From: Bacteroidota bacterium
GTDB taxonomy: Bacteria > Bacteroidota > Bacteroidia > Chitinophagales > Chitinophagaceae
Assembly: GCA_013286315.1 (NCBI GenBank)
Contig: JABDFX010000010.1
Location: 1-63,332 of the forward strand
Length of the DNA stretch: 63,332 nucleotides
Reading direction: 5' to 3'
Positions within the stretch are counted from its first letter, which is position 1; each line of letters opens with the position of its first letter. The translations under genes were made by a program, and so were the position numbers. Of the stretch, positions 1 through 63,332 are shown in pieces. Under the pieces are notes generated by a model, which did no database searches, was not told the origin of the DNA, and worked only from the letters and a program-made list of their open reading frames with translations.

Positions 1-2
1 AT

Positions 3-992
3 GAAGTACCCGATCATGTATGGGAAAAATCTCCCGCCTGGTTCGCATTCAAAGCAAGTCACTCTGAAATCAAAAGCACCAGTGATCTCTGGTATTATTT
101 CTACGGCCGCGTAAACCAAATGGTCAAAGCCAAAGGACTTTATCTTTCCGGTTGGGAAGAAATGGGGTTGCGCAAAACCATACTTGATGGCAAATCCATA
201 TATCTGCCAAACCCTGATTTCGAACCGGAACATTTGCAAACCGATGTGTGGAATAATACACTGGGTGGAGGAAATGAAGATCTTGCTTACAAACTCGCTA
301 ATGGTGGATATAAGGTAGTGCTCACCTGCGTCACCCATCTTTATTTCGATATGGCTCACTATAAATCATTCGAAGAGCCGGGATACTATTGGGGTGCATT
401 CACGGATATTGATAAACCGTTTTCATTTATTCCTTTTGATTATTTTAAGAATTCAAATGTTGACAAGGACGGTCTTCCGCTGAACAGAAATATTTTTATC
501 GGTAAACAGCGGCTGACAGACTATGGCAAGAGCAATATCGTAGGCCTGCAAAGCGCAGTATGGGGAGAAAATATCAAGACGCCGGAGCGCTTGGAATACA
601 TGCTGTTGCCGAATCTGCTCGGTTTTGCTGAAAGAGCCTGGGCCAAAGATCCCGAATGGGCAACCACTGCGGATACAGCCCGGAGTAATCTTTTGTATGC
701 GGAAGCCTGGTCCTCTTTTCTGAATGTCGTTGGTAAAAGAGCCCTGCCGATGCTCGATTACTATATGGGCGGTTATCATTATCGTGTGCCGAAACCGGGA
801 TTGATTTTGGCAGAGGGTAAATGGGTTGCCAGTATACAGTTTCCGGGTATGCCTCTCCGTTATACTATGGATGGCAAAGATCCTGACATCAAAAGCTTGA
901 TATATAAAGATCCGGTTCCAGCTAACGGGAAAACTTTACGATGCAGGGCTTTTGACAACAGGGGAAGAGGAGGAGCCATTGCGGGAGAATGA
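3..992 (+). CDS. GH20 beta-N-acetylhexosaminidase, 3' part only
   Basis: This is the C-terminal part of a family 20 glycoside hydrolase, which removes terminal N-acetylglucosamine or N-acetylgalactosamine from chitin- or glycan-derived oligosaccharides, normally in the periplasm. The frame is already open at base 3. The first residues, EVPDHVWEKSPAW, match the segment just after the family's catalytic Asp-Glu pair, so the window appears to begin at the catalytic Glu. Further on come GWEEMGL, the VWNNT and VVLTCVTHLYFD strands of the barrel and the conserved LQSAVWGEN, followed by a chitobiase-type C-terminal beta domain. The ATG at 120 is internal and should not be taken as the start. The last 57 bases overlap the 3' end of the convergent fbp gene. 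Confidence 0.9.
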   Translation, partial: EVPDHVWEKSPAWFAFKASHSEIKSTSDLWYYFYGRVNQMVKAKGLYLSGWEEMGLRKTILDGKSIYLPNPDFEPEHLQTDVWNNTLGGGNEDLAYKLANGGYKVVLTCVTHLYFDMAHYKSFEEPGYYWGAFTDIDKPFSFIPFDYFKNSNVDKDGLPLNRNIFIGKQRLTDYGKSNIVGLQSAVWGENIKTPERLEYMLLPNLLGFAERAWAKDPEWATTADTARSNLLYAEAWSSFLNVVGKRALPMLDYYMGGYHYRVPKPGLILAEGKWVASIQFPGMPLRYTMDGKDPDIKSLIYKDPVPANGKTLRCRAFDNRGRGGAIAGE

Positions 993-1991
993 ATTTTTTG
1001 AAAATGACCTCATCATCCCGCTGCTTCCGGCAAAAAAGGGCGTACGCTGATGAAGGGTATCGGGTGGAATATTCAATATGTCCAGATTCGCATCTGTGGC
1101 TTGCCCGCCGGCTATATCCAGGATAAAGGCAAAGGGATTACATTCATAAACCAGTCTGAGTTTACCCTTCGGATATTGCGCTGTTGCAGGATATAAAAAA
1201 ATTCCGCCCTTCAAAAGATTCCTGTGCAGATCGGCTACCATGCTGCCGGTATAACGATGGGTATATGCAACGCCTGAATGATTTGTTCCATACTGACATG
1301 ATCCGATGAATTGTTTTACTTTTTCATCATAGTCATAATAATTTCCGTGATTGACCGAATAAATATTTCCATCCCGGGGACACTTAATATCCGGATGGCT
1401 CAATGTAAATTCTCCCAGGGAAGGATCCAATGTAAATCCATTCACTCCCCTTCTTGTTGCGTAAACAAGCATTGTGGATGGCCCGTAAATAATATATCCG
1501 GCGGCCACCAGGTTTTTTCCTTTCTGCAAAAAATCTGTACGATCGCAGGCGGATTCCGTTTCCGTCAGACGCCTGTAAACGCCAAAGATGGTTCCGATCG
1601 AAATATTCACGTCAATATTGCTGCTGCCATCCAGCGGATCCAGTACGACCACGTATTTGGACTGATTGCAAATCTCTTCATCAAAACAAATAAAATCATC
1701 CAGTTCCTCAGAGGCCAGTCCTGCGCAACTAACCCCGCGTTGCAGTACAGTCATGAATGTCGCATTTGCAAATGCATCCAGTCGTTGCACAGATTCCCCC
1801 TGCACATTCAATTGTCCTGTATCCCCGAGTATATCCGCCAGACCGGCCCTGTTTACTTCGACATGCACGCGTTTGGCCGCCAGTGCTATATCGCGCAGTA
1901 GATTACTGAGTTCTCCGGTGGCCTGAGGAAGCATTCGGAGTTCCTGTTTTCTGAATTCCTCCAGTGTAAGGATGGTGCGGTTAATGATCAT
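936..1991 (-). CDS. fbp: Class I fructose-1,6-bisphosphatase
   Basis: This 351-aa cytosolic enzyme hydrolyses fructose 1,6-bisphosphate to fructose 6-phosphate, the committed step of gluconeogenesis. The class I metal and substrate signatures are present: ASEE near residue 93 and DPLDGSSN at 118-125, with RYTGSMVADLHR and the KLRLVYECNPFAF block later. The start overlaps the stop of ppsA by 4 bases, so the two gluconeogenic genes are almost certainly co-transcribed. The C-terminus is odd. After the usual final motif (TPFFAGSSGM) there is a Ser-rich tail of about 25 residues, much of it encoded antisense to the end of the hexosaminidase gene. This may be a natural read-on or a lost original stop. 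Confidence 0.95.
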   Translation of the reverse strand: MIINRTILTLEEFRKQELRMLPQATGELSNLLRDIALAAKRVHVEVNRAGLADILGDTGQLNVQGESVQRLDAFANATFMTVLQRGVSCAGLASEELDDFICFDEEICNQSKYVVVLDPLDGSSNIDVNISIGTIFGVYRRLTETESACDRTDFLQKGKNLVAAGYIIYGPSTMLVYATRRGVNGFTLDPSLGEFTLSHPDIKCPRDGNIYSVNHGNYYDYDEKVKQFIGSCQYGTNHSGVAYTHRYTGSMVADLHRNLLKGGIFLYPATAQYPKGKLRLVYECNPFAFILDIAGGQATDANLDILNIPPDTLHQRTPFFAGSSGMMRSFSKNSFSRNGSSSSPVVKSPAS

Positions 1992-4435
1992 ACCAGAATA
2001 TTTTCTTCCATCATCACGGCTTCCTTTCTATTTTCAATGGCATGAATGGCCCTGATTGTTTTGATCACAGAATCAGGCGTGACAGAAATCGAATCGATTC
2101 CTTCTTCCACCAGGAACTGTGCAAAGTCCGGATGATCGGACGGACCCTGTCCGCATATGCCAACTTTCACAGCCGATGCTTTTGCCTGGCGTATCAACAT
2201 TTTCAACATACGTTTAACGGCGACGTTTCGTTCGTCGTACAAATGAGCAACGAGTGCTGAATCCCTGTCAAGGCCAAGTGTGAGCTGGGTCAGATCATTG
2301 GAGCCGATGGAAAATCCGGTGATATGCGCTGCAAATTCCTTTGCCATTAAAATATTGGAAGGCAGTTCAGCCATGAGAAATAATTGCAAACCCGCTCTGT
2401 CTTTTTCCAAACCATATTCCGACATGATTTTCTTCACTTTGATCAGTTCCTCCACCGTACGGCAGAAGGGGATCATCACAGCTACGTTGCCGAGACCCAT
2501 TTTCTCCCGCACATGGGCAATGGCTTTACATTCCAAACCGAACGCTTCACGATAGGATTCGGAATAATATCTTGAAGCACCACGCCATCCGATCATGGGA
2601 TTCTCTTCCGCAGGTTCAAAATGCTCTCCGCCTGTCAGGTTTCGGTATTCATTCGTTTTGAAATCAGAAAAACGTACGATCACCGTATTCGGATAAAATG
2701 CAGCAGCGATTTTTGCTATACCAAAAGAAAGTTTCTGAATAAAAAACTGTTCTTCATTTTCAAAACCGCGGATGGATGATTTAATATGAGCAGATAAAAC
2801 TTCATCTTTTAAAGTCTTGTGCCTGAGCAGCGCCATAGGATGGATGCCAATATAGTTATTGATGATGAATTCTTCACGGGCAAGGCCCACACCAGCATTG
2901 GGAATATTAGAGAAGCGGAATGCCAGTGAAGGCGATGCGACGTTTAACATCAGTTTGGTATTGATCTCCGGCAGTTCGTCCAGGCTCGTCTCAACGATAT
3001 CGAATGGAAGGGTTCCGGAATACAGAAAGCCTTCATCACCTTCACTGCAGCTGGCTGTAACTTCCATGCCGTCTGTTAACCGGGTGGTTGCATTACGGCA
3101 CCCAACAATGGCGGGCACACCCATTTCCCGGGCGATGATCGCTGCATGACAGGTTCTGCCGCCTTTATTTGTGATGATGGCAGAAGCTTTTTTCATAATA
3201 GGCTCCCAATCAGGATCCGTCATTTCGGTTACAAGCACATCACCTGCTTTGAATTCATTTCCATCTGTCAGTCGTTTATCGAGTGAATACATGATTTTCA
3301 CACGGCCGCTGCCTATCTGATCACCCACAGCGATCCCTTTCAGAATCGGGGTCTGCTGATGTGGCTGCATTACATATTCCCTGAGTTTGGTATGATCCTT
3401 CCTGGAATGTATGGTCTCCGGTCTTGCCTGTACAATAAAAAGTTCATGTGTCATGCCGTCTACGGCCCATTCAATGTCCATCGGACACCAGTGGCCTTTC
3501 AACCGGGTATAATAATTTTCGATGATCACAACCCATTTGGCCAGTTGCATGATCTGTTGATCGTTGAGGCAAAATTTATTCTGAACGGATTTTTCTACCG
3601 GAATGATTTTAACTCGTTCATCCGGGTCATCGCCATACACCATCATCTGATCCTTCAACCCCAGTTTCTTTTCGATGATCGGAATATATTGATCGTTCAG
3701 CAATGGTTTAAAAACAATAAATTCATCCGGCGAAATACTTCCCTGCACGATCAGTTCACCCAAACCAAATATACCATTGATCACTACTGCATCCTTAAAA
3801 CCCGATTCTGTATCAAGGGAAAAAGCTACTCCGGAACTTCCCAGATCAGAACGCACCATTTTCTGAATACATACTGAAATGCCAATGGCAAAATGATCGA
3901 ATCCAAAATTCCGGCGATAACTGATGGCCCGGTCTGTAAATAAAGACGCAAAACAATTCCGGACCGCGTCCATGATGGCGGCCGGTCCGCGCACATTCAG
4001 ATAGGTTTCCTGCTGACCGGCAAAACTTGCGTCCGGCAGATCTTCTGCGGTAGCAGAAGACCTCACGGCGACGTCTGTTATCTCCTGCCCGTATTCTGCT
4101 GAAAGACGGTAATAAGCATCAATAATCATATTACTCAGGTCCGGCGGAAACTTGGTATTCCGGATCATATTGCGGACCTGAAGTCCGGCCCTGCGCAATG
4201 ACTCCATGTTTTCATAATCAATGTCAGCAATGAGGATACTGATTTTATCGGCCAGCTGATTGTAAGAAATAAAAGACTGGTATGCATCGACGGTAATGAT
4301 AAAGCCTGCCGGAATACGGATACCCAGTTTGCTGAGGTGCTGAATCATTTCTCCCAGGGAAGCATTCTTACCCCCCACCCTTTCAATATCACTGATACCT
4401 GCTTCCTGCAGACCCAGTATGAATTTATTTTCCAT
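1988..4435 (-). CDS. ppsA: Phosphoenolpyruvate synthase
   Basis: This enzyme converts pyruvate, ATP and water to phosphoenolpyruvate, AMP and phosphate, feeding gluconeogenesis. Three domains are visible in order: the N-terminal ATP-grasp part (VGGKNASLGEM, RSSATAEDLPDASFAG), the swivelling phosphohistidine domain with GGRTCHAAIIAREMG (His 430) and the C-terminal PEP-binding barrel with SIGSNDLTQL and GICGQGPSD. The frame extends upstream to a TTG at 4456. That TTG lies inside a -7 promoter box (TACTTTTG), so I place the start at the ATG at 4435, which is preceded by CAGGAG. The length, about 815 aa, is normal. Pairing with fbp and a divergent AraC gene suggests a carbon-source-controlled gluconeogenic operon; the regulator link is inference. 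Confidence 0.95.
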   Translation of the reverse strand: MENKFILGLQEAGISDIERVGGKNASLGEMIQHLSKLGIRIPAGFIITVDAYQSFISYNQLADKISILIADIDYENMESLRRAGLQVRNMIRNTKFPPDLSNMIIDAYYRLSAEYGQEITDVAVRSSATAEDLPDASFAGQQETYLNVRGPAAIMDAVRNCFASLFTDRAISYRRNFGFDHFAIGISVCIQKMVRSDLGSSGVAFSLDTESGFKDAVVINGIFGLGELIVQGSISPDEFIVFKPLLNDQYIPIIEKKLGLKDQMMVYGDDPDERVKIIPVEKSVQNKFCLNDQQIMQLAKWVVIIENYYTRLKGHWCPMDIEWAVDGMTHELFIVQARPETIHSRKDHTKLREYVMQPHQQTPILKGIAVGDQIGSGRVKIMYSLDKRLTDGNEFKAGDVLVTEMTDPDWEPIMKKASAIITNKGGRTCHAAIIAREMGVPAIVGCRNATTRLTDGMEVTASCSEGDEGFLYSGTLPFDIVETSLDELPEINTKLMLNVASPSLAFRFSNIPNAGVGLAREEFIINNYIGIHPMALLRHKTLKDEVLSAHIKSSIRGFENEEQFFIQKLSFGIAKIAAAFYPNTVIVRFSDFKTNEYRNLTGGEHFEPAEENPMIGWRGASRYYSESYREAFGLECKAIAHVREKMGLGNVAVMIPFCRTVEELIKVKKIMSEYGLEKDRAGLQLFLMAELPSNILMAKEFAAHITGFSIGSNDLTQLTLGLDRDSALVAHLYDERNVAVKRMLKMLIRQAKASAVKVGICGQGPSDHPDFAQFLVEEGIDSISVTPDSVIKTIRAIHAIENRKEAVMMEENILV

Positions 4436-4453
4436 ATACTCCTGATTTTTTTT

Positions 4454-4461
4454 CAAAAGTA
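4454..4461 (-). promoter_or_regulatory. -7 promoter box of ppsA-fbp
   Basis: Read on the minus strand the bases are TACTTTTG, a perfect match to the Bacteroidota -7 consensus TAnnTTTG, about 19 bases before the ATG of ppsA. A TTG lies 14 bases further upstream, somewhat close for the usual -33 element. The box overlaps the alternative TTG start codon and so argues against it. Confidence 0.55.
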
Positions 4462-4598
4462 TAAGATGGCCGATTCAACCCCTGGCTTCCATTTGACCTA
4501 TTTTTGTACTATCTTAACCTGTATTTGGCGTAAACCAGACATAATAGGTACATTATGCTACAAGTGTAATAAATACATAATATAAAAACCAACTATCG

Positions 4599-5498
4599 GT
4601 GAAACCCCATTTATTGAAAATTCCGAAGGAGGCCGGGCATTCTTTCAGTGTGCGTTATGATGTGGTTTCGTTTTTTTACAACAAATGGCATTATCATCCA
4701 GAACTCGAACTGGTGTATATTATTGACGCCTCAGGCAGACAATTTATCGGTGACAGCATTCACCATTTTAAAAACAACGATCTGATACTGGTCGGTTCCA
4801 ACCTGCCACATTTATGGCACTGTGATGAAAAATTTCTTGAGAAGGGCTCAAAACTAAAAGTAGAAGCCATCATCGTACATTTTTTGCCGGATTGTTTCGG
4901 TCCGGAATTTTTTAAGATGCCTGAGAACAAAGCCCTGCTTAATCTTTTTCAAAAAGCGGAGATGGGCATTCGCATAAAAGATCAGTCGAGGGATATCGTT
5001 TGTAGTTTGATGCGACGCCTGGTAACCGCAAAAAACAGTGAGCGCATCATTTTGCTTTTGCAGATACTGGAAACGATAGCCTGTTCGGAGCAGACGAAAA
5101 CGATTTGCAGTGAAGGACTGAGTTTTCAATACAGTCAGTCGGAAGCTAATCGCTTGAACAATATCTACCAGTATATCCTCACGCATTTTTCCCGGCAACT
5201 GACACTGGAGGAAATTGCAAAAATTGCCCACCTGACGCCGAATGGTTTTTGCAGGTATTTCAAATCCCGGATCAAAAAACCATTTTCAAAATTTCTTTTG
5301 GAAGTCAGGATAGGACACGCGTGTAAACTGCTGGCTGAATCGGAAAAATCGGTTGCAGAAATCTGTTTTGAAAGCGGCTTCAATAATTTCTCCAACTTTA
5401 ACCGTCATTTTAAATCCATTGCGGGCAGAACACCACTGAATCACCGGAAATATTACCAGGAAATCAGGGCTGTGCGGATGAGGATTTCGGAGGGATAA
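4599..5498 (+). CDS. AraC-family transcriptional regulator (cupin sensor)
   Basis: This is a 299-aa DNA-binding regulator. The N-terminal half is a cupin-like sensor domain with the HYHPELELVYI strand near residue 31 and SNLPHLWH near 70, typical of sugar-responsive AraC proteins. The C-terminal 100 residues hold two helix-turn-helix motifs, LTLEEIAKIAHLTPNGFCRYF and KSVAEICFESGFNNFSNFNR, followed by the usual GRTPLNHRK end. The start is a GTG with no obvious ribosome-binding site, as is common in the phylum. It is transcribed divergently from ppsA-fbp across about 160 bases, so control of gluconeogenesis is an attractive but unproven role. Confidence 0.88.
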   Translation: MKPHLLKIPKEAGHSFSVRYDVVSFFYNKWHYHPELELVYIIDASGRQFIGDSIHHFKNNDLILVGSNLPHLWHCDEKFLEKGSKLKVEAIIVHFLPDCFGPEFFKMPENKALLNLFQKAEMGIRIKDQSRDIVCSLMRRLVTAKNSERIILLLQILETIACSEQTKTICSEGLSFQYSQSEANRLNNIYQYILTHFSRQLTLEEIAKIAHLTPNGFCRYFKSRIKKPFSKFLLEVRIGHACKLLAESEKSVAEICFESGFNNFSNFNRHFKSIAGRTPLNHRKYYQEIRAVRMRISEG

Positions 5499-5676
5499 AA
5501 TAATACAAAATTAAGTTAATATCCATCTGTAGTTTGAGGGCGCAATATTCAGACACCCGTAAGCAACTCCATTCACCGTAGCTTCGTATCGGTCATTTGT
5601 ATTATCTTCATTAACCCTGGCCGGTATTTTTTTAACTGATCATGATTTTCTTAACATACTGACTAAAAATTGATAT

Positions 5677-6288
5677 ATGAAACTTAGCCTCGTGGGCTTA
5701 TTCCTGCTCCTTTCTTCTTCCATTTTCGCTCAACTAACGGTAACAGAACAATTTCAAAAAATTTCAACCCAACAGCAGGCACAACAATTCATTGATGCTA
5801 ATCCGACACTCAAACCTGTCCTTTTGCATCTTTCTAACGGGAAAGACTCAACGCTGATTGACAAAAGATTACTGAGACAGAATAAGGGTGATGTATTTTC
5901 CGTCGGGTATGTTACCTATAAAGTGCTTGAAGCAAAAGACACGGTTGACTACCGGGCCAGTTATATTTTCCTGGACGGTTCCACTTTGTCCGTTCCAGAG
6001 ATTGACAGTCTCAAAAAAATCATAGTACAGAAAGCCACTGCCGGTGCCTCTTTTGAACAACTTTCTGATCAATATACGATGGATGGCAATACCACCCATG
6101 GTGATACCGGATGGTTTTTCGGAGTAGAAATGATGCCCAAGGAATTTCAGGATGCTGTATCGAAACACAAAACGGGCGAGATCTTCTTTGTGGACGTATC
6201 AGAAAAACAATGGCACTATATAGTTAAAAAGACCTACGACGACCGGGAAAAAAAGGATATCACCGTACTACGGGCAAACGGGAGATGA
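5677..6288 (+). CDS. Secreted parvulin-type peptidylprolyl isomerase
   Basis: This is a 203-aa protein with a cleavable signal peptide (MKLSLVGLFLLLSSSIFAQ), so it acts in the periplasm. Residues from about 95 to 187 resemble a PpiC/rotamase domain: YRASYIFLDG as the first strand, a DQYTMDGNTTHGDTGWF segment matching the family's SxD..sa..GGdlGwf region, then MPKEFQDAVSKHKTGEIF and a final HYIVKKT strand. Such enzymes isomerise prolyl bonds and assist outer-membrane protein folding. The N-terminal region (20-90) is not recognisable. It stands alone, with its 3' end 4 bases from the convergent PIG-L gene. Confidence 0.8.
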   Translation: MKLSLVGLFLLLSSSIFAQLTVTEQFQKISTQQQAQQFIDANPTLKPVLLHLSNGKDSTLIDKRLLRQNKGDVFSVGYVTYKVLEAKDTVDYRASYIFLDGSTLSVPEIDSLKKIIVQKATAGASFEQLSDQYTMDGNTTHGDTGWFFGVEMMPKEFQDAVSKHKTGEIFFVDVSEKQWHYIVKKTYDDREKKDITVLRANGR

Positions 6289-6292
6289 CTTT

Positions 6293-7186
6293 TTATTTCC
6301 CAAGCATCGGAAATAATTTCCTGACTTGTTCATCATTGGGCTGTGCGCCGTATTCGCATATTTCGAATGCCTCTGCATATTTTACTTTATCTGCGCGTTC
6401 CTTGCCATACCATTTAACCAGGGATGCTCTTGTTTGCGGATTGATGGTTCCGGCAGTCCGCTTGCTTAGCCAAATGATACGTTCTTCTTTACCTTCAGGA
6501 ACCTCCGCAAGATAACCTCCGATCCATGGCAGCCATTCATACATCTGGGATACATGTGCATCCAGACCGGCAATTTTTTTGGCATAGGTGCTGGTTATAT
6601 CGACTGTTATATCGGGACGAAACGGATTGGGTCTCTGAAAATGATCTTCGAAATATAAGAATACCGGATTTTTCGCGGGTGCAGGCGTTTCAGGAGCGAT
6701 ATTGGGCACGGCTACCATATAGGCAGCATCCTGTACCAGCACACCGGTATACCGATGATCGGGATGATAATCATTCGGACGAGGTGCCATCACGATATCT
6801 GCTTTCCATTCGCGAATCTTCCGGATGATCTCTAACCTTACTTCCAGCGTCGGCATCAATAATCCATCGTGATTATCGAGCACATCATAAGTGATCCCCA
6901 GCCGCTTTGCTACTTCCTGTGTTTCAGCATATCTTCTTTTTGCAAGTTCCTGGCCTTTTAATGTCTGGTGACCAGCGTCTCCGTTTGTAACGGAAACAAA
7001 TTTTACGGCATATCCCATCTGTGCAAAAAGAGCGGCGGTACCACCGGACTTTTCATCACAATCATCCGGATGTGCGCCAAACATAATGATGCGAATTCTG
7101 CCGCTGTCCTGTTGTGCATTCATAGAATGAGTTAAACAAATAAGCAAACCGGCCAAAAGTAAAAATTTCATATAATACGATTTCAT
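6293..7186 (-). CDS. Secreted PIG-L (LmbE) family deacetylase
   Basis: This is a 297-aa zinc-dependent N-deacetylase homologue. After a signal peptide ending about residue 24 come the metal-binding AHPDDCDE (residues 38-45) and the second motif HPDH (141-144), both diagnostic of the family, which removes N-acetyl groups from sugars such as GlcNAc derivatives. The substrate cannot be told from sequence. The start codon overlaps the zwf stop in an ATGA arrangement, implying translational coupling with the pentose-phosphate enzyme; an alternative Met at residue 6 gives a tidier signal peptide. Confidence 0.87.
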   Translation of the reverse strand: MKSYYMKFLLLAGLLICLTHSMNAQQDSGRIRIIMFGAHPDDCDEKSGGTAALFAQMGYAVKFVSVTNGDAGHQTLKGQELAKRRYAETQEVAKRLGITYDVLDNHDGLLMPTLEVRLEIIRKIREWKADIVMAPRPNDYHPDHRYTGVLVQDAAYMVAVPNIAPETPAPAKNPVFLYFEDHFQRPNPFRPDITVDITSTYAKKIAGLDAHVSQMYEWLPWIGGYLAEVPEGKEERIIWLSKRTAGTINPQTRASLVKWYGKERADKVKYAEAFEICEYGAQPNDEQVRKLFPMLGK

Positions 7187-8706
7187 AAGGAATCTTTTAG
7201 AATTGGTTGCACTTTATTTTTTACGGGCAGCTGAAACCAGTGTTTTGCATAGGGTTTTACCAGTTCACGCGCGGCTGCCGGGGCCCAGGTACCTGCTTCA
7301 TAAAAATGTAACTGTCTGGTCGGAAATTTCTTCCAGGCATTCAGAATGGGCATCACTACTTTCCACGCGGCATCCACCTGGTCGGCGCGCATGAATAGTG
7401 TCGCATCTCCTTCCAGCACATCCAGAATCAGGGCCTCATAGGCTTCGGGAATACTTTCGGTATAATTCTCCTGGTAAATGAAATCCATATCCACCGCCTG
7501 TAATTTCATTTCTAATCCCGGAACCTTACTTTCAAACAGCAGACAGATTTCCAGTTCCGGCTGAATACTGATGATTAACCGGTTGGGCACGATGTCATCC
7601 TTAAATATTTTATGCGGTGATTCTTTAAACTGAACAGCAATGACGGAGGTTTGTTTGGGAAGGGCCTTGCCTGTACCCAGGAAAAAGGGTACGCCCTTCC
7701 ATCTCTTATTATCTATAAAAAATTTTGCCGCAACAAATGTTTCGGTAGTTGAACCGGATGAAACCTGATCCTCATTTCTATAGGCTGGAATCGGTTTATC
7801 ATCCACCATGCCCGCTGTATATTGTCCGCGAACCACATTTTTAAAAACCTCCGCGGGTTTATAGATCCTCACGCTCTGCATCAGTCTTGTTTTGGCATTC
7901 CTGATCATTTCTGCCTGATAAGCATCAGGGCATTCCATCGCTACAATACAGAGCAATTGCAGCAGGTGATTCTGAATCATATCTCTCAGGGCACCACTGC
8001 TGTCGTAATAGCCACCACGTTTCCCTACTCCCACAGATTCAGCAACACTGATTTGAATATGATCGATATACTTATGATTCCATAAGGGTTCAAAAACATA
8101 ATTGGCGAATCGAAAAGCCAGGATGTTTTGTACGGTTTCCTTTCCCAGGTAGTGATCGATCCGGTAAATCTGCGCTTCTGCAAAGCGTTTACCCAAAAAT
8201 CGATTGAGTCTTTTTGATGAATCCAGGTCCGTACCAAATGGCTTTTCCACCACGATGCGGTCCTTTTTCTCCTGATGGCAGAGTTTTAGTTTATACAGAG
8301 AATCGGAAATGACTTCAATAAAACGTGGTGCTACGGCATAATAAAACAGGCGGGTGCCCCTTTGCTTGTTCTCCTTGTCGAATGAATCCAGTTTTTTCCT
8401 GAGACTGACAAAAGTATCCAGTTTCAGAAAATCTCCCTGGATATAACAGATCCTGGTGGAGAATTCATTCCATTTCATTTCGTCGGCCTTACCATTGCGA
8501 CTGAATTCGTTAACACCCCCGAGCAGGTAATTTCTAAATTCCTCGTCACTGTCGGGTAGGAAATCAACACATATCAGACTAAAGGACGAGGGCAGGTGAT
8601 TGCCTATAAACAGGTTGTATATGGCCGGGATCAGCTTCCGGTGTGTCAGGTCACCTTTTGCACCAAAAATGGTAATGGCGGCAGGATATAATTTCTTTCC
8701 TTTCAT
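7183..8706 (-). CDS. zwf: Glucose-6-phosphate 1-dehydrogenase
   Basis: This 507-aa enzyme oxidises glucose 6-phosphate to 6-phosphogluconolactone and supplies NADPH, the entry to the oxidative pentose phosphate pathway. The N-terminal dinucleotide-binding loop reads GAKGDLTHRKL at 15-25 (the family usually has GASGDL). EKPFG is at 154-158, and the substrate-binding signature RIDHYLGKE is at 182-190. The length is normal. It lacks the common partners pgl and gnd nearby and instead precedes a PIG-L deacetylase in the same operon. Confidence 0.95.
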   Translation of the reverse strand: MKGKKLYPAAITIFGAKGDLTHRKLIPAIYNLFIGNHLPSSFSLICVDFLPDSDEEFRNYLLGGVNEFSRNGKADEMKWNEFSTRICYIQGDFLKLDTFVSLRKKLDSFDKENKQRGTRLFYYAVAPRFIEVISDSLYKLKLCHQEKKDRIVVEKPFGTDLDSSKRLNRFLGKRFAEAQIYRIDHYLGKETVQNILAFRFANYVFEPLWNHKYIDHIQISVAESVGVGKRGGYYDSSGALRDMIQNHLLQLLCIVAMECPDAYQAEMIRNAKTRLMQSVRIYKPAEVFKNVVRGQYTAGMVDDKPIPAYRNEDQVSSGSTTETFVAAKFFIDNKRWKGVPFFLGTGKALPKQTSVIAVQFKESPHKIFKDDIVPNRLIISIQPELEICLLFESKVPGLEMKLQAVDMDFIYQENYTESIPEAYEALILDVLEGDATLFMRADQVDAAWKVVMPILNAWKKFPTRQLHFYEAGTWAPAAARELVKPYAKHWFQLPVKNKVQPILKDSL

Positions 8707-8775
8707 AGTTGAATGATTAAACTCCGAATATACTCAACCAGAAAGTTAATCCTAATCCCCTTTAAAAAAAAGACG

Positions 8776-8976
8776 TTATGAAAACGAAAGCTGGGCTATC
8801 ACATTTGAAAGATCACTCATAACCCAATGTTCTACATATTTACCCTGCCTCAGCCGGATCATATCAATGACGTGGATGATGACCCTTTTTCCTATGGGCG
8901 GTATACCCATGAAATCAGCGGAATGGGATGGGTGAATGGCCTTCCTGGTGGCGACGAGGTCGCCTGATGACCAGGC
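8776..8976 (-). pseudogene. Decayed SnoaL-like (NTF2-fold) gene, C-terminal remnant
   Basis: On the minus strand a 66-codon open stretch ends at the TAA at 8776. It encodes GDLVATRKAIHP, then DFMGIPPIGKRVIIHVIDM and RQGKYVEHWVM, the closing strands of the SnoaL-like ester cyclase family. The reading frame opens right after a stop and has no start codon. Upstream, other frames hold short plausible pieces separated by stops, so the 5' half appears deleted or scrambled. It is the only recognisable content of the 533-base gap between zwf and the FtsX-like permease. Confidence 0.65.
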
Positions 8977-9239
8977 TCATGGCATTTTTGCTTAGTATAC
9001 TCCTTCCATGAAAGGAACCTGCGGAGCAGCATAATGGTGAAATATGATGTTCTCCTCTGCCTCCTTATTTTAGGGAAATATATCTTCAGGCAGTTTAAAT
9101 ATGATAATGTCCATGCAGTGTTTCCCGGCAAAGATAAATTTTTGCAACTAAGGGTTACCATGTAGAGAACAAAAAAAGAGCCTCTGGACAATTCAAATTT
9201 GAAAATAATGGATTAACTTTTTTATCAAAGAAATCAGTT

Positions 9240-11681
9240 ATGCTTAAGAATTTTGTCAAAATTGCCTGGCGCAATCTGATCAGGAACCGCATATTCAGCA
9301 TTATAAACATTGTTGGATTATCTTTTTCTGTTGCTTTTTGTCTGCTCCTGTTTTTTTATATACGGATAGAACAATCCTATGATAGTTTCTCTGAAAATAA
9401 GGATAGGCTCTATCGGTTTGAAAGCACCAACACATGGGGTTCTTCCGATACTAAATCAATCAGTCATCTTTTCAGTTTTTTTACAAGAGATAATGACATA
9501 GAAAATTTATTGTCGACCCCTTTAATTATCGGAAGGGATATAAAGCAAAACTTTCCGGAAGTTAAAAGCATTACCAGATTCCTGGATGACGATAACTCGA
9601 TGGTCAGGATCAATAAACAGGTTTATAAAGTCGGGCATTTGTTATACGCAGACGACAATTTTTTCAAAAGCTTTTCTTTTCGGATTATAAAAGGAAATCC
9701 GGAAGGGTTAAAGGGCTCGGTGAAGAATGTTGTTATTTCTGATAATATGGCGAAGAAATATTTTGGCAGCGCAGAACCCATTGGCAAAACCCTGAACCTG
9801 TTTGGAGATAGTACAAAACTGTTTACCGTTGCAGCTATTGCAGCAAATGCCCCGGATAATTCCAGCATTCAATATGATATTGTTTTGCCTTTACAAGCTG
9901 ATCCGCGTTATGAAATCAATATAAAAGAAAGATTTAATCACAGTGCACATTTGCTTTTTATTGAACTGAATCAGGGCGTATCAACTGTTGCATTTTCAAA
10001 AAAAATAAATAACTGGGCCAAAACATATTTCATTCCGGAGGTAAGACAATATAACAAAGACTTTGATTTTACAAAATACCGCTGGTACTTGCGTCCCCTG
10101 GCTGACTGCCATTATAATATATCAACACCCTGGGGACATTATACGGATGCAAAAAATATTTACCAACTGGCCTGTCTTGTTATCATTATCCTGCTCATTG
10201 CATCTTTAAACTATGTGTTGCTTGTCATTTCCAATGCGGCCGCCCGTTCCCAGGAAGTGGGTGTACGCAAAGTAATGGGTGCGAACAGAAAATCCATTAT
10301 TATGCAGTTTTGGGTGGAAACCCAGATTATCGTTCTGATATCTGTAATGATTGGTCTGGTGCTGACGATGGTTTTGCTTCCTCTTTTTAATTCCATTGTA
10401 GGATCCGATCTCCATGCGAATGATATTTCCTGGAAAGATATTATTCCCGGCGTTTTATCCCTGTGTTTTATCCTCGGCGTCCTGGCTGGCTATTACCCGG
10501 CGTTGGTCATATCCCGAATGAAACCTGCGACTATTTTGAAAAGTTTCAGAACCTTTAAAATCAATCCGAATTTTTCAAAAATCCTGGTTGTGCTACAATA
10601 CACTGTCTCCGTGGTGCTTATGATGTCGGCATTTATCATTAACCGGCAGATGCATTATATAAACAACAAAGATCTCGGATTTGACAAGGAGCAGGTATTC
10701 ATGATCAGTAACCCCAGCTGGGACAGGGAATTCACAAAGCATATCAGGGAGCAACTGCAGAATTTTGCAGGAACATTGCCTTTTATTTCAGGATTTTCCG
10801 GAATGGGCGGCAATCTGGAAGGCGCAAACAATACGAACGGGTTTATTCTGAACGGAGAACAAAAATGGAGAAAACAGATAACAGTTGACTATGATTATTT
10901 TGAAATGCTGGGTATCAAATTCCTGCAGGGACGTCCTTTTTCCAGATTCATTTCATCTGATACCTCCAGAAAACTGCACCCTATTATCGTGAATGAAACA
11001 TTATTCGGCATGTTGGGGGAAAAGGCGACACTGGGTGAATATAACAAGCCATTAGGAGGAACCATCATTGGAGTTGTAAAAGATTATCATTTTGAATCAC
11101 TATCAAATAAAATTGAGCCTGAAGAACATGAGCTGACAAATGGTTTTGAAATGTCTTTCATGTTTAAAATAAAATCCGGACATATACCGGAAGCGATCTC
11201 CGCGCTCGGTCAAAAATGGAAAACGATAACAGATTACCCTTTTGAATATAGTTTTCTGGATGATGCCATTTCAAAAATGTATGAAGCGGACAACCGCTGG
11301 CAGAAGACTATACAGGCTTCCAGTTTCTTTGCCATTTTCATTGCGTGTATGGGATTGTTTGGTCTTTCTGCCATCAATGCGATCAACCGGACCAAAGAGA
11401 TCGGTATCCGCAAAGTACTTGGTGCCAGTGTGAAGGATATTGCAGCCACACTTTCCTCCGGTTTTGTCACGATCATTACTATTGCGATTATCGTAGCAAC
11501 ACCATTAACCTATTGGATCATGAGCAGGTGGCTGGAGGACTTTGCCTACCGCATACATATCAACTGGTGGATGTTTGCTGCGGCGGGAGCCATTGCATTT
11601 ACAATAGCCCTGGTTACCACAAGTTTTCAAACCATCAGAGCCGCTGCGATAAACCCTGTGGACAGTTTACGGACCGAGTAA
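9240..11681 (+). CDS. FtsX-like ABC transporter permease (MacB type)
   Basis: This is an 813-aa inner-membrane permease of the duplicated MacB/FtsX type abundant in Bacteroidota. It begins with the hallmark FVKIAWRNLIRNRIFSIINI followed by the first membrane helix. A large periplasmic domain follows, then three helices with QEVGVRKVMGANRKSI, a second N-terminal-like helix, a second periplasmic domain, and a last three-helix block with TKEIGIRKVLGASVKDIA. These proteins pair with an ATPase to move lipophilic or peptide substrates or to work as mechanotransmitters. No ATPase lies nearby, so the partner and cargo are unknown. Confidence 0.88.
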   Translation: MLKNFVKIAWRNLIRNRIFSIINIVGLSFSVAFCLLLFFYIRIEQSYDSFSENKDRLYRFESTNTWGSSDTKSISHLFSFFTRDNDIENLLSTPLIIGRDIKQNFPEVKSITRFLDDDNSMVRINKQVYKVGHLLYADDNFFKSFSFRIIKGNPEGLKGSVKNVVISDNMAKKYFGSAEPIGKTLNLFGDSTKLFTVAAIAANAPDNSSIQYDIVLPLQADPRYEINIKERFNHSAHLLFIELNQGVSTVAFSKKINNWAKTYFIPEVRQYNKDFDFTKYRWYLRPLADCHYNISTPWGHYTDAKNIYQLACLVIIILLIASLNYVLLVISNAAARSQEVGVRKVMGANRKSIIMQFWVETQIIVLISVMIGLVLTMVLLPLFNSIVGSDLHANDISWKDIIPGVLSLCFILGVLAGYYPALVISRMKPATILKSFRTFKINPNFSKILVVLQYTVSVVLMMSAFIINRQMHYINNKDLGFDKEQVFMISNPSWDREFTKHIREQLQNFAGTLPFISGFSGMGGNLEGANNTNGFILNGEQKWRKQITVDYDYFEMLGIKFLQGRPFSRFISSDTSRKLHPIIVNETLFGMLGEKATLGEYNKPLGGTIIGVVKDYHFESLSNKIEPEEHELTNGFEMSFMFKIKSGHIPEAISALGQKWKTITDYPFEYSFLDDAISKMYEADNRWQKTIQASSFFAIFIACMGLFGLSAINAINRTKEIGIRKVLGASVKDIAATLSSGFVTIITIAIIVATPLTYWIMSRWLEDFAYRIHINWWMFAAAGAIAFTIALVTTSFQTIRAAAINPVDSLRTE

Positions 11682-11716
11682 ATTTATTTCTCCCGCGACA
11701 TTATTAATTTGGCTGA

Positions 11717-12577
11717 ATGAAAATTCTTGTTACCGGAAGCAGCGGTCATTTGGGCGAGGCATTGATAAGGGTTCTAAGGGAAGAAGGAAAAGATGTGATG
11801 GGCATTGATATCCTGCCTTCGCCATTTACCGATCAGGTCGGATCGATCGCTGACAAAAACTTTGTCAGGAAAAACATGCGGGGTATAACAGATGTCCTGC
11901 ATTCGGCCACTCTGCACAAACCACATGTAGCTACTCACGAAAAGCAACAATTCATCGATACCAATATCACGGGTACCTTAAATTTACTGGAAGTGTCTGT
12001 TGAAAATGCAGTACGTTCTTTTATTTTCACCAGTACGACCAGCACATTCGGCGATGCACTGAATCCGGGACCCGATTCACCGGCAGCCTGGATCACAGAG
12101 GATGTTGTTCCCATTCCAAAAAATATTTATGGTGTCACAAAAACCGCTGCAGAAGATCTCTGCCAGTTATTTTATCGCAATGATAAACTACCCTGTCTTG
12201 TTTTGAAGACATCCCGTTTTTTCCCGGAAGAAGATGATGACAGTACGATTGCAACAAAATATACAGATGATAATGCCAAGGCCAACGAATATTTATACAG
12301 GCGGGTTGATACGGAGGATGTGGTCAGCGCCCATCTGCTGGCTATGGAGAAAGCGCCCCTGATCGGGTTCGGTAAATATATTATCAGCGCCACTACGCCA
12401 TTTGAAATGGATCATTTGTGGGAATTGAAAAAAAATGTCCATGCCGTTGTAAAATCTTTGTATCCCGATTTTGAAACGATATACGCCAGACTTGGCTGGA
12501 AAATGTTTCCCTCGATCGGCCGGGTATATGTAAACAAAAAAAGCAAGAGAGGAACTGGGATGGAAACCCAAATATGA
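11717..12577 (+). CDS. NAD(P)-dependent epimerase/dehydratase, frameshifted near its C-terminus
   Basis: This is an extended SDR protein with the Rossmann loop TGSSGHLGEA at residues 7-16, the D37 position for the NAD ribose (GIDIL), an active-site region STFGD and the catalytic YGVTK at about 139-143. It resembles UDP-glucose 4-epimerase-like proteins of unknown substrate. The frame as written ends at 12577 with a run of non-homologous residues. After a run of seven A (12536-12542) the natural C-terminus continues in another frame to 12686. The intact coding region was therefore 11717-12686, and one extra A has shifted it. The N-terminal 272 residues are undamaged. Confidence 0.75.
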   Translation: MKILVTGSSGHLGEALIRVLREEGKDVMGIDILPSPFTDQVGSIADKNFVRKNMRGITDVLHSATLHKPHVATHEKQQFIDTNITGTLNLLEVSVENAVRSFIFTSTTSTFGDALNPGPDSPAAWITEDVVPIPKNIYGVTKTAAEDLCQLFYRNDKLPCLVLKTSRFFPEEDDDSTIATKYTDDNAKANEYLYRRVDTEDVVSAHLLAMEKAPLIGFGKYIISATTPFEMDHLWELKKNVHAVVKSLYPDFETIYARLGWKMFPSIGRVYVNKKSKRGTGMETQI

Positions 12578-12686
12578 TTTCCAATTTATACTTGATCAGT
12601 TAAAAAACGGTCAGTATTTCAAAAGCGAGTTGGTTGAATTGATCGGTTCCAAGGGATATCATCGTTCCCTTCCCGGACCTTCTTAA
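12543..12686 (+). pseudogene. Out-of-frame C-terminal tail of the epimerase gene
   Basis: These 47 codons plus TAA restore the expected end of the preceding epimerase: AREELGWKPKYDFQFILDQ, then KNGQYFKSELVELIGSKGYH. The phrase ELGWKPKYDF is the classic ending of this SDR group, so the frame relation to the upstream ORF shows a one-base insertion in the A7 run. Whether this is a true mutation, a sequencing error or slippage during transcription cannot be decided here. Confidence 0.75.
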
Positions 12687-13201
12687 AGAAGTAGGTGATC
12701 TTTGGGAGGAGAAGAAAGCATCGTTGCATTTTTATCTTCAGATTCGGGAACCTTCCAGGTTTGGAAGTACGGAAACTCTTTGTGTCTACCCGCATAGACA
12801 TGTATACCCCTTGTCCGCCGGCGATTCACTCTGAGTTCCACTGGTGGATAATTCTCAGGGTGCAGCAATCGTGGTTCAATATGTTGTTTGTATAAAAATT
12901 CGGTAATCAGCGTTTTGTCCATCCCCTCTTTGAGCATTTTGATCGTCTCACCCGTCAACAGACGGTAGAGAGTAAATTGCTTCAATTCCTTCGGAAGCCG
13001 ATGATACAGGGCAGCTGCCACCGGAGAGGCTTCCTTTAACCTTTCAGTGCTTTTCCGGAATGAATCGTAGGCAGGGTTATGAAGCATGGTATTGCCTGTG
13101 CGCGAGGATGCCTTGCGTATAATATTAAGATCATGTAAAAAATAACCGCATATGACATTGTCAGATCCTGTTATTTTTATTTCGCCCTTATTAATGGCCA
13201 C
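12683..13201 (-). CDS. Small lineage-specific protein of unknown function
   Basis: This is a 172-aa protein with no recognisable enzymatic motif. It starts MAINKGEIKITGS and continues NPAYDSFRKSTERLKEASPVA. From memory this resembles a widespread but uncharacterised Bacteroidota family that opens with K-G-x-I-K-x-x-G and carries N-D-P-A-F followed by R. The C-terminal third is basic and Pro-rich. It converges on the epimerase, overlapping its restored stop by 4 bases. About 125-145 bases upstream of its start lies a pair of 11-nt repeats like those near 38.9 kb, which may tie it to that locus. Confidence 0.6.
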   Translation of the reverse strand: MAINKGEIKITGSDNVICGYFLHDLNIIRKASSRTGNTMLHNPAYDSFRKSTERLKEASPVAAALYHRLPKELKQFTLYRLLTGETIKMLKEGMDKTLITEFLYKQHIEPRLLHPENYPPVELRVNRRRTRGIHVYAGRHKEFPYFQTWKVPESEDKNATMLSSPPKDHLLL

Positions 13202-13324
13202 AGATGCTTTTTTATTTTTTCAACGAAATATGCCGGATAATATTACGTTCCGGAAAACAATAATTTGCCATCAACCGCTCCCGCTTTTGTGGTACCAACA
13301 GCGACCTATTCAGTAGCCTTATCT

Positions 13325-13346
13325 AAGCTCTATTCAAGCTCTAAGA
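13325..13346. repeat. Tandem pair of 11-nt units
   Basis: Two adjacent 11-base units, AAGCTCTATTC (13325-13335) and AAGCTCTAAGA (13336-13346), share 8 of 11 bases. The second differs at two positions from GAACTCTAAGA, the unit found three times at 38889-38921. The pair sits in the 152-base gap between the lineage-specific gene and the GHRPCAECRR gene. Confidence 0.45.
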
Positions 13347-13353
13347 AAGGAAG

Positions 13354-14010
13354 TTAACGCGCACTTTCATGTATATGGGGAAAGTAGCCGGCCCGGTAGG
13401 TATTGACAATGGACTTCGGAGTTAAAACATTGACTTCCATTGTCAGTGGAAGTTTGATGGAATCTGTATACCCGAAGGGCGTCCAATGTATAACGCGGTT
13501 TGGCTGTCTGATCATATATGGTTTGCCATTATGTTCGATAAAACTGCATTCCGGCAGATTTCCCAGCCTTTCATTGTACGTGAACTTGCTGCCGTTCGGG
13601 TTGATTCGTTCTCGCTGCATTATTTCATCTATTTCGCCAATAGGCGTCTTCACATTATATACATATAATGAATTGCCCTGCACCCAGGCGGCTTTAAAGC
13701 GGTTGAAATCTGCCCTCCTGCACTCAGCACAAGGTCGGTGACCGGCGGAAAAAGCTGTTGCTTCATCGAGAAAGAATAATTCGGTGTATTGATTAGGCGT
13801 CATCACCTCACGATGGCGGCCTTTAAATTCCAGAACACAGGTTATCCATCCTTTTAGACGGAATGGACGGATTATTTGCTGGTGTTCGTTGTGTATCAAT
13901 CCCCGGTTACCCATCCAGACGCCTCTTGCTGTTGTCCGTATCAGCTGACCGAACGGATCTACCCGGTTTTGTAATGGATGTATTTGTATGGTATGAATTG
14001 TCTGCGGCAT
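13354..14010 (-). CDS. Conserved protein of unknown function with GHRPCAECRR motif
   Basis: This is a 218-aa soluble protein without signal peptide. Its most distinctive part is TELFFLDEATAFSAGHRPCAECRRADFNRF (residues about 77-106), where a His and two Cys spaced HRPCAEC could bind metal or form a catalytic cluster. It is followed by a basic region and WTPFGY. I do not recognise a characterised family. It stands alone, divergent from the secreted gene at 14277, with a perfect palindrome between the two. Confidence 0.65.
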   Translation of the reverse strand: MPQTIHTIQIHPLQNRVDPFGQLIRTTARGVWMGNRGLIHNEHQQIIRPFRLKGWITCVLEFKGRHREVMTPNQYTELFFLDEATAFSAGHRPCAECRRADFNRFKAAWVQGNSLYVYNVKTPIGEIDEIMQRERINPNGSKFTYNERLGNLPECSFIEHNGKPYMIRQPNRVIHWTPFGYTDSIKLPLTMEVNVLTPKSIVNTYRAGYFPHIHESAR

Positions 14011-14069
14011 GAATACGAATACGAAACTGAAATTAATTAAAATAAAAACAGCGTTTGATTACATACAGA

Positions 14070-14091
14070 AACTGTTCGCAAACGAACAGTT
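14070..14091. promoter_or_regulatory. Palindromic operator-like site
   Basis: A perfect inverted repeat has 9-base arms AACTGTTCG and CGAACAGTT around the spacer CAAA. It lies in the divergent intergenic region 60 bases upstream of the GHRPCAECRR gene and 186 bases upstream of the secreted gene. The size and spacing suit a dimeric repressor, but none is encoded next to it. Confidence 0.45.
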
Positions 14092-14276
14092 CTTATATCA
14101 GCAATCAGTGGGCTTACTGATATTCAATCGATTAATGTTTTGGCACGGCATTGCATGATGTTGGTCAGAACAGACACAGATTTTTTCTAAATGTTTTTTT
14201 TACAGTGCTGCAACATGATTGAAAAACCTGCGTCTTATTTACAGACATCAATCACAACCAAATAAAACATTTAAAA

Positions 14277-14729
14277 ATGAAAAAGAGAATTTTATCAATC
14301 GTAATCGGGCTGGCTTTGTTCAGCACCGTATTTGCCAAAGCACCTGAAAAAGCAACTGATCGCGCCATCGCATCTTTTATGAAAGAATTTCACAAGGCAT
14401 CAGATGTCAGCTGGAGCGCAAACAGTAATTATATCATGGCTGCTTTCGAATTGGACAATCAAACACAATACGCTTACTATGATTATCAGGGTAACCTGGT
14501 CGGTGTGGTTCATCATATACTCACCAGCAGTTTGCCTTCTGATCTCAGCAAGGATATCAGGAAACATTATTCCAACTATTGGGTGTCTGAATTATTTCAG
14601 GTATCCTCTGATCAGGGTGATGCTTACTATATCCAGTTGAAGAATGCTGATGAAACTATTGTTCTGACTACAGAAGGTACCGGCAGCTGGCATCTGTATT
14701 CAACTCCAAAAGCAATCGTTACTCTCTGA
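14277..14729 (+). CDS. Small secreted protein, PepSY-like
   Basis: This is a 150-aa protein with a signal peptide (MKKRILSIVIGLALFSTVFA). The mature part is built of short alternating strands: ASDVSWSANSNYIMAAFELD, then QYAYYDYQGNLVGVVHHI and DAYYIQLKNADETIVL. This matches the general pattern of the PepSY-like / beta-lactamase-inhibitor-like periplasmic proteins common in Bacteroidota (signal, F-x-x-A-x-x-V-x-W start, then a strand-turn-strand repeat). The function is unknown. It is monocistronic and followed by a strong terminator. Confidence 0.65.
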   Translation: MKKRILSIVIGLALFSTVFAKAPEKATDRAIASFMKEFHKASDVSWSANSNYIMAAFELDNQTQYAYYDYQGNLVGVVHHILTSSLPSDLSKDIRKHYSNYWVSELFQVSSDQGDAYYIQLKNADETIVLTTEGTGSWHLYSTPKAIVTL

Positions 14730-14762
14730 AATATTTACAGCAGTCTGGTTTAGATTCTGAAT

Positions 14763-14791
14763 CCCTCCGTTCCCGGAGGGGTTCTCTTTTT
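14763..14791 (+). terminator. Intrinsic terminator of the PepSY-like gene
   Basis: A 7-base perfect GC-rich stem, CCCTCCG / CGGAGGG, encloses the tetraloop TTCC and is followed by GTTCTCTTTTT. It lies 34 bases after the stop codon. Confidence 0.85.
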
Positions 14792-14938
14792 AAGCCCCTG
14801 CTGTTTTACATTCCATTCATTTCTTATGAGATCATTTCGTCCGATGATTAAATAAACAAGCCAAATGTTGAAAACGGAAAGCCAAATATAATAGACTGCT
14901 CCACGGGATTTGGCCGGACGTATCCAGACACAGCAATT

Positions 14939-15109
14939 CTAAATATGTTTTAGCATACGGTTAGGTTGATAAATGAATTGTTGAACTTCCTTGGAGTCGA
15001 TTTTCGAAGACTGAGAAAATACAAAAGATATACAACCTATGTGCAGAAGTAAACAAAGCGCCATTCGCATAACCAAATATAAAGCAATAGAGCTGGAATT
15101 AAATTTCAT
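14939..15109 (-). CDS. Possible small secreted peptide or truncated gene
   Basis: This 56-codon ORF begins 1 base after the FtsX-like permease stop (TGAGATG), which suggests translational coupling. Its product has a long hydrophobic N-terminus (ALYLVMRMALCLLLHIGCIS) ending SFVFSQSS, like a signal peptide. It ends at a TAG after QQFIYQPNRMLKHI. Past that TAG the same frame stays open and includes a membrane-like stretch (VYYIWLSVFNIWLVYLIIG), so this could be the intact head of a gene broken by a nonsense codon. The rest of the 381-base gap holds only the terminator at 14763-14791. Confidence 0.3.
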   Translation of the reverse strand: MKFNSSSIALYLVMRMALCLLLHIGCISFVFSQSSKIDSKEVQQFIYQPNRMLKHI

Positions 15110-15110
15110 C

Positions 15111-17483
15111 TCACTCTGAGCGAAGGCTCTTAACGGGATTTGCACGGGCCGCCTTTATTGCCTGGAAACTAACCGTTACCAAAGCAATTAAAATGGCGAG
15201 CACACCGGCCATTACAAACATCCACCAGGAAACAGGCACCCGGTATTCGTAATTCTCCAGCCATTTGTTCATGGCCAGCCAGGCAAGCGGTGATGCGATT
15301 AACAAGGCGATTAGCACAAGCCATAGAAATTCACTGGAAAGTAAATTGAATAAGGAAACAGGACTGGCTCCCAAAACTTTTCTGATGCCGAATTCTGCCG
15401 TACGCTGTTCAGAGGTAAATAACACAAGACCCAATAAACCGAGACAGGAAATAAATATCGCAATGAAGGAAAAATAATTGGTAAGCCGGCTTACCAGTTG
15501 TTCACTTGTATAAAGCTTTTGGTATTCTTCATCAGAAAACTGATAAGTAAAGGGAAATTTCGGGTTGAGCACTTTGCAAATTTTTTCCAGACTTACGAGG
15601 GCTTCCTTAGTTTTGCCTGATTCTGTTCTTACCAGGGCATTTCCATAATCTATATGTTCATCAAGCCGCAGCACCATCGGGTTTATTTTTTCATGCAGGG
15701 AATTGATATGAAAATCTTTCAGCACACCAATGATCCTTCCTTTCTTTCGCCAGAAAGTAAGCGGTTTACCAACGGGATCCTGATATCCGATAATTTTTAA
15801 TGCTGATTCATTGACAATATAACCTGCGGAATCTGTTGTAAAATCTTTTGAGAAATCACGACCCTGCAGCATTTGCAGGTGCAGGGTTTTGATAAAATCA
15901 TATCCTACAGTTGAATAAGTAAAATCAACGTCCAGATTTGGATTCTTTCCCTCCCAATCTACACCACCCGTTCCGTTATGCATTTCCGTAGGCGCATCTG
16001 TCATTCGGGTGACGTCCTTAATTCCCGGCATCTTTATCAGCTGGTTCTTAAACAATTCATATTTACCCGGGAGATCGCCTTCCAGCGGAATATAAATCAG
16101 GTTCTCCCGGTCGTATCCCAGGTTTGTATGTTGTATATAATCTACCTGCCTGCTTACAATAATCGTCCCGATGATCAATATAATCGAGAGCATGAATTGA
16201 AAAACAACCAGCCCCTTGCGAAACCATAGGGCACTCCTCGAAAATTTCAATGTCCCTTTCAATACCCGCACCGGCCTGAACGACGACAGGTACAATGCAG
16301 GATAGCTTCCTGAAATAACTCCAGTTACCAGCACGAGTCCGGTAATCCACCACCAGAATGTTGAATCATTAAACGGAATTTCAATATCCTTTGCAGTCAG
16401 ATGATTAAACTGCGGCAGGATAAACACAACGAGCGCCAGTGAGATGATTACGGCAATTAATACGATCAGCAAAGTTTCGCCGATAAATTGTTTTATCAGG
16501 GCGATCCGCAATGCACCAACTACTTTTCTGACACCAATTTCCCTGGCGCGCTTTACTGATCTTGCCGTAGTGAGATTCATGAAATTGATACAGGCAATCA
16601 GTAAAATAAAAATGGCGACAATACTGAAAAGTTGCACATACTGAATCCTTCCCCCGGACAATTCTCCGAGTTTGTCAAAATTCGAATGCAGGTATATATC
16701 ACCGAAACGTTGAATACCCAGCCGTATATAGAAATGTGCAGTCTGCTCTTTGTTATAATTATCAAGAAAGCGGCTGATCTTATTTTGAAATGCCTGAACG
16801 TTCGTACCCGGACGCAACATGAGTAATGTCGTCGGTCCGTTGTTGGACCAGTCCTTTGCCCATTCATGATCTTCCAGGAAACTCTGCCAGTTTAACATAT
16901 AATCGAAACGGGTTGTGCTGTTTTTTGGGACTTCATCAAAAACGGCACTAATCTTCAGATCTTTTCTATTTTGGTAGCGGATCGTTTTGCCAATGGCTTT
17001 GGAAGGTGAACCAAAAAAATCTTCAGCCATCTTTTTTGAAATAGCAATATCCGTGGGTGTTTTGAGTGCGTTTGCGACATTGCCCTGCAATAAAGGATAG
17101 GTAAACATTTTGAAGAAGTCCTGCCCTGCATGATTTCCATCCTCCTTTATGATCTTATTGTTCGCCTCAAAAGTGCAGAGTTCATTCCATGCATAGTTGC
17201 TTGCATATTGCACTTCCGGAAATACTCTTTTCATTTCATCCGCCATGACACCGGGACCACCATGCCAGGCATTTACCTGGCCATCGCGGAATTGCTTTTC
17301 ATAAACGCTGTATAATTGAGAACCATTTCTATGGAATGCATCCACTTTATACTCTTCATTCACCCATAGCATGATGAGCAGACTGCAGGCCAAACCCAGT
17401 GCCAGGCCCATGATATTGATTAAAGAAAATGTTTTGTTTTTCCAGAGATTTCTGTATGCCGTTTTCAAATAATTTTTGAACAT
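15111..17483 (-). CDS. FtsX-like ABC transporter permease (MacB type)
   Basis: This is a 790-aa paralogue of the permease at 9240, with the same plan. It opens YLKTAYRNLWKNKTFSLINI and then a membrane helix; a periplasmic domain and a three-helix block follow, with RAREIGVRKVVGALRIAL. A second N-terminal-like segment and periplasmic domain lead to a final block with RTAEFGIRKVLGASPVSL and the ANPVKSLRSE end typical of the family. It is encoded 198 bases downstream of the RND efflux adaptor on the same strand, so it may be read from the efflux operon. The cargo is unknown. Confidence 0.88.
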   Translation of the reverse strand: MFKNYLKTAYRNLWKNKTFSLINIMGLALGLACSLLIMLWVNEEYKVDAFHRNGSQLYSVYEKQFRDGQVNAWHGGPGVMADEMKRVFPEVQYASNYAWNELCTFEANNKIIKEDGNHAGQDFFKMFTYPLLQGNVANALKTPTDIAISKKMAEDFFGSPSKAIGKTIRYQNRKDLKISAVFDEVPKNSTTRFDYMLNWQSFLEDHEWAKDWSNNGPTTLLMLRPGTNVQAFQNKISRFLDNYNKEQTAHFYIRLGIQRFGDIYLHSNFDKLGELSGGRIQYVQLFSIVAIFILLIACINFMNLTTARSVKRAREIGVRKVVGALRIALIKQFIGETLLIVLIAVIISLALVVFILPQFNHLTAKDIEIPFNDSTFWWWITGLVLVTGVISGSYPALYLSSFRPVRVLKGTLKFSRSALWFRKGLVVFQFMLSIILIIGTIIVSRQVDYIQHTNLGYDRENLIYIPLEGDLPGKYELFKNQLIKMPGIKDVTRMTDAPTEMHNGTGGVDWEGKNPNLDVDFTYSTVGYDFIKTLHLQMLQGRDFSKDFTTDSAGYIVNESALKIIGYQDPVGKPLTFWRKKGRIIGVLKDFHINSLHEKINPMVLRLDEHIDYGNALVRTESGKTKEALVSLEKICKVLNPKFPFTYQFSDEEYQKLYTSEQLVSRLTNYFSFIAIFISCLGLLGLVLFTSEQRTAEFGIRKVLGASPVSLFNLLSSEFLWLVLIALLIASPLAWLAMNKWLENYEYRVPVSWWMFVMAGVLAILIALVTVSFQAIKAARANPVKSLRSE

Positions 17484-17681
17484 GGAAGCATTTTTTGGTA
17501 AGGGATGAGCAGTATACCATCAGATGCATAAAAAAAATGCCAATCCGGGGGAATTATGATTTACAGCAAGTTGCAAATTGGGTTTCCACCAGACTGTTCG
17601 CTTCTGTTACAGCCATCGACTGTTTCTGAAACTTTACTGTGAAAAGGTCTTCTGGAAACGGGTTAACCCAAATGAATCCAT

Positions 17682-18824
17682 TTAGAGTGTTACAGTTTTT
17701 ACATTCTGCAAAACGGTCCCGTTCTTTATTTCATCAGAAGCAGATATCAATAAAAAGTCGCCATCTTTCAGATTGCCGTAAATTTCAACCAGGTCGTTGG
17801 CATCCCTCCCTGTCTTTACATTCACGCGCTGAGTCTGATTATTGACCACGCGAATAACAAAAACACTTTCGGTTGAATTGACAACGGATGTTTTGGGAAC
17901 AATAAAAGTACTGTCACTGGCCGGCAGCGGAAGATTCACTTCAGCCACCATTCCCGGCAACAATTTTTTGTCGTTGTTGAACACATCCATTTCGACACGT
18001 TGCGAACGCAGGCGGTCATCAATGGATCCGGACAATCTTTTGATGGCTGCTTTGAATGATTGACCCGGCAGGGACCGGACTGTAAAACTCACTTCGTCTT
18101 TTTGATTCAGATACTGTGTATACGCCTCCGGAACTGACAACACCAATCGAAGTTGTTTCTGTTCCTGCAGGTTGAATAAAGGAAGCTCAGAACCCTTTCC
18201 GGAAGGTCCGACATAGGCACCCGGGTTCACATTCCTGGCCGTAATGACCCCATTGAACGGAGCCCTTATTTGCAGATAATTTTGTGTTTCTGTAATTTCT
18301 TTAGAAGCTGCCTGTGCTGCCTGAAATTGTGCGTAGTCAGAATTCTTTCGGGCAGCAGCCTGTTCCAGATCATTGGGTGATATCGTACCCGGTGTCTTGC
18401 TTGTTTCGAACATCCGGTCATAGTTCGCTTTACTTGCCAGGTAAATAGCCTCACGGGATTTAATCGTAGATTCTGCGCCCGCCAGTTGTGAATTCAATTC
18501 CGGTGCTTCCATGGTAGCGAGTAAATCGCCCTCTTTTACTTCTGAACCCACATCAACATACAATTTTTTGACAAAGCTGCTGACCTTCGCATACAGATCC
18601 ACCTGTTGGTAGGCTATGAGTTGACCGGGTATTTGTAAAGAAGAAGACAATCGTCCCCTCTTCAGGGCAAATACCTGGGTTGTCGGAACATCTGTCTGTT
18701 TAGCGTCCGTTTTTTTCTTTGCTGCATTATCTTCCGATTGACAGCTATACAGCAATACCGTTATCAAAAGAATATTGATTAGCTTTTTTTTAAATCCTGA
18801 GAATATATATAGGCATTGATTCAT
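17682..18824 (-). CDS. RND efflux periplasmic adaptor (membrane fusion protein)
   Basis: This is a 380-aa lipoprotein adaptor bridging an RND pump and a TolC channel. The signal ends in a lipobox LLYSC near residue 28. It then shows the barrel-sandwich halves DLYAKVSSFVKKLYVDVGSEV and LQIRAPFNGVITARNVNPG, an alpha-helical hairpin between them (about 110-170), a beta-barrel with LVLSVPEAYTQYL and a membrane-proximal domain with FIVPKTSVVNS. It is the third gene of the operon TolC, RND, adaptor and lies 15 bases from the pump stop-to-start junction. Confidence 0.9.
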   Translation of the reverse strand: MNQCLYIFSGFKKKLINILLITVLLYSCQSEDNAAKKKTDAKQTDVPTTQVFALKRGRLSSSLQIPGQLIAYQQVDLYAKVSSFVKKLYVDVGSEVKEGDLLATMEAPELNSQLAGAESTIKSREAIYLASKANYDRMFETSKTPGTISPNDLEQAAARKNSDYAQFQAAQAASKEITETQNYLQIRAPFNGVITARNVNPGAYVGPSGKGSELPLFNLQEQKQLRLVLSVPEAYTQYLNQKDEVSFTVRSLPGQSFKAAIKRLSGSIDDRLRSQRVEMDVFNNDKKLLPGMVAEVNLPLPASDSTFIVPKTSVVNSTESVFVIRVVNNQTQRVNVKTGRDANDLVEIYGNLKDGDFLLISASDEIKNGTVLQNVKTVTL

Positions 18825-18839
18825 TGCTGTGTTTTTGGA

Positions 18840-21800
18840 CTATTTATTCGATTTCGCGGATGCATTTAATTCAGGAATATAATGTGCGCTGTCTTTATCT
18901 TCCGGATCAAGGGACACAGAAGCAATGGAAGCCTTGCCCTGCACCCAGGAGAATACCAGTGGTAATATAAATAATGCAGCAAAGGTAGAAGCTATCAAAC
19001 CACCCACCACCGCGCGACCCAGGGGAGCTGCCTGGTCACCGCCGTCACCCCAGCCCGTTGCCATGGGCAGCATACCAAATACCATCGCCACACTCGTCAT
19101 TAGGATGGGCCGCATTCGCAGGGCTGCGGATTCTTTTGCGCTGAGTAATGCATTTCCGGTGTGCATACGTAAATGCTCCGCATTCGTGATTAATAAAACA
19201 GAATTTGCAATAGACACTCCCACTGACATAATAATGCCCATATAGGATTGCAGATTGAGCGTGGATCCGGTCAGCAATAATGCTATTAATGAACCAAGAA
19301 GCACGGCAGGAAGGGTGGACAATACAACCAGCGATACTTTGAAAGACTGAAAATTAGCAGCCAGCATTAAGAAAATTACAGCAATGGCCGTAACTAATCC
19401 CAATTGCAAGCTATCCAAAGTATCAGACAAAACTTCACTCAGTCCCTTTGTTTCAACGCTCAGGCCACGCGGCAGATCACCCAGTGATTCAATCGCAGCC
19501 CGCACATCCTTTGTTGCCGTGCCCAGGTCCTTGTTATTTAAATTGGCCGTCACAGATAAATACGGGAGCGCACCCAGGTTGTCGTTTTCTCCATACGAAG
19601 TATCCTGAGTAACAGCTGCCACATCACCCAGTACCGGACGGGATTCATTACTCAACACCGGGATTTCACTGATATCATTGGTGCTGGTCATTTGATTTTC
19701 GGGCACTTCCACCTGCACGCCGTAACTGATATTACTTTTCGGATCGATCCATACATTTTTTTCTGTATATCGTGAAGACGAGGTCGCAGCAACCAAAGAG
19801 CGGGAAACGTCATTCAGGGTTACACCCATTTGTGCTGCCCTGATCCTGTCAATATCGATATTGATCGTGGGATATTTAATAGGTTGTGCCAGTTGAACGT
19901 CGCGTAAATAATCAATCTGCCTGAGTTTGTCAATTACCTTATTAGCGTACTGTTCATTGATCTTTTTATCCCTTCCGGTAATTCTGACCTCGATGGGCGT
20001 TGGCGACCCCTGGCTCAACACTTTATCCGTCAGCTCGATCGGTTCAAAGGAAAGCCGGACATCCGGCATGGTTGCCTTCATCTGATGTCGAAATCTTTCT
20101 TTCAATTCGTCCAGCTTCTCTTTGTAAGAATCTTTTAAAGCTACCTGCAGTACGGCTTCCTGTGGTCCGCTCATAAAAAGATAAATGGGACTGGTTGAAA
20201 ACTGCCCCGGATGTTGTCCGACGAATGCTGACGTTACAGCTATATTTTCTTTTCCCACCAGATCTTCCAATATATGAAGGGCACTGATTGTTTTTTCTTC
20301 CGTCCTCTCCAGCCTCGTACCATCCGGCGCGCGTAATCTTACCTGGAACTGACCGGCATTTACTTTCGGTAATACGTCGCGGCCAATATTCTTAAACAAC
20401 AGAGCAATCAGACCACAGGTCATCAGCGTATACAAAATAACAACAGGCCCCTGATAAGGAAAGAGGCGATCCAAAAATCGCAGGAAACGATTCCTGAATT
20501 TTTCAAAGCGGGTTAGATCCCCGTTTCCATTATTTAAACTTCTTTCCAGCAATTTCTTTTTCTGATCCCATGTATCCTGTTCCTCAGATGCGGTCAGTCC
20601 CAGGGCCGCGTATTCTTCCTCGTCCGTTAGTATATGTCCGTCTTTGGTTGATTGATGCTGATGCCCCTTCATCAGCCAGTTCGCCATGATCGGAACAAAG
20701 GTCTGCGCAAGGAAATAAGAAGTGATCATGGAGAAGGCAATAGCCATGGCCAGTGGTAAAAATAGTGAGCCGGGAATTCCGGTCATCGTAAAAGCGGGAG
20801 CAAATACCGCCAGGATACAGAGCAGGATCAGCAGTTTTGGAAATGCAATTTCCTTACAGGCATCCCAGATGGCCAATGCTTTTGGTTTTCCCAGAGCCAG
20901 GTGTTGATGTATATTTTCAATGGTTACCGTCGATTCATCTACCAATATCCCTATTGCGAGCGCCAATCCACTCAGCGTCATAATATTGATGGTCTGATTA
21001 AAAAGATATAGAAACAAGACACCCGAGATGATAGATGTCGGTATGGTCAAAACCACAATGAGTGCGCCCCTTCTGTCTCCTAGAAATAATAATACCATCA
21101 GGCCGGTCAGTATGGCACCAATGGCTCCTTCTGAAATCAAACTTTTTACAGCGTTGATTACATATACCGACTGGTCGAATTCATAGGACAGGGTTACGTC
21201 TTCCGGTAACTGGCTTTGAAAACGCGGAAGTGCTTTCTTCAGATTCTGCACAACTTCCCAGGTGGATGCATCCGCCGATTTTGTAACGGGCAGGTAAATA
21301 GAACGTTTCCCATTTACAAGTGCATATCCCGTGGTGATATCCGCGCCATCTTCTATGACGGCAATATCTCGCAGGTAAACATTTTCAACAGCCCCTTTAA
21401 AAATCGGAATATCTCCAAACTCCCTGATGTTTTTTATCGTCGTATTGGCAGGTGTAAAATAATTGTAATTCCCGATGCGTACATTACCCGCCGGCGTTGC
21501 CTGATTATTGTCTCTCAGTGCGGCTACTACCTGGTCGGGTGTCAGATGATGAACCCTTAGTAATTCAGGGTTTATTTTTATCAGCACCGTCCGGACATTG
21601 CCGCCAAAGGGCGCAGGAGATACCAGGCCCGGTACAGAGGTAAAAGAAGCACGCACATATACATTAGCCAGATCCATGAGTTCGTTATTCGAACGTGTTT
21701 TGCTGCTTAACACCAATTGTCCGATGGGTAACGTCGACGCATCGAAACGCAAAATAAACGGTGGTTGCGAACCGGGCGGGAAGGATGCCTGCGCCCGGTT

Positions 21801-22136
21801 GGTGAATGTGGTTACTTCGGCAGCCGCCTGGGCCATGTTCGTCCCCTGGTAAAACGTAAGTTTTATTAAAGTAAGTCCCTGGATATTTCTCGTTTCGATA
21901 CTTTTTACACCGGATACATACAATAACAAACTCACGTATTGTTTTCCGAAAAAAGCTTCCATTTGGGTAGGCGTAAAACCACCATAGGGATGCGAGATAA
22001 AAATAACCGGAAGATTCAGTTCAGGAAAAATATCAATCTTGATATTACGCACGGCATTCACTCCGAAGAAAAATAAGCCCATTACGATCACCAGAATGGA
22101 TATGGGCCTTCTGAGTGCGCTCCTGATTAATCCCAT
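18840..22136 (-). CDS. RND efflux transporter permease (AcrB/CzcA superfamily)
   Basis: This is a 1098-aa inner-membrane proton-driven pump. Recognisable parts are the N-terminal helix RRPISILVIVMGLFFFGV, the porter domains, helix 4 with GLALAIGILVDESTVTIENI, a second half with the closing helices near MRPILMTSVAMVFGMLPMA, and GGLIASTFAALFILP. The relay position reads Asp-Glu (VDES) where AcrB has Asp-Asp. A charged segment of roughly 75 residues between the two halves (HQHQSTKDGHILTDEEEYAA and onward) makes it longer than usual. The substrate is not predictable. It forms a complete tripartite pump with its neighbours. Confidence 0.92.
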   Translation of the reverse strand: MGLIRSALRRPISILVIVMGLFFFGVNAVRNIKIDIFPELNLPVIFISHPYGGFTPTQMEAFFGKQYVSLLLYVSGVKSIETRNIQGLTLIKLTFYQGTNMAQAAAEVTTFTNRAQASFPPGSQPPFILRFDASTLPIGQLVLSSKTRSNNELMDLANVYVRASFTSVPGLVSPAPFGGNVRTVLIKINPELLRVHHLTPDQVVAALRDNNQATPAGNVRIGNYNYFTPANTTIKNIREFGDIPIFKGAVENVYLRDIAVIEDGADITTGYALVNGKRSIYLPVTKSADASTWEVVQNLKKALPRFQSQLPEDVTLSYEFDQSVYVINAVKSLISEGAIGAILTGLMVLLFLGDRRGALIVVLTIPTSIISGVLFLYLFNQTINIMTLSGLALAIGILVDESTVTIENIHQHLALGKPKALAIWDACKEIAFPKLLILLCILAVFAPAFTMTGIPGSLFLPLAMAIAFSMITSYFLAQTFVPIMANWLMKGHQHQSTKDGHILTDEEEYAALGLTASEEQDTWDQKKKLLERSLNNGNGDLTRFEKFRNRFLRFLDRLFPYQGPVVILYTLMTCGLIALLFKNIGRDVLPKVNAGQFQVRLRAPDGTRLERTEEKTISALHILEDLVGKENIAVTSAFVGQHPGQFSTSPIYLFMSGPQEAVLQVALKDSYKEKLDELKERFRHQMKATMPDVRLSFEPIELTDKVLSQGSPTPIEVRITGRDKKINEQYANKVIDKLRQIDYLRDVQLAQPIKYPTINIDIDRIRAAQMGVTLNDVSRSLVAATSSSRYTEKNVWIDPKSNISYGVQVEVPENQMTSTNDISEIPVLSNESRPVLGDVAAVTQDTSYGENDNLGALPYLSVTANLNNKDLGTATKDVRAAIESLGDLPRGLSVETKGLSEVLSDTLDSLQLGLVTAIAVIFLMLAANFQSFKVSLVVLSTLPAVLLGSLIALLLTGSTLNLQSYMGIIMSVGVSIANSVLLITNAEHLRMHTGNALLSAKESAALRMRPILMTSVAMVFGMLPMATGWGDGGDQAAPLGRAVVGGLIASTFAALFILPLVFSWVQGKASIASVSLDPEDKDSAHYIPELNASAKSNK

Positions 22137-22165
22137 GAGAAGAAGTTTTGTAACATCATCATTTC

Positions 22166-23578
22166 CTATCGAATTTCATTTACAAAATAGCCATAATCCC
22201 CGCTGGCCGCAGCTTTGAGCAGCAGGGCCTGCCATACATTGCTGTTGGCAATATCCCTGTCTGTTTCCGCACGGTTGAGTATATACAGCGCCTGCGTAAC
22301 ATCCACAATATTTGTAAGGCCGTTTTTATATAACACGGACCTTTGCAAATAAGCATCCGAAGCAGCCTTCACCTGTACGGGCGCTTCATTATAATTGGCG
22401 ACCGCATATTTTATTTTATCATCTGCCAGCGCCAGCTGCGTTTTGATTTGCTGGCTGACGAGTTCATATTCATTTTGCAAGCCCTTCGACGTCCACTCCT
22501 GCGCCGTAACCTGTTGATGAACACGTATGGGATTGGTTAAATTCCAGACAACACCGACGCCAAGCAGGTAGTTACTATTGGTGGGCTTTACGCCATTCCA
22601 GTAATCATGATTGAAAGCATCCGGATTCAGCTGACTATAGTTACTGCTAAAACCGGTTCCCCTGCTCTGCATTACACCGACGAAGGAGAATACCGGATAC
22701 TTAAACCGGTCTATATATTTTTCCTGTTGTTTGCTTACGTTGATTCTGCTTTGATAGAACTTCAAAACCGGGTGCTGGTCTTCGCTCGCCGTGACTGAAT
22801 CATACAGTGCGGCGGGAATCCGGTTTATGAAAACCGTATCGAGCTGAAATTTCTGATAGGGTGTGCCCATCAGCTGTGCCAGCTGGCTGGCTTGATCCGC
22901 CTCGTAATTAATGGCATTGGTCAAAGCTATTTTGGCATTAGAGACTTCTGCATTGGCCTGCGATGAATCCACGCCGGGGTTGAGTCCGTTTTTCGCACGT
23001 GCCAGAACAACCAGGTTCAGCTGGCTCGCTCGTTCCAGATTTTTCTGTTCTGATAATACAAGTCTTTGTGCTGCCAATAAATTGAGATAGGCACCCGAAA
23101 CCCTCACTTGCAGTTGAAATTTTTCCTGTTCCAGGTCGCTGGCGTCCTGAAGAACCAGTGCTTCAGCTACTTTCACATTCTCGCGTACTCTCCCGAAGGT
23201 GAAAAAATCCCAGCTGATGTTTGCGAGGTACAATCCACCAAATGCAGCATTCCAGTTCTGTGAAAGAAAAGGTGGTCCGGAAGAAGCCACGCTAAACCCG
23301 CCAATGGGGATGACCGGTCCGAATTGTCCGTTGGCCGTACCATACGCCTGTTGAGCGGCCAGATTCAGATTCGGCAAATGATAGGTAGATGCTTCCTTTG
23401 CTGATGCCTGTGAAGATTTAAGATAATTGCCCTTTGCTTTTACGGTGCCATAGTTATTGAGCGCCGTATTCACCGCATCCTTTAAAGTCAGCGTCTGGCT
23501 GTTGGCCCGTATCCCCAATAGTAAAAACAAAGAAAAATATATCGCTCCCTTTACAATCCTGTCATGACTATCAAACAT
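22166..23578 (-). CDS. TolC-family outer-membrane efflux channel
   Basis: This 470-aa protein supplies the outer-membrane duct of the tripartite pump encoded by the two genes downstream. A signal-like N-terminus (IYFSLFLLLGIRANSQ) precedes two OEP repeats rich in long amphipathic helices. Each repeat carries the typical alternation, for example QLQVRVSGAYLNLLAAQRLV and SNAKIALTNAINYEADQASQ, with NIVDVTQALYILNRAETDRD near the end. It is the promoter-proximal gene of the operon, starting 30 bases before the pump gene. Confidence 0.9.
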   Translation of the reverse strand: MFDSHDRIVKGAIYFSLFLLLGIRANSQTLTLKDAVNTALNNYGTVKAKGNYLKSSQASAKEASTYHLPNLNLAAQQAYGTANGQFGPVIPIGGFSVASSGPPFLSQNWNAAFGGLYLANISWDFFTFGRVRENVKVAEALVLQDASDLEQEKFQLQVRVSGAYLNLLAAQRLVLSEQKNLERASQLNLVVLARAKNGLNPGVDSSQANAEVSNAKIALTNAINYEADQASQLAQLMGTPYQKFQLDTVFINRIPAALYDSVTASEDQHPVLKFYQSRINVSKQQEKYIDRFKYPVFSFVGVMQSRGTGFSSNYSQLNPDAFNHDYWNGVKPTNSNYLLGVGVVWNLTNPIRVHQQVTAQEWTSKGLQNEYELVSQQIKTQLALADDKIKYAVANYNEAPVQVKAASDAYLQRSVLYKNGLTNIVDVTQALYILNRAETDRDIANSNVWQALLLKAAASGDYGYFVNEIR

Positions 23579-23837
23579 CGATTGGTTGGTTTATCCTTTG
23601 CATTCTGCAAAACAACCAAAATTACCAAACCAATTCTAATTGTGGTTAAACGATTCACCACGATTTTAAAACGATGAGGTTTTCAAACGTTTAACAAGAT
23701 TTGTAGTGCATTCATCTATCATTTCCCTTACTGATCTCCTGATTGTTTTTCTGTTGACTCGGGAAATTTCATCGCGTTTTTAAAAAAGATGACAGATCAT
23801 CTTGCAGCAACCGCTATATTTTAATCTTCTGCAATCA

Positions 23838-24251
23838 TTACGCCTGCTGAGGTGAATCAAACTCCAGTATCCAATGCTTCCCAAATTTATCAGCAAGATC
23901 GCCGATCAGCCCGAAAAACATCTGATTGATGGGATGATTCACTTTTCCCCCTGATGAGAGCTTGTCAAACAGAGAACGCATTTCTTTTTCTGTTTTGCAA
24001 GCAAGGCTCATGTGCACCGTATTGCCTTCAATAAATTCACCCGGGACCATATCAGTCGCCATAATTTCAAAATTTTCTGTTTTTAAAGAAGAATGCAGAA
24101 TGGAGTTGTGATAACTGGCAGGCATTTGGTCAGCTACGGGTGATTCTCCTGCAGTCATCAGCGAAAGTTCCCCACCAAATATTTCTTTGTAAAAACCCAT
24201 GGCTTCTTTACAATTGCCATTAAATGTCAAATAAGGATTCAGCGTTGCCAT
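23838..24251 (-). CDS. VOC-family (glyoxalase/PhnB-like) protein
   Basis: This is a 137-aa protein with the PhnB-like opening LNPYLTFNGNCKEAMGFYKEIFGGEL, then HNSILHSSLKTENFEIMATD and a C-terminal FGLIGDLADKFGKHWILEF. These are two beta-alpha-beta-beta-beta modules of the vicinal oxygen chelate fold. Proteins of this subgroup are mostly uncharacterised; the names 'PhnB' and 'demethylubiquinone methyltransferase' are historical. It stands alone, downstream of the TPR-like gene by 109 bases. Confidence 0.85.
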   Translation of the reverse strand: MATLNPYLTFNGNCKEAMGFYKEIFGGELSLMTAGESPVADQMPASYHNSILHSSLKTENFEIMATDMVPGEFIEGNTVHMSLACKTEKEMRSLFDKLSSGGKVNHPINQMFFGLIGDLADKFGKHWILEFDSPQQA

Positions 24252-24360
24252 AAAATTTGTTTTTGTTTGATTAATTCTTTTTTAATTACAATACAAAGTT
24301 GGTTCACAAAATGAAAGACCCGTAGTACGGAAAAGACAAACAAGGGGTGTTTTGCGACAA

Positions 24361-25014
24361 TTATAATTCTTTGAGCAGGGTATCAATCTCCTTCTGACCC
24401 CAGTGTGGATTGATCCCTTCGTGTGAATCGGCAGCCAATTGCCGTTTGGCAAGATCCAGCAGTTGCTTCGCTTTTTTCTTATCACCTCCCCAGAGTTTGG
24501 GTGTCGAATATTTTTCCCAGCCATCCAGGTAATTCGCTCTTGGATTATCAGGATTTGTTTTTATGGCCAATTGAATATACTGACTGGCCACAGGTCCATA
24601 TTGTCTGCCATAGCTCATGGGATTGATAAAAACCCGGGCCCTGTTTACCATACTTATAATGCAGTAAACTTCTGACAATTCTTTTTTTTGGGAACCTGTA
24701 TCAAGAAGTGATCTCGATTTTTTGATTTCATTTTCTGCTTTATCTGCAAAAGGTTCAATCCGGTCGCCGTCCTGCTCGTAAAGCCATCCGATTTTTGCAT
24801 TGCAGAACGCCGCATAATACCAGGGAAGCCAGCTGGTTTTTTCCTGCTGTGCGATGGACTCAAAACCGGCAGCCAGTTGCTGGTAATCTTTTACTGCTGT
24901 AGCCTGATCGAGTTTGGCCACTGCTGTCTTCATCTGCTGACTGTAGTTATCCTGTGCCTGAGTCAAATGGCCTAACAGAAAAATAATGGCGATAAATAAA
25001 ATTGTCTTTTTCAT
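24361..25014 (-). CDS. Secreted helical-repeat (TPR-like) protein
   Basis: This is a 217-aa protein with a signal peptide (MKKTILFIAIIFLLGHLTQAQ). The remainder is helical, with TPR-like phrases such as WLPWYYAAFCNAKIGWLYEQ and YIQLAIKTNPDNPRANYLDG. A late motif, KLWGGDKKKAKQLLDLAKRQ, recalls the region after TPR repeats in several Bacteroidota periplasmic proteins. It lies 27 bases downstream of the TonB-dependent receptor, so the two are probably co-expressed. No enzymatic function is apparent. Confidence 0.7.
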   Translation of the reverse strand: MKKTILFIAIIFLLGHLTQAQDNYSQQMKTAVAKLDQATAVKDYQQLAAGFESIAQQEKTSWLPWYYAAFCNAKIGWLYEQDGDRIEPFADKAENEIKKSRSLLDTGSQKKELSEVYCIISMVNRARVFINPMSYGRQYGPVASQYIQLAIKTNPDNPRANYLDGWEKYSTPKLWGGDKKKAKQLLDLAKRQLAADSHEGINPHWGQKEIDTLLKEL

Positions 25015-25041
25015 TGTTTTTATTTTTTATGGTGATTTGAA

Positions 25042-27294
25042 TTATAGATTCTCGTTGATAAAATCATTTCGGCGGTCAATACCGAAACTCATGAACAGGC
25101 CGATATAGAATGTTCTGGTGGCGGGCGGAGTCACGGCCATTTTGCTCATCCCATTATAACTGTAATAGTATCCGAAAACCTGTTTGCTCCCCAGCACATT
25201 ATTACAGCCAAAGCCGATCCCGGAGTATTCCTTATTCTTCCATTTCGGAAATATTGAAAACAGGTAAGCAAAACTCAGATTCATTCCCTGGTACACGGGC
25301 GTTGTACCCTGGTCGTAGAAAAAAGGGGCACCGGAGGCATTTTGCTGAATATCATAATAGGGTCTCCCGGAAGCCAGTGTATACGCCATGTTCGCGCTCA
25401 GATTGATATCCTGGAAATATTTTTTAACAACCAGTGACAGCGTATGCGGCGTAGAGAATGAAGGGGCAATGGCATATGGAAAATCCATCCATTTCCGTTT
25501 TGTATCCAGGTAGGTGTAAGTGATCCAGTAATCAAGGTCTTTAAAAGTTTTCTTGTCTCTCCAAAACAACTCAACTCCCCTCGCATAACCGTTTCCGTTA
25601 TTAGAATAGGAAGGATATGTGTTGATGAGCCCTTTGTAAGTCTTATAATAGGCTTCCATCCGGAAGAACCGGTTGCCTGCTTTTTTCTGGTAATTAATGA
25701 TATAATGAGAGGCGCTGGAATAATCCAAATTGCGGTCCGCCGCCAGCCAGCTGATTTCGGGTAACTGATAAAAAATACCATATGCCATATTGATTTGTCC
25801 GCCATCGGGAAACCGGTAAGCCAGACTTACCCGGGGAGCCATGTTGGCGCTGTTTATGAGTGTGGAATATTCTGCACGGGCGCCTATTTTGGCTGCCATC
25901 GTTTTACTGATACGGATATCGCTTTCTGCGAATACAGCGATCAGATGATTAACCAGCCTGTTTGTTGTATCGGCCAGCGGATCATTCGATGAAAGCAGAT
26001 CTCGATTATAAAAATATTCAGCTCCGAAACGTATCGCCTGGCCGTGTGGCAGTTGTTTTCTCAATACGAATTTTGCCTGGGCAACATTTGATTGGGTCGT
26101 GCTATCCAGATTATATTCATTATAGGGATAATCCGGCAGGAAAAGTTGCTGGTTTTTATTGTTGAACAAGCGGCGGGTTATTCCGTCTTTATAATAATTA
26201 AAAGCAATGACTGCATCTATTTTCCAGTTGTTCTTTAAAAATTCCTGGTAGGAAAGATTCGAATAAATATTGGTATTCAACTGTTGAAAGGATGACAGGA
26301 GGTTGCTGCTGTCAATAGCTGTATTCTGAATACCGATATTACTGTAACCATAATTGCAGTAAAATTTAAACATGCCGGTTTTACCGGTTCTGATCCGGAA
26401 ATTAGCATCTGCTGAAAAGTATTCCGGCCCTTTAAAATAGTCAGGTATCTGGGGAACGATACGATTATAAAACTGGAGATTACCATAACCGGCGTTGATA
26501 CCATAACTGCTTTTGTTGTCCTGAGCCAATTCCTGAAAACCGGCGCCTACATTTTGTGGGAAAATATGCAATGCAGCGGAAGACTTATCCGGCAGATCAA
26601 CCGTTTCCAATATCAGGGCGCTGCTCATGGCCTCGCCATACAATGCTGAATATCCTCCGCTGCTGAATAAAATTCCTTTGAACAAAAAGGGGTTCAGTCT
26701 GGCCGGCTGTGGCAGACCCGGAACGCTGGCAAAATTGGGAGAAGGTAAAAGTGCGCCATCCACGAATTGTTTTGCTTCTGCATTGGTACCCCCGCGAACA
26801 AAAAGGCCTTCTTCTTCCCCGATCATTTGTGCTCCGGGTAATGTGCGAAGCGCATTGGCGATATCACCACCGTTTCCGGCAACTGTTACCGCGTCGATTG
26901 GTGTCAGTGCAGCTCCTTTTGCCTTATCACTGGCCTCGAAGCTTCCAACGCTGATGACGACGACATCTCCCAGGGTTTTTGTTTCAAAATCGAGTTCAAT
27001 GTCCAGATGGATGATAGAATCATTCAGCACAATTTCCATTTCCCTGGTTGAATAACCGACCGATGATATTTCCAGTTTTCGTTTTCCTTTTCCCGAAAGT
27101 GTAAGTTGGAACCGGCCCGCAGAATCCGCATAAGCCCCCTGGTTTGTTTCCTTCACGTGTATGGTGGCGGCAGCCTGGGGATCGTTATTGCTATTGGTAA
27201 CAATGCCCTTTACTGTCGTCTGGGCATTTGCAGTAACAGAGTATACCATGAAAAAAAGGAAATTCATTATTTTGTTTCGTCCTGCTGGTTTCAT
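25042..27294 (-). CDS. TonB-dependent receptor with carboxypeptidase-regulatory domain
   Basis: This is a 750-aa outer-membrane receptor for TonB-energised uptake. After a signal peptide (MNFLFFMVYSVTANAQ, so the Met at residue 10 is the likelier start) comes a carboxypeptidase-D regulatory-like domain (TVKGIVTNSNNDPQAAATI). It is followed by a plug domain with NGGDIANALRTLPGAQM and GLFVRGGTNAEAKQFVDG, and a beta-barrel that ends in aromatic-rich strands. No SusD partner is encoded nearby, so a metal, siderophore or peptide is as likely as a glycan. The LytTR pair just upstream on the same strand may regulate it. Confidence 0.88.
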   Translation of the reverse strand: MKPAGRNKIMNFLFFMVYSVTANAQTTVKGIVTNSNNDPQAAATIHVKETNQGAYADSAGRFQLTLSGKGKRKLEISSVGYSTREMEIVLNDSIIHLDIELDFETKTLGDVVVISVGSFEASDKAKGAALTPIDAVTVAGNGGDIANALRTLPGAQMIGEEEGLFVRGGTNAEAKQFVDGALLPSPNFASVPGLPQPARLNPFLFKGILFSSGGYSALYGEAMSSALILETVDLPDKSSAALHIFPQNVGAGFQELAQDNKSSYGINAGYGNLQFYNRIVPQIPDYFKGPEYFSADANFRIRTGKTGMFKFYCNYGYSNIGIQNTAIDSSNLLSSFQQLNTNIYSNLSYQEFLKNNWKIDAVIAFNYYKDGITRRLFNNKNQQLFLPDYPYNEYNLDSTTQSNVAQAKFVLRKQLPHGQAIRFGAEYFYNRDLLSSNDPLADTTNRLVNHLIAVFAESDIRISKTMAAKIGARAEYSTLINSANMAPRVSLAYRFPDGGQINMAYGIFYQLPEISWLAADRNLDYSSASHYIINYQKKAGNRFFRMEAYYKTYKGLINTYPSYSNNGNGYARGVELFWRDKKTFKDLDYWITYTYLDTKRKWMDFPYAIAPSFSTPHTLSLVVKKYFQDINLSANMAYTLASGRPYYDIQQNASGAPFFYDQGTTPVYQGMNLSFAYLFSIFPKWKNKEYSGIGFGCNNVLGSKQVFGYYYSYNGMSKMAVTPPATRTFYIGLFMSFGIDRRNDFINENL

Positions 27295-27396
27295 GTATTT
27301 TGATTTTCCAGACGAAAATATATCCGGCGACAGAGATATTTTCCCGTGAATCGATCAGCCGGATATATGTGCAGACAGGATGGGAGATTGTAAAGA

Positions 27397-28098
27397 TCAG
27401 AGCGAGAGCATTTTTTCCAGGTCAGCCTTATATGATTCACTCAAAGGCAATTCGATGGCGCCGATGCAAACCAGGTCACGTTTGATGGCTGTTATTTTTT
27501 TTGCAGAGAGAATGTACGATTTATGTGTTCTCACAAACTGGTGGCCAGTGAGTTTTTCTTCCAGTGACTTCAAACTCATTCGGGTCATGATGGGTTTCTG
27601 ATTATTGGCAAGAAATATTTTAACGTAATCCTTCATGCCCTCGATGTATAGAATATCCGGTATCCATATTTTTATCTGGTTGTATTCCACAAATACAAAA
27701 AAATAATCCGGTTGGGGATCCTTCTGAAGAGGTTTGCTTTGCAGGTTAAATAGATCATGGGCCTTGTTACAGGCTTTCAGGAAGCGCTCGAAAGACACGG
27801 GCTTAAGCAGGTAATCCACAGCCTGATGATTAAATCCCTCAAACGCATATTCCTTATAGGCGGTGATAAATATGACCATCGGAGGCTTTGGAAGAGATTC
27901 CAGAAACTGTAATCCGCTTAGTCCGGGCATCTGAATATCAAGAAATATCAGGTCCACCGTTTCACTTTGCAATGCTTCAGCGGCTTCCATTGCGTTTTTA
28001 CAGCGTTTGACAAGATGCAGGAACGGAACCCGCCGGATATTATCCACCAGCAGGTCGAGTACCAGTCTTTCATCATCCACAGCAATACAATTCAACAT
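27397..28098 (-). CDS. LytTR-family response regulator
   Basis: This is a 233-aa two-component regulator. The receiver domain has the acidic pair DDE at 8-10, the phosphorylated Asp 54 in LIFLDIQMPG, and KPV near 107. The C-terminal half is a LytTR DNA-binding domain, with ILYIEGMKDYVKIFLAN and FVRTHKSYILSAKKI as its main strands. Its start overlaps the stop of the sensor kinase by 7 bases. Targets are unknown; the adjacent receptor gene is a candidate. Confidence 0.92.
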   Translation of the reverse strand: MLNCIAVDDERLVLDLLVDNIRRVPFLHLVKRCKNAMEAAEALQSETVDLIFLDIQMPGLSGLQFLESLPKPPMVIFITAYKEYAFEGFNHQAVDYLLKPVSFERFLKACNKAHDLFNLQSKPLQKDPQPDYFFVFVEYNQIKIWIPDILYIEGMKDYVKIFLANNQKPIMTRMSLKSLEEKLTGHQFVRTHKSYILSAKKITAIKRDLVCIGAIELPLSESYKADLEKMLSL

Positions 28099-29141
28099 GG
28101 CATCTCAAGATTTAATTTTACTGCATGAATACTGCCGTTATCTTCAATGGACAAATCATATTTCTTGGGATAGAGAAGATTTAATCTGTTTTTCACATTT
28201 GCCAATCCGATTCCGGAGCTTACATCTTTCGAATGATTGGCGCGGTTGTAATTATTGCTCACAGAAAAATACAATTTATTATCCCGCAGCGCGAGTGAAA
28301 TTTTTATAAACGGATCGGGTACCATACCGATCCCGTGTTTGAACGCATTTTCCACAAAAGGCAATAAAAGCATGGGCTCGATATAACAATCAGGTTCATG
28401 CTCCTCTACGTCCAAAAACAAATTAAGGTCCTCACCGAAACGCAGATGCTGGAGTTCGATATAACTTCTCAAGTAAGAGATCTCCTGGCTGAGCAGAAAT
28501 TTATCTTTGTTAGCATCATAGAGCATGTACCTGAGCAGATCGGAAAGTTTTAAGAGGGAGGGCTCCAGGAGCTCAGACTTTTGTCTTGCCAGCGCAACCA
28601 TATTGGTCATCATATTAAACAGAAAATGCGGGCTGACCTGCGAACGCAGAAACCGGAGCTCTGATACCAATTGTTCGGACCTTCGCTCCTTTTCCAGTTT
28701 CTCCGCCCGCGTCCGGTCCGTAATATACCGGAAGATAAAACTGGCCAACAGAAAAGGAACTGGCGGGAAAAACAGAATCCGGTTATTTAATGGGGTCAGA
28801 ATAAATTCCGGAAATACCCATTTAACAACGCCGAGTTTTGCATAATAAGAACAGGCCAGGATGATTCCAATGGCCAGCAAATACAGCCACCAGGTCCGCC
28901 TGTTAAACAGTTTGGGATAAAGGAAGTAAGCGTTCAGGTAGAATAACCCGATTTGATAGATATTGGTTACGGGAAAATAATATTCCGGCAGGCCGGTGTT
29001 AATCGTGAAATTGCGGAAAATGAACAATGGAATGATCAGCAGGGATGCCCATATGATGAGATGGATGCCGGGAGCTATATATTTCTGGGGTATCTGGAAC
29101 ATACTCATTTCTTCCCTGTAAAAATAGGTTGCCTTATCCAT
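28092..29141 (-). CDS. LytS-type sensor histidine kinase
   Basis: This is a 349-aa membrane kinase of the His_kinase (PF06580) group. Four hydrophobic segments fill residues 25-140. The phospho-acceptor motif QVSPHFLFNMM has His 172. The ATP-binding part shows LLLPFVENAFKHGIG and the G box GIGLANVKNRL. The C-terminus overlaps the start of the response regulator, a standard coupling for this class. A start at Met 13 is also possible. Confidence 0.92.
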   Translation of the reverse strand: MDKATYFYREEMSMFQIPQKYIAPGIHLIIWASLLIIPLFIFRNFTINTGLPEYYFPVTNIYQIGLFYLNAYFLYPKLFNRRTWWLYLLAIGIILACSYYAKLGVVKWVFPEFILTPLNNRILFFPPVPFLLASFIFRYITDRTRAEKLEKERRSEQLVSELRFLRSQVSPHFLFNMMTNMVALARQKSELLEPSLLKLSDLLRYMLYDANKDKFLLSQEISYLRSYIELQHLRFGEDLNLFLDVEEHEPDCYIEPMLLLPFVENAFKHGIGMVPDPFIKISLALRDNKLYFSVSNNYNRANHSKDVSSGIGLANVKNRLNLLYPKKYDLSIEDNGSIHAVKLNLEMPC

Positions 29142-29255
29142 CCGTTCAAAGAGTGGCTATGAAAGCCCTGATTGTGTCTGCCAGAAGGTGGCATGTGTCT
29201 ATGACCTCAAAAAGCGGAATGCCTAACGGGGAACGCTTCGTTCATTTCAATTTTA

Positions 29256-29459
29256 TTAATCAATTGATATCAATTTATGAATACCGTTAAACTCGTACCT
29301 TATCCAACGCTTAACCTCACCTCTATTGTTATAATATGGTAATTTGAAATTTACAATTGACGTGGAATCGGTTAAGGTAATATCGCCCTTAAAATTACTT
29401 TGTGCCGAATAACCCTTTTCGTAGACAAGCCTCACACTATTTATCGAAAGTACCGCCAT
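29256..29459 (-). CDS. Possible small protein after the DUF3857 gene
   Basis: This 67-codon ORF starts 9 bases downstream of the DUF3857 gene stop on the same strand. The product is strand-rich and hydrophilic (FKGDITLTDSTSIVNFKLPY, then WIRYEFNGIHKLISID) and has no signal or known motif. It could be a genuine tail gene of the operon or a relic. Spacing and codon use make it plausible, nothing more. Confidence 0.35.
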   Translation of the reverse strand: MAVLSINSVRLVYEKGYSAQSNFKGDITLTDSTSIVNFKLPYYNNRGEVKRWIRYEFNGIHKLISID

Positions 29460-29468
29460 CGAGGGATA

Positions 29469-31481
29469 TCACTTTTGTTTTCTGAACACGATTTGCTCGT
29501 TTTCTTTTTTTATGATTTGATCGAAGAATTCCCGCAGATTCCCATATTCTTCTGTGGTAAAGAAAGTCTTGTCAAGTTTCATCCGCATCTGAAGTTGTAT
29601 GTTATCTCCGTTTTTTTCCAGTATGTATTCAAAATAGCCATCTTTATCATTTAGACTGATCTTTTGGGAGGCAGGCATTTCATCAATCGTATACCCTTTT
29701 GGAATGTCCAGAGACAACAAATAAATGTTATCCATCCGATAAGGCATTTCAATTATATATTTCCGATTGATCTCACTGAACGGATTTTTTTCGAAATAAG
29801 AGAAGATCACCGGACTAACATACAACAAATTCGCTTTGGCCGAATCCGTAAAATCGATGTCGGAACTGATGGTTAATGGTTTATCCGGATCTTTCAGGTC
29901 AAGGACCTCTTCATTAGAAAGACGGGTTATGTGATTTTTGATTTTTGAATTTAGGAATTTGTCCAAAGAGGTTTCCTTTATTTCCTCTCTCGATTTGTAC
30001 GACATCTGAGAACCGCAGTTTAAAGTGAGGTTTCCGGATAAAACTCCCTTATCATCTGTAGTCATGATTACATTTGTCCGATTTTTTTCGATCAGGGAAT
30101 CGGGAATAAGTGAAATAAATCTGCCTTTTTTTGTGTCGAGGGTCACAGCCCCGCCATTATAACAATAGGCAGGCAATCTCCCATAGGCATTCAGAGGCTG
30201 ACTCGCATCCAGCAATACCTGCCTGCCATCTATGTCAGCAACGCATATCAGGTAGTTGTAGTCATTGGGCAGGGGATAGCTTAGATTGGCAACACCTTTA
30301 TCCACCGTTGCTAAAAGAGCTGGACAAGCTTCAATACGCATTTGTTTCAGCATAGCGGTCAACAGCAGATTCAGATCGGCCACATTTCCGTATTTGTCTT
30401 TGAACGTTTCTTTGAGTCTCTGACTCAGAAAATAGTCACTGTGTGATGTACACGCAAAATGGTCTCTGAGATATTTGAAAATCGCAATAGAAATCTCCTT
30501 TTTTGTCTGAAACCCTGTCGTTACCTGTTCCAGATCCTTTTTTAACCAGCCAAACCGATCATCCTCAAAGTCTTCGACGCCCTCTATAAAATAATAAATA
30601 TGACTGAATCCCTCCCAGCTGTCAGAGGAATAAAAATTATATGTTTGATAGTCGGTAAAGGTCCATCTATGCGACAGACTTAATTTGTCTTCATAATTTT
30701 TTATTGATTTTATATAGGGCTCGGGCGTAAGGCCGGGCTCGTTCTTTTTTATCCATTGGAAATGAATCAGCGGTGATTTAACCTGTAATAAAGGGTTGAC
30801 GGTTTCATGATTGACGGGTTCTATAGTTTGTTTAAAAAAACTGGAATCTCCCTGGTATTTTATGGAATACAGGTTTGCATTCGGGAGAATCAGATCGTAT
30901 TGGCTCCAAAGACAGGGATATTTATGCTGGAAACTCCAACTCAGGTCATGAATGACGTAAGAATATCGGCAGCTGTACATAACCTCAAAAATGGATCCTT
31001 CTTTTAGGGCCGGCATGGCGAATTTTACAGTAGCCCAATTCTTTCCTTGCTGCTGGATGATCACACTGGCACGATCGAGTTTCACTTCCTGAATGATGCC
31101 GTTGACACGATTATATGTTCTGCCTTCCAGCGATACCAGGCCCTCGTCCGGCAGCTTGATCATAATATTATGATAGGGAACCAGGGTACTCAGGTACAAT
31201 GTAAACTGCCCGGCATCAAGCCCGTTTTTATTGACAACTTTGATTCGTATAAATCTTTTTAAAAGTATATCATCGTCTCCCCCTTCATTTCTTTCAAATG
31301 TCCGCTTTCCTATATCAAATAGGACGATCGCATTGGCTCCGGAGTCGGATGCGTTTCCCTGGATATCAAAATCGGCCATGGTGATTTTTCCAGGCTGGAA
31401 ATCCGTTGAATCCTGTGCGTGGGCAATGTGTAGATAAATAAAAAGGCAGAATTGTAACAAGAATAAACACTTACTCTTCAT
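29469..31481 (-). CDS. DUF3857 / transglutaminase-like protein without catalytic Cys
   Basis: This is a 670-aa secreted protein (signal LLQFCLFIYLHIAHAQ). The N-terminal DUF3857 domain includes FIRIKVVNKNGLDAGQF and a KEGSIFEVMYSCRYSYVIHD segment. A transglutaminase-like domain and a C-terminal DUF2569-free beta domain follow. At the place of the catalytic Cys (GDCKD in active relatives) the sequence reads YGNVADLNLLLTAML, so the transglutaminase fold is probably non-catalytic. That is frequent in this Bacteroidota subfamily. The role is unknown, perhaps envelope protein binding. The homologue at 35671 keeps the triad. Confidence 0.8.
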   Translation of the reverse strand: MKSKCLFLLQFCLFIYLHIAHAQDSTDFQPGKITMADFDIQGNASDSGANAIVLFDIGKRTFERNEGGDDDILLKRFIRIKVVNKNGLDAGQFTLYLSTLVPYHNIMIKLPDEGLVSLEGRTYNRVNGIIQEVKLDRASVIIQQQGKNWATVKFAMPALKEGSIFEVMYSCRYSYVIHDLSWSFQHKYPCLWSQYDLILPNANLYSIKYQGDSSFFKQTIEPVNHETVNPLLQVKSPLIHFQWIKKNEPGLTPEPYIKSIKNYEDKLSLSHRWTFTDYQTYNFYSSDSWEGFSHIYYFIEGVEDFEDDRFGWLKKDLEQVTTGFQTKKEISIAIFKYLRDHFACTSHSDYFLSQRLKETFKDKYGNVADLNLLLTAMLKQMRIEACPALLATVDKGVANLSYPLPNDYNYLICVADIDGRQVLLDASQPLNAYGRLPAYCYNGGAVTLDTKKGRFISLIPDSLIEKNRTNVIMTTDDKGVLSGNLTLNCGSQMSYKSREEIKETSLDKFLNSKIKNHITRLSNEEVLDLKDPDKPLTISSDIDFTDSAKANLLYVSPVIFSYFEKNPFSEINRKYIIEMPYRMDNIYLLSLDIPKGYTIDEMPASQKISLNDKDGYFEYILEKNGDNIQLQMRMKLDKTFFTTEEYGNLREFFDQIIKKENEQIVFRKQK

Positions 31482-32106
31482 AAAGTACCCGTGGGTTAAT
31501 AGATAGATAATAACGCTTTTAAGGCTCCGGTATTTTAGTAATACAATAATATCAAACCTTTATGAGAAAAATCGCCTGCATTACGTTTTATAAAATTGAG
31601 CTAAGGGTTTTTACTTATCTCTCTTGATCTTTGTAAAATGAATGAAATCGCCTTGGGCCATTTGACTTACCTGACTTATTCAATTATTATTTGATTCTCA
31701 AACATATTTTTGAAAATCGATAAAGATTGTTCGTGAATGTCTTCACAACTATCTAACATAATGGCATGGAATATTCTTTTAATGCAAATCAAGACTTTCA
31801 CGTAAATAATTGATGAAGCGAAAAATTATATAGAATTTATCATACCTAATGGCATAAACAAATAAGGGAAAACTCTTATCCGGTACAGATAAAACCGTTG
31901 CCCTTTTTGAAACTATTATTTTAAATAAATATTGTCTTGATGTTAAATGGGATACACGTCTGTGCGTCCATGTGGAGAGTAATTGGGAAGACCGATGCAT
32001 CTGGAATTCACATGATCTGCGAAAGAAAGTTCGATAACGCTCGTGAGTATGTGGAGGAGCAAGGTAAAATCATAAAAGGATTAATTTTGATCTTAATCAA
32101 ACAAAC
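31482..32106. other. 625-base gap without recognisable gene
   Basis: This AT-rich intergenic stretch separates the DUF3857 gene from the HXXEE gene. I see no RNA gene, strong hairpin or repeat. A 73-codon minus-strand ORF (31779-32000) is unconvincing. A short 18-codon ORF after a promoter-like CTTTG near 31634 may be a trace of a lost gene. Confidence 0.5.
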
Positions 32107-32604
32107 ATGGCCATGTTGTTCCTAAGCATTCTGTTCTGGGCATTTTTCGCGTCATATGTCATTCACATCCTGGACGAAACCCTGCTCAATGGCGGCTTTG
32201 TTAAATGGATCTCGGATAATTTTTGGCCGACGTATAACGTCCGGATGTTCTTCTGGTTCAATGCCGCGTTTATCGTCGCGGTAGCAGTAAGCAATATTTT
32301 ATTTGACAGTTTTGGCGGCCATTGGGTTATCCTGCCAATAATCTTTATAGCTGGATTTGTCACTCATGTTCTGACTGTCCACTTATACTGGACCTTTCGT
32401 CTCAACAGCTATTCACCGGGCCTGGTCACGAGCCTGCTTTACGTGGTCATCTTTTATCTCCTGATTAAATATGGCCTCGGCGGCCATCTCATCAGTCGCA
32501 AGGATTTTACAATCGGAACTTTGGTGGGCATAGCAACGCTGGGCGCGTTCCTGACAGTGGGGCCTACGGTGCTATTCCCCAGAATCACCCGCCATCGTCA
32601 TTAG
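32107..32604 (+). CDS. HXXEE-domain integral membrane protein
   Basis: This is a 165-aa protein with about five membrane segments. Its N-terminal helix carries SYVIHILDETLLNGGF, which fits the HxxEE motif (here H-I-L-D-E) of a small uncharacterised membrane family. Further conserved His appear in THVLTVHLYWTF, at the position of the family's second motif. Members may bind metal or act as membrane hydrolases, but none is characterised to my knowledge. It stands alone. Confidence 0.72.
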   Translation: MAMLFLSILFWAFFASYVIHILDETLLNGGFVKWISDNFWPTYNVRMFFWFNAAFIVAVAVSNILFDSFGGHWVILPIIFIAGFVTHVLTVHLYWTFRLNSYSPGLVTSLLYVVIFYLLIKYGLGGHLISRKDFTIGTLVGIATLGAFLTVGPTVLFPRITRHRH

Positions 32605-32718
32605 TGTTTTATCATGGGTTATGTCTTTTGGCGGCAACACTAACCCTTTAGGAGTGAAGTTGAGCTATTCCGGATCAGGCGGTTGTTTTTTATTTAATTT
32701 AGTTCATATTACCTGGTT

Positions 32719-33129
32719 ATGAAGTTGGCCGTTCTCTTGTCTGTCACTCTTTGCTCAGCCACTTTATCTTATTGCCAAACCTGGAAGCGAACCGGAGTTG
32801 AGAATATGGGGCGGGAGATATTTTACAATCCGGAGAATATTACGATTCAGGATATAAGCCAACATAAAAATGTAATAAAGGCCTGGTTTAAGGAAATATT
32901 CGTCAACCAAAATGTGTCAGGCGCTATATTTTCTTCCGGATATACTTTGACGTTCTGCGCTTTCGATTGTAACGAAAAGACATGGTCCATCAATGAACTG
33001 ATTTTCTGCAAACCATCGGGAGAGGTCATTCAGGATTATACTTATGAGTTTGACTGGAGAGAAGTACCTCCCGGATCTCCCATGGCATTATTGTCTTTTT
33101 TTATTTGCAATAAATATTCCGGAAAATAA
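32719..33129 (+). CDS. Small secreted protein, possibly surface-adhesin-E-like
   Basis: This is a 136-aa protein with signal peptide MKLAVLLSVTLCSATLSYC. The mature part is beta-rich: MGREIFYNPENITIQD, then NVIKAWFKEIF and TFCAFDCNEKTWSINELIFC, ending with DWREVPPGSP. The order 'enzyme-like tyrosine strand, V-K-x-W-x-K, C-x-x-x, W-x-I-x-E' resembles the small adhesin-E-like fold seen in many Gram-negatives. That is a pattern-level match only. Confidence 0.5.
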   Translation: MKLAVLLSVTLCSATLSYCQTWKRTGVENMGREIFYNPENITIQDISQHKNVIKAWFKEIFVNQNVSGAIFSSGYTLTFCAFDCNEKTWSINELIFCKPSGEVIQDYTYEFDWREVPPGSPMALLSFFICNKYSGK

Positions 33130-33170
33130 AGATTCGCCGTATTTACAGCATATACCTTCTACGGAGGTAA

Positions 33171-33335
33171 AAGCAAGGATACTTATCCGGTAGATTTATT
33201 ATTGAATGTGATACCCAGGAAGAAATTGATCACGATTGGGAAAAATTAGGTGAAGGCGGTAAATATGAAAAAATTACTTTTACAATGCGTAATTTCAAAT
33301 ATGGCTTTAGTCTTCAACAGCGATCAGAACCATAA
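33171..33335 (+). pseudogene. VOC/PhnB-like gene remnant
   Basis: A 54-codon stretch opens after a stop and lacks a start. It encodes FIIECDTQEEIDHDWEKL, then GEGGKYEKITFTMRNFKYGF and SLQQRSEP. The phrase C-D-T-Q-E-E-I-D-x-x-W-E-K-L-x-E-G-G is the second-module signature of PhnB-like VOC proteins, and the closing FKYGFSLQ resembles their YGVSWQ ending. The upstream half is missing. It overlaps the first 70 or so bases of the AraC-type ORF in another frame. Confidence 0.55.
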
Positions 33336-34275
33336 AACAGTCTATCACAATCCGATTTCTGCCAACGATCTCAATGATGTGGGATTAACGGAAAGCCGGG
33401 AATCCATGTTGCTGGATACAGCTTTAATGAACATACAGAACTGGTGCTTTGATGGCTTTCGTATGGCCCGGTTTAACTTGGAACAAAAGGAGGAAACCTC
33501 ATACGAAATATATAATAATATTGATGCAGTTAAAATATATTTTAACCGGCAAGGTCGTCATCATTCCAATTATCAACAATTATCGAAAAGCATTATACTC
33601 CGGGGTGGACAATGTAATATGTTATATTCCGATGAGTTGGACACCAGCGTAACACATATTGATAATCACTCAGAAATATTTACCCTTCAGTTAACTCGGG
33701 AATGTTTTATTGACCTACTGGACCAGGGTGGTATTGAACTGGATCTGTTTGGTGGAAATTTGGTCAGAAAACAACCTGCTCTGGTTTCTGGTCAATGGCT
33801 TACAGTCAATGCCTCAATGGATAAGTGCATTAGCGATATATTAAATTGCCCGTTTCGGCAGGAGATGAAAAAACTCTATATGAACTCAAAAGCAATAGAG
33901 TTGTTTGTACTATTCGCCCATAAAATTGATGAGAGAAAAGAACCGGATTTGCCCATAAGGAATCCGGCAGACACGGAAAAACTCTATTTCGCTAAAGATT
34001 GGCTGGTTCAGAACTATGCCAATCCAAATTCTATTACCTCACTCTCCAAAATATGCGGTTTGAATGAATTCAAGCTGAAGCAGGGGTTTAAGTCATTATT
34101 TAATAGTTCCGTAATAGATTTTCTAATCAATTATAGACTCGAAAAAGCCCAGGAGCTTTTATTGAATACCAAAAAGAATATTTCGGAAGTAGCCTATGAA
34201 ACGGGATATACTTCCCCCGCTTATTTTGGAAAAGCTTTTAAAAAGAAATACGGCTATAGTCCCCGACATCTATAA
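33265..34275 (+). CDS. AraC-family transcriptional regulator
   Basis: This is a regulator of up to 336 aa. The C-terminal 85 residues form a double helix-turn-helix: SITSLSKICGLNEFKLKQGF and NISEVAYETGYTSPAYFGKA, then FKKKYGYSPRHL. The N-terminal part resembles the sensor half of PchR-like AraC proteins (FNRQGRHHSNYQQLSK, then EIFTLQLTRECFIDLL), which respond to siderophores or other small molecules. The start is uncertain: ATGs at 33265 and 33301 lie inside the VOC remnant, and the ATG at 33406 is outside it, so the first 47 codons may not be translated. Confidence 0.83.
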   Translation: MKKLLLQCVISNMALVFNSDQNHKTVYHNPISANDLNDVGLTESRESMLLDTALMNIQNWCFDGFRMARFNLEQKEETSYEIYNNIDAVKIYFNRQGRHHSNYQQLSKSIILRGGQCNMLYSDELDTSVTHIDNHSEIFTLQLTRECFIDLLDQGGIELDLFGGNLVRKQPALVSGQWLTVNASMDKCISDILNCPFRQEMKKLYMNSKAIELFVLFAHKIDERKEPDLPIRNPADTEKLYFAKDWLVQNYANPNSITSLSKICGLNEFKLKQGFKSLFNSSVIDFLINYRLEKAQELLLNTKKNISEVAYETGYTSPAYFGKAFKKKYGYSPRHL

Positions 34276-34403
34276 CCACCTTCTCATTCCCGATTTTACT
34301 ATTTTCTATCCTGATTGTGCTATTTGAGTTGGTGAAAATAAATCAGCTTTAACCAGATATGGAATTTCTAAGCCCTCTTTAACAGGCAGAATATCTGGTA
34401 AAT

Positions 34404-35489
34404 ATGAAAATTATAATTATTATTTTAATTTGTTTGATAAATTTCTTTGCTATCCGCGGAGAATCCGGCCATCAGTCAAATAAACGAGATGGGCCAGTTC
34501 TCCTTCATTTTGACTCTGGGATATCTACCGGCAAATTATTACATACCATACCCGCTTCCGTGCGGCAAAAAGGGGATCAATATACGGAGGGTGGACACTG
34601 GTTGATACTTTGGAATTTCGTAAATGCTGCTTTGATAATATGGATATTTCTATTTCAAGGATTATCGTCTTACATTAAAAGCATTTCAGGTAGCATAGTA
34701 AGTCAGGATTTGAGCAACTCAGTATACCTGGCTCTCTATTTTATTGCGGATTATCTCCTGTCTCTACCTCTAAATATTTACCAGCATTTCACCCGTGAGA
34801 AACAATATGGATTTTTAAATCAAAACTTTATACAATGGATGTCGGGGGATCTGTCGAGGTTTATGATTGAACTTGCGATCTTAGTTCCGGTATTCCTATT
34901 GGGTTATACCTATTTACGTAAAATAAAGAGAAACGTGATGATGCAAGTAGTTGCCATTTTCATAGCATCTGTAAGCGGCGTTATGTTTTTGAATCCGGTT
35001 TTTAGCAAAGCTGCCTTAATAAGAGCGAGGACGCTCTATTCCCCAGGTTTTCTTTTAAAAATTAATTTAGAATATATACTACTAATGTTATTGGGATTCA
35101 TATTTGTCAGTTGGGCATTGAATGAATTTATCCTGAAATATGGCAAACGAGTCAAGCTTGCAAATATCAGGGATATAACCAATGTTCCCCTTCTCGTCTT
35201 CCTGGTAACCTGTTATCTTTTCATCATAACTCCCATCAGCAATACGATCAAACGGAACGCTGAATCGGAAGCGGATATCTATGAATTGAAAATTACAAGA
35301 AAACCCGACGTGTTTGCATTATCGGTCATAAAATCAGCGGATCATGATAAAATGGATCCGGGATATTGGGAAGAGGCATTCTTTTTTGACCATCCCAGTA
35401 TAAAGCAAAGGATTATAAGCGCAATGAAATGGAAAACTGAAAATTTAATATTTCTTCCTTTATTTAGTATTAAAGGATTTAGTTGCTAA
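34404..35489 (+). CDS. Ste24-like M48 homologue lacking the HEXXH segment
   Basis: This is a 361-aa polytopic membrane protein. Residues 105-200 match the Peptidase_M48 N-terminal domain (YFIADYLLSLPLNIYQHF, then REKQYGFLNQ). Residues 285-336 match the end of the peptidase, including EADIYEL (Glu 289 aligns with the third zinc ligand) and FFDHPSIKQRI. Between MFLNPVF (about 194-200) and the following membrane helix the whole soluble segment that should carry HEXXH is absent. The zinc site cannot form, so CAAX-protease-type activity is not expected. The frame is clean, so it may be a maintained pseudo-protease. It precedes the DUF3857 gene by 181 bases. Confidence 0.72.
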   Translation: MKIIIIILICLINFFAIRGESGHQSNKRDGPVLLHFDSGISTGKLLHTIPASVRQKGDQYTEGGHWLILWNFVNAALIIWIFLFQGLSSYIKSISGSIVSQDLSNSVYLALYFIADYLLSLPLNIYQHFTREKQYGFLNQNFIQWMSGDLSRFMIELAILVPVFLLGYTYLRKIKRNVMMQVVAIFIASVSGVMFLNPVFSKAALIRARTLYSPGFLLKINLEYILLMLLGFIFVSWALNEFILKYGKRVKLANIRDITNVPLLVFLVTCYLFIITPISNTIKRNAESEADIYELKITRKPDVFALSVIKSADHDKMDPGYWEEAFFFDHPSIKQRIISAMKWKTENLIFLPLFSIKGFSC

Positions 35490-35670
35490 GTACTCCATTG
35501 TGAAAAACTTGAAATATTTTCACTGGTTATTGGAAGGAAATTCCCTGACTCTATAGTGCTCATTGCAATTGAACCATTTATAAACGTATGGGTGGTTAGA
35601 CTTCATTGTCAATTGGTTACAATATCAGGCTAAGTATTTACCCTTATGTGAAAAATGGAACTTATTAATT

Positions 35671-38229
35671 ATGTTTGGGAAACCCCAACGTACTAATGTG
35701 CCACGAGTCTCGCTTCTGATTTTTAGCCTCTTTACAGGTTTATTCTCAACTGCCGGCAATCTGATCAATATTAAACCGGAACCTTCCTGGATTTTGTCCA
35801 ATATAGCGGACCTGACACGAAACCCCGGTGCAAAAAATATTAGCGGCGGTTATTATTATGATCTGACGGACCGTCAGATAAATCTTGAAAAACAGACCGT
35901 TTATGTGCATATCATCCGGCATATTGTAAATGAATCCGGAGTTCAGGAAGCATCGGAAGTGTCCGCATCTTTTTCACCCCAATTTCAACAAATCATTTTC
36001 CATAAAGTGATTGTTATCAGAAATGGCCATTCCGTTAACCAGCTGATCCCCTCCTCTATCAAAACGGCGGATGAAGAATCCGAGGCTCCCAGTTATTTAT
36101 ATAATGGAACAAGGAGGGCTTATATTATATTGAAAAATATTGAGAAAGGAGATCAGATTGATATCTCTTATTCCATAATCGGTTTCAATCCTGTATTCAA
36201 TGGCCTGTATTCCGGCGAGACTTATTTCTACAACAACACAGCGATTTCAAATTATTTCCTAAGTTATATAGCAGCTGCTGACAAAAAATTAAATTTCAAA
36301 TTGTTCAATGGCGCGATTGCACCCACCCAACAATCTACAGGGTCGCAAATCATTTATCAATGGAAAAATCCTCCTATGGAGAATTCTCCTTCCAGTTCCG
36401 ATATTCCCAGCTGGTACACGAACAGCCCCTACGTTACCGTGAGCGAGTTCAGGGATTGGAAACAGGTGAATGACTGGGGACTTTCGCTCTTTAAAAACTA
36501 TCAGTACAAACTACCTGAAAAACTTTTAGAAAAAATATCCGCATGGAAAAAAGCTTCTGCCGGTGATCGGGATATGTTTGCCAATCTTGCTCTTCGTTAT
36601 GTACAGAACCAGATCCGCTATCTGGGAATTGAAATCGGATCCAATTCCCATCAGCCGCATGCACCTGACATGGTATTTGAACAGGGATTTGGCGACTGCA
36701 AGGACAAGGCTCTTCTGCTGGCTGTTATTCTAAAACACGAAAATATAGACGCTTACGTTGCTTTTACTAATACGCAGGAAAAAGAAAATCTCTCTCAGGT
36801 CGCCCCTTCTGCGCTCGCATTTGATCACGCCATTGTTGCATTGAGGCGGGGAAATAATTTTATTTTTATTGATCCCACCGAGTCATTACAACGTGGCGAA
36901 CTGATTAATAATTATATACCGGCCTATGGTTGGGCGCTTGTAATACAGCCCGGCGGCAACAACCTCTCCCAGGTGGAATCTGGTTATCTAAACCATACAT
37001 TTGCCGTTGAAGACCTGACAGTTTCCCTGAATGACACGAGTTTTCTGCGGGTAACGACAGAATATAAAGGTGGAGCAGCAGATGGCATGCGTAATAATCT
37101 TTCAGAATCCAGCCCGAAGGAAATGCAGGAAAACTACCTTAATTATTACAGTAAATTATTTGAAGGTATAGAACCAGATTCGGCCATATCCACTGAGGAC
37201 GATAGTCTGAAAAATGCAATCAAAATTCTGGAATCATATAAGATTCCTAAAATATGGGAAAAAAATAAGGACGGGAAAAAAGAGATTTTCACGTATGCAA
37301 AATTAATATCTTCGAAGTTTCCAGATCCAATCGATCACAAAGCAAAAGATCCAATAGCGCTGGATTTTCCCTGTACACTGGAATACACACTACGACTTAC
37401 CATGCCAGAAGACTGGTCAGTAAATATGGAAGAAGTTCATATCAAAAATGCTTCCTTTCAGTTCGATTTTACTCCTTCAGGATATGCCAACCATCTGCTG
37501 TTTAAATACTACTTTAAATCCTTCAGGGATTATATACCGGCGGAGGACTTTGTTCAGTATAAAGCTGACTATAAAGAAATTTCGGGTTCGCTGAGCTTGT
37601 CGTTTACCAGTGGTGATTTTACGGCGCCTCCATCAAAACAAAAAAATTTCGAACCCGGGGGAAATACAAACTGGATTACCTTATGGATTAGTTTATTTGC
37701 TGGCCTGCTTTTAACCATGCTCTTTAATTTCCTGAACAGAAGATCTCTTGCCGAAGAAGAATTCGCTGAACAGGCCTTACCCATACGGGGAGCCGTTATA
37801 CTTCTGGCTATTACGCTGGGCATCAGGTTCTTCTATCAGGGCTATATTTTCATGGACCAGCACTATTTTCAGCGTGGTGTTTGGAATCAGCTGGAAGTTG
37901 CTGGCGGGGCCGGTTTGCAATCGTTGTTGGTTACGGAAATGTGCGTTGCCATATTCTCGATGGCGGGGTCTCTTGCACTTTTATACTGGTTCTTTAAAAA
38001 AAGGGATATTTTCCCCTATATGTTTATCCGCTTTGTTGTTGTTTGCCTGGTTGCGCAGTTTTTACTTTTGGTTGTTTACCACACCATCAAAGTCTCAATT
38101 GATTTAACACCAGTGAAGAGCGATGCTGCCACGCAACTCATGAGGTCGCTGGTGTATGCCGGGATCTGGATCAGCTTTATTGTAAAATCGGAAAATGTAA
38201 AAAGAATTTTTGTTTGTCCGTACAATTGA
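35671..38229 (+). CDS. DUF3857 / transglutaminase protein with C-terminal membrane domain
   Basis: This is an 852-aa protein with an N-terminal signal or anchor (LLIFSLFTGLFSTAGN). DUF3857 (about 60-240) includes EKQTVYVHIIRHIVNESGVQ. The transglutaminase core has an intact triad: Cys 343 in FGDCKDKALLLA, His 386 in AFDHAIVAL and Asp 401 in FIDPTE. A beta-rich domain follows, then about four membrane helices from residue 670 to the end. It probably faces the periplasm from the inner membrane and could cleave or cross-link protein amides; the true reaction is unknown. Unlike its 29469 paralogue it keeps catalytic residues. Confidence 0.83.
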   Translation: MFGKPQRTNVPRVSLLIFSLFTGLFSTAGNLINIKPEPSWILSNIADLTRNPGAKNISGGYYYDLTDRQINLEKQTVYVHIIRHIVNESGVQEASEVSASFSPQFQQIIFHKVIVIRNGHSVNQLIPSSIKTADEESEAPSYLYNGTRRAYIILKNIEKGDQIDISYSIIGFNPVFNGLYSGETYFYNNTAISNYFLSYIAAADKKLNFKLFNGAIAPTQQSTGSQIIYQWKNPPMENSPSSSDIPSWYTNSPYVTVSEFRDWKQVNDWGLSLFKNYQYKLPEKLLEKISAWKKASAGDRDMFANLALRYVQNQIRYLGIEIGSNSHQPHAPDMVFEQGFGDCKDKALLLAVILKHENIDAYVAFTNTQEKENLSQVAPSALAFDHAIVALRRGNNFIFIDPTESLQRGELINNYIPAYGWALVIQPGGNNLSQVESGYLNHTFAVEDLTVSLNDTSFLRVTTEYKGGAADGMRNNLSESSPKEMQENYLNYYSKLFEGIEPDSAISTEDDSLKNAIKILESYKIPKIWEKNKDGKKEIFTYAKLISSKFPDPIDHKAKDPIALDFPCTLEYTLRLTMPEDWSVNMEEVHIKNASFQFDFTPSGYANHLLFKYYFKSFRDYIPAEDFVQYKADYKEISGSLSLSFTSGDFTAPPSKQKNFEPGGNTNWITLWISLFAGLLLTMLFNFLNRRSLAEEEFAEQALPIRGAVILLAITLGIRFFYQGYIFMDQHYFQRGVWNQLEVAGGAGLQSLLVTEMCVAIFSMAGSLALLYWFFKKRDIFPYMFIRFVVVCLVAQFLLLVVYHTIKVSIDLTPVKSDAATQLMRSLVYAGIWISFIVKSENVKRIFVCPYN

Positions 38230-38483
38230 AACGAACTCTAAATCCCAAAACCTGAACCCTACTATCAAAATATTGTTCATTCTAATTTTGATTTCGTTCG
38301 GAAACGATCTCAAGGCTCAAGACGATCATGGCAAACATCATGATTGCTAAAACGTTCGTTTTATTGAAAAAGCCATTCATCATCCAATATACCTTCAGAT
38401 GGTTAACCCAATCATTATTAACAGATTAATTCCGGCATTAATACAAGCGGCAGGCCCACGGGTTGAGCAAAAAGCGTTCAGCG

Positions 38484-38587
38484 TTCTTACCAGGTTGCTG
38501 CTGGGTTGCTGCTGGCTTGCTGTTTTCCCCAGAAAACATCGGGAAAACAGCAACAAAGCAGCAAGCCAATAAGAATTTGGTAAGAAT
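38484..38587. repeat. Palindromic cluster A: inverted 11-nt units
   Basis: A 44-base imperfect inverted repeat (38486-38529 and 38541-38584) surrounds an 11-base loop. The left arm contains the consecutive 11-mers GTTGCTGCTGG (38494-38504), GTTGCTGCTGG (38505-38515) and CTTGCTGTTTT (38516-38526). The right arm, read on the other strand, contains GTTGCTGTTTT (38544-38554) and CTTGCTGCTTT (38555-38565). The outer ends close with TTCTTACC / GGTAAGAA. The stop codon of the small ORF 38487-38753 lies in the left end. Confidence 0.8.
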
Positions 38588-38753
38588 CTGATACCATGTC
38601 AACAGGGTTACCGGCATCGGAGATGATTGGCTGCGAAGAATATATATTCTCAATTGTCCCCTGCAAGCTGACAGACACCGGCCCCCTGACGCCGGAAACC
38701 TTCAGTTGACTCCATAAATATGAAATGAATTCCAGGTCGTCTTTCGCAGTCAT
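38487..38753 (-). CDS. Small ORF bounded by 11-nt repeat clusters
   Basis: This 88-codon ORF encodes MTAKDDLEFISYLWSQLK, then GPVSVSLQGTIENIY and PIISDAGNPVDMVSDSYQIL, with a hydrophobic, Cys-rich stretch (LIGLLLCCCF) before a tail read through the repeat cluster. I recognise no characterised family. Its ATG lies inside repeat cluster B and its stop inside cluster A, so the repeats frame the gene exactly. The first 65 residues look like a normal compact protein; the last 20 are encoded by 11-nt units. Confidence 0.5.
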   Translation of the reverse strand: MTAKDDLEFISYLWSQLKVSGVRGPVSVSLQGTIENIYSSQPIISDAGNPVDMVSDSYQILIGLLLCCCFPDVFWGKQQASSNPAATW

Positions 38754-38772
38754 TCCGTAGGCTACGAAAGAT
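38739..38772. repeat. Palindromic cluster B-left (11-nt units, holds an ATG)
   Basis: This 32-base arm pairs with 39020-39051 at 28 of 32 positions in inverted orientation. Inside it are 11-mers read on the minus strand, CTACGGAATGA and CTGCGAAAGAC, facing CTACGAAAGAT on the plus strand around a central G. The start codon of the ORF 38487-38753 is the ATG of CTACGGAATGA. Confidence 0.7.
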
Positions 38773-38846
38773 TTTTTATAAGGCGAATTCGATGTTTTGG
38801 ACCAGATGGAATTTGGAAGCAGATTACATGCAGAGCAGGTTTTTAC

Positions 38847-38921
38847 TAGAGTTCTTTTAGAGTTCCCTTAGAAATCTTCGGAAATTCAAGGAGAACTCTA
38901 AAAGAACTCTAAGAGAACTCT
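38847..38921. repeat. Palindromic cluster C: inverted 11-nt units
   Basis: A perfect 19-base inverted repeat (38847-38865 and 38893-38911) is built of 11-mers. On the left are AGAGTTCTTTT (38848-38858) and AGAGTTCCCTT (38859-38869). On the right are AGGAGAACTCT (38889-38899), AAAAGAACTCT (38900-38910) and AAGAGAACTCT (38911-38921). A 27-base loop separates the arms. There is no open reading frame of note across it, and neither side has a U-tract, so it is not a simple terminator. Confidence 0.8.
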
Positions 38922-39016
38922 ACATGTTTTTCAGACTAAATCCCGAATACATCCGGAATACTTGTCCTTTTCATCTGGAGGGAAAGCATATTTCAGACTC
39001 CATTTTTTCCGAAATA

Positions 39017-39051
39017 ATTCTTTCGTAGCCTACGAAATGACTACGAAAAAT
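39017..39051. repeat. Palindromic cluster B-right (11-nt units)
   Basis: A perfect palindrome TTTCGTAG-C-CTACGAAA (39021-39037) is extended by the tandem 11-mers CTACGAAATGA (39030-39040) and CTACGAAAAAT (39041-39051). It is the inverted partner of 38739-38770, giving a 313-base segment flanked by near-identical 32-base arms. An ATG at the same relative place starts only a 15-codon plus-strand ORF. Confidence 0.75.
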
Positions 39052-39055
39052 CCAT

Positions 39056-39256
39056 TTACCGGAGTTGCATATTTGCACTTGTAACCTCTTTGCTATAATT
39101 TGAAAAAATATTTATGGCTTCATATAGTTCAAATCCAATCCCCTTGGCAAGTACAGCCCAAAGTCCAACTGCATATAGGATATAAGGATGTGGCGGAATT
39201 TCAAAATCCAGTGTATTATTGTCATAGATAACTGTCCTTCCAATGTAGTTTACTCT
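39056..39256 (-). pseudogene. Headless gene fragment next to ssrA
   Basis: A 66-codon minus-strand stretch opens after a TAG (39257-39259) with no start codon. It encodes VNYIGRTVIYDNNTLDFEIP, then PHPYILYAVGLWAVLAKGIG and FELYEAINIFSNYSKEV, ending at a TAA. Composition and phrasing look like real protein, perhaps the C-terminus of a larger gene lost on the ssrA side. I cannot assign a family. Confidence 0.5.
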
Positions 39257-39276
39257 CTAGCCGATCTAGGAAATAA

Positions 39277-39305
39277 AAATGCCTCACAAATTATATGAGG
39301 CATTT
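39277..39305 (-). terminator. Hairpin downstream of ssrA
   Basis: A 10-base stem AAATGCCTCA / TGAGGCATTT has a 9-base loop. Read on the minus strand it is followed by TTTTTATTT, as for an intrinsic terminator of ssrA transcription. Confidence 0.75.
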
Positions 39306-39320
39306 CTTAGTTTTTGCAAG

Positions 39321-39346
39321 CCCTCCTTCGCTAAAGCTACGGAGGG
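39321..39346. repeat. Short palindrome between ssrA and its terminator
   Basis: CCCTCC at 39321-39326 pairs with GGAGGG at 39341-39346 around a 14-base centre. It lies 6 bases past the tmRNA acceptor stem. Palindromes of this form (CCCTCC...CTAAAGCTAC...GGAGGG) recur between genes in many bacteria; here it may help 3' processing or be a mobile palindromic element. Confidence 0.45.
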
Positions 39347-39352
39347 CGAGGG

Positions 39353-39720
39353 TGGAGGTGAGGAGAATCGAACTCCTGTCCAAACATATTCTTCAAAAGC
39401 TTTCTACATGTTTATTTGCTGATTGATTGTCGGGGAAGAAACGGACAGCAACAAACCAATCCTTCCCTTAGCTGAATCGTCTTAGGTTCAGATCACAGCC
39501 TTTCTGAACAGCGTCCTCTTTTGTTTTTAGTCGGCGGTGCAGCATGGTAACAGGCGAACCTGCCACACGGCCCGAATGACTACTTAATCACTGATTAGGC
39601 AGCCATGGCATACTGTGTATTGCCATTTGAGATTTGAATATTCAGATTAACGTGCTAATTATCCAACGCACGACATGCTTATACTTTCAAAGATCTACGC
39701 TGTCAAAACCAGGCACCCCC
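39353..39720 (-). ncRNA. ssrA: Transfer-messenger RNA (tmRNA)
   Basis: tmRNA rescues stalled ribosomes and tags the product for proteolysis. The 5' end on the minus strand reads GGGGGTGCCTGGTTTTGACA, and its first seven bases pair with CACCTCC at the 3' end (39354-39360). The 3' part contains the T-arm loop GTTCGATTC. The tag reading frame lies at about 39600-39630 and encodes GNTQYAMAA followed by TAA, a hydrophobic -AMAA end as expected for ClpXP-type recognition. The length of about 368 is normal. CCA is not fully encoded, since the discriminator A is followed by CCC. Confidence 0.93.
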
Positions 39721-39736
39721 GGAATAGATGAACCTG

Positions 39737-39744
39737 CAAATTTA
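39737..39744 (-). promoter_or_regulatory. -7 box of ssrA
   Basis: On the minus strand the bases are TAAATTTG, a perfect TAnnTTTG match, 16 bases before the mature 5' end of tmRNA. That leaves a short 5' leader for removal by RNase P. Confidence 0.6.
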
Positions 39745-39937
39745 ATGAATTTTTCCCGGTAAGTATACGTTCTCGTGCTTTACAATTTACTTGCCTGCGA
39801 CAGACAGGCGCCTGGCACTTTCAGCTCGATAATCATCCTTGTCACGGATAAAAAGAATGCCGTAAAAAGAGTCTGCATGAAGTTGTTTTCATTCCCAGAA
39901 GATATAAAAATCTTTTTGTTAAAGAAAACCCGGTAGA

Positions 39938-41329
39938 TTACCTGCTCTTCCCCCAACCAAACCAGTCATTTCCATTTACATAAATCATAACCGCCAGGAG
40001 CACCACCATGCCCACCACCTGGGCGTATTCGAGCAATTTCTGACTGGGTTTACGGCCTGTGATCATTTCCAGCACGGTGAAAAGTACATGCCCCCCATCG
40101 AGCGCGGGGATCGGGAGAATATTAAAGAATGCGAGCGCAATGGATAAGAAAGCCGTAATGGTCCAGAATGATTGCCAGTCCCACATGGATGGGAAAATGG
40201 ATCCGATCGCTTTAAAACCACCGACTCCTTTATATGCTTCTGTTTTTGGAGAGAGAATTTTTTTAAACTGATCCACATAACTTCTTAATTTCTCTACTGC
40301 CAGGTGCACACCCGCAGGAAAGGATTCGAAGAAGCCAAATTGTGTTTTTTCGATGCGGATCAATCCAAGACTGTCCATTACTTCAGGATCGTACAAACGG
40401 TAAAATCCCAATGTACCATCTGCATTCACCGAAGCATTCAATGTATCTGTCTTCCCTTTTCTTTCAATGGTCAGGGCTACCTGCTGACCTTTATGTGCGT
40501 CAATGGCCTTTTTATATTCTTCAAAAAAAGGAGTCGCGATTCCTTCCACTGCTGTAATCTGATCCAGGCGTCTGAGTCCTGCTTTATATGCTTTTGAAGT
40601 ATCGGGGACGATATCTGCGATTACAGGTACCCGGGGAAGAAATAATACGGAACTGTTCTTTTTTCTTTCTACCAGTTTTCCGATCAGCGCAGTAGGCAGA
40701 TCAATGGTTTGGTGAACACCATCACGAATCAGATCTACAGGACCGCCACCACCCAGCAAAACTCTTTCGGGCAGATCATCAAAATATTCGACCGGCTGGC
40801 CTTTTACAGTCAGAATTTTATCGCCATTGCGAAAACCGACATGATACATCAGGCTGTCCTGTACCGATATCCCATAGGCCAAACTACCCATCGGAATTTT
40901 CTTCTGACCCCATGAATAAAGGATCATCGCATAAATGAAAAATGCCAGCAGCACATTCATCGTCACACCGCCAAGCATAATGATCAAACGCTGCCAGGCT
41001 GGCTTGCTTCTGAATTCCCAGGGCTGCGCGGGTTGGCTCATCTGCTCCTTATCCATGCTCTCATCCACCATGCCGGCAATCTTCACATAACCTCCCAGGG
41101 GAAGCCAGCCAATACCATATACTGTGTCTCCGATTTTTTTCTTTACGAGAGCGAACCAGGGATCAAAAAATAAAAAGAATTTTTCTACGCGGCATTTAAA
41201 TATTTTGGCCGGCAGGAAATGACCAAATTCATGTACGATCACCAGCAGGGATAAGGAGAGGATAAGTTGAGCGGCCTTGATACCGACATTCGACCAGTCG
41301 ATTGCCAGCATTACAGTGGAATTATTCAT
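39938..41329 (-). CDS. rseP: Site-2 membrane metalloprotease RseP
   Basis: This is a 463-aa M50 zinc protease that cuts membrane-embedded substrates such as anti-sigma factors. It has the catalytic HEFGH at residues 33-37 in the first membrane helix, a GYVKIAGM region, two PDZ-like stretches (NGDKILTVKGQPVEYFDDL and KAGLRRLDQITAVEGI) and the last ligand motif LDGGHVL in a late helix. It is encoded just downstream of dxr, the same order found in many bacteria (dxr-rseP), which supports both calls. Confidence 0.95.
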   Translation of the reverse strand: MNNSTVMLAIDWSNVGIKAAQLILSLSLLVIVHEFGHFLPAKIFKCRVEKFFLFFDPWFALVKKKIGDTVYGIGWLPLGGYVKIAGMVDESMDKEQMSQPAQPWEFRSKPAWQRLIIMLGGVTMNVLLAFFIYAMILYSWGQKKIPMGSLAYGISVQDSLMYHVGFRNGDKILTVKGQPVEYFDDLPERVLLGGGGPVDLIRDGVHQTIDLPTALIGKLVERKKNSSVLFLPRVPVIADIVPDTSKAYKAGLRRLDQITAVEGIATPFFEEYKKAIDAHKGQQVALTIERKGKTDTLNASVNADGTLGFYRLYDPEVMDSLGLIRIEKTQFGFFESFPAGVHLAVEKLRSYVDQFKKILSPKTEAYKGVGGFKAIGSIFPSMWDWQSFWTITAFLSIALAFFNILPIPALDGGHVLFTVLEMITGRKPSQKLLEYAQVVGMVVLLAVMIYVNGNDWFGWGKSR

Positions 41330-41378
41330 TTTACAAAGATCAGCCGCAGTCCGTGTTCACGTGTGCCTGCCGGGAATT

Positions 41379-42545
41379 TTACAATTTTATTAAAGAAGCC
41401 GCGAAGTTACGCGCCTCGCCATCGCTTTCAAAATAATCCTCCAGCGATGGTTGCTCCACAAATGGGATTTTCTGTATCGTTTTTTCTATCAGATCGGTCA
41501 TGTCCAGAAAGCCGATGCGGTTCTTTAAGAACGCATAAACAGCAATTTCATTGGCTGCATTCAGCACACATCCTGCATTTCCCCCCTTGGCCAGGGCATC
41601 TTTGGCGAGTTGCAGATTCCGGAAGGTCCGGATATCGGGTTCTTCAAAAGTCAGTTTATCCGGTTTAAAAAAGTTGTAGCGGGGCAGTTTATTCGGAAGT
41701 CTCATCGGAAATCCGAGGGCGTATTGGATCGGCAGTTTCATATCCGGAAGACCCATCTGCGCCTTGATGCTGCCGTCCTCAAATTGTACCATGCTATGGA
41801 TGATGGATTGCGAATGGATCACCACCTGGATTTGTTGCGGCGTCAGGTTGAACAGCCATCTTGCTTCGATCATCTCCAGGCCCTTGTTCATGAGTGTGGC
41901 GGAATCAATCGAAATTTTTGCACCCATGTTCCAGTTCGGATGCTGGAGAGCGTGGTCTCTTTTTACATTGACAAGAAAATTGGGTTTCTTCCCGAGGAAT
42001 GGACCACCGGAAGCAGTCAGAATAATTTTTTCAATCCGGTTTCTGGTTTCTCCCAACAGGCATTGAAAGATCGCTGAATGTTCGGAATCCACGGGTATGA
42101 TGGGTGAGCGGTTTTCGACTGCTTTCCGCATCACGATATCACCTGCAACAACCAGGGTTTCCTTATTGGCCAGGGCAATGGTCTTTCCATGCTCGATCGC
42201 CGTCATGGTTGGCATCAGTCCGGCAAATCCCACGATGGCCGCCATCATCACATCATAGTTGTCCATTGTAGCCACTTCGATCAGGGCCTTCTCTCCGGCG
42301 AACACTTTTATAGGATGATCTAACAGAGCGGTTTTTACTTTTTGATATTTGGATTCATCACCGATCACTACAATATCCGGCTGGAATCTGAGTGCCTGTT
42401 TGATCAGGAGATCGTCATTCTGTTGAGCCGTTAATATTTCTGCCGAAAATAATTCCGGGTTGGCAGCAATCACATCCAGGGCCTGTGTTCCCACCGATCC
42501 GGTTGAACCAAAAATGGCGATCCTTTTCTTCTGCTGGTTATTCAT
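41379..42545 (-). CDS. dxr: 1-deoxy-D-xylulose 5-phosphate reductoisomerase
   Basis: This enzyme makes 2-C-methyl-D-erythritol 4-phosphate with NADPH, the second step of the non-mevalonate isoprenoid pathway. Visible are the NADPH loop FGSTGSVGTQALDV, ALANKETLVVAG, the metal and substrate motif PVDSEHSAIFQ, TASGGPF and HPNWNMGAKISIDSATLMNK. The frame extends 13 codons upstream to an ATG at 42584. I prefer the ATG at 42545 (MNNQQKKRIAIFG) because the family starts a few residues before the first strand. Confidence 0.96.
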   Translation of the reverse strand: MNNQQKKRIAIFGSTGSVGTQALDVIAANPELFSAEILTAQQNDDLLIKQALRFQPDIVVIGDESKYQKVKTALLDHPIKVFAGEKALIEVATMDNYDVMMAAIVGFAGLMPTMTAIEHGKTIALANKETLVVAGDIVMRKAVENRSPIIPVDSEHSAIFQCLLGETRNRIEKIILTASGGPFLGKKPNFLVNVKRDHALQHPNWNMGAKISIDSATLMNKGLEMIEARWLFNLTPQQIQVVIHSQSIIHSMVQFEDGSIKAQMGLPDMKLPIQYALGFPMRLPNKLPRYNFFKPDKLTFEEPDIRTFRNLQLAKDALAKGGNAGCVLNAANEIAVYAFLKNRIGFLDMTDLIEKTIQKIPFVEQPSLEDYFESDGEARNFAASLIKL

Positions 42546-42602
42546 GAAAAAAGTTTCGTAAAGGGTAAATCTAGTGAATTCCAACTGGACGAATGGCAGA
42601 TA

Positions 42603-44102
42603 TCAGTCCACGTATTTTTCCAGAGGTTCAGCAAAACTCCTGTCATTGCTGAGTCTCGGCACTTTATTTTGTCCGCCGAGTTTGCCGATGGATTTCATAT
42701 AATCAATAAAACCGTTTTTCTTTACCGGATGAATTTGCAGCGGCTGAAGAATATTACCGGCAATCAGATCATCGTAATAAATATTTTTTCCCCGCAGGTT
42801 ACTATCCACTTTCTTAGCGAATGCATGCATATCCGCCGGTTTGTTTTCAAATTCCACAAACCATTCGTGAAATGATTTCCCTTCTTCCTTGCCGTCCTTA
42901 ATATAAGGCGCTACGGTGAATTCATTGATCTGAATACCTTCTTCTTTCGCTGCTTTCATCAGGCTATATTCCACTTCTTCCCCAATCACATGTTCACCAA
43001 ATGCCGAGATGAATTGTTTGATACGACCGGTGACCACTATGCGAAAAGGATCCACGGTTACAAAACGAATCGTGTCCCCGATATTGTATCCCCATAAACC
43101 CGCATTATTATTTATGATCAGCGCATAGTTCACTCCCGTCTTCACTTCTTTCAAAGAAATGCGTGTGGGGTTTTCATTGAAAATTTCATCTGCCGGAATG
43201 AATTCAAAAAATATACCACTGTTGGTATTCAGCAAGAGGCCTTCCTCCTTGCGACTGTCCTGGAAGGCAAAAAATCCCTCGGATGCCGGATAGGTTTCAA
43301 TGGTATCGACTGATTTCCCAATGCTGTCCATCAGGCGGTCTGCATAAGGTTCAAAATTCACACCACCATGCACCAGCACAGAAAAATTAGGGAACAGATC
43401 CTTGATGCGTTTACCTGAGATCTGATTGAGCCGGTCGAAATACATCTGCATCCAGGGTGGTATGCCACTGATCAGCGTCATGTCCTTGTCAATCGTTTCT
43501 TCAACGATCTTATCAAGTTTGATTTCCCATTCTTCTATGCAATTGGTTTCGTAACTCGGCAGCTGATTGGTACGGAGATAATGCGGTATATGATGGTTCA
43601 CGATACCGCTCAGCCTGCCCGTGGGTATATTCGCTATCCTTTCAAGTTCCGGGGAGCCGGAAAGAAAAATCATTTTCCCATTCGCGTAACCGGAATTGCC
43701 GGTCTCGGCCATATAACAGAGCAGGGTATTCCGGGCCGTATTGATATGATTCGAAATCGAGTCCTTGGAGATGGGGATATATTTGATTCCGCTGGTGGTA
43801 CCTGAGGTTTTTGCAAAATAAATAGGCTGTCCCGGCCATAATATATTGTGCTTGCCCTGTTTTATCTGGTCGATATAGGGCTTAAACTGCTCATAATCAC
43901 GAACCGGCACTGCTGTTCTGAATTCCTCATAGGTTTTTACCGTCTCCAGGTGGTGTTCCCGTCCGAAAACTGTTTTTGAGCCTGTTTTAACGAGGCTTTT
44001 AAATATATTCTCCTGATCCTCCAGGGCTGAGCTGATCTCTTTACGGATACTCCTATATATATAAGAAGCGAAAGGCTTGGCTAAAAACGACTTAAACTTC
44101 AT
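42603..44102 (-). CDS. GH3-family (acyl-acid amido synthetase-like) protein
   Basis: This is a 499-aa member of the GH3 superfamily, ANL-type adenylating enzymes known in plants for joining jasmonate or auxin to amino acids and common but uncharacterised in Bacteroidota. ATP-binding motifs are FAKTSGTTSGIKYIPIS (near residue 103), GGVNFEPYADR, YPASEGFFAFQD and NNAGLWGYNIGDTIRF, with VTGRIKQFISAFGEHV preceding the mobile C-terminal domain. The acyl and amine substrates are unknown. It is the first gene of the apparent run GH3, dxr, rseP. Confidence 0.88.
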   Translation of the reverse strand: MKFKSFLAKPFASYIYRSIRKEISSALEDQENIFKSLVKTGSKTVFGREHHLETVKTYEEFRTAVPVRDYEQFKPYIDQIKQGKHNILWPGQPIYFAKTSGTTSGIKYIPISKDSISNHINTARNTLLCYMAETGNSGYANGKMIFLSGSPELERIANIPTGRLSGIVNHHIPHYLRTNQLPSYETNCIEEWEIKLDKIVEETIDKDMTLISGIPPWMQMYFDRLNQISGKRIKDLFPNFSVLVHGGVNFEPYADRLMDSIGKSVDTIETYPASEGFFAFQDSRKEEGLLLNTNSGIFFEFIPADEIFNENPTRISLKEVKTGVNYALIINNNAGLWGYNIGDTIRFVTVDPFRIVVTGRIKQFISAFGEHVIGEEVEYSLMKAAKEEGIQINEFTVAPYIKDGKEEGKSFHEWFVEFENKPADMHAFAKKVDSNLRGKNIYYDDLIAGNILQPLQIHPVKKNGFIDYMKSIGKLGGQNKVPRLSNDRSFAEPLEKYVD

Positions 44103-44215
44103 GTTTTAGGCAGGCGGGTGAATGACAAACCTACAATAAAAGGCAATATGAGCGCCTACCACCTATCGGGACCAATATTTTTAGCGGATTCCTTCGAAAA
44201 TTACCCGTTTCCCCC

Positions 44216-44223
44216 TACCTTTG
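44216..44223 (+). promoter_or_regulatory. -7 box of rplU-rpmA
   Basis: TACCTTTG matches the TAnnTTTG consensus and lies 19 bases before the rplU ATG, leaving a very short leader, as is usual for ribosomal genes of the phylum. Confidence 0.7.
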
Positions 44224-44242
44224 CAGCCCTAATATTGTTTTT

Positions 44243-44545
44243 ATGTTCGCAGTAGTACAAATCGCAGGCAGCCAGTTCAGGGTCCAGAAAGACCAGACAC
44301 TTTATGTTCCCCGGGTTGAAGGAAATGCCGGCGATAAGCTGGAATTTTCCGACGTGCTGCTTTCCACAGCCGGTGATCAATTCACAACCGGAAAAGATGT
44401 TAAGAGCGTGGTAAAGGTTGAGATCCTTGGTCATGTTCAGGGTAATAAAGTGATATCATTCAAAATGAACAGAAGAAAAGGTTTCCGTAAAAAACACGGT
44501 CATCGTACACACTATACAAAAATCAAAGTGACAGATATCGCTTAA
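44243..44545 (+). CDS. rplU: 50S ribosomal protein L21
   Basis: This 100-aa protein of the large ribosomal subunit binds 23S rRNA and sits near L20. It begins [20 protein letters not shown] and ends in the family signature [20 protein letters not shown]. It is followed 49 bases later by rpmA, the near-universal arrangement. Confidence 0.98.
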
Positions 44546-44594
44546 TGAGCATCGAAACAGATATTCCAATTTTAAAATTTTCAATTCAGATCTC

Positions 44595-44873
44595 ATGGCA
44601 CATAAAAAAGGCGAAGGCAGCGTAAAGAACGGCCGTGATTCGCAGAGTAAAAGACTCGGTGTAAAAATTTTCGGCGGACAGGCAGCTGTTGCCGGCAACA
44701 TCATCATCCGTCAGCGTGGCACAGAATTTCATCCTGGAAAAAATGTTGGTGTTGGAAGAGACTTCACTTTATTTGCACTTACAAATGGTGTAGTGGAATT
44801 TAAAAAAGGGAAGGCCGACAGAACTTTTGTGAACGTTGTGGATGCTCCGGCAGAAGTTTCAGCGAGCGCTTAG
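44595..44873 (+). CDS. rpmA: 50S ribosomal protein L27
   Basis: This 92-aa protein of the large subunit has an N-terminal arm that reaches the peptidyl-transferase centre. It begins [20 protein letters not shown], followed by LGVKIFGGQ and [15 protein letters not shown]. There is no N-terminal prosequence of the Firmicutes type. Confidence 0.98.
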
Positions 44874-44901
44874 TTAATAACATATTTTCGTCTTAAATAC
44901 T

Positions 44902-44949
44902 AATTCTTTAGAATTATTCAAAAAAACTTTTGGATAATTCTAAAGAATT
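44902..44949 (+). terminator. AT-rich hairpin after rpmA
   Basis: A 16-base perfect stem AATTCTTTAGAATTAT / ATAATTCTAAAGAATT has a 16-base loop and is followed by TCTATTTTTACT. It probably terminates the rplU-rpmA transcript, though it is less GC-rich than a classic terminator. Confidence 0.6.
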
Positions 44950-45000
44950 TCTATTTTTACTACGTAAAGTATTTTACTAACCATTTAAATTCTACAAACA

Positions 45001-45099
45001 ATGGCAACAGCAAAAAAAGCCGCTAAGAAAAAAGCAGCTCCAAAAAAGAAAGCAGCTCCAAAGAAAAAGGCTGCTAAGAAAGCTGCAAAGAAGAAATAA
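45001..45099 (+). CDS. Lys/Ala-rich histone-H1-like peptide
   Basis: This 32-aa ORF is composed almost only of Lys and Ala: MATAKKAAKKKAAPKKKAAP, then KKKAAKKAAKKK. Short proteins of this kind resemble the C-terminal tails of bacterial histone-H1-like proteins (Hc1/HctA type) and would bind DNA or RNA non-specifically. It sits in a 327-base space between the rpmA hairpin and a strong terminator, so it has its own transcription unit. It is short enough to be missed by gene callers. Confidence 0.75.
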   Translation: MATAKKAAKKKAAPKKKAAPKKKAAKKAAKKK

Positions 45100-45128
45100 T
45101 TTTCTTCATTCGTTAGCTGAAAATAGTA

Positions 45129-45165
45129 AAGTCCTCCGGTTCATTCCGGGGGACTTTTTGTTTTT
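45129..45165 (+). terminator. Intrinsic terminator of the histone-like gene
   Basis: A stem AAGTCCTCCGG / CCGGGGGACTT (one G-U pair) encloses a 6-base loop and runs into TTTTTGTTTTT. It lies 30 bases after the stop. Confidence 0.88.
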
Positions 45166-45166
45166 G

Positions 45167-45174
45167 TACCTTTG
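45167..45174 (+). promoter_or_regulatory. -7 box of the PolX gene
   Basis: TACCTTTG matches TAnnTTTG and lies 27 bases before the ATG at 45202. It covers the alternative TTG start at 45172, which therefore cannot be the true start if this promoter is used. Confidence 0.6.
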
Positions 45175-45201
45175 TCAGATCATCCTATCAAACATAAGCC
45201 C

Positions 45202-46872
45202 ATGGCGGTTTCTAACGAAGTGATTGCAGAAAGTTTTTCTCTCCTGGCCAAACTCATGGATATACATGGAGAGAACCCTTTCAAAATAAAATCTTACTCC
45301 GCTGCGTCGTTCAGCATAGATAAATTAACAGAAGAACTAAGTGCGATTCCGCGCGAAAAAATATTGTCTGTGAAGGGCATCGGACCCAGTATTGGCAAAC
45401 AAATCATCGAAATACTCGACACCGGAGATCTACCCCAGCTTCATGAAATAATCAGTAAAACACCTCCCGGAGTCATCGAAATGCTCCGAATTAAGGGTTT
45501 GGGACCAAAAAAGATTTCAACAGTCTGGAAGGAGATGGAAATCGAATCCATCGGCGAATTGATGTATGCATGTAATGAAAACCGGCTAATGCTTTACAAA
45601 GGCTTCGGAGAAAAGACCCAGAATAATATTCGTGACACAATTACGTTCTATCTGCGTAGTCAGGGAAGTTTTCTCTTCGCTGAGGTGGAAGGTTATGTAC
45701 AAACTATTCACAAATCACTCCGTGAATCATTTCCCGGACACGCGATTTCTATTACCGGAGCTTATCGTCGTCAACTTGAAACCATCGACCGGGCAGAATG
45801 GATCATATCAGTTCCTCAATCAGAGTTAAAGACATTTTTCATATCCAATCAGTTCCATATTGAAGAAGAAAAAGCCGGTGAATTGCTTGTTGCCGGCAAT
45901 GAAAATATCAAACTGCATTTCCAATTTGCAGCCCCGGAATTCTTTCACGCGAAGGTTTTTGAAACCAGCTGCAGTGATTCTTTCCTTGAAAAATGGAACC
46001 ATCAATTCAAAATCGACGCTGCGGCCGACACAGAACAAACTATTTTTCAGCAGGCCGGCGTACATTTTATCCCGGCCCCGCTTCGTGAGGATCCGGCCAT
46101 TATTGAGAAAGCCATTCAGGCGGCGCTGCCACCGCTGATCCAGTTTTCAGACATAAAAGGTATTATCCACAGTCATAGCAACTGGAGTGATGGTCTGCAT
46201 ACTGTCGAAGACATGGCTAAAGCATGCATAGAACAGGGTTTTGAATATCTGGTCATCAGCGATCACAGTAAGTCGGCTTTTTATGCAAACGGGCTCTCCG
46301 AAGAAAGAATCAGGGAGCAACATATATACGTGGAAGAACTAAATAAGAAGCTGGCTCCCTTCCATATTTTTAAAAGTATAGAATGCGACATTCTCAACGA
46401 TGGCCGTCTGGATTACAGTGATCAGATCCTCTCCACATTTGATCTCGTGATCGCCTCAGTTCATTCCAACTTAAAAATGAGTGAAGAAAAAGCAATGAGC
46501 CGTCTGCTGACTGCCATTCAAAATCCACACACGCGCATTCTGGGCCACCCTACCGGGCGATTGTTGCTGAGCCGTGCAGGATATCCGGTAGATCATAAAA
46601 CGCTGATAGACGCCTGTGCGGCCCATGCTGTCGTGATCGAACTGAATGCACATCCGCGCAGGCTCGATTTGGACTGGCGATGGATCAGTTATGCACTGCA
46701 GAAAAATGTAATGATCAGTATCGACCCTGATGCGCATTCCATCAACGGCTATCATGATATACATTATGGAGTATTGGCAGCACAAAAAGGCGGGGTTACC
46801 GCTGCGCAAAATCTCAGTAGTTACAATTTACAGCAGATGTTTGAATTCGTAAATAAAGGCAGGCATGCTTGA
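45202..46872 (+). CDS. polX: PolX-like PHP exonuclease with degenerate polymerase site
   Basis: This is a 556-aa family-X protein. The order is an HHH domain (VIAESFSLLAKLMDIHGENP), helix-hairpin-helix elements (SVKGIGPSIGKQI), a nucleotidyltransferase-like domain and a C-terminal PHP phosphoesterase. The PHP ligands are HSHSNWSDG, ISDHSKS, ASVHSN, GHPTGR and DPDAH. In the polymerase domain the usual G-S-x-R-R-G...D-x-D reads GAYRRQLETIDRAEW, so both catalytic Asp are replaced (Arg and Glu). DNA synthesis is therefore unlikely; the PHP exonuclease or 3'-phosphatase role in repair may remain. Confidence 0.9.
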   Translation: MAVSNEVIAESFSLLAKLMDIHGENPFKIKSYSAASFSIDKLTEELSAIPREKILSVKGIGPSIGKQIIEILDTGDLPQLHEIISKTPPGVIEMLRIKGLGPKKISTVWKEMEIESIGELMYACNENRLMLYKGFGEKTQNNIRDTITFYLRSQGSFLFAEVEGYVQTIHKSLRESFPGHAISITGAYRRQLETIDRAEWIISVPQSELKTFFISNQFHIEEEKAGELLVAGNENIKLHFQFAAPEFFHAKVFETSCSDSFLEKWNHQFKIDAAADTEQTIFQQAGVHFIPAPLREDPAIIEKAIQAALPPLIQFSDIKGIIHSHSNWSDGLHTVEDMAKACIEQGFEYLVISDHSKSAFYANGLSEERIREQHIYVEELNKKLAPFHIFKSIECDILNDGRLDYSDQILSTFDLVIASVHSNLKMSEEKAMSRLLTAIQNPHTRILGHPTGRLLLSRAGYPVDHKTLIDACAAHAVVIELNAHPRRLDLDWRWISYALQKNVMISIDPDAHSINGYHDIHYGVLAAQKGGVTAAQNLSSYNLQQMFEFVNKGRHA

Positions 46873-46876
46873 TTTT

Positions 46877-46897
46877 CATCCCGCCGATGGCGGGATG
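46877..46897. repeat. Palindrome between convergent genes
   Basis: A perfect 9-base inverted repeat, CATCCCGCC / GGCGGGATG with spacer GAT, lies 4 bases after the PolX stop. There is no U-tract, so it may be a transcription or mRNA-stabilising hairpin rather than a terminator. Confidence 0.5.
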
Positions 46898-46999
46898 GAA
46901 TCGTGAATATGTGGGGATGAGAGAATGAAATGTTAAATTTAATTACCCATTTCATTTTTGAATTCAATTGTCCATTTCATTTCCACTTTACCAGATATC

Positions 47000-49900
47000 T
47001 CACCCTTCCACATTTACCACATTGTGAAAATCATAGTGTAACGTTTCATCGAAGATTGGCAATTCAACAAAAAAAGTCGTTCCTTCTTCTTCCTCCGTCT
47101 CAAACCATATCTGTCCCTTAGCCTGTTCCACAATCGTTTTGCTCATGGCCAGACCGAGTCCGGTGCCTGACGATTTGGTGGTGAAATTGGGAATAAAAAT
47201 TTTAGACTGCATCTGTTCAGGAATTCCTTCGCCGTTATCACTGATCCGGATGAGAACCTGATCCTCTTTCAGCTGTTCGCTGATTCTGATCCTGCAAACA
47301 TCCTTATCGTGACAAGCTTCCGTAGCATTTTGAAGAAGGTTCGTGAACAGCCGGTTGATCTGTGTCTTGTCTGCAAAAACCAATATTTTCCCCGGCACCG
47401 GGTACCAGTTCAGATCTACCTTTTCCATGGTTTGATACAGCGAGGTCAGCGAGTGTAGCATCTCGTGCAGGTCAATCACTTCATTGTGCGGATTGCCGAT
47501 ATGCGCAAACTGGCTGAAATCAGATGCAATTTTAGACAGGTGATCAATTTGCTCAACCAGCGTTTTCGCCACGTTGGCAGTCAGTTCCTTCATATTCGGT
47601 GCTTCACCGTTGTTTGCCTTTTGCAGATACTGAATACTCAGTTTCATAGGCGTCAACGGATTTTTGATTTCATGTGCCACCTGCCTGGCCATTTCGCGCC
47701 ATGCTCCCTCACGTTCACTTTTAGCAAGGGCCGAAGCACTTTCTACCAGTTTGGCCACCATCTTATTGTATTCCCGGATCAATCCGCCTATTTCATCATT
47801 CTTATTCCACTCAATCACCTCATTGGTTTTACTCAGGTTTACCTGACGCATTTTTTCCGATATCAGCGAGAAAGAGGTTGTGATGCGATTCGTCAGGAAC
47901 ACGGCAATGGTTCCTGCAATCAGGAAAATAAATACATTCAGGTTGATGATTGTGATCAGGAACCTGGAAATCTCGTCGTTCAGCTCGTCTTCCGTATTAA
48001 AGGAAGGAATATTGATATAAGCCGAGGATTCACCTTCCGCCAGTCTCAGGGGACAATAAATACTCTGATAGCTGATACCACCCAATTTTTCCTGGTTAAA
48101 GAATTCAATGGAATTTAAACGGTTCATGTAATAAAATGCCAGTGGATTCATCAGATCACTTAACATGCCCTTGGTATATATAAACGGGTTGGAGGAAACG
48201 ATCAGCGACCCATTCACATCGTACAGATTAATTTCCGCGTTGTGAATTTCCGCCACATTATTGATGATCCTGTCCAGATCCTCCCTGGGCATTTGTTTAA
48301 CCGGATTGGAAACATGAGTGGCTGACTGAAAAGAAAGCAGACGGTTCCCAATCTCACCGGAAATGACTTTCAATGAAGCACTGAGCCTGTCCTGGTTATT
48401 CCGGTTATAGCGGTTGATCAGAAAAAAAATCGTGGATACACCAATAACAAGGAAAAGAAAGAGGCTGACAAAAATGATGGTTGTCTGGATCTGTGTCCGG
48501 ATATTCAGCTGGAGAAATTCTTTGAGTTGCTTCCAGTGAAGACGGGTTTGGATCAATACTGAACTCACCCAGAACAGTGCAACCAGTATAAGAAAGGCAC
48601 TAAAGAGATAGGAAAAAAGAGTGATGGCTTCGATCAGCAGGTTATCCTTTTTTGCTATCACGATGATCTTGTCATCAGAAACAGTATGCCATAGTTCATC
48701 ATAACCATTGCTTTTACGCTGTACGAAATCTTTTTTTGGTATGAGGGTGTCGTTGAGCTCTGTCGGGAAGGGATAATTATTATAATAAGTAACCAGTTGA
48801 TTGTCGCTGTAAATGGCATAGGAATAAACAGGCGAGTATTGAGGAAGATATTCCTTGTGTTGTTGCGTTAGCTGGGGAACCAGGCCTTCGCTTTTATAAC
48901 TCCGGGGTTCAGCCTGCACAAACAGATAGCCGGAAATTTTACCCCTGCGGTCCTGAATTACTTTTTTATAGATATAACTAAATTTATCGTAGGCCTTTTC
49001 ATAGTACATCAGATCCGGGATTGTAGTCGGCTTGCCTTGCAACTTAAAGATCGTATTCAGGGTATCATATGAAACAGATACCTGGTTGTACAGTGGTTTT
49101 TCCGAAGAATCATAGGTGTAGATCTTTGTATCATATTTACTGAGATAGGCACTGAAATTATTATTGATCAGGCTGTCTTTCAGATAGTGGTTCTCTACCG
49201 GATTCCGGAAACGGTCAAATTGCCGCTGCAGTAAATCATTCTCAAAATAGATCAGCGACATACTCACGAGCTTTTCGCTGGAGGGATCGATTTGCTCCGC
49301 GAGCCGGTCGGCAAAACTCTTTCGTTGTTCCAATTCAATTTTCCGGTTTTCAAATATGATAATCACAGAAATGGAGCCCGAAAAAATAAACAGCCAGAAC
49401 ATGAGAACGGAAATATTCAGCCTGAAGTGCAAACCCGAGATCATACTCCTGATCATCAGCCACAAATAACACATCAGCCAGGCCAGCACATAAATATCGA
49501 GCTCAACCAGATTTGTTTTGCTATCGAACGTGAGCACTCCCAACCCGATGGTGGCTGCCAGTATTGAAATAATGAGCACATTGCCTTCCAGATAATCACG
49601 TATCAGTCTGAGCAGGATCTGTGAAAAAATAAAATAACTTAATGCAAGGGCGGCTAAAACGATAAAACTGATTGCACTATAGATCGTGAGACTGAAAGCA
49701 TTGGTAACATTAAACGATATCCGGGCGTCCGCTACCAGGCTTTGAACGATATCAGCAAAAAGAAATGTGGTCGTCACCAGTACCGCCATGGTTGCCAGTA
49801 CGAGCAAGGCTCTTTTATAAAACAAACGGAAAAAAGGGAACCGGTAGTCTACAGTCTCCTGCTGGATAAACAGAACGATCCAGCAAAATAACAGGGCATT

Positions 49901-50797
49901 GATAAGCAGGTCGCCCAATGAACGAAGTATAAAATTGGAACTGTAAATCGTGGGGTCGAACAGTTCATATTGACGGAAATGAAAAATGCCCGGAAAGTAA
50001 TAAGTCATGACCCTTAAAACGAGAATAGTAATGATTAAAAAAGAAATTCCGGCCAGACGGGTATAACGCTCCACCAACGCATGCGCCAAATTATTGATAA
50101 CGACCAGAAGAAGCAACACACCCGCAAATACCACCAGGAGCAGGAGCAGACTATATTTCGCCGCATGGTAGGTTTCTGTTTTTGCCAGGTAAAAAAGCGT
50201 TTTCCCTTCCCGGTCCCGGACCGGAAAAGGTGAAGGAGTGGAAACGATGCGCACTGTGTTCTCCGCAGCAGGAAATCCCACAAATGCAGGTTTCAGATTT
50301 TCCGGTGAAATAAAATATTGCCAGCGTACCGGAATCAGTGCTATAACCGTCAGCGGATACGGCAGCATTTGATTGAAAGAATGTTTAATAATTTCAAACT
50401 GCCCGTTACTCAATTTTACAAAATAACTGCCATCGGATTTTAACAGAAAACTGTCGGGTAATACAGCGGACTGGTCACTCCAGTAAGTAAGGTGTTCACT
50501 GAACGGATGATTTCGTTCATAGATCAAAACGCCATACTGTTTATCCATCAGATCGGTGAGTTCCGTCAGCGAATAATTTTTATCTGAAAGCCTTCTGATC
50601 TTTAATTCATTTCCGAGCAGTTTCTGAAAATCATTTTCCCTTTCCTGTAAAAATGATTCAATGGAATTTCGGAGAATACGGGTGCTTGAATTTCCTGCCA
50701 GATAGGAATTGATCGCAAAAGAAGCAAAAAAAAGGAAGACCCCCGTGCCGATGAGGTATGCGTTTCTAAGCAGAAAATTTTTCAGAAATAAAATCAA
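47000..50797 (-). CDS. Large NtrY-like sensor histidine kinase
   Basis: This is a 1265-aa membrane kinase. The N-terminal half has many hydrophobic segments (one near residues 10-30, a cluster from about 215 to 500) with extracytoplasmic regions between. Then come a HAMP domain (ITTSFSLISEKMRQVNL), the dimerisation helix with phospho-acceptor His 1042 in RQVAHEIKNPLTPMKL, and a HATPase domain with NLLQNATEA, ISDNGEGIP and TGLGLAMSKTIVEQAKG. The layout is NtrY-like. No response regulator is adjacent, so it is an orphan in this window. Its start overlaps the mazG stop by 4 bases. Confidence 0.9.
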   Translation of the reverse strand: MILFLKNFLLRNAYLIGTGVFLFFASFAINSYLAGNSSTRILRNSIESFLQERENDFQKLLGNELKIRRLSDKNYSLTELTDLMDKQYGVLIYERNHPFSEHLTYWSDQSAVLPDSFLLKSDGSYFVKLSNGQFEIIKHSFNQMLPYPLTVIALIPVRWQYFISPENLKPAFVGFPAAENTVRIVSTPSPFPVRDREGKTLFYLAKTETYHAAKYSLLLLLVVFAGVLLLLVVINNLAHALVERYTRLAGISFLIITILVLRVMTYYFPGIFHFRQYELFDPTIYSSNFILRSLGDLLINALLFCWIVLFIQQETVDYRFPFFRLFYKRALLVLATMAVLVTTTFLFADIVQSLVADARISFNVTNAFSLTIYSAISFIVLAALALSYFIFSQILLRLIRDYLEGNVLIISILAATIGLGVLTFDSKTNLVELDIYVLAWLMCYLWLMIRSMISGLHFRLNISVLMFWLFIFSGSISVIIIFENRKIELEQRKSFADRLAEQIDPSSEKLVSMSLIYFENDLLQRQFDRFRNPVENHYLKDSLINNNFSAYLSKYDTKIYTYDSSEKPLYNQVSVSYDTLNTIFKLQGKPTTIPDLMYYEKAYDKFSYIYKKVIQDRRGKISGYLFVQAEPRSYKSEGLVPQLTQQHKEYLPQYSPVYSYAIYSDNQLVTYYNNYPFPTELNDTLIPKKDFVQRKSNGYDELWHTVSDDKIIVIAKKDNLLIEAITLFSYLFSAFLILVALFWVSSVLIQTRLHWKQLKEFLQLNIRTQIQTTIIFVSLFLFLVIGVSTIFFLINRYNRNNQDRLSASLKVISGEIGNRLLSFQSATHVSNPVKQMPREDLDRIINNVAEIHNAEINLYDVNGSLIVSSNPFIYTKGMLSDLMNPLAFYYMNRLNSIEFFNQEKLGGISYQSIYCPLRLAEGESSAYINIPSFNTEDELNDEISRFLITIINLNVFIFLIAGTIAVFLTNRITTSFSLISEKMRQVNLSKTNEVIEWNKNDEIGGLIREYNKMVAKLVESASALAKSEREGAWREMARQVAHEIKNPLTPMKLSIQYLQKANNGEAPNMKELTANVAKTLVEQIDHLSKIASDFSQFAHIGNPHNEVIDLHEMLHSLTSLYQTMEKVDLNWYPVPGKILVFADKTQINRLFTNLLQNATEACHDKDVCRIRISEQLKEDQVLIRISDNGEGIPEQMQSKIFIPNFTTKSSGTGLGLAMSKTIVEQAKGQIWFETEEEEGTTFFVELPIFDETLHYDFHNVVNVEG

Positions 50798-51576
50798 TCG
50801 GTGGTTTTTTGCTTTTTAATTTCATTCCAGATCGCATCCAGCTCTGCGAGCGAAAGATCATTCATTTGTTTGCCGGATAATCCAACGGCTTCTTCCATTT
50901 TTTCAAACCGGTTTATAAACTTCCGGTTGGTTCTTTCAAGCGCCGTTTCTGCATCAATGCTCAAAAATCGTGCGTAATTGATCATAGAAAACATCAGGTC
51001 GCCGAATTCTTCCTCGATATGCGATTTGTCGCCGGATCGCACGGCTTCCGCAAGTTCCAGTTGCTCCTCCTCCACTTTATCCCAAACCTGTTCCCGGTTA
51101 TCCCATTCGAATCCCACCTGTTTTGATTTTTCCTGCAATCGTATGGCCTTTACCATGGCGGGCAGTGAAGCGGGCACACCACCGAGAACGGATTTCTTTC
51201 CTTCTTTCAGTTTGAGATTCTCCCAGTTTCTTTTTACATCCTCCTCAGATTCCACCTTCACGTCGCCATAAATATGGGGATGACGGGAAATGAGTTTGTC
51301 ACTTATTCCATTCAGAACGTCTGCGAGTTCAAAACGATTCTGTTCCCTGGCGATTCTGGCGTAAAATAGAAGGTGGAGGAAAATGTCGCCCAATTCTTCT
51401 TTTATACCGGGCCAGTCTTCCGTCAAAATAGCGTCTGTCAGTTCGTATAATTCTTCGATACTGAGTGTTCTTAAAGTATGAATGGTTTGTTTACGGTCCC
51501 AGGGACATTGTTCCCTGAGCTCATCCATAATTTTCACCAGCCGTAAAAAAGCGTTTGAAAGTTTTTCTGATTCCAT
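50794..51576 (-). CDS. mazG: Nucleoside triphosphate pyrophosphohydrolase MazG
   Basis: This is a 260-aa enzyme that hydrolyses (d)NTPs to NMP and pyrophosphate and can lower (p)ppGpp. Two MazG modules are seen: CPWDRKQTIHTLRTLSIEEL with EELGDIFLHLLFYARIA, and EEFGDLMFSMINYARFL in the second half, each with the EExxE...ExxD metal pattern. Translation is coupled to the downstream kinase. It begins 3 bases after the DUF3667 gene ends. Confidence 0.93.
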   Translation of the reverse strand: MESEKLSNAFLRLVKIMDELREQCPWDRKQTIHTLRTLSIEELYELTDAILTEDWPGIKEELGDIFLHLLFYARIAREQNRFELADVLNGISDKLISRHPHIYGDVKVESEEDVKRNWENLKLKEGKKSVLGGVPASLPAMVKAIRLQEKSKQVGFEWDNREQVWDKVEEEQLELAEAVRSGDKSHIEEEFGDLMFSMINYARFLSIDAETALERTNRKFINRFEKMEEAVGLSGKQMNDLSLAELDAIWNEIKKQKTTD

Positions 51577-51579
51577 AGC

Positions 51580-52647
51580 CTATGATTCAACAACCGTATA
51601 AAAGGCCGCCAGCATGAAAATAGTCACATTCACAATCAATGAAAGAAAGAAAAGCAGGAGATATTTTAATATTGTCTTCCCCCTGCTCTGCCCGTAAAAC
51701 CTGCGCATAGCCTTATAGTAATAAATTAATGCATATATCCAGAGGGCGAACTGCAACCAGATGATCAGTCTCCAATGCGTCACAGAAGACATTTCTCCCA
51801 GACCAAAAGATATAAGCAAAAGTAAAAACGAAAAAATAAACAGGTGAACGGAGAATATGCCATGATCCACATAATAAAAATTCTTTTCTCTCACATAAAG
51901 AAGTTTTAGGACGAGTGCAAACAGAGGAAGGGAAATGAAAAGTACTTTGGGGAAATTATGCATGAAATTGCTCAAAAATTCCCTTACGGTGCCGCCGGGA
52001 TTTTCGTTTAACTGCTGGACTAACTGGATCTCCCGTCTGGTTAATTTTTGTTTTATCCATCCGTCTCTTTGATCAGGGGTCAATGCCTGTTGCACTGAGT
52101 CATAAGATTCAACGGTTTGATAATTCACTTTCGCGGGTTTAATCTGTACGCCTCCCTTTTTTACTGCCGGACTATCTTCATCCAGTGTGATCAGGGGAGT
52201 GGCGGTGGCATTATAATTTTTCAGTATCCTCAAAGAATCCGCTGCATTTTTTGCCTTGGTCATCAGTTCCCTTAATTCAGGATCTTTCTGAATTTCCGTG
52301 CTGGTATTAGCACTTACGTGTTTGTTCCTGACATCGAAAAGGGAAAAGAAAATCAGGAAGAAAATAGCCGAAGTAAAAATATACATGCGGATGGGATCCA
52401 GATAACTGACCCTGCGCCCGATCATATATTCCTTTGAAAGGAACCCGGGCTTTGCAAAAAGATCTTTTACGGTAACAAAGAATTTTCCATCAAAATGGGT
52501 TATGTCGGAGAAAAAATGATTGATCAGGTGCCAAACTGTCTGTTTTGGCTCGATATTTTCCTGTCCACAGGCAGAACAATACCTGCCCGTAATTTCGGCT
52601 CCGCAGTTCAAACATGTCTTATCCGTTCTTAACTTGCTGTGTGACAC
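51580..52647 (-). CDS. DUF3667 membrane protein with zinc-ribbon N-terminus
   Basis: This is a 355-aa protein. Residues 11-30 hold a zinc ribbon, CLNCGAEITGRYCSACGQ. The DUF3667 core follows: HLINHFFSDITHFDGKFFVT, then KPGFLSKEYMIGRRVSYLDP and membrane segments (one after IRMYIFTSAIFFLIFF, then four more from about residue 225). The central hydrophilic loop is non-conserved. The function is unknown. It forms a tight run with mazG and the kinase (3- and 4-base junctions). Confidence 0.85.
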   Translation of the reverse strand: MSHSKLRTDKTCLNCGAEITGRYCSACGQENIEPKQTVWHLINHFFSDITHFDGKFFVTVKDLFAKPGFLSKEYMIGRRVSYLDPIRMYIFTSAIFFLIFFSLFDVRNKHVSANTSTEIQKDPELRELMTKAKNAADSLRILKNYNATATPLITLDEDSPAVKKGGVQIKPAKVNYQTVESYDSVQQALTPDQRDGWIKQKLTRREIQLVQQLNENPGGTVREFLSNFMHNFPKVLFISLPLFALVLKLLYVREKNFYYVDHGIFSVHLFIFSFLLLLISFGLGEMSSVTHWRLIIWLQFALWIYALIYYYKAMRRFYGQSRGKTILKYLLLFFLSLIVNVTIFMLAAFYTVVES

Positions 52648-52722
52648 CAGGCATTTTAATTAAAAATAAAGATACTGGCAATAATTAACACAGGGTTTTT
52701 CCGTTTTGAGTTGAGTTTTTAA

Positions 52723-53571
52723 ATGAATGGTATTATGCGCGAAAGAATTTTCCTCATTTTCGTTTTGCTGCTGGTCGTTTTTGCAGTAAATGCCCAGTAT
52801 TATTATAAGGATATCCTGCTGGCCAGACAAAATCAGGAAAACTGGACGGCTTTTCACGATAAAAAGGTCCGGGAAGTCAGTATTCAAAGTATTGATGCCA
52901 ATAATGAACAGACCCCCGATTTTACCTGTATGCAAAAAGTAACCACCGATTTCAAATCGATAGCAACTTTTACCAAATCAGCCAATGTTCCGGCATCTAC
53001 CCTGACAGCTTATTATGATCCGTCCGGAAGAATGATCAAAACAGTTGATACCAGTGATACTTATAAGAGTACGACGGAATACACATATAATGAAAACGGT
53101 GAAATCAGTGTGATGTTGAATAATTCAGTACAAACGGATAATCAAATCGTAACCACGGAAAAGCATATATGGATTTATGATGCCGGCAGCCCGAAGAAAA
53201 TGATCAAAATAAAAGGAGAAACCGACAGTACGGTAGTGTCCTTTGTTAAAGACGAAAAAGGAAATATTGTGGAAGAAAAATCAGTGCGCGGCGGTCAGTC
53301 GCAGCCTTCTGTATATTATTACTACGACAATGATGGACGATTGACCGACATTGTCCGGTACAATCAAAAAGCCGGCAGATTGCTACCGGATTATGTTTTC
53401 GAATATAATTCCGGCCGTCTTTCTTCCATGCTCTTTGTTCCCAACGGTTCCACCGATTATCAGCGCTGGATATATGTTTATGATGCCAACGGACTTAAAA
53501 CCAATGAAACCTGTTTTGATAAAAAAAGGCAGGTTGTTGTAAAGATTCGCTACACCTATACGTTCTTCTAA
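52723..53571 (+). CDS. Secreted protein with YD-like strand repeats
   Basis: This is a 282-aa protein with a signal peptide (IFLIFVLLLVVFAVNAQ); the Met at residue 5 (52735) may be the true start. The mature part is a string of short antiparallel strand pairs of the form 'Y-x-Y-D-x-x-G-R/K', for example AYYDPSGRMIKT, EYTYNENGEISVM, YYYYDNDGRLTDIV and YVYDANGLKTNE. This is the YD/RHS-like repeat style common in Bacteroidota secreted proteins of unknown role. There is no toxin-like C-terminus. Confidence 0.7.
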   Translation: MNGIMRERIFLIFVLLLVVFAVNAQYYYKDILLARQNQENWTAFHDKKVREVSIQSIDANNEQTPDFTCMQKVTTDFKSIATFTKSANVPASTLTAYYDPSGRMIKTVDTSDTYKSTTEYTYNENGEISVMLNNSVQTDNQIVTTEKHIWIYDAGSPKKMIKIKGETDSTVVSFVKDEKGNIVEEKSVRGGQSQPSVYYYYDNDGRLTDIVRYNQKAGRLLPDYVFEYNSGRLSSMLFVPNGSTDYQRWIYVYDANGLKTNETCFDKKRQVVVKIRYTYTFF

Positions 53572-53573
53572 TC

Positions 53574-53626
53574 GTTAATTGTTAATTAAATTGACAATTA
53601 ACAATTGACAATTGACAATTAATTAA
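53574..53626. repeat. Tandem AATTGACA/TTAATT repeats
   Basis: The space between the YD-repeat gene and the convergent efflux gene consists of short units based on ATTGACA and TTAATTG, in both orientations (GTTAATTGTTAATT, then ACAATTAACAATTGACAATT). It can fold into AT-rich hairpins and may act as a bidirectional terminator. It reaches the last bases of the efflux gene. Confidence 0.55.
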
Positions 53627-55209
53627 TGCATTGCTTCGGACATATCCATTTTCTGTTTGCTCCTTTTTACAAATAACACAAAGGGTATGCAAATCAGGAA
53701 CAGAAGGCCCAGGTAGTAAAACACATCCATATAGGATAATACATTTGCCTGTGCGGTTACCGTATAGTCGAGTGCCTTATAGGCTGAATGAAGCGCAACA
53801 TCGGGCTGCATTCCCTTCGCAATAAAACCATGCTGGATGGCTTGTACGCGTGCTGAGACGGCGGGATCATCCACGCTCAGTTTACTTACCAGCGTACTGC
53901 GGTGAAACATATTCTGGCGCGCCATAAATGTTGTGATAAGCGCTACTCCAAATGATCCCCCCACCTGCCGCATCATACCGGTAAAAGCCACGCCCTGACC
54001 GATCTCGGGCCCTTTTAACGTGCTCAGCGATAAACTGGTGATGGGTATAAACAACAATGGAAGTCCAACTCCGCGCGTAACGAGCATCCAGAAAAAATTT
54101 TCTTCCGGAGTGCTGTTCGTCAGGATAAAATAACCCCAGAAACAGAAACAGGCGAATACCAGCATACCCATGGACACGAGGAATTGCTGGGGCACACCTT
54201 TACTTAGAATGATCCCGGTAATGGGCATCAGGAAAGCGGTTGTAATCGCAGCGGGAACCATCAGCATACCGGATTGAAAAGCCGTCCAGCCCAGGGTGCT
54301 TTGCGTATAAACAGGAATGATGAAGGTGGATCCATATAAACCGAATCCCAATAAAAATGTGAGCCCCGTCCCGATACGGAGGTTTCCATTTTTGAGTACG
54401 CGCAGATTTACGATCGGATTTCGGAATGTAAGTTCCCGCCATATAAAAAAGAAGGCGCCTAAAAATGCAATGACAGTAAATAATATGATGAATTTATTGG
54501 AGAACCAGTCATCATCCTGGCCTTTTTCCAGGACATACTGGAGTGATCCTACTGATGCGGCAAGAAGAAATATGCCCAGCCAGTCAATATCATCAATATG
54601 ACTTTTTGTACCATAATTCGGATTGCGTACAAATTGCAATGTCAACAGGGTCGCAATAACACCGATGGGAATGTTGATATAAAATATATAGGGCCATGAA
54701 AAATTTTCAACAATATACCCGCCGAGTGGTGGTCCCAGAGTAGGGCCCACGATTACCCCGAGCCCGTAAATGGCCTGAGCCATATTTCTTTTTTCAGGAG
54801 GATACGCTTCTGTAATGATGGTTTGTGAGGTGGCCAATAGTGCACCGCCACCGATCCCCTGTAAAAAACGAAATAACACGAGCTCCCAAATGCCATTGGC
54901 GTTTCCGCAAAGAAAAGAACATACTGTAAATATCATAATGGAAGCCGCGAAATAATTACGCCTGCCAAACTGGGTTGAAAGCCAGCTGGTCATGGGAATG
55001 ATGATCACGTTCCCGATCGCATAAGCGGTGATCACCCAGGCAACTTCGGTTAGCGTGGCACCCAGGTTTCCCCGCATGTCATTGAGCGCGACATTTACAA
55101 TCGTAGTATCTATAATTTCCAGCAGGGTACATATGATCGCTGTGATAGTGATGATCACCCGCCTCGAACCATATTCAACCAGAGAGTCCTGAGAGAATGA
55201 TTGTGCCAT
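53623..55209 (-). CDS. MFS drug efflux pump, DHA2 (EmrB) family
   Basis: This is a 528-aa inner-membrane proton antiporter with 14 predicted helices. It has the DHA2 motif LLEIIDTTIVNVALNDM near residue 35, STQFGRRNYF, the helix-5 antiporter motif GLGVIVGPTLGPPLGGYI and EKRNMAQA. With the adaptor and TolC genes upstream it forms an EmrAB-TolC-type tripartite pump, whose substrates are typically hydrophobic drugs or uncouplers. It is the last gene of the tetR operon. Confidence 0.92.
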   Translation of the reverse strand: MAQSFSQDSLVEYGSRRVIITITAIICTLLEIIDTTIVNVALNDMRGNLGATLTEVAWVITAYAIGNVIIIPMTSWLSTQFGRRNYFAASIMIFTVCSFLCGNANGIWELVLFRFLQGIGGGALLATSQTIITEAYPPEKRNMAQAIYGLGVIVGPTLGPPLGGYIVENFSWPYIFYINIPIGVIATLLTLQFVRNPNYGTKSHIDDIDWLGIFLLAASVGSLQYVLEKGQDDDWFSNKFIILFTVIAFLGAFFFIWRELTFRNPIVNLRVLKNGNLRIGTGLTFLLGFGLYGSTFIIPVYTQSTLGWTAFQSGMLMVPAAITTAFLMPITGIILSKGVPQQFLVSMGMLVFACFCFWGYFILTNSTPEENFFWMLVTRGVGLPLLFIPITSLSLSTLKGPEIGQGVAFTGMMRQVGGSFGVALITTFMARQNMFHRSTLVSKLSVDDPAVSARVQAIQHGFIAKGMQPDVALHSAYKALDYTVTAQANVLSYMDVFYYLGLLFLICIPFVLFVKRSKQKMDMSEAMH

Positions 55210-55229
55210 AGGAGCTTATTCAGAAAAAA

Positions 55230-56336
55230 CTATTTACCAATATGTACATCCACATTTACATTCATGCCCGCCTTCAAACGACCCAATAAAGAATCATTCG
55301 GATTACTGAATTCAATTTTTACGGGAAGACGCTGAACTACTTTTACAAAATTTCCACTGGCATTATCCGGTGGCAGCAGGGCAAAAGTTGCTCCGGTTGC
55401 AGGAGAAAAGGATCCAACCCTTCCTTCAAATTCATGGCCGGAAATGGCATCCACTTCTATTATTACGGGCTGGCCGACTTTCATTTTGCTGTACTGTGTT
55501 TCTTTGAAGTTTGCAATCACCCATATACTCTCGTCCAGTACGATGCTGAAAACAGACTGGCCCGCAGTGAGAAACTGACCGACCTGTACATTCACTTTGG
55601 ACACTCTTCCGCTTGCCGGAGCAGTAATCACAGTATAAGAGAGATTCAGTTTTGCATCATTCACATCCACCTGTCTTTGCTTGATGGTAGAACTGGCGAT
55701 GCTGATTTGTGAAGAGGTTGCAAGGCTTTGTGTGCTGACTGCATTTGTCTGGCTTGCTGCCTGTTTTTTTTGCTGTTGAAGGATCAGGAGCTGTTTTTCT
55801 GCTGATTCCTTGGCTGCCAGTTTATCTTCATATTGCTGCTGTGTAACGGAATGATCCTTGATGAGGTTCGCATAACGGTCAAATTCCTGAGTACTTTGCC
55901 AAACAGCTACTTTTGCTTTTTCGATCTGACCGTCTATCGCGAGCGTCGCAAACTCGCTGGCACCAATATTGGAATGAGCAGCTTCTGAGGCAGCTTTCGC
56001 CGACAACAAGTTGCTTTCAGCAGTCGCCATGGCGGCTTCTGCCTGTTCAAGTTTTATCTGCTGGTCGCGGTCATCCAATATCAGCAGGGTATCTCCTTTT
56101 TTAACCAGCTGGTTATCTGATACACGTACTTCTTTTACATAACCAGATACCCGGGGTATGATCGGACTGATATTCGCCGCGACCTGTGCATCATCTGTTT
56201 CAGCATGCAATTGAGCATGGTGCCACTTGGAAATTCCAAACCATGTACCTGCAACCACCAGGGCAATGAGTATGATCAGAAATACTTTGCTTCTCTTTTT
56301 AGGGGGCTGTGCCTGCGTGACATTTTCGTTTGCCAT
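55230..56336 (-). CDS. EmrA-like efflux adaptor (HlyD family)
   Basis: This is a 368-aa membrane-anchored adaptor. A single N-terminal helix (VFLIILIALVVAGTWFGI) is followed by HAETDDAQVAANISPIIPRV, the hallmark of EmrA proteins. A lipoyl half (VKKGDTLLILDDRDQQIKL), a long coiled-coil hairpin (about 80-215), the second lipoyl half (YTVITAPASGRVSKVNVQVG) and a beta-barrel (GQPVIIEVDAISGHEFEGRV) complete it. It lies 20 bases upstream of the EmrB-like gene. Confidence 0.92.
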   Translation of the reverse strand: MANENVTQAQPPKKRSKVFLIILIALVVAGTWFGISKWHHAQLHAETDDAQVAANISPIIPRVSGYVKEVRVSDNQLVKKGDTLLILDDRDQQIKLEQAEAAMATAESNLLSAKAASEAAHSNIGASEFATLAIDGQIEKAKVAVWQSTQEFDRYANLIKDHSVTQQQYEDKLAAKESAEKQLLILQQQKKQAASQTNAVSTQSLATSSQISIASSTIKQRQVDVNDAKLNLSYTVITAPASGRVSKVNVQVGQFLTAGQSVFSIVLDESIWVIANFKETQYSKMKVGQPVIIEVDAISGHEFEGRVGSFSPATGATFALLPPDNASGNFVKVVQRLPVKIEFSNPNDSLLGRLKAGMNVNVDVHIGK

Positions 56337-56359
56337 AAAACTTGATAATTATTAGTTGA

Positions 56360-57700
56360 TTATTTTATATTCCGTGTGATTGCCAAAATGCCGGCTTTTT
56401 CCAGTAAAGTATTATATGCCACAATCGCGTCGGCCCTGGCTAATTCCAAACTGATCTGGCTCTGCAGCATCAGCGCATTCGCATCCAGTAAATCTGTGAC
56501 TGTAAGGAGACTATTATCGTATTTATTTTTTACTATCTTATAATTCTCTATGCCTTGTTCGATGGAAATCCGGCTGACTTCAATTTTTTTATTGGCTGTC
56601 AGTAATGCCTCATAAGACTGGTTTACCTGTCTCCGGATCTCTTCATTCATCTCCTCTTCATTTGCCTGCACTTCGGCGAGCTGTGCCTTTGCTGCGGTTA
56701 CATGCGCATTCGTTTTCCAGAGAGAAGAAACATTATAAGAAAGTCCGACGCCGAAAGTAACAGCATTGGTAATGGTAACGAAGTTGGGAATATCTGCCGC
56801 AATATATCCGCTGGTCAAAGAAAGGGAAGGAAGGTAATCCGCCTTTGCTTTCTTTATTCCAGCCTCGGATGATTGTTTTCGGTAGCCGATTGCCTGCATG
56901 TCTTTCCTGTTTTGCAGCGCGAGTTGTTCATAATCCGAGAGACTTTTGATGGCCCCCGGCTCTGCCAGGCTGGATGAATCCGGAATCAGAACGGTTTCTT
57001 CCGGTAGGCCCAGCATGATATTCATATTGACCATGGTCACTTTCAGATTATTTTCCACGTCTGCCATGCTCAATTCAATATTCGCAGTTTGTAATAATGC
57101 TTTGAGTTTATCATTCCGGGCAAGTAATCCGTTTTTTTCCAGGTTGGCGAAGTCTGCATCTCTGGATCTCGACTGGGCCAGGTTCTGCTCGATAACCCGG
57201 AGGTTAGCCTTTGCTTTATACAGGTTACTGAATGCGTCAATGGTATTTAATATGACTGCCTCTTTGTCCTGGTCCGCATCCAGTCTGGCTGCTTTTTCCA
57301 GGAATTCAGATGAACGGATACCATACTGAATTTTCATACCGGAATAAATGGGTATACTCAGGTTGGCGATGCCATAAGCCGCCTGGTTTACCGAAATCGG
57401 TGCAGCGGCTGTTCCTCCACTGTTGCTTTTATATTGAAGATCGATGTTGGGTTGGGTGACACGCAGGTACGAACCACTGATCGTCAAATTGGGCAACTGA
57501 TCCTGTTTAGAAATGGTTGTATTGGCTGTGGCCTGTTCGATACGCGCACGGTCAGCCTTTAGCGGCTTGCTGTTTTTTATACTGAGATCGATGGCTTCCT
57601 CCATGGAAATTTTTCTCCCAATATCCTGAGCATGTCCGGTACCGGATAAAAGCAAAAGCGTTGCAAGAGCCGTTGCTGAAATTGTTATTCTAAGATTCAT
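56360..57700 (-). CDS. TolC-family outer-membrane efflux channel
   Basis: This is a 446-aa outer-membrane protein with signal peptide (LATLLLLSGTGHAQ) and two OEP repeats. Helical stretches include ISMEEAIDLSIKNSKPLKAD, INAIDAFSNLYKAKANL-type helices and EEEMNEEIRRQVNQSYEALL, and the second repeat ends SLLTVTDLLDANALMLQSQI. Its start overlaps the tetR stop by 11 bases. It completes the Emr-type pump. Confidence 0.9.
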   Translation of the reverse strand: MNLRITISATALATLLLLSGTGHAQDIGRKISMEEAIDLSIKNSKPLKADRARIEQATANTTISKQDQLPNLTISGSYLRVTQPNIDLQYKSNSGGTAAAPISVNQAAYGIANLSIPIYSGMKIQYGIRSSEFLEKAARLDADQDKEAVILNTIDAFSNLYKAKANLRVIEQNLAQSRSRDADFANLEKNGLLARNDKLKALLQTANIELSMADVENNLKVTMVNMNIMLGLPEETVLIPDSSSLAEPGAIKSLSDYEQLALQNRKDMQAIGYRKQSSEAGIKKAKADYLPSLSLTSGYIAADIPNFVTITNAVTFGVGLSYNVSSLWKTNAHVTAAKAQLAEVQANEEEMNEEIRRQVNQSYEALLTANKKIEVSRISIEQGIENYKIVKNKYDNSLLTVTDLLDANALMLQSQISLELARADAIVAYNTLLEKAGILAITRNIK

Positions 57701-58325
57701 GAGTTAAAATTGCTTTGTAAATATTCTTGATATGTACGGACAGTCTCTTCTTTACGACCCGTTCAAATTCCTCATCCTTCAGGCCTTCCATATGATGATA
57801 GGTTTTATAAAAATCCAGGTTAACCAATGTATGGGATACGGTGCCGATCAGGGTATTGGTCATCATAGGTATATCTATATTTTTTTTAAATAAACCCTTT
57901 CTCTGACCGAGCCGTATCAAATCGTTGATATACTCTGAATTTTTTGTTTTCATTTTGTCCAGCATCGTAATAATCGAAGGATTCTGGTTGATGATTTGTT
58001 CACACAGAAGAATTCGGTGAAAGGTTTTGCGGGACAGGATTCCTTCGATATACATGTCCACGAGACTATACATTTTTTCTAAAGGGTTCAGACTGTCATC
58101 CTTCAAAAGATTGGCCACTTTTTCCTTTATATTCAGGCTCTTTCTTTCAAAAATCTCTTCCATCAGTTTTTCTTTGGAACCGAAATAGTAGGAGATCATG
58201 GCCGTATTGATTCCGGCTGCCTCCGCGATATCGCGCACGGAAGTCCCATCAAAACCCTTTTGGGAAAATAACGACTCCGCCGTGTCGAGCAGCTGGAGTT
58301 GTTTTGTTGATAAGGATGGTTTCAT
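57690..58325 (-). CDS. TetR-family repressor of the efflux operon
   Basis: This is a 211-aa regulator. The N-terminal helix-turn-helix reads LLDTAESLFSQKGFDGTSVR, then DIAEAAGINTAMISYYFGSK and EKLMEEIFER, a textbook TetR head. The helical C-terminal half would bind the inducer. It is the first gene of the operon tetR-tolC-emrA-emrB. A palindrome 12 bases before its start overlaps its -7 box, so auto-repression of the whole operon is likely. Confidence 0.93.
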   Translation of the reverse strand: MKPSLSTKQLQLLDTAESLFSQKGFDGTSVRDIAEAAGINTAMISYYFGSKEKLMEEIFERKSLNIKEKVANLLKDDSLNPLEKMYSLVDMYIEGILSRKTFHRILLCEQIINQNPSIITMLDKMKTKNSEYINDLIRLGQRKGLFKKNIDIPMMTNTLIGTVSHTLVNLDFYKTYHHMEGLKDEEFERVVKKRLSVHIKNIYKAILTHES

Positions 58326-58329
58326 ACCG

Positions 58330-58337
58330 CAAAATTA
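58330..58337 (-). promoter_or_regulatory. -7 box of the tetR efflux operon
   Basis: On the minus strand the bases are TAATTTTG, a match to TAnnTTTG, only 5 bases before the tetR ATG, which implies a very short leader. It adjoins and overlaps the operator by one base. Confidence 0.5.
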
Positions 58338-58356
58338 ATTAAACGTTTGTTTAATT
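58337..58356. promoter_or_regulatory. Probable TetR operator
   Basis: A perfect palindrome AATTAAAC-GTTT-GTTTAATT has 8-base arms and a 4-base spacer and lies 11 bases upstream of tetR. Size, symmetry and position suit a TetR dimer. Confidence 0.7.
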
Positions 58357-58589
58357 CCCAGAATCAGCAAAAAAAAATGATACACACTCTGAATGCTTGT
58401 CAAAATCACCCTTTAAACTCTTGATTCCTTGGTATTTTCACTTCCATTAATAATTTGTTATGAAATTGTTTTTATCTGTTTTTTTGTTACGACGCTGAGT
58501 CATCGATCCTTTTCACCTGAACGGAGAATAGAGGAGGAAGAGGTAATGTTGCCATCATATTCGGGGCTTGGTCATCATAACAAATGCCG

Positions 58590-58620
58590 GTTAAAACCCT
58601 TGTCAGTCAAGGGTTTTAAC
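58590..58620. repeat. Strong hairpin in the tetR / 58847 gap
   Basis: A perfect 13-base stem GTTAAAACCCTTG / CAAGGGTTTTAAC encloses loop TCAGT. It has no U-tract on either side. The surrounding 521-base divergent gap otherwise holds the tetR operator near its left end and nothing else I recognise. Confidence 0.65.
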
Positions 58621-58846
58621 ATTTCATTCCGGCAGTAGCCACTATAAAAAAGATCAATATTGGGTTTCATAGCTGTTGAAATGGGTACTACATTTGTTTT
58701 GGAATTGAAAATAAACATCTGCCTGAATCAATTCCCAGGTTGGTTTCCAACGCTGACGTTTGCAAAAAAACTTACTGCCATAACCACTGATGATTCTTGC
58801 CGCAAAGATTTTTAATCAATTTTTTCACTACTAAAATCGTCACATT

Positions 58847-59269
58847 ATGAAACGAGTATTCGCAAATTTCAATCTCAGAAAATTGGCATCGGTTCTGGGA
58901 GCAGCGGCGCTGTTAACTCTTGGATCTGCAAAGGCCCATGCAACACCGATCATCGAAAAAATTATCAGCCCTACTGACAAACAGGTAAATGTAACTTTTG
59001 TCGGAGCAACTGATAACAGCTTTGTATTCCATCTTGATTTTGATAACAAATCAGGTGAGAAATTTACACTGATCATAAAAAATGATGTAGGGGAAATCGT
59101 ATACCAGGCTACTTACAATGACATTCATTTCGATAAGAATATCCTCATACAGAAGGAAGATACCGAAATGCATCCAACATTTATAATCCGTACAGCCACT
59201 GAACAGGTTGAGCGCAAGTTTTCTGTTAACCGTCAGGTTTCAGAAAATTATGTAGTTACATCTTTATAA
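58847..59269 (+). CDS. Small secreted protein of unknown function
   Basis: This is a 140-aa protein with a signal peptide (VLGAAALLTLGSAKAHA). The mature part alternates short strands: DKQVNVTFVGATDNSFVFHL, then EKFTLIIKNDVGEIVYQATY and HPTFIIRTATEQVERKFSV, resembling a single immunoglobulin-like or sorting-type beta sandwich. Proteins of this pattern are common and uncharacterised in Chitinophagaceae. It is monocistronic, with its own terminator. Confidence 0.7.
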   Translation: MKRVFANFNLRKLASVLGAAALLTLGSAKAHATPIIEKIISPTDKQVNVTFVGATDNSFVFHLDFDNKSGEKFTLIIKNDVGEIVYQATYNDIHFDKNILIQKEDTEMHPTFIIRTATEQVERKFSVNRQVSENYVVTSL

Positions 59270-59284
59270 GTCAACCTCTTTTTA

Positions 59285-59320
59285 AAAAAACCTTTCCGCC
59301 TGAGGCGGGAAGGTTTTTTT
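59285..59320 (+). terminator. Intrinsic terminator
   Basis: A long stem of the form AAAACCTTTCCGCCT pairs with AGGCGGGAAGGTTTT (one T-G pair) around a very small loop, then runs into a T stretch. It is symmetrical enough to serve both the secreted gene and the convergent lipoprotein gene. Confidence 0.88.
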
Positions 59321-59359
59321 GCTAAGGCCCAACTCGTAGCGATTAAAGCCAAACCGTCT

Positions 59360-59524
59360 TTAAGATTTACCGCTTCTGGTGACTAGCCAGATAATGATTC
59401 CGATAATAAAGACTACAATTAAAATTCCCACCCATACACCGGCTTTAAAAATTCCCCCCACGATGGCGCAACTATTTAGAAATATGATGGCCAGGATCAT
59501 GAGAAGGGTTAATAATTTTTTCAT
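59360..59524 (-). CDS. Small membrane lipoprotein
   Basis: This is a 54-aa protein, MKKLLTLLMILAIIFLNSCA, with lipobox LNSC (Cys 19). It is followed by GGIFKAGVWVGILIVVFIIG, a second hydrophobic helix, and a short tail LVTRSGKS. The frame extends further upstream, but the ATG at 59524 gives a proper lipoprotein signal. The role is unknown; small lipoproteins of this shape recur in Bacteroidota. Confidence 0.68.
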   Translation of the reverse strand: MKKLLTLLMILAIIFLNSCAIVGGIFKAGVWVGILIVVFIIGIIIWLVTRSGKS

Positions 59525-59616
59525 TTTTAACAAATCCATTGAAATATCATGCCAGGGGAAACGTTTTATTAACCGCAGCTTAACCTGCAGGTAACTGAAT
59601 TGCAAAATCCCATTTT

Positions 59617-59624
59617 TATCTTTG
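59617..59624 (+). promoter_or_regulatory. -7 box before the PAP2 gene
   Basis: TATCTTTG matches TAnnTTTG and lies 24 bases before the ATG at 59649. A TTG at 59600-59602 is a possible -33 element at a slightly short spacing. Confidence 0.55.
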
Positions 59625-59648
59625 TGACGGGGTCGTTATCACCTTACC

Positions 59649-60311
59649 ATGAAAATCCTTCAACAGCCTATAAACCGGAATCCAGCCTATTTCATTGGAT
59701 ATCTCCTGTTTTTTATTCTTCTTTCACTTTTTTGTTTTTTCACCAGCAAGGCTGACGGATTTCTTCTGATTAATCATATTCATAATGAAATGTTCGACAA
59801 ATTCTTCACGATGTTTACGAATGTCGGTAATGGATTAGTCGTCATCGCTGTGATGTTATTTTTGCTGATAAGGAAAAAAACCGGATGGGTGCTTCAAATC
59901 GGAATTAGTTTGTTGATTTCCGGGCTGCTGGTGCAGATGATAAAACACTTTATGCCCAGTCCCCGGCCTGTAGTATTTTTTGTATCAGGCGCCGTACATT
60001 ATATAACGGGAGTTACAAGAACAGGTCATAGTAGCTTCCCGTCGGGGCATACGGCCACGGCCTTCATGCTGACCACATTGTTGGCGCTTTATTTCCCGGG
60101 TAGAAAACCGGGATTATTTTTTCTAACGGTCGCTATACTAACCGGATATTCGAGAATTTATTTATCACAGCATTTCCCAATAGATGTACTTTTCGGTTCC
60201 CTGGCTGGCGTGCTGCCCTCCCTGGCTGTTTATATATTCATTCCTTTGCCATTTTTCGAGAAAAAGTTCACAAAAAGCGAATGGGATCAGCAATCCGTTA
60301 AATTGCGGTAA
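59649..60311 (+). CDS. PAP2-family membrane phosphatase
   Basis: This is a 220-aa protein with about six membrane helices. The three phosphatase motifs are present: KHFMPSPRP, SSFPSGHTATA and SRIYLSQHFPIDV. Such enzymes dephosphorylate lipid phosphates such as phosphatidic acid, undecaprenyl diphosphate or lipid A precursors. It lies 9 bases before a GT39-type glycosyltransferase; together they suggest lipid-linked sugar use, with the phosphatase recycling the lipid carrier (inference). Confidence 0.88.
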   Translation: MKILQQPINRNPAYFIGYLLFFILLSLFCFFTSKADGFLLINHIHNEMFDKFFTMFTNVGNGLVVIAVMLFLLIRKKTGWVLQIGISLLISGLLVQMIKHFMPSPRPVVFFVSGAVHYITGVTRTGHSSFPSGHTATAFMLTTLLALYFPGRKPGLFFLTVAILTGYSRIYLSQHFPIDVLFGSLAGVLPSLAVYIFIPLPFFEKKFTKSEWDQQSVKLR

Positions 60312-60320
60312 CATCCTGAT

Positions 60321-61682
60321 TTGAATTTCAATAAAAAAATCTGGTCGCTGATCATTTTGAGTTCCATGCTGCGTATTTGGGTAGCAGCTACTCTGGAACT
60401 GGGAAATGATGAAGTATATTACCAGGCATATGCCCGGCATCTTCAATGGAATTATTTCGATCATCCGCCCATGGTGGCCGTACTGATCCGTCTTTCCACT
60501 CTCAATTTATATTTTCAAAATGAATTTTTTATCAGACTCGGCTCCATACTTTGCGCAGCGACCGGCACCTGGCTGATATTCTTAATCGGGCGGCGGATTG
60601 GCCAGCCCCGCACCGGATGGATCGCAGCCATTCTGTATAATACTTCATTCTACACCTCCATCATAGCGGGTACATTTATTCTGCCCGACTCCCCGCAAGT
60701 GGTGTTCTGGCTGATGAGCATGTATTTTATGATAGGGATATTGGATTACAGGACAACGATTAAAAAACAGCAATTTGAATTCGTCTTGCTGGGCATCAGC
60801 ATTGGTTTATGCATCATGAGTAAAATTCATGGCGTATTTCTCTGGCTCGGCTTTGGAGCCTATATTTTATTTCATCGAAGGGATCTGCTGAAATTGCCCA
60901 TGCTTTGGATATCCGGAATCATCAGCATCGGGATCATATATCCTATTTATTATTGGAACCGGCTGAATCATTTTATCACCTACAACTATCACGAGGGAAG
61001 AATACGATTCCTGGGGAGCAGTCCCGATTTGGACCGGGTACTGCAACAGGTATTGGGTTCTGTTTTTTACAGCAACCCTATAAATTTTGTCATGTATGTT
61101 ATTACGATTTGGGCGATCATCAAAGGAAAAATCAACCGTTTGCCAAAAGTTTATCCATTACTTCTCTGGCTCAGTTTTCCATTGATCCTTGTATTATTTT
61201 GGACTTCTATGTTCAGTGAAACCTTACCCCATTGGTCCGGCCCCGCATATCTCTCGCTGATGCTACTGGCAGCTTGCTGGCTGGACGAAAAAACAGAAAG
61301 TCCGGCCTACGGCAAATGGTTAAGGACTGCGGGTTGGTTATATGTGAGTGTCGTAGTCATTGGCGTCAGCGGCATCCATTATCTCCCCTTCCGGATTGGA
61401 AGCGCTGATGAAAAAAAATTGGGAAAAGGAGACATCACCCTGGATATGTATGGCTGGCATTCTTTTGCCGTTAGTTTCGATTCATTATATCGTGCGGACC
61501 TTGCATCCGGACATATGAAGGAAAATGCGGCAATCCTTTCTGATTACTGGTTTCCCGCCGGCCATCTGGATCATTATTATGGGATTCCCTATCATCATAA
61601 TCTCCTGGCGATGGGCCCGGTGAACGATATCCATCATTTTGCCTGGCTGAATCAGCGACGGCCCGGTTTAAAAAGGGGTTAG
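60321..61682 (+). CDS. GT39-type membrane glycosyltransferase, cut short by TAG
   Basis: This is a polytopic protein of 453 aa as read, starting at a TTG (no in-frame ATG before the first helix). The N-terminus has the family motif ELGNDEVYYQAYARHLQW (Asp 30, Glu 31), then YFDHPPMVA, and about ten membrane helices, as in ArnT/PMT-like lipid-dependent sugar transferases. The C-terminal soluble part stops at a TAG at 61680-61682 after RRPGLKRG, yet the same frame continues for 64 sensible codons. The membrane core is intact, so a shortened enzyme might still work. Confidence 0.82.
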   Translation: MNFNKKIWSLIILSSMLRIWVAATLELGNDEVYYQAYARHLQWNYFDHPPMVAVLIRLSTLNLYFQNEFFIRLGSILCAATGTWLIFLIGRRIGQPRTGWIAAILYNTSFYTSIIAGTFILPDSPQVVFWLMSMYFMIGILDYRTTIKKQQFEFVLLGISIGLCIMSKIHGVFLWLGFGAYILFHRRDLLKLPMLWISGIISIGIIYPIYYWNRLNHFITYNYHEGRIRFLGSSPDLDRVLQQVLGSVFYSNPINFVMYVITIWAIIKGKINRLPKVYPLLLWLSFPLILVLFWTSMFSETLPHWSGPAYLSLMLLAACWLDEKTESPAYGKWLRTAGWLYVSVVVIGVSGIHYLPFRIGSADEKKLGKGDITLDMYGWHSFAVSFDSLYRADLASGHMKENAAILSDYWFPAGHLDHYYGIPYHHNLLAMGPVNDIHHFAWLNQRRPGLKRG

Positions 61683-61877
61683 GATGCCTATTTTATTTAC
61701 CCTTCCAATTATTACGGGCCGCCAAAAGTTTCATTAAAAAACGATTTTGCCCTGGTGGAAGATTCTATCAGCATTCCGCAATACCGTAGTGGAATTCCGG
61801 TTCGGTATTTCGTAGTTTACCGTATGCATGATTTCAAAGGAGACAGCCTGGAGATGGCCGTTCCCGGAATTCGCTGA
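61683..61877 (+). pseudogene. In-frame C-terminal remainder of the glycosyltransferase
   Basis: Directly after the TAG the same frame encodes DAYFIYPSNYYGPPKVSLKN, then DFALVEDSISIPQYRSGIPV and RYFVVYRMHDFKGDSLEM, ending with TGA. This looks like the natural end of the upstream protein, with GAG changed to TAG (GEDAYFIYPS would be expected). No start codon or ribosome site serves it alone. Confidence 0.75.
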
Positions 61878-61936
61878 TCCGCCCGCTTTTTTTCTCAGGA
61901 CGGTTTTACCTTGTTGGAATTCCAGAAAAAAAGCTC

Positions 61937-61965
61937 TTGGTTCCTGAAGGAATAAACTAGATTTG
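61937..61965 (+). promoter_or_regulatory. Promoter of the RRM gene
   Basis: A -33 TTG (61937-61939) and a -7 TAGATTTG (61958-61965) are 18 bases apart, a full match to the Bacteroidota sigma-A pattern, 17 bases before the ATG. Confidence 0.7.
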
Positions 61966-61982
61966 GGTCTTATAAGATCATC

Positions 61983-62279
61983 ATGAAACTTTTTGTTGCC
62001 GGACTCCCTTATGATTTTGACGATACCGACTTAAAAGAAATGTTTGAACTCTATGGTGAAGTCGTTTCTGCCAAAGTGGCCATCGATCGCGAAACCCGCA
62101 AAAGCCGGGGATTTGGATTTTTGGAATTGAGAAACGACCTCGAGGGTAAAGAAGCCATTGACGCACTGAACGGCGCGAGGCTTCGTGGCGGAAAGGAACT
62201 GGTTGTACGTGAAGCAGAAGACAAACCCCGCGATAGCAGGGATCATAATAGTGGTGGCGGATACCGGCCCAGAAGATGA
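61983..62279 (+). CDS. Single-RRM RNA-binding protein
   Basis: This is a 98-aa protein with one RNA recognition motif: RNP2 LFVAGL at residues 3-8 and RNP1 KSRGFGFL at 40-47. A Gly/Arg-rich tail (HNSGGGYRPRR) follows. Such small proteins are abundant in Bacteroidota and Cyanobacteria, bind RNA with low specificity, and can act as global post-transcriptional regulators. The gene has its own promoter and converges on the SDR gene with a 1-base gap. Confidence 0.92.
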   Translation: MKLFVAGLPYDFDDTDLKEMFELYGEVVSAKVAIDRETRKSRGFGFLELRNDLEGKEAIDALNGARLRGGKELVVREAEDKPRDSRDHNSGGGYRPRR

Positions 62280-62280
62280 A

Positions 62281-63051
62281 TTATCCATTGAGCTTAAGAA
62301 ACCCCCCGTCGATCGGATAATCGTTTCCTGTAATAAACGAGGCTTCATCCGAACAGAGATATAATGCCATTGCAGCCACTTCCTCAGGGCTTGCCATCCG
62401 TCCGATCGGCTGACTGGCAGATAATTTTTTAAACATTTCTTCTTCCAGACCTGCATAATTTTTTGCAATGAACCCGTCCACAAAGGGCGTATGAACGCGC
62501 GCGGGGGATATCGAATTACAACGGATATTATATTTAATATAATCTTTCGCGATGGACAGTGTCATCGACAGAACGGCACCCTTGGTCATGCTATAGGCAA
62601 ACCGGTCAGGTAGTCCGACCTGCGCTGCAATAGACGCCATATTAAGGATCACCCCACCCTTCGCTTTCATATGTGGAATACAATTTCTTACCATGTGATA
62701 AACACCCTTCACGTTTACCGAAAATAATCTATCGAAATCCGCAGCACTTGTATTTTCCACAGTTCCGATATGTGCAATACCCGCATTATTAACCAGGATA
62801 TCCGGCGCCTGGATATCCACGATACGACTGATTGCATTTTGAACAGACAGTTCCTGGTCAACCGAGCAGGCCAGAAATTCTGCCTGAGCACCGGCCTGCC
62901 GGATCTGGTTAACAGTTTCCGCAGATCCGTTTTCATCTATATCAAGAACATATACCCGGGCACCTGCGAGTGCAAATACATGGCAGATTGCTCTTCCAAT
63001 TCCGGACCCGCCACCGGTGACCACGGCTGTTTTATTTTTTAAACTATACAT
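62281..63051 (-). CDS. Short-chain dehydrogenase/reductase
   Basis: This is a 256-aa NAD(P)-dependent oxidoreductase. TGGGSGIGRAI is the cofactor loop, LDID sets the adenosine pocket, LVNNAGIAHIG and the Ser-Tyr-Lys triad (MASIA, YSMTKGAV) are all present, and ITGNDYPIDGGF ends the family signature. The Asp at the end of strand 2 (VLDID) favours NAD over NADP. The substrate is unknown; sugar-acid dehydrogenases of this type are common next to FAD-linked oxidases. The start is taken at the second Met (63051) because the family begins MYSLKNKTAVVTGG-like. Confidence 0.9.
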   Translation of the reverse strand: MYSLKNKTAVVTGGGSGIGRAICHVFALAGARVYVLDIDENGSAETVNQIRQAGAQAEFLACSVDQELSVQNAISRIVDIQAPDILVNNAGIAHIGTVENTSAADFDRLFSVNVKGVYHMVRNCIPHMKAKGGVILNMASIAAQVGLPDRFAYSMTKGAVLSMTLSIAKDYIKYNIRCNSISPARVHTPFVDGFIAKNYAGLEEEMFKKLSASQPIGRMASPEEVAAMALYLCSDEASFITGNDYPIDGGFLKLNG

Positions 63052-63132
63052 AGGAGCCTTCAAATGCAAACCCGGATACCCTCCTGGTCTTTTTACAATG
63101 TTGCAGATTTAAAATGTTTTATGAAAATAAGG

Positions 63133-63140
63133 TAAATTTG
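63133..63140 (+). promoter_or_regulatory. -7 box before the FAD-linked oxidase
   Basis: TAAATTTG is a perfect TAnnTTTG match, 15 bases before the ATG. No convincing -33 TTG stands at 17-23 bases upstream. Confidence 0.5.
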
Positions 63141-63155
63141 CATCCATTTTTATCC

Positions 63156-63332
63156 ATGACGCAAAAGCTCCTTAATCTGTCCTCCCTGCTCGAAGGCGAA
63201 TTGTTTACTGACGAAACAACCAGGATATTATACGCTACTGATGCTTCCGCTTATCGTGAAATACCTCTTGCTGTGGCAATCCCCAGGTCGGTGGGAGACC
63301 TGAAAAAATTAATTTTATTTGCACGCGAAAAT
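63156..63332 (+). CDS. FAD-linked oxidase, N-terminal part only
   Basis: The first 59 codons of a gene running off the window. The product starts MTQKLLNLSSLLEGELFTDE, then ATDASAYREIPLAVAIPRSV and GDLKKLILFAREN. This matches the opening of the FAD-binding PCMH domain in GlpC/YdiJ-like lactate or 2-hydroxyacid dehydrogenases, where 'Y-A-T-D-A-S-x-Y-R' is characteristic. The C-terminal Fe-S part, if present, lies outside. It is divergent from the SDR gene. Confidence 0.75.
   Translation, partial: MTQKLLNLSSLLEGELFTDETTRILYATDASAYREIPLAVAIPRSVGDLKKLILFAREN

Follow-up and report, generated by a model that had tools for sequence, protein, structure and literature searches.

Helix-phased repeat arrays beside a Bacteroidota tmRNA gene as putative operators related to DUF6266 promoter regions

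The window, i.e., the whole 63,332-nt stretch of contig C10 (JABDFX010000010.1) that was analyzed, derives from a 3.3 Mb genome assembly that is 59% complete. A DUF3857/DUF2569 gene ends at position 38229, and approximately 1.1 kb, in which the listed ORFs comprise at most 88 amino acids, then separates this gene end from a tmRNA gene. The latter was the sole sequence of the window that reached the Rfam gathering score; the repeat clusters in the intergenic part matched no described RNA family in this search. The following features were assigned:

38484..38586, no strand: cluster A, mirrored 11-nt array with units GGTTGCTGCTG ...; putative C-type centre of a second, truncated unit
38595..38660 (66 nt), plus strand: putative leader relic directly after A; in relatives located downstream of B half-sites and a -7-like box
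38713..38781, minus strand: B-left with outward -7-like box (CATATTTATG); half-sites TCGTAG / CTACGG / CTGCGA, 21 nt, box
38847..38922, no strand: C, mirrored array of 11-nt units AGAGTTCTTTT / AACTCTAAAAG
39009..39077, plus strand: B-right with outward -7-like box (CATATTTGCA, 39068-39077); half-sites TCGTAG / CTACGA / CTACGA, 21 nt, box
39350..39720, minus strand: tmRNA gene, a neighbour outside the unit

The far side of the tmRNA gene varies among species of the genus (window positions 38230-39350; loci L251, L252, L253, L258, and L261), and in a comparison of 26 loci RseP mostly adjoins tmRNA; the variable far side resembles an integration hot spot. Among these tmRNA loci, the intergenic part of the window matched its own locus alone, which left no empty site to align.

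A preliminary description of this DNA had reported four clusters, each built from gapless 11-mer units mirrored around a short centre. This held for A and C, which are both mirrored and far from random. In cluster A, two 46-nt arms form an inverted repeat (38484-38529/38541-38586, 78% complementary); in cluster C, the arms measure 27-31 nt and lie inside 38847-38922 (84-89% complementary). In RNA folding against 200 dinucleotide shuffles, z values of -8.5 for A, -6.6 for C, and -4.6 for B-right were obtained, each better than 200/200 shuffles. Tandem Repeats Finder assigned period 11 at 38493, 38544, 38847, 38892, and 38940, and elsewhere in the 63 kb returned a single row at 59569; for C, 11 was the top period with a score of 17.5. 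The 11-base period, described as constant over clusters of differing unit, was thereby borne out.

The B clusters, in contrast, are not self-mirrored gapless arrays. Each B consists instead of three half-sites, one inverted, followed by a 1-nt centre, a second half-site, and a direct copy 11 nt on (TTTCGTAG-C-CTACGA-NNNNN-CTACGA); a box stands 21 nt outward of the third half-site and is likened by us to the -7 box TAnnTTTG of Bacteroidota promoters. B-left and B-right are mutually inverted 36-nt copies (89%) separated by 235 nt; as the mirror thus runs between the two B, B-C-B forms one symmetrical unit. Cluster A showed 87% identity over 91 nt with the central array of a related unit on contig C22 of genome G000, and its right arm has drifted away from the unit of the left arm. 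The leader relic lies directly behind A and aligned locally with loci L076, L057, and L003 at scores of 48, 40, and 30 (maxima of 200 shuffles each: 15, 13, and 13), and accordingly the right B of A appears to be missing. Judged from this comparison with relatives, the four clusters are two units: B-C-B at 38713-39077, and a truncated A unit, the right B and box of which are gone.

A BLAST search of 19 genomes with the region (E up to 0.001) gave matches in its own genome and in genome G007 only. The exact B motif was found in only two stretches of the wider genome_contigs collection, both from G007, and in none of the viral contigs; with two mismatches allowed, it was found in 195 genomes of the family in the window's own genome only. 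A covariance model of B plus box, built from 12 rows, was run on 33 congeneric genomes, own genome included, with E up to 0.5. It yielded 27 matches in 5 of the 33 genomes. Besides the 12 training rows, 15 matches were new, and 12 of these cover all 69 nt. B-left and B-right, themselves training rows, scored 66.7 and 68.9 bits, respectively. Three matches short of 69 nt were left out, giving an aligned set of 24 rows.

Ten pairs accounted for 20 of the 27 matches, and all ten were outward-facing, including 5/5 among the pairs outside the training set, with inner distances of 126-467 nt. The other seven matches were single, two of them at contig starts. Between the paired B, period 11 was the best of periods 5-25 in nine of ten cases (four of five new pairs; the exception was L089), and an inverted repeat with a score of 9 or more was present in eight of ten. 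At a distance of 21 nt from half-site 3, the box CATATTTG was exact in 15 of the 24 rows, carried one or two changes in eight, and was unrecognizable in one (L058).

The half-sites themselves vary between loci. In the 24 rows, 92.2% of the cells of half-sites 1 and 3 were standard pairs and six of eight pairs were changed on both sides, values to be read with the model in mind, which was supplied with the 1-3 pairing and favours such copies among the new rows. The covariation score for half-sites 1 and 3 was 0.375 (≤0.172 when slid), that for half-sites 1 and 2 was 0.339 (≤0.210) with 71.4% paired; many of the 24 rows are related, so these counts do not represent independent events. Half-sites 2 and 3 agreed in 84% of letters at offset 11 and in ≤33% at the other offsets between 5 and 17. 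From the covariation of half-sites 1-3 and 1-2 together with the agreement of 2 and 3, it appears that the half-site versions GTAG, ACAG, AGAG, and ACAA tend to change together within a locus; exceptions are L092, L093, L094, and L096, in each of which one half-site departs.

Some related arrangements deviate from the paired layout. Beside a DUF6799 gene lies a lone B-type operator that is palindromic, comprises four half-sites, is flanked by divergent boxes, and has no C array (L056:3095-3190, G219:C65). Conversely, C-type mirrored 11-nt arrays without B are found in G007 at L053:958-1094, with differing inverted ends (ATTCCTTT...AAAGGAAT), and at L054:4086-4153.

Four of the ten pairs (loci L002, L055, L089, and L085) are flanked by two divergent genes, one of the family DUF6266 (PF19781) and one of DUF5675 (PF18925), and a fifth, L097, adjoins a 29-residue DUF5675 fragment. 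No recognizable DUF6266 or DUF5675 gene was present in the DNA examined around the pairs of the window, L003, L004, L076, and L094. In the window, remnants of either gene were not convincing; the best tblastn match, with a DUF5675 query, covered 17 residues (E = 0.015) at 12.4 kb, far from the unit. Among the 33 genomes, DUF6266 occurred in five, B units in five, and both in four (one-sided p = 6e-4). In L002:1740-2346, L055:4524-4937, and L089:1735-2148, DUF5675 overlaps a small ORF, membrane-type by eye, an arrangement resembling a lysis cassette. DUF6266 as a phage or plasmid gene was considered and rejected: with one query, tblastn gave zero matches in phage and plasmid collections, and there was no relative in viral contigs. 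For DUF5675, by contrast, relatives were found in 200 phage records and 33 viral contigs. DUF6266 itself was considered as a possible DNA reader: in a two-sequence AlphaFold prediction (mean pLDDT 51.9), the C-terminal part alone was fair and FN3-like, and this poor model showed no clear DNA-binding domain. At L055:685-1713, a RES domain protein is encoded behind an Xre/MbcA/ParS-type protein, resembling a toxin-antitoxin pair.

The association with DUF6266 was followed beyond the units with B. Genomes with a DUF6266 match numbered 5/33 in the genus, 23/147 in a family sample, and 26/395 in a phylum sample; the loci analyzed were the best ones returned out of all matches, and the same applies to 30 control loci. 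In 52 of 53 loci, 59 DUF6266-cluster ORFs were found, six of which were dropped (four partial, two repeated in another locus). Six of the 26 phylum loci had no usable ORF, and removal of four duplicates left 69 genes. An array was defined by a period self-match score of 12 or more within up to 600 nt upstream or downstream of the gene; three upstream stretches were shorter than 600 nt, and downstream two were empty and two short. Upstream of the 69 DUF6266 genes of these best loci, period 11 was found in 23, period 10 in nine, and either period in 28 cases. Downstream of the same genes (two stretches empty), the corresponding numbers were zero, one, and one (p = 4e-9 versus upstream). In 30 control regions upstream of OMP_b-brl_2 (PF13568) genes, neither period was found (0/30; p = 6e-6). 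Period 9 reached the threshold in 1/69 upstream and 1/69 downstream regions, and first-order Markov versions of 73 upstream regions (duplicates included) gave 0.05 arrays of either period per set. A total of 343 kb of DNA from the window and bulk sequence contained six period-11 arrays, two of them in the window's own clusters and one in the unit at G000:C22, whereas period-10 arrays were absent.

Thus, period-11 arrays of varied unit do recur in relatives, as do period-10 arrays, as the preliminary description had proposed to check; most of them are unmirrored. Its further suggestion, that such arrays always border the same small ORF families, was right in the strong enrichment at DUF6266 and, sometimes, DUF5675 genes but failed in the word "always": five of the ten pairs in the genus, that of the window included, had no recognizable gene of either family, and 41 of the 69 DUF6266 upstream regions had no array at threshold 12. 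In L153-L158, the array was missing in 6/6.

The unit sequence differs between most loci while the period stays at 10 or 11. In L141, for example, roughly ten copies of GATACAGAAAC precede roughly eleven of GATCACAAGG, and L167 has six copies of CTAACTATATG. Units are shared within the locus pairs L112/L115, L120/L123, and L136/L149, and hence not every array-bearing locus is an independent case. Where the distance from array end to start codon exceeded 215 nt, the period was 11 in 17/17 rows (duplicates included, threshold 11). Among nearer arrays, counted in the same way, 11 rows had period 10 and 11 rows period 11; one more row ends at -41. Outside the genus, four period-10 arrays had a TAnnTTTG-like box downstream, at gaps of 29, 30, 35, and 48 nt; such a box was often not found downstream of the arrays there. 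An inverted repeat with a score of 12 or more covered the array in only 4 of 28 upstream regions (2 of 18 outside the genus; weaker ones escape this threshold), so mirroring is not general. By the inverted-repeat score, distal arrays with a divergent upstream ORF were mirrored in L107, L109, L139, and L149 and unmirrored in L130, L134, L141, and L159; those with a co-directional upstream ORF (L136, L160) were unmirrored. The correspondence among the inspected distal-array loci is not clean, and a divergent neighbour as the cause of mirroring is only suggestive.

Other short-period arrays were also seen. At L066:11942-11972 (G007:C1), away from the DUF6266 loci found, the 11-mer CCGCACTTGAG is repeated directly and without mismatch almost three times. 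In 260 kb of G007 scanned, seven mirrored period-7 arrays form a separate family with GTTGACG/GGATGGT-like units, several with loops like GCGAATTCGCACCTG (L060:18508-18591, L060:19305-19400, L061:5080-5165, L062:6570-6635, L063:19779-19859, L071:17860-17955, and L072:4237-4330).

We consider it reasonably probable that the clusters are helix-phased putative operator arrays, acting at the DNA level in a bidirectional promoter region related to DUF6266 promoters, and read by a protein that recognizes direct repeats. From the observed architecture, spacing, half-site covariation, gene linkage, and association in the phylum samples, we infer that the boxes act as promoters and that transcription is regulated by a protein bound beside them. 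B would stand against each outward putative promoter, with half-sites one helical turn apart and 21 nt from the -7-like box, and the protein would line up on the direct repeats of B, one subunit per turn, along one face of the DNA. C would be a distal array using the same 11-nt grammar as B; it may be mirrored because two divergent promoters share it, so that both would see C in equal orientation. In relatives, one promoter would point toward DUF6266 and the other toward DUF5675. Neither unit of the window has a DUF6266 or DUF5675 gene and A lacks its right B and box; the most plausible reading of the window copies is therefore that of two decayed units, relics of a two-way promoter without its genes, as opposed to copies that never had genes.

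The preliminary description had regarded a protein on one face of the DNA and RNA hairpins as equally possible. The 11-nt spacing of the half-sites and the 21-nt distance to the box in 23 of 24 copies shift this balance toward a protein. That the arrays act as long hairpins in a transcript, as a regulatory or processed RNA, is quite unlikely, although A and C fold far better than shuffled sequences and an A-form helix also has approximately 11 bp per turn. Transcripts from the two outward boxes would not include C, which is located upstream of both; the scarcity of inverted repeats over arrays (4/28 at a score of 12 or more, weaker ones being missed, and 2/18 outside the genus) and the absence from the window of anything but tmRNA at the Rfam gathering score also argue against RNA. 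A very unlikely alternative dispenses with a sequence-specific reader altogether: phased repeats would be kept for DNA bending, with copy slippage rewriting the unit. It would account for a period constant at 10 or 11 and a unit changed between most loci, but bending alone asks for neither the CTnnG core that half-sites within the genus mostly keep nor their fixed distance to the box.

The unit could instead be a miniature transposable element with B as terminal inverted repeats carrying transposase sites and C as internal sequence. Its 36-nt ends are 89% alike, two copies with 90% identity over 348 bp occupy separate sites in G007, five of the ten paired units have no recognizable linked gene, and near the L002 unit, at a distance of about 1 kb, there is an integrase-core-like ORF, identified by visual inspection alone. 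However, no shared flank word above chance that would represent a target-site duplication was found in 10/10 units within the 40 nt beyond the box, and homology continues past the would-be ends and fades into the leader, with no sharp ends seen. Four copies lie between the same two divergent genes, and other genera carry arrays upstream of DUF6266 without B-like inverted ends. Taken together, we judge a mobile element unlikely.

For an operator array read by a protein, BldC/HTH_17-like proteins are the first candidate for the reader. HTH_17-like genes, the fold of which we take to be related to that of BldC, occur within about 6 kb of 9/40 DUF6266 loci versus 0/20 control loci (p = 0.018). The search model consisted of four proteins from beside DUF6266, three of which passed the Pfam HTH_17 cut-off, and two of the nine positive loci hold these seeds; without the seed loci, the numbers are 7/38 (p = 0.04). 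Loci with and without arrays did not differ significantly (6/20 versus 3/20, p = 0.23). This linkage is a lead, not proof.

A more tentative extension of the operator reading, which we regard as possible, is a new class of Bacteroidota promoters with hypervariable DUF6266 arrays (distal with period 11, proximal with period 10 or 11), the unit of which would be rewritten in concert with period and position kept; concerted change was judged by eye only, from 11 aligned proximal regions of the genus. If true, each locus would carry or recruit a reader of its own, perhaps a filament-forming protein similar to BldC, and reader and array would co-evolve quickly. The arrays tie DUF6266, an uncharacterized Bacteroidota family, to a recognizable control region and provide a natural set of putative operators with free sequence and preserved helical spacing. 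They open to testing the general question of how specificity changes jointly in a protein and a multi-copy DNA site, and indicate how relic promoters might be spotted once their genes are lost. In the one open library searched, hypervariable helix-phased arrays before many DUF6266 genes are not found in print; neither a paper naming DUF6266 nor a description of 11-bp Bacteroidetes repeats, Chitinophaga repeats, or concerted evolution of such sites was found there.

Several known systems share individual traits with the arrays. Bidirectional promoters with shared operators have operator sites between two outward promoters, and here, too, sites lie between two outward promoter-like boxes; in contrast to such promoters, a separate B belongs to each box, and the centre is occupied by a mirrored array of many copies. 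Correia-type and other promoter-bearing MITEs are short intergenic elements with inverted ends and outward promoter-like boxes, present in several copies per genome. All these traits recur in the present unit, but target duplications and sharp ends were not found in it, and one gene pair is linked in 4/10 pairs.

BldC, a small MerR-like helix-turn-helix protein, offers a precedent: it lines up head to tail on direct repeats, the number of which varies, and thereby distorts the DNA, its subunits occupying 9-bp sites with one AT-rich consensus (PMC5859096). The arrays presented here likewise consist of direct repeats of variable number upstream of genes. They differ from these operators in their periods of 10 and 11 without a 9-bp AT-rich consensus, in a unit that varies between most loci, and in the mirroring of some arrays. 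The 11-bp direct repeats of the PHO boxes bound by PhoP-type response regulators in Streptomyces coelicolor (PMC9019756) offer another precedent, and the 10-11-bp direct repeats upstream of a gene that are typical of OmpR/PhoB-type sites are also seen in the arrays, here as putative regulator sites. PHO boxes have one conserved core per regulator, whereas here loci have units of their own and may possess a second, distal period-11 array.
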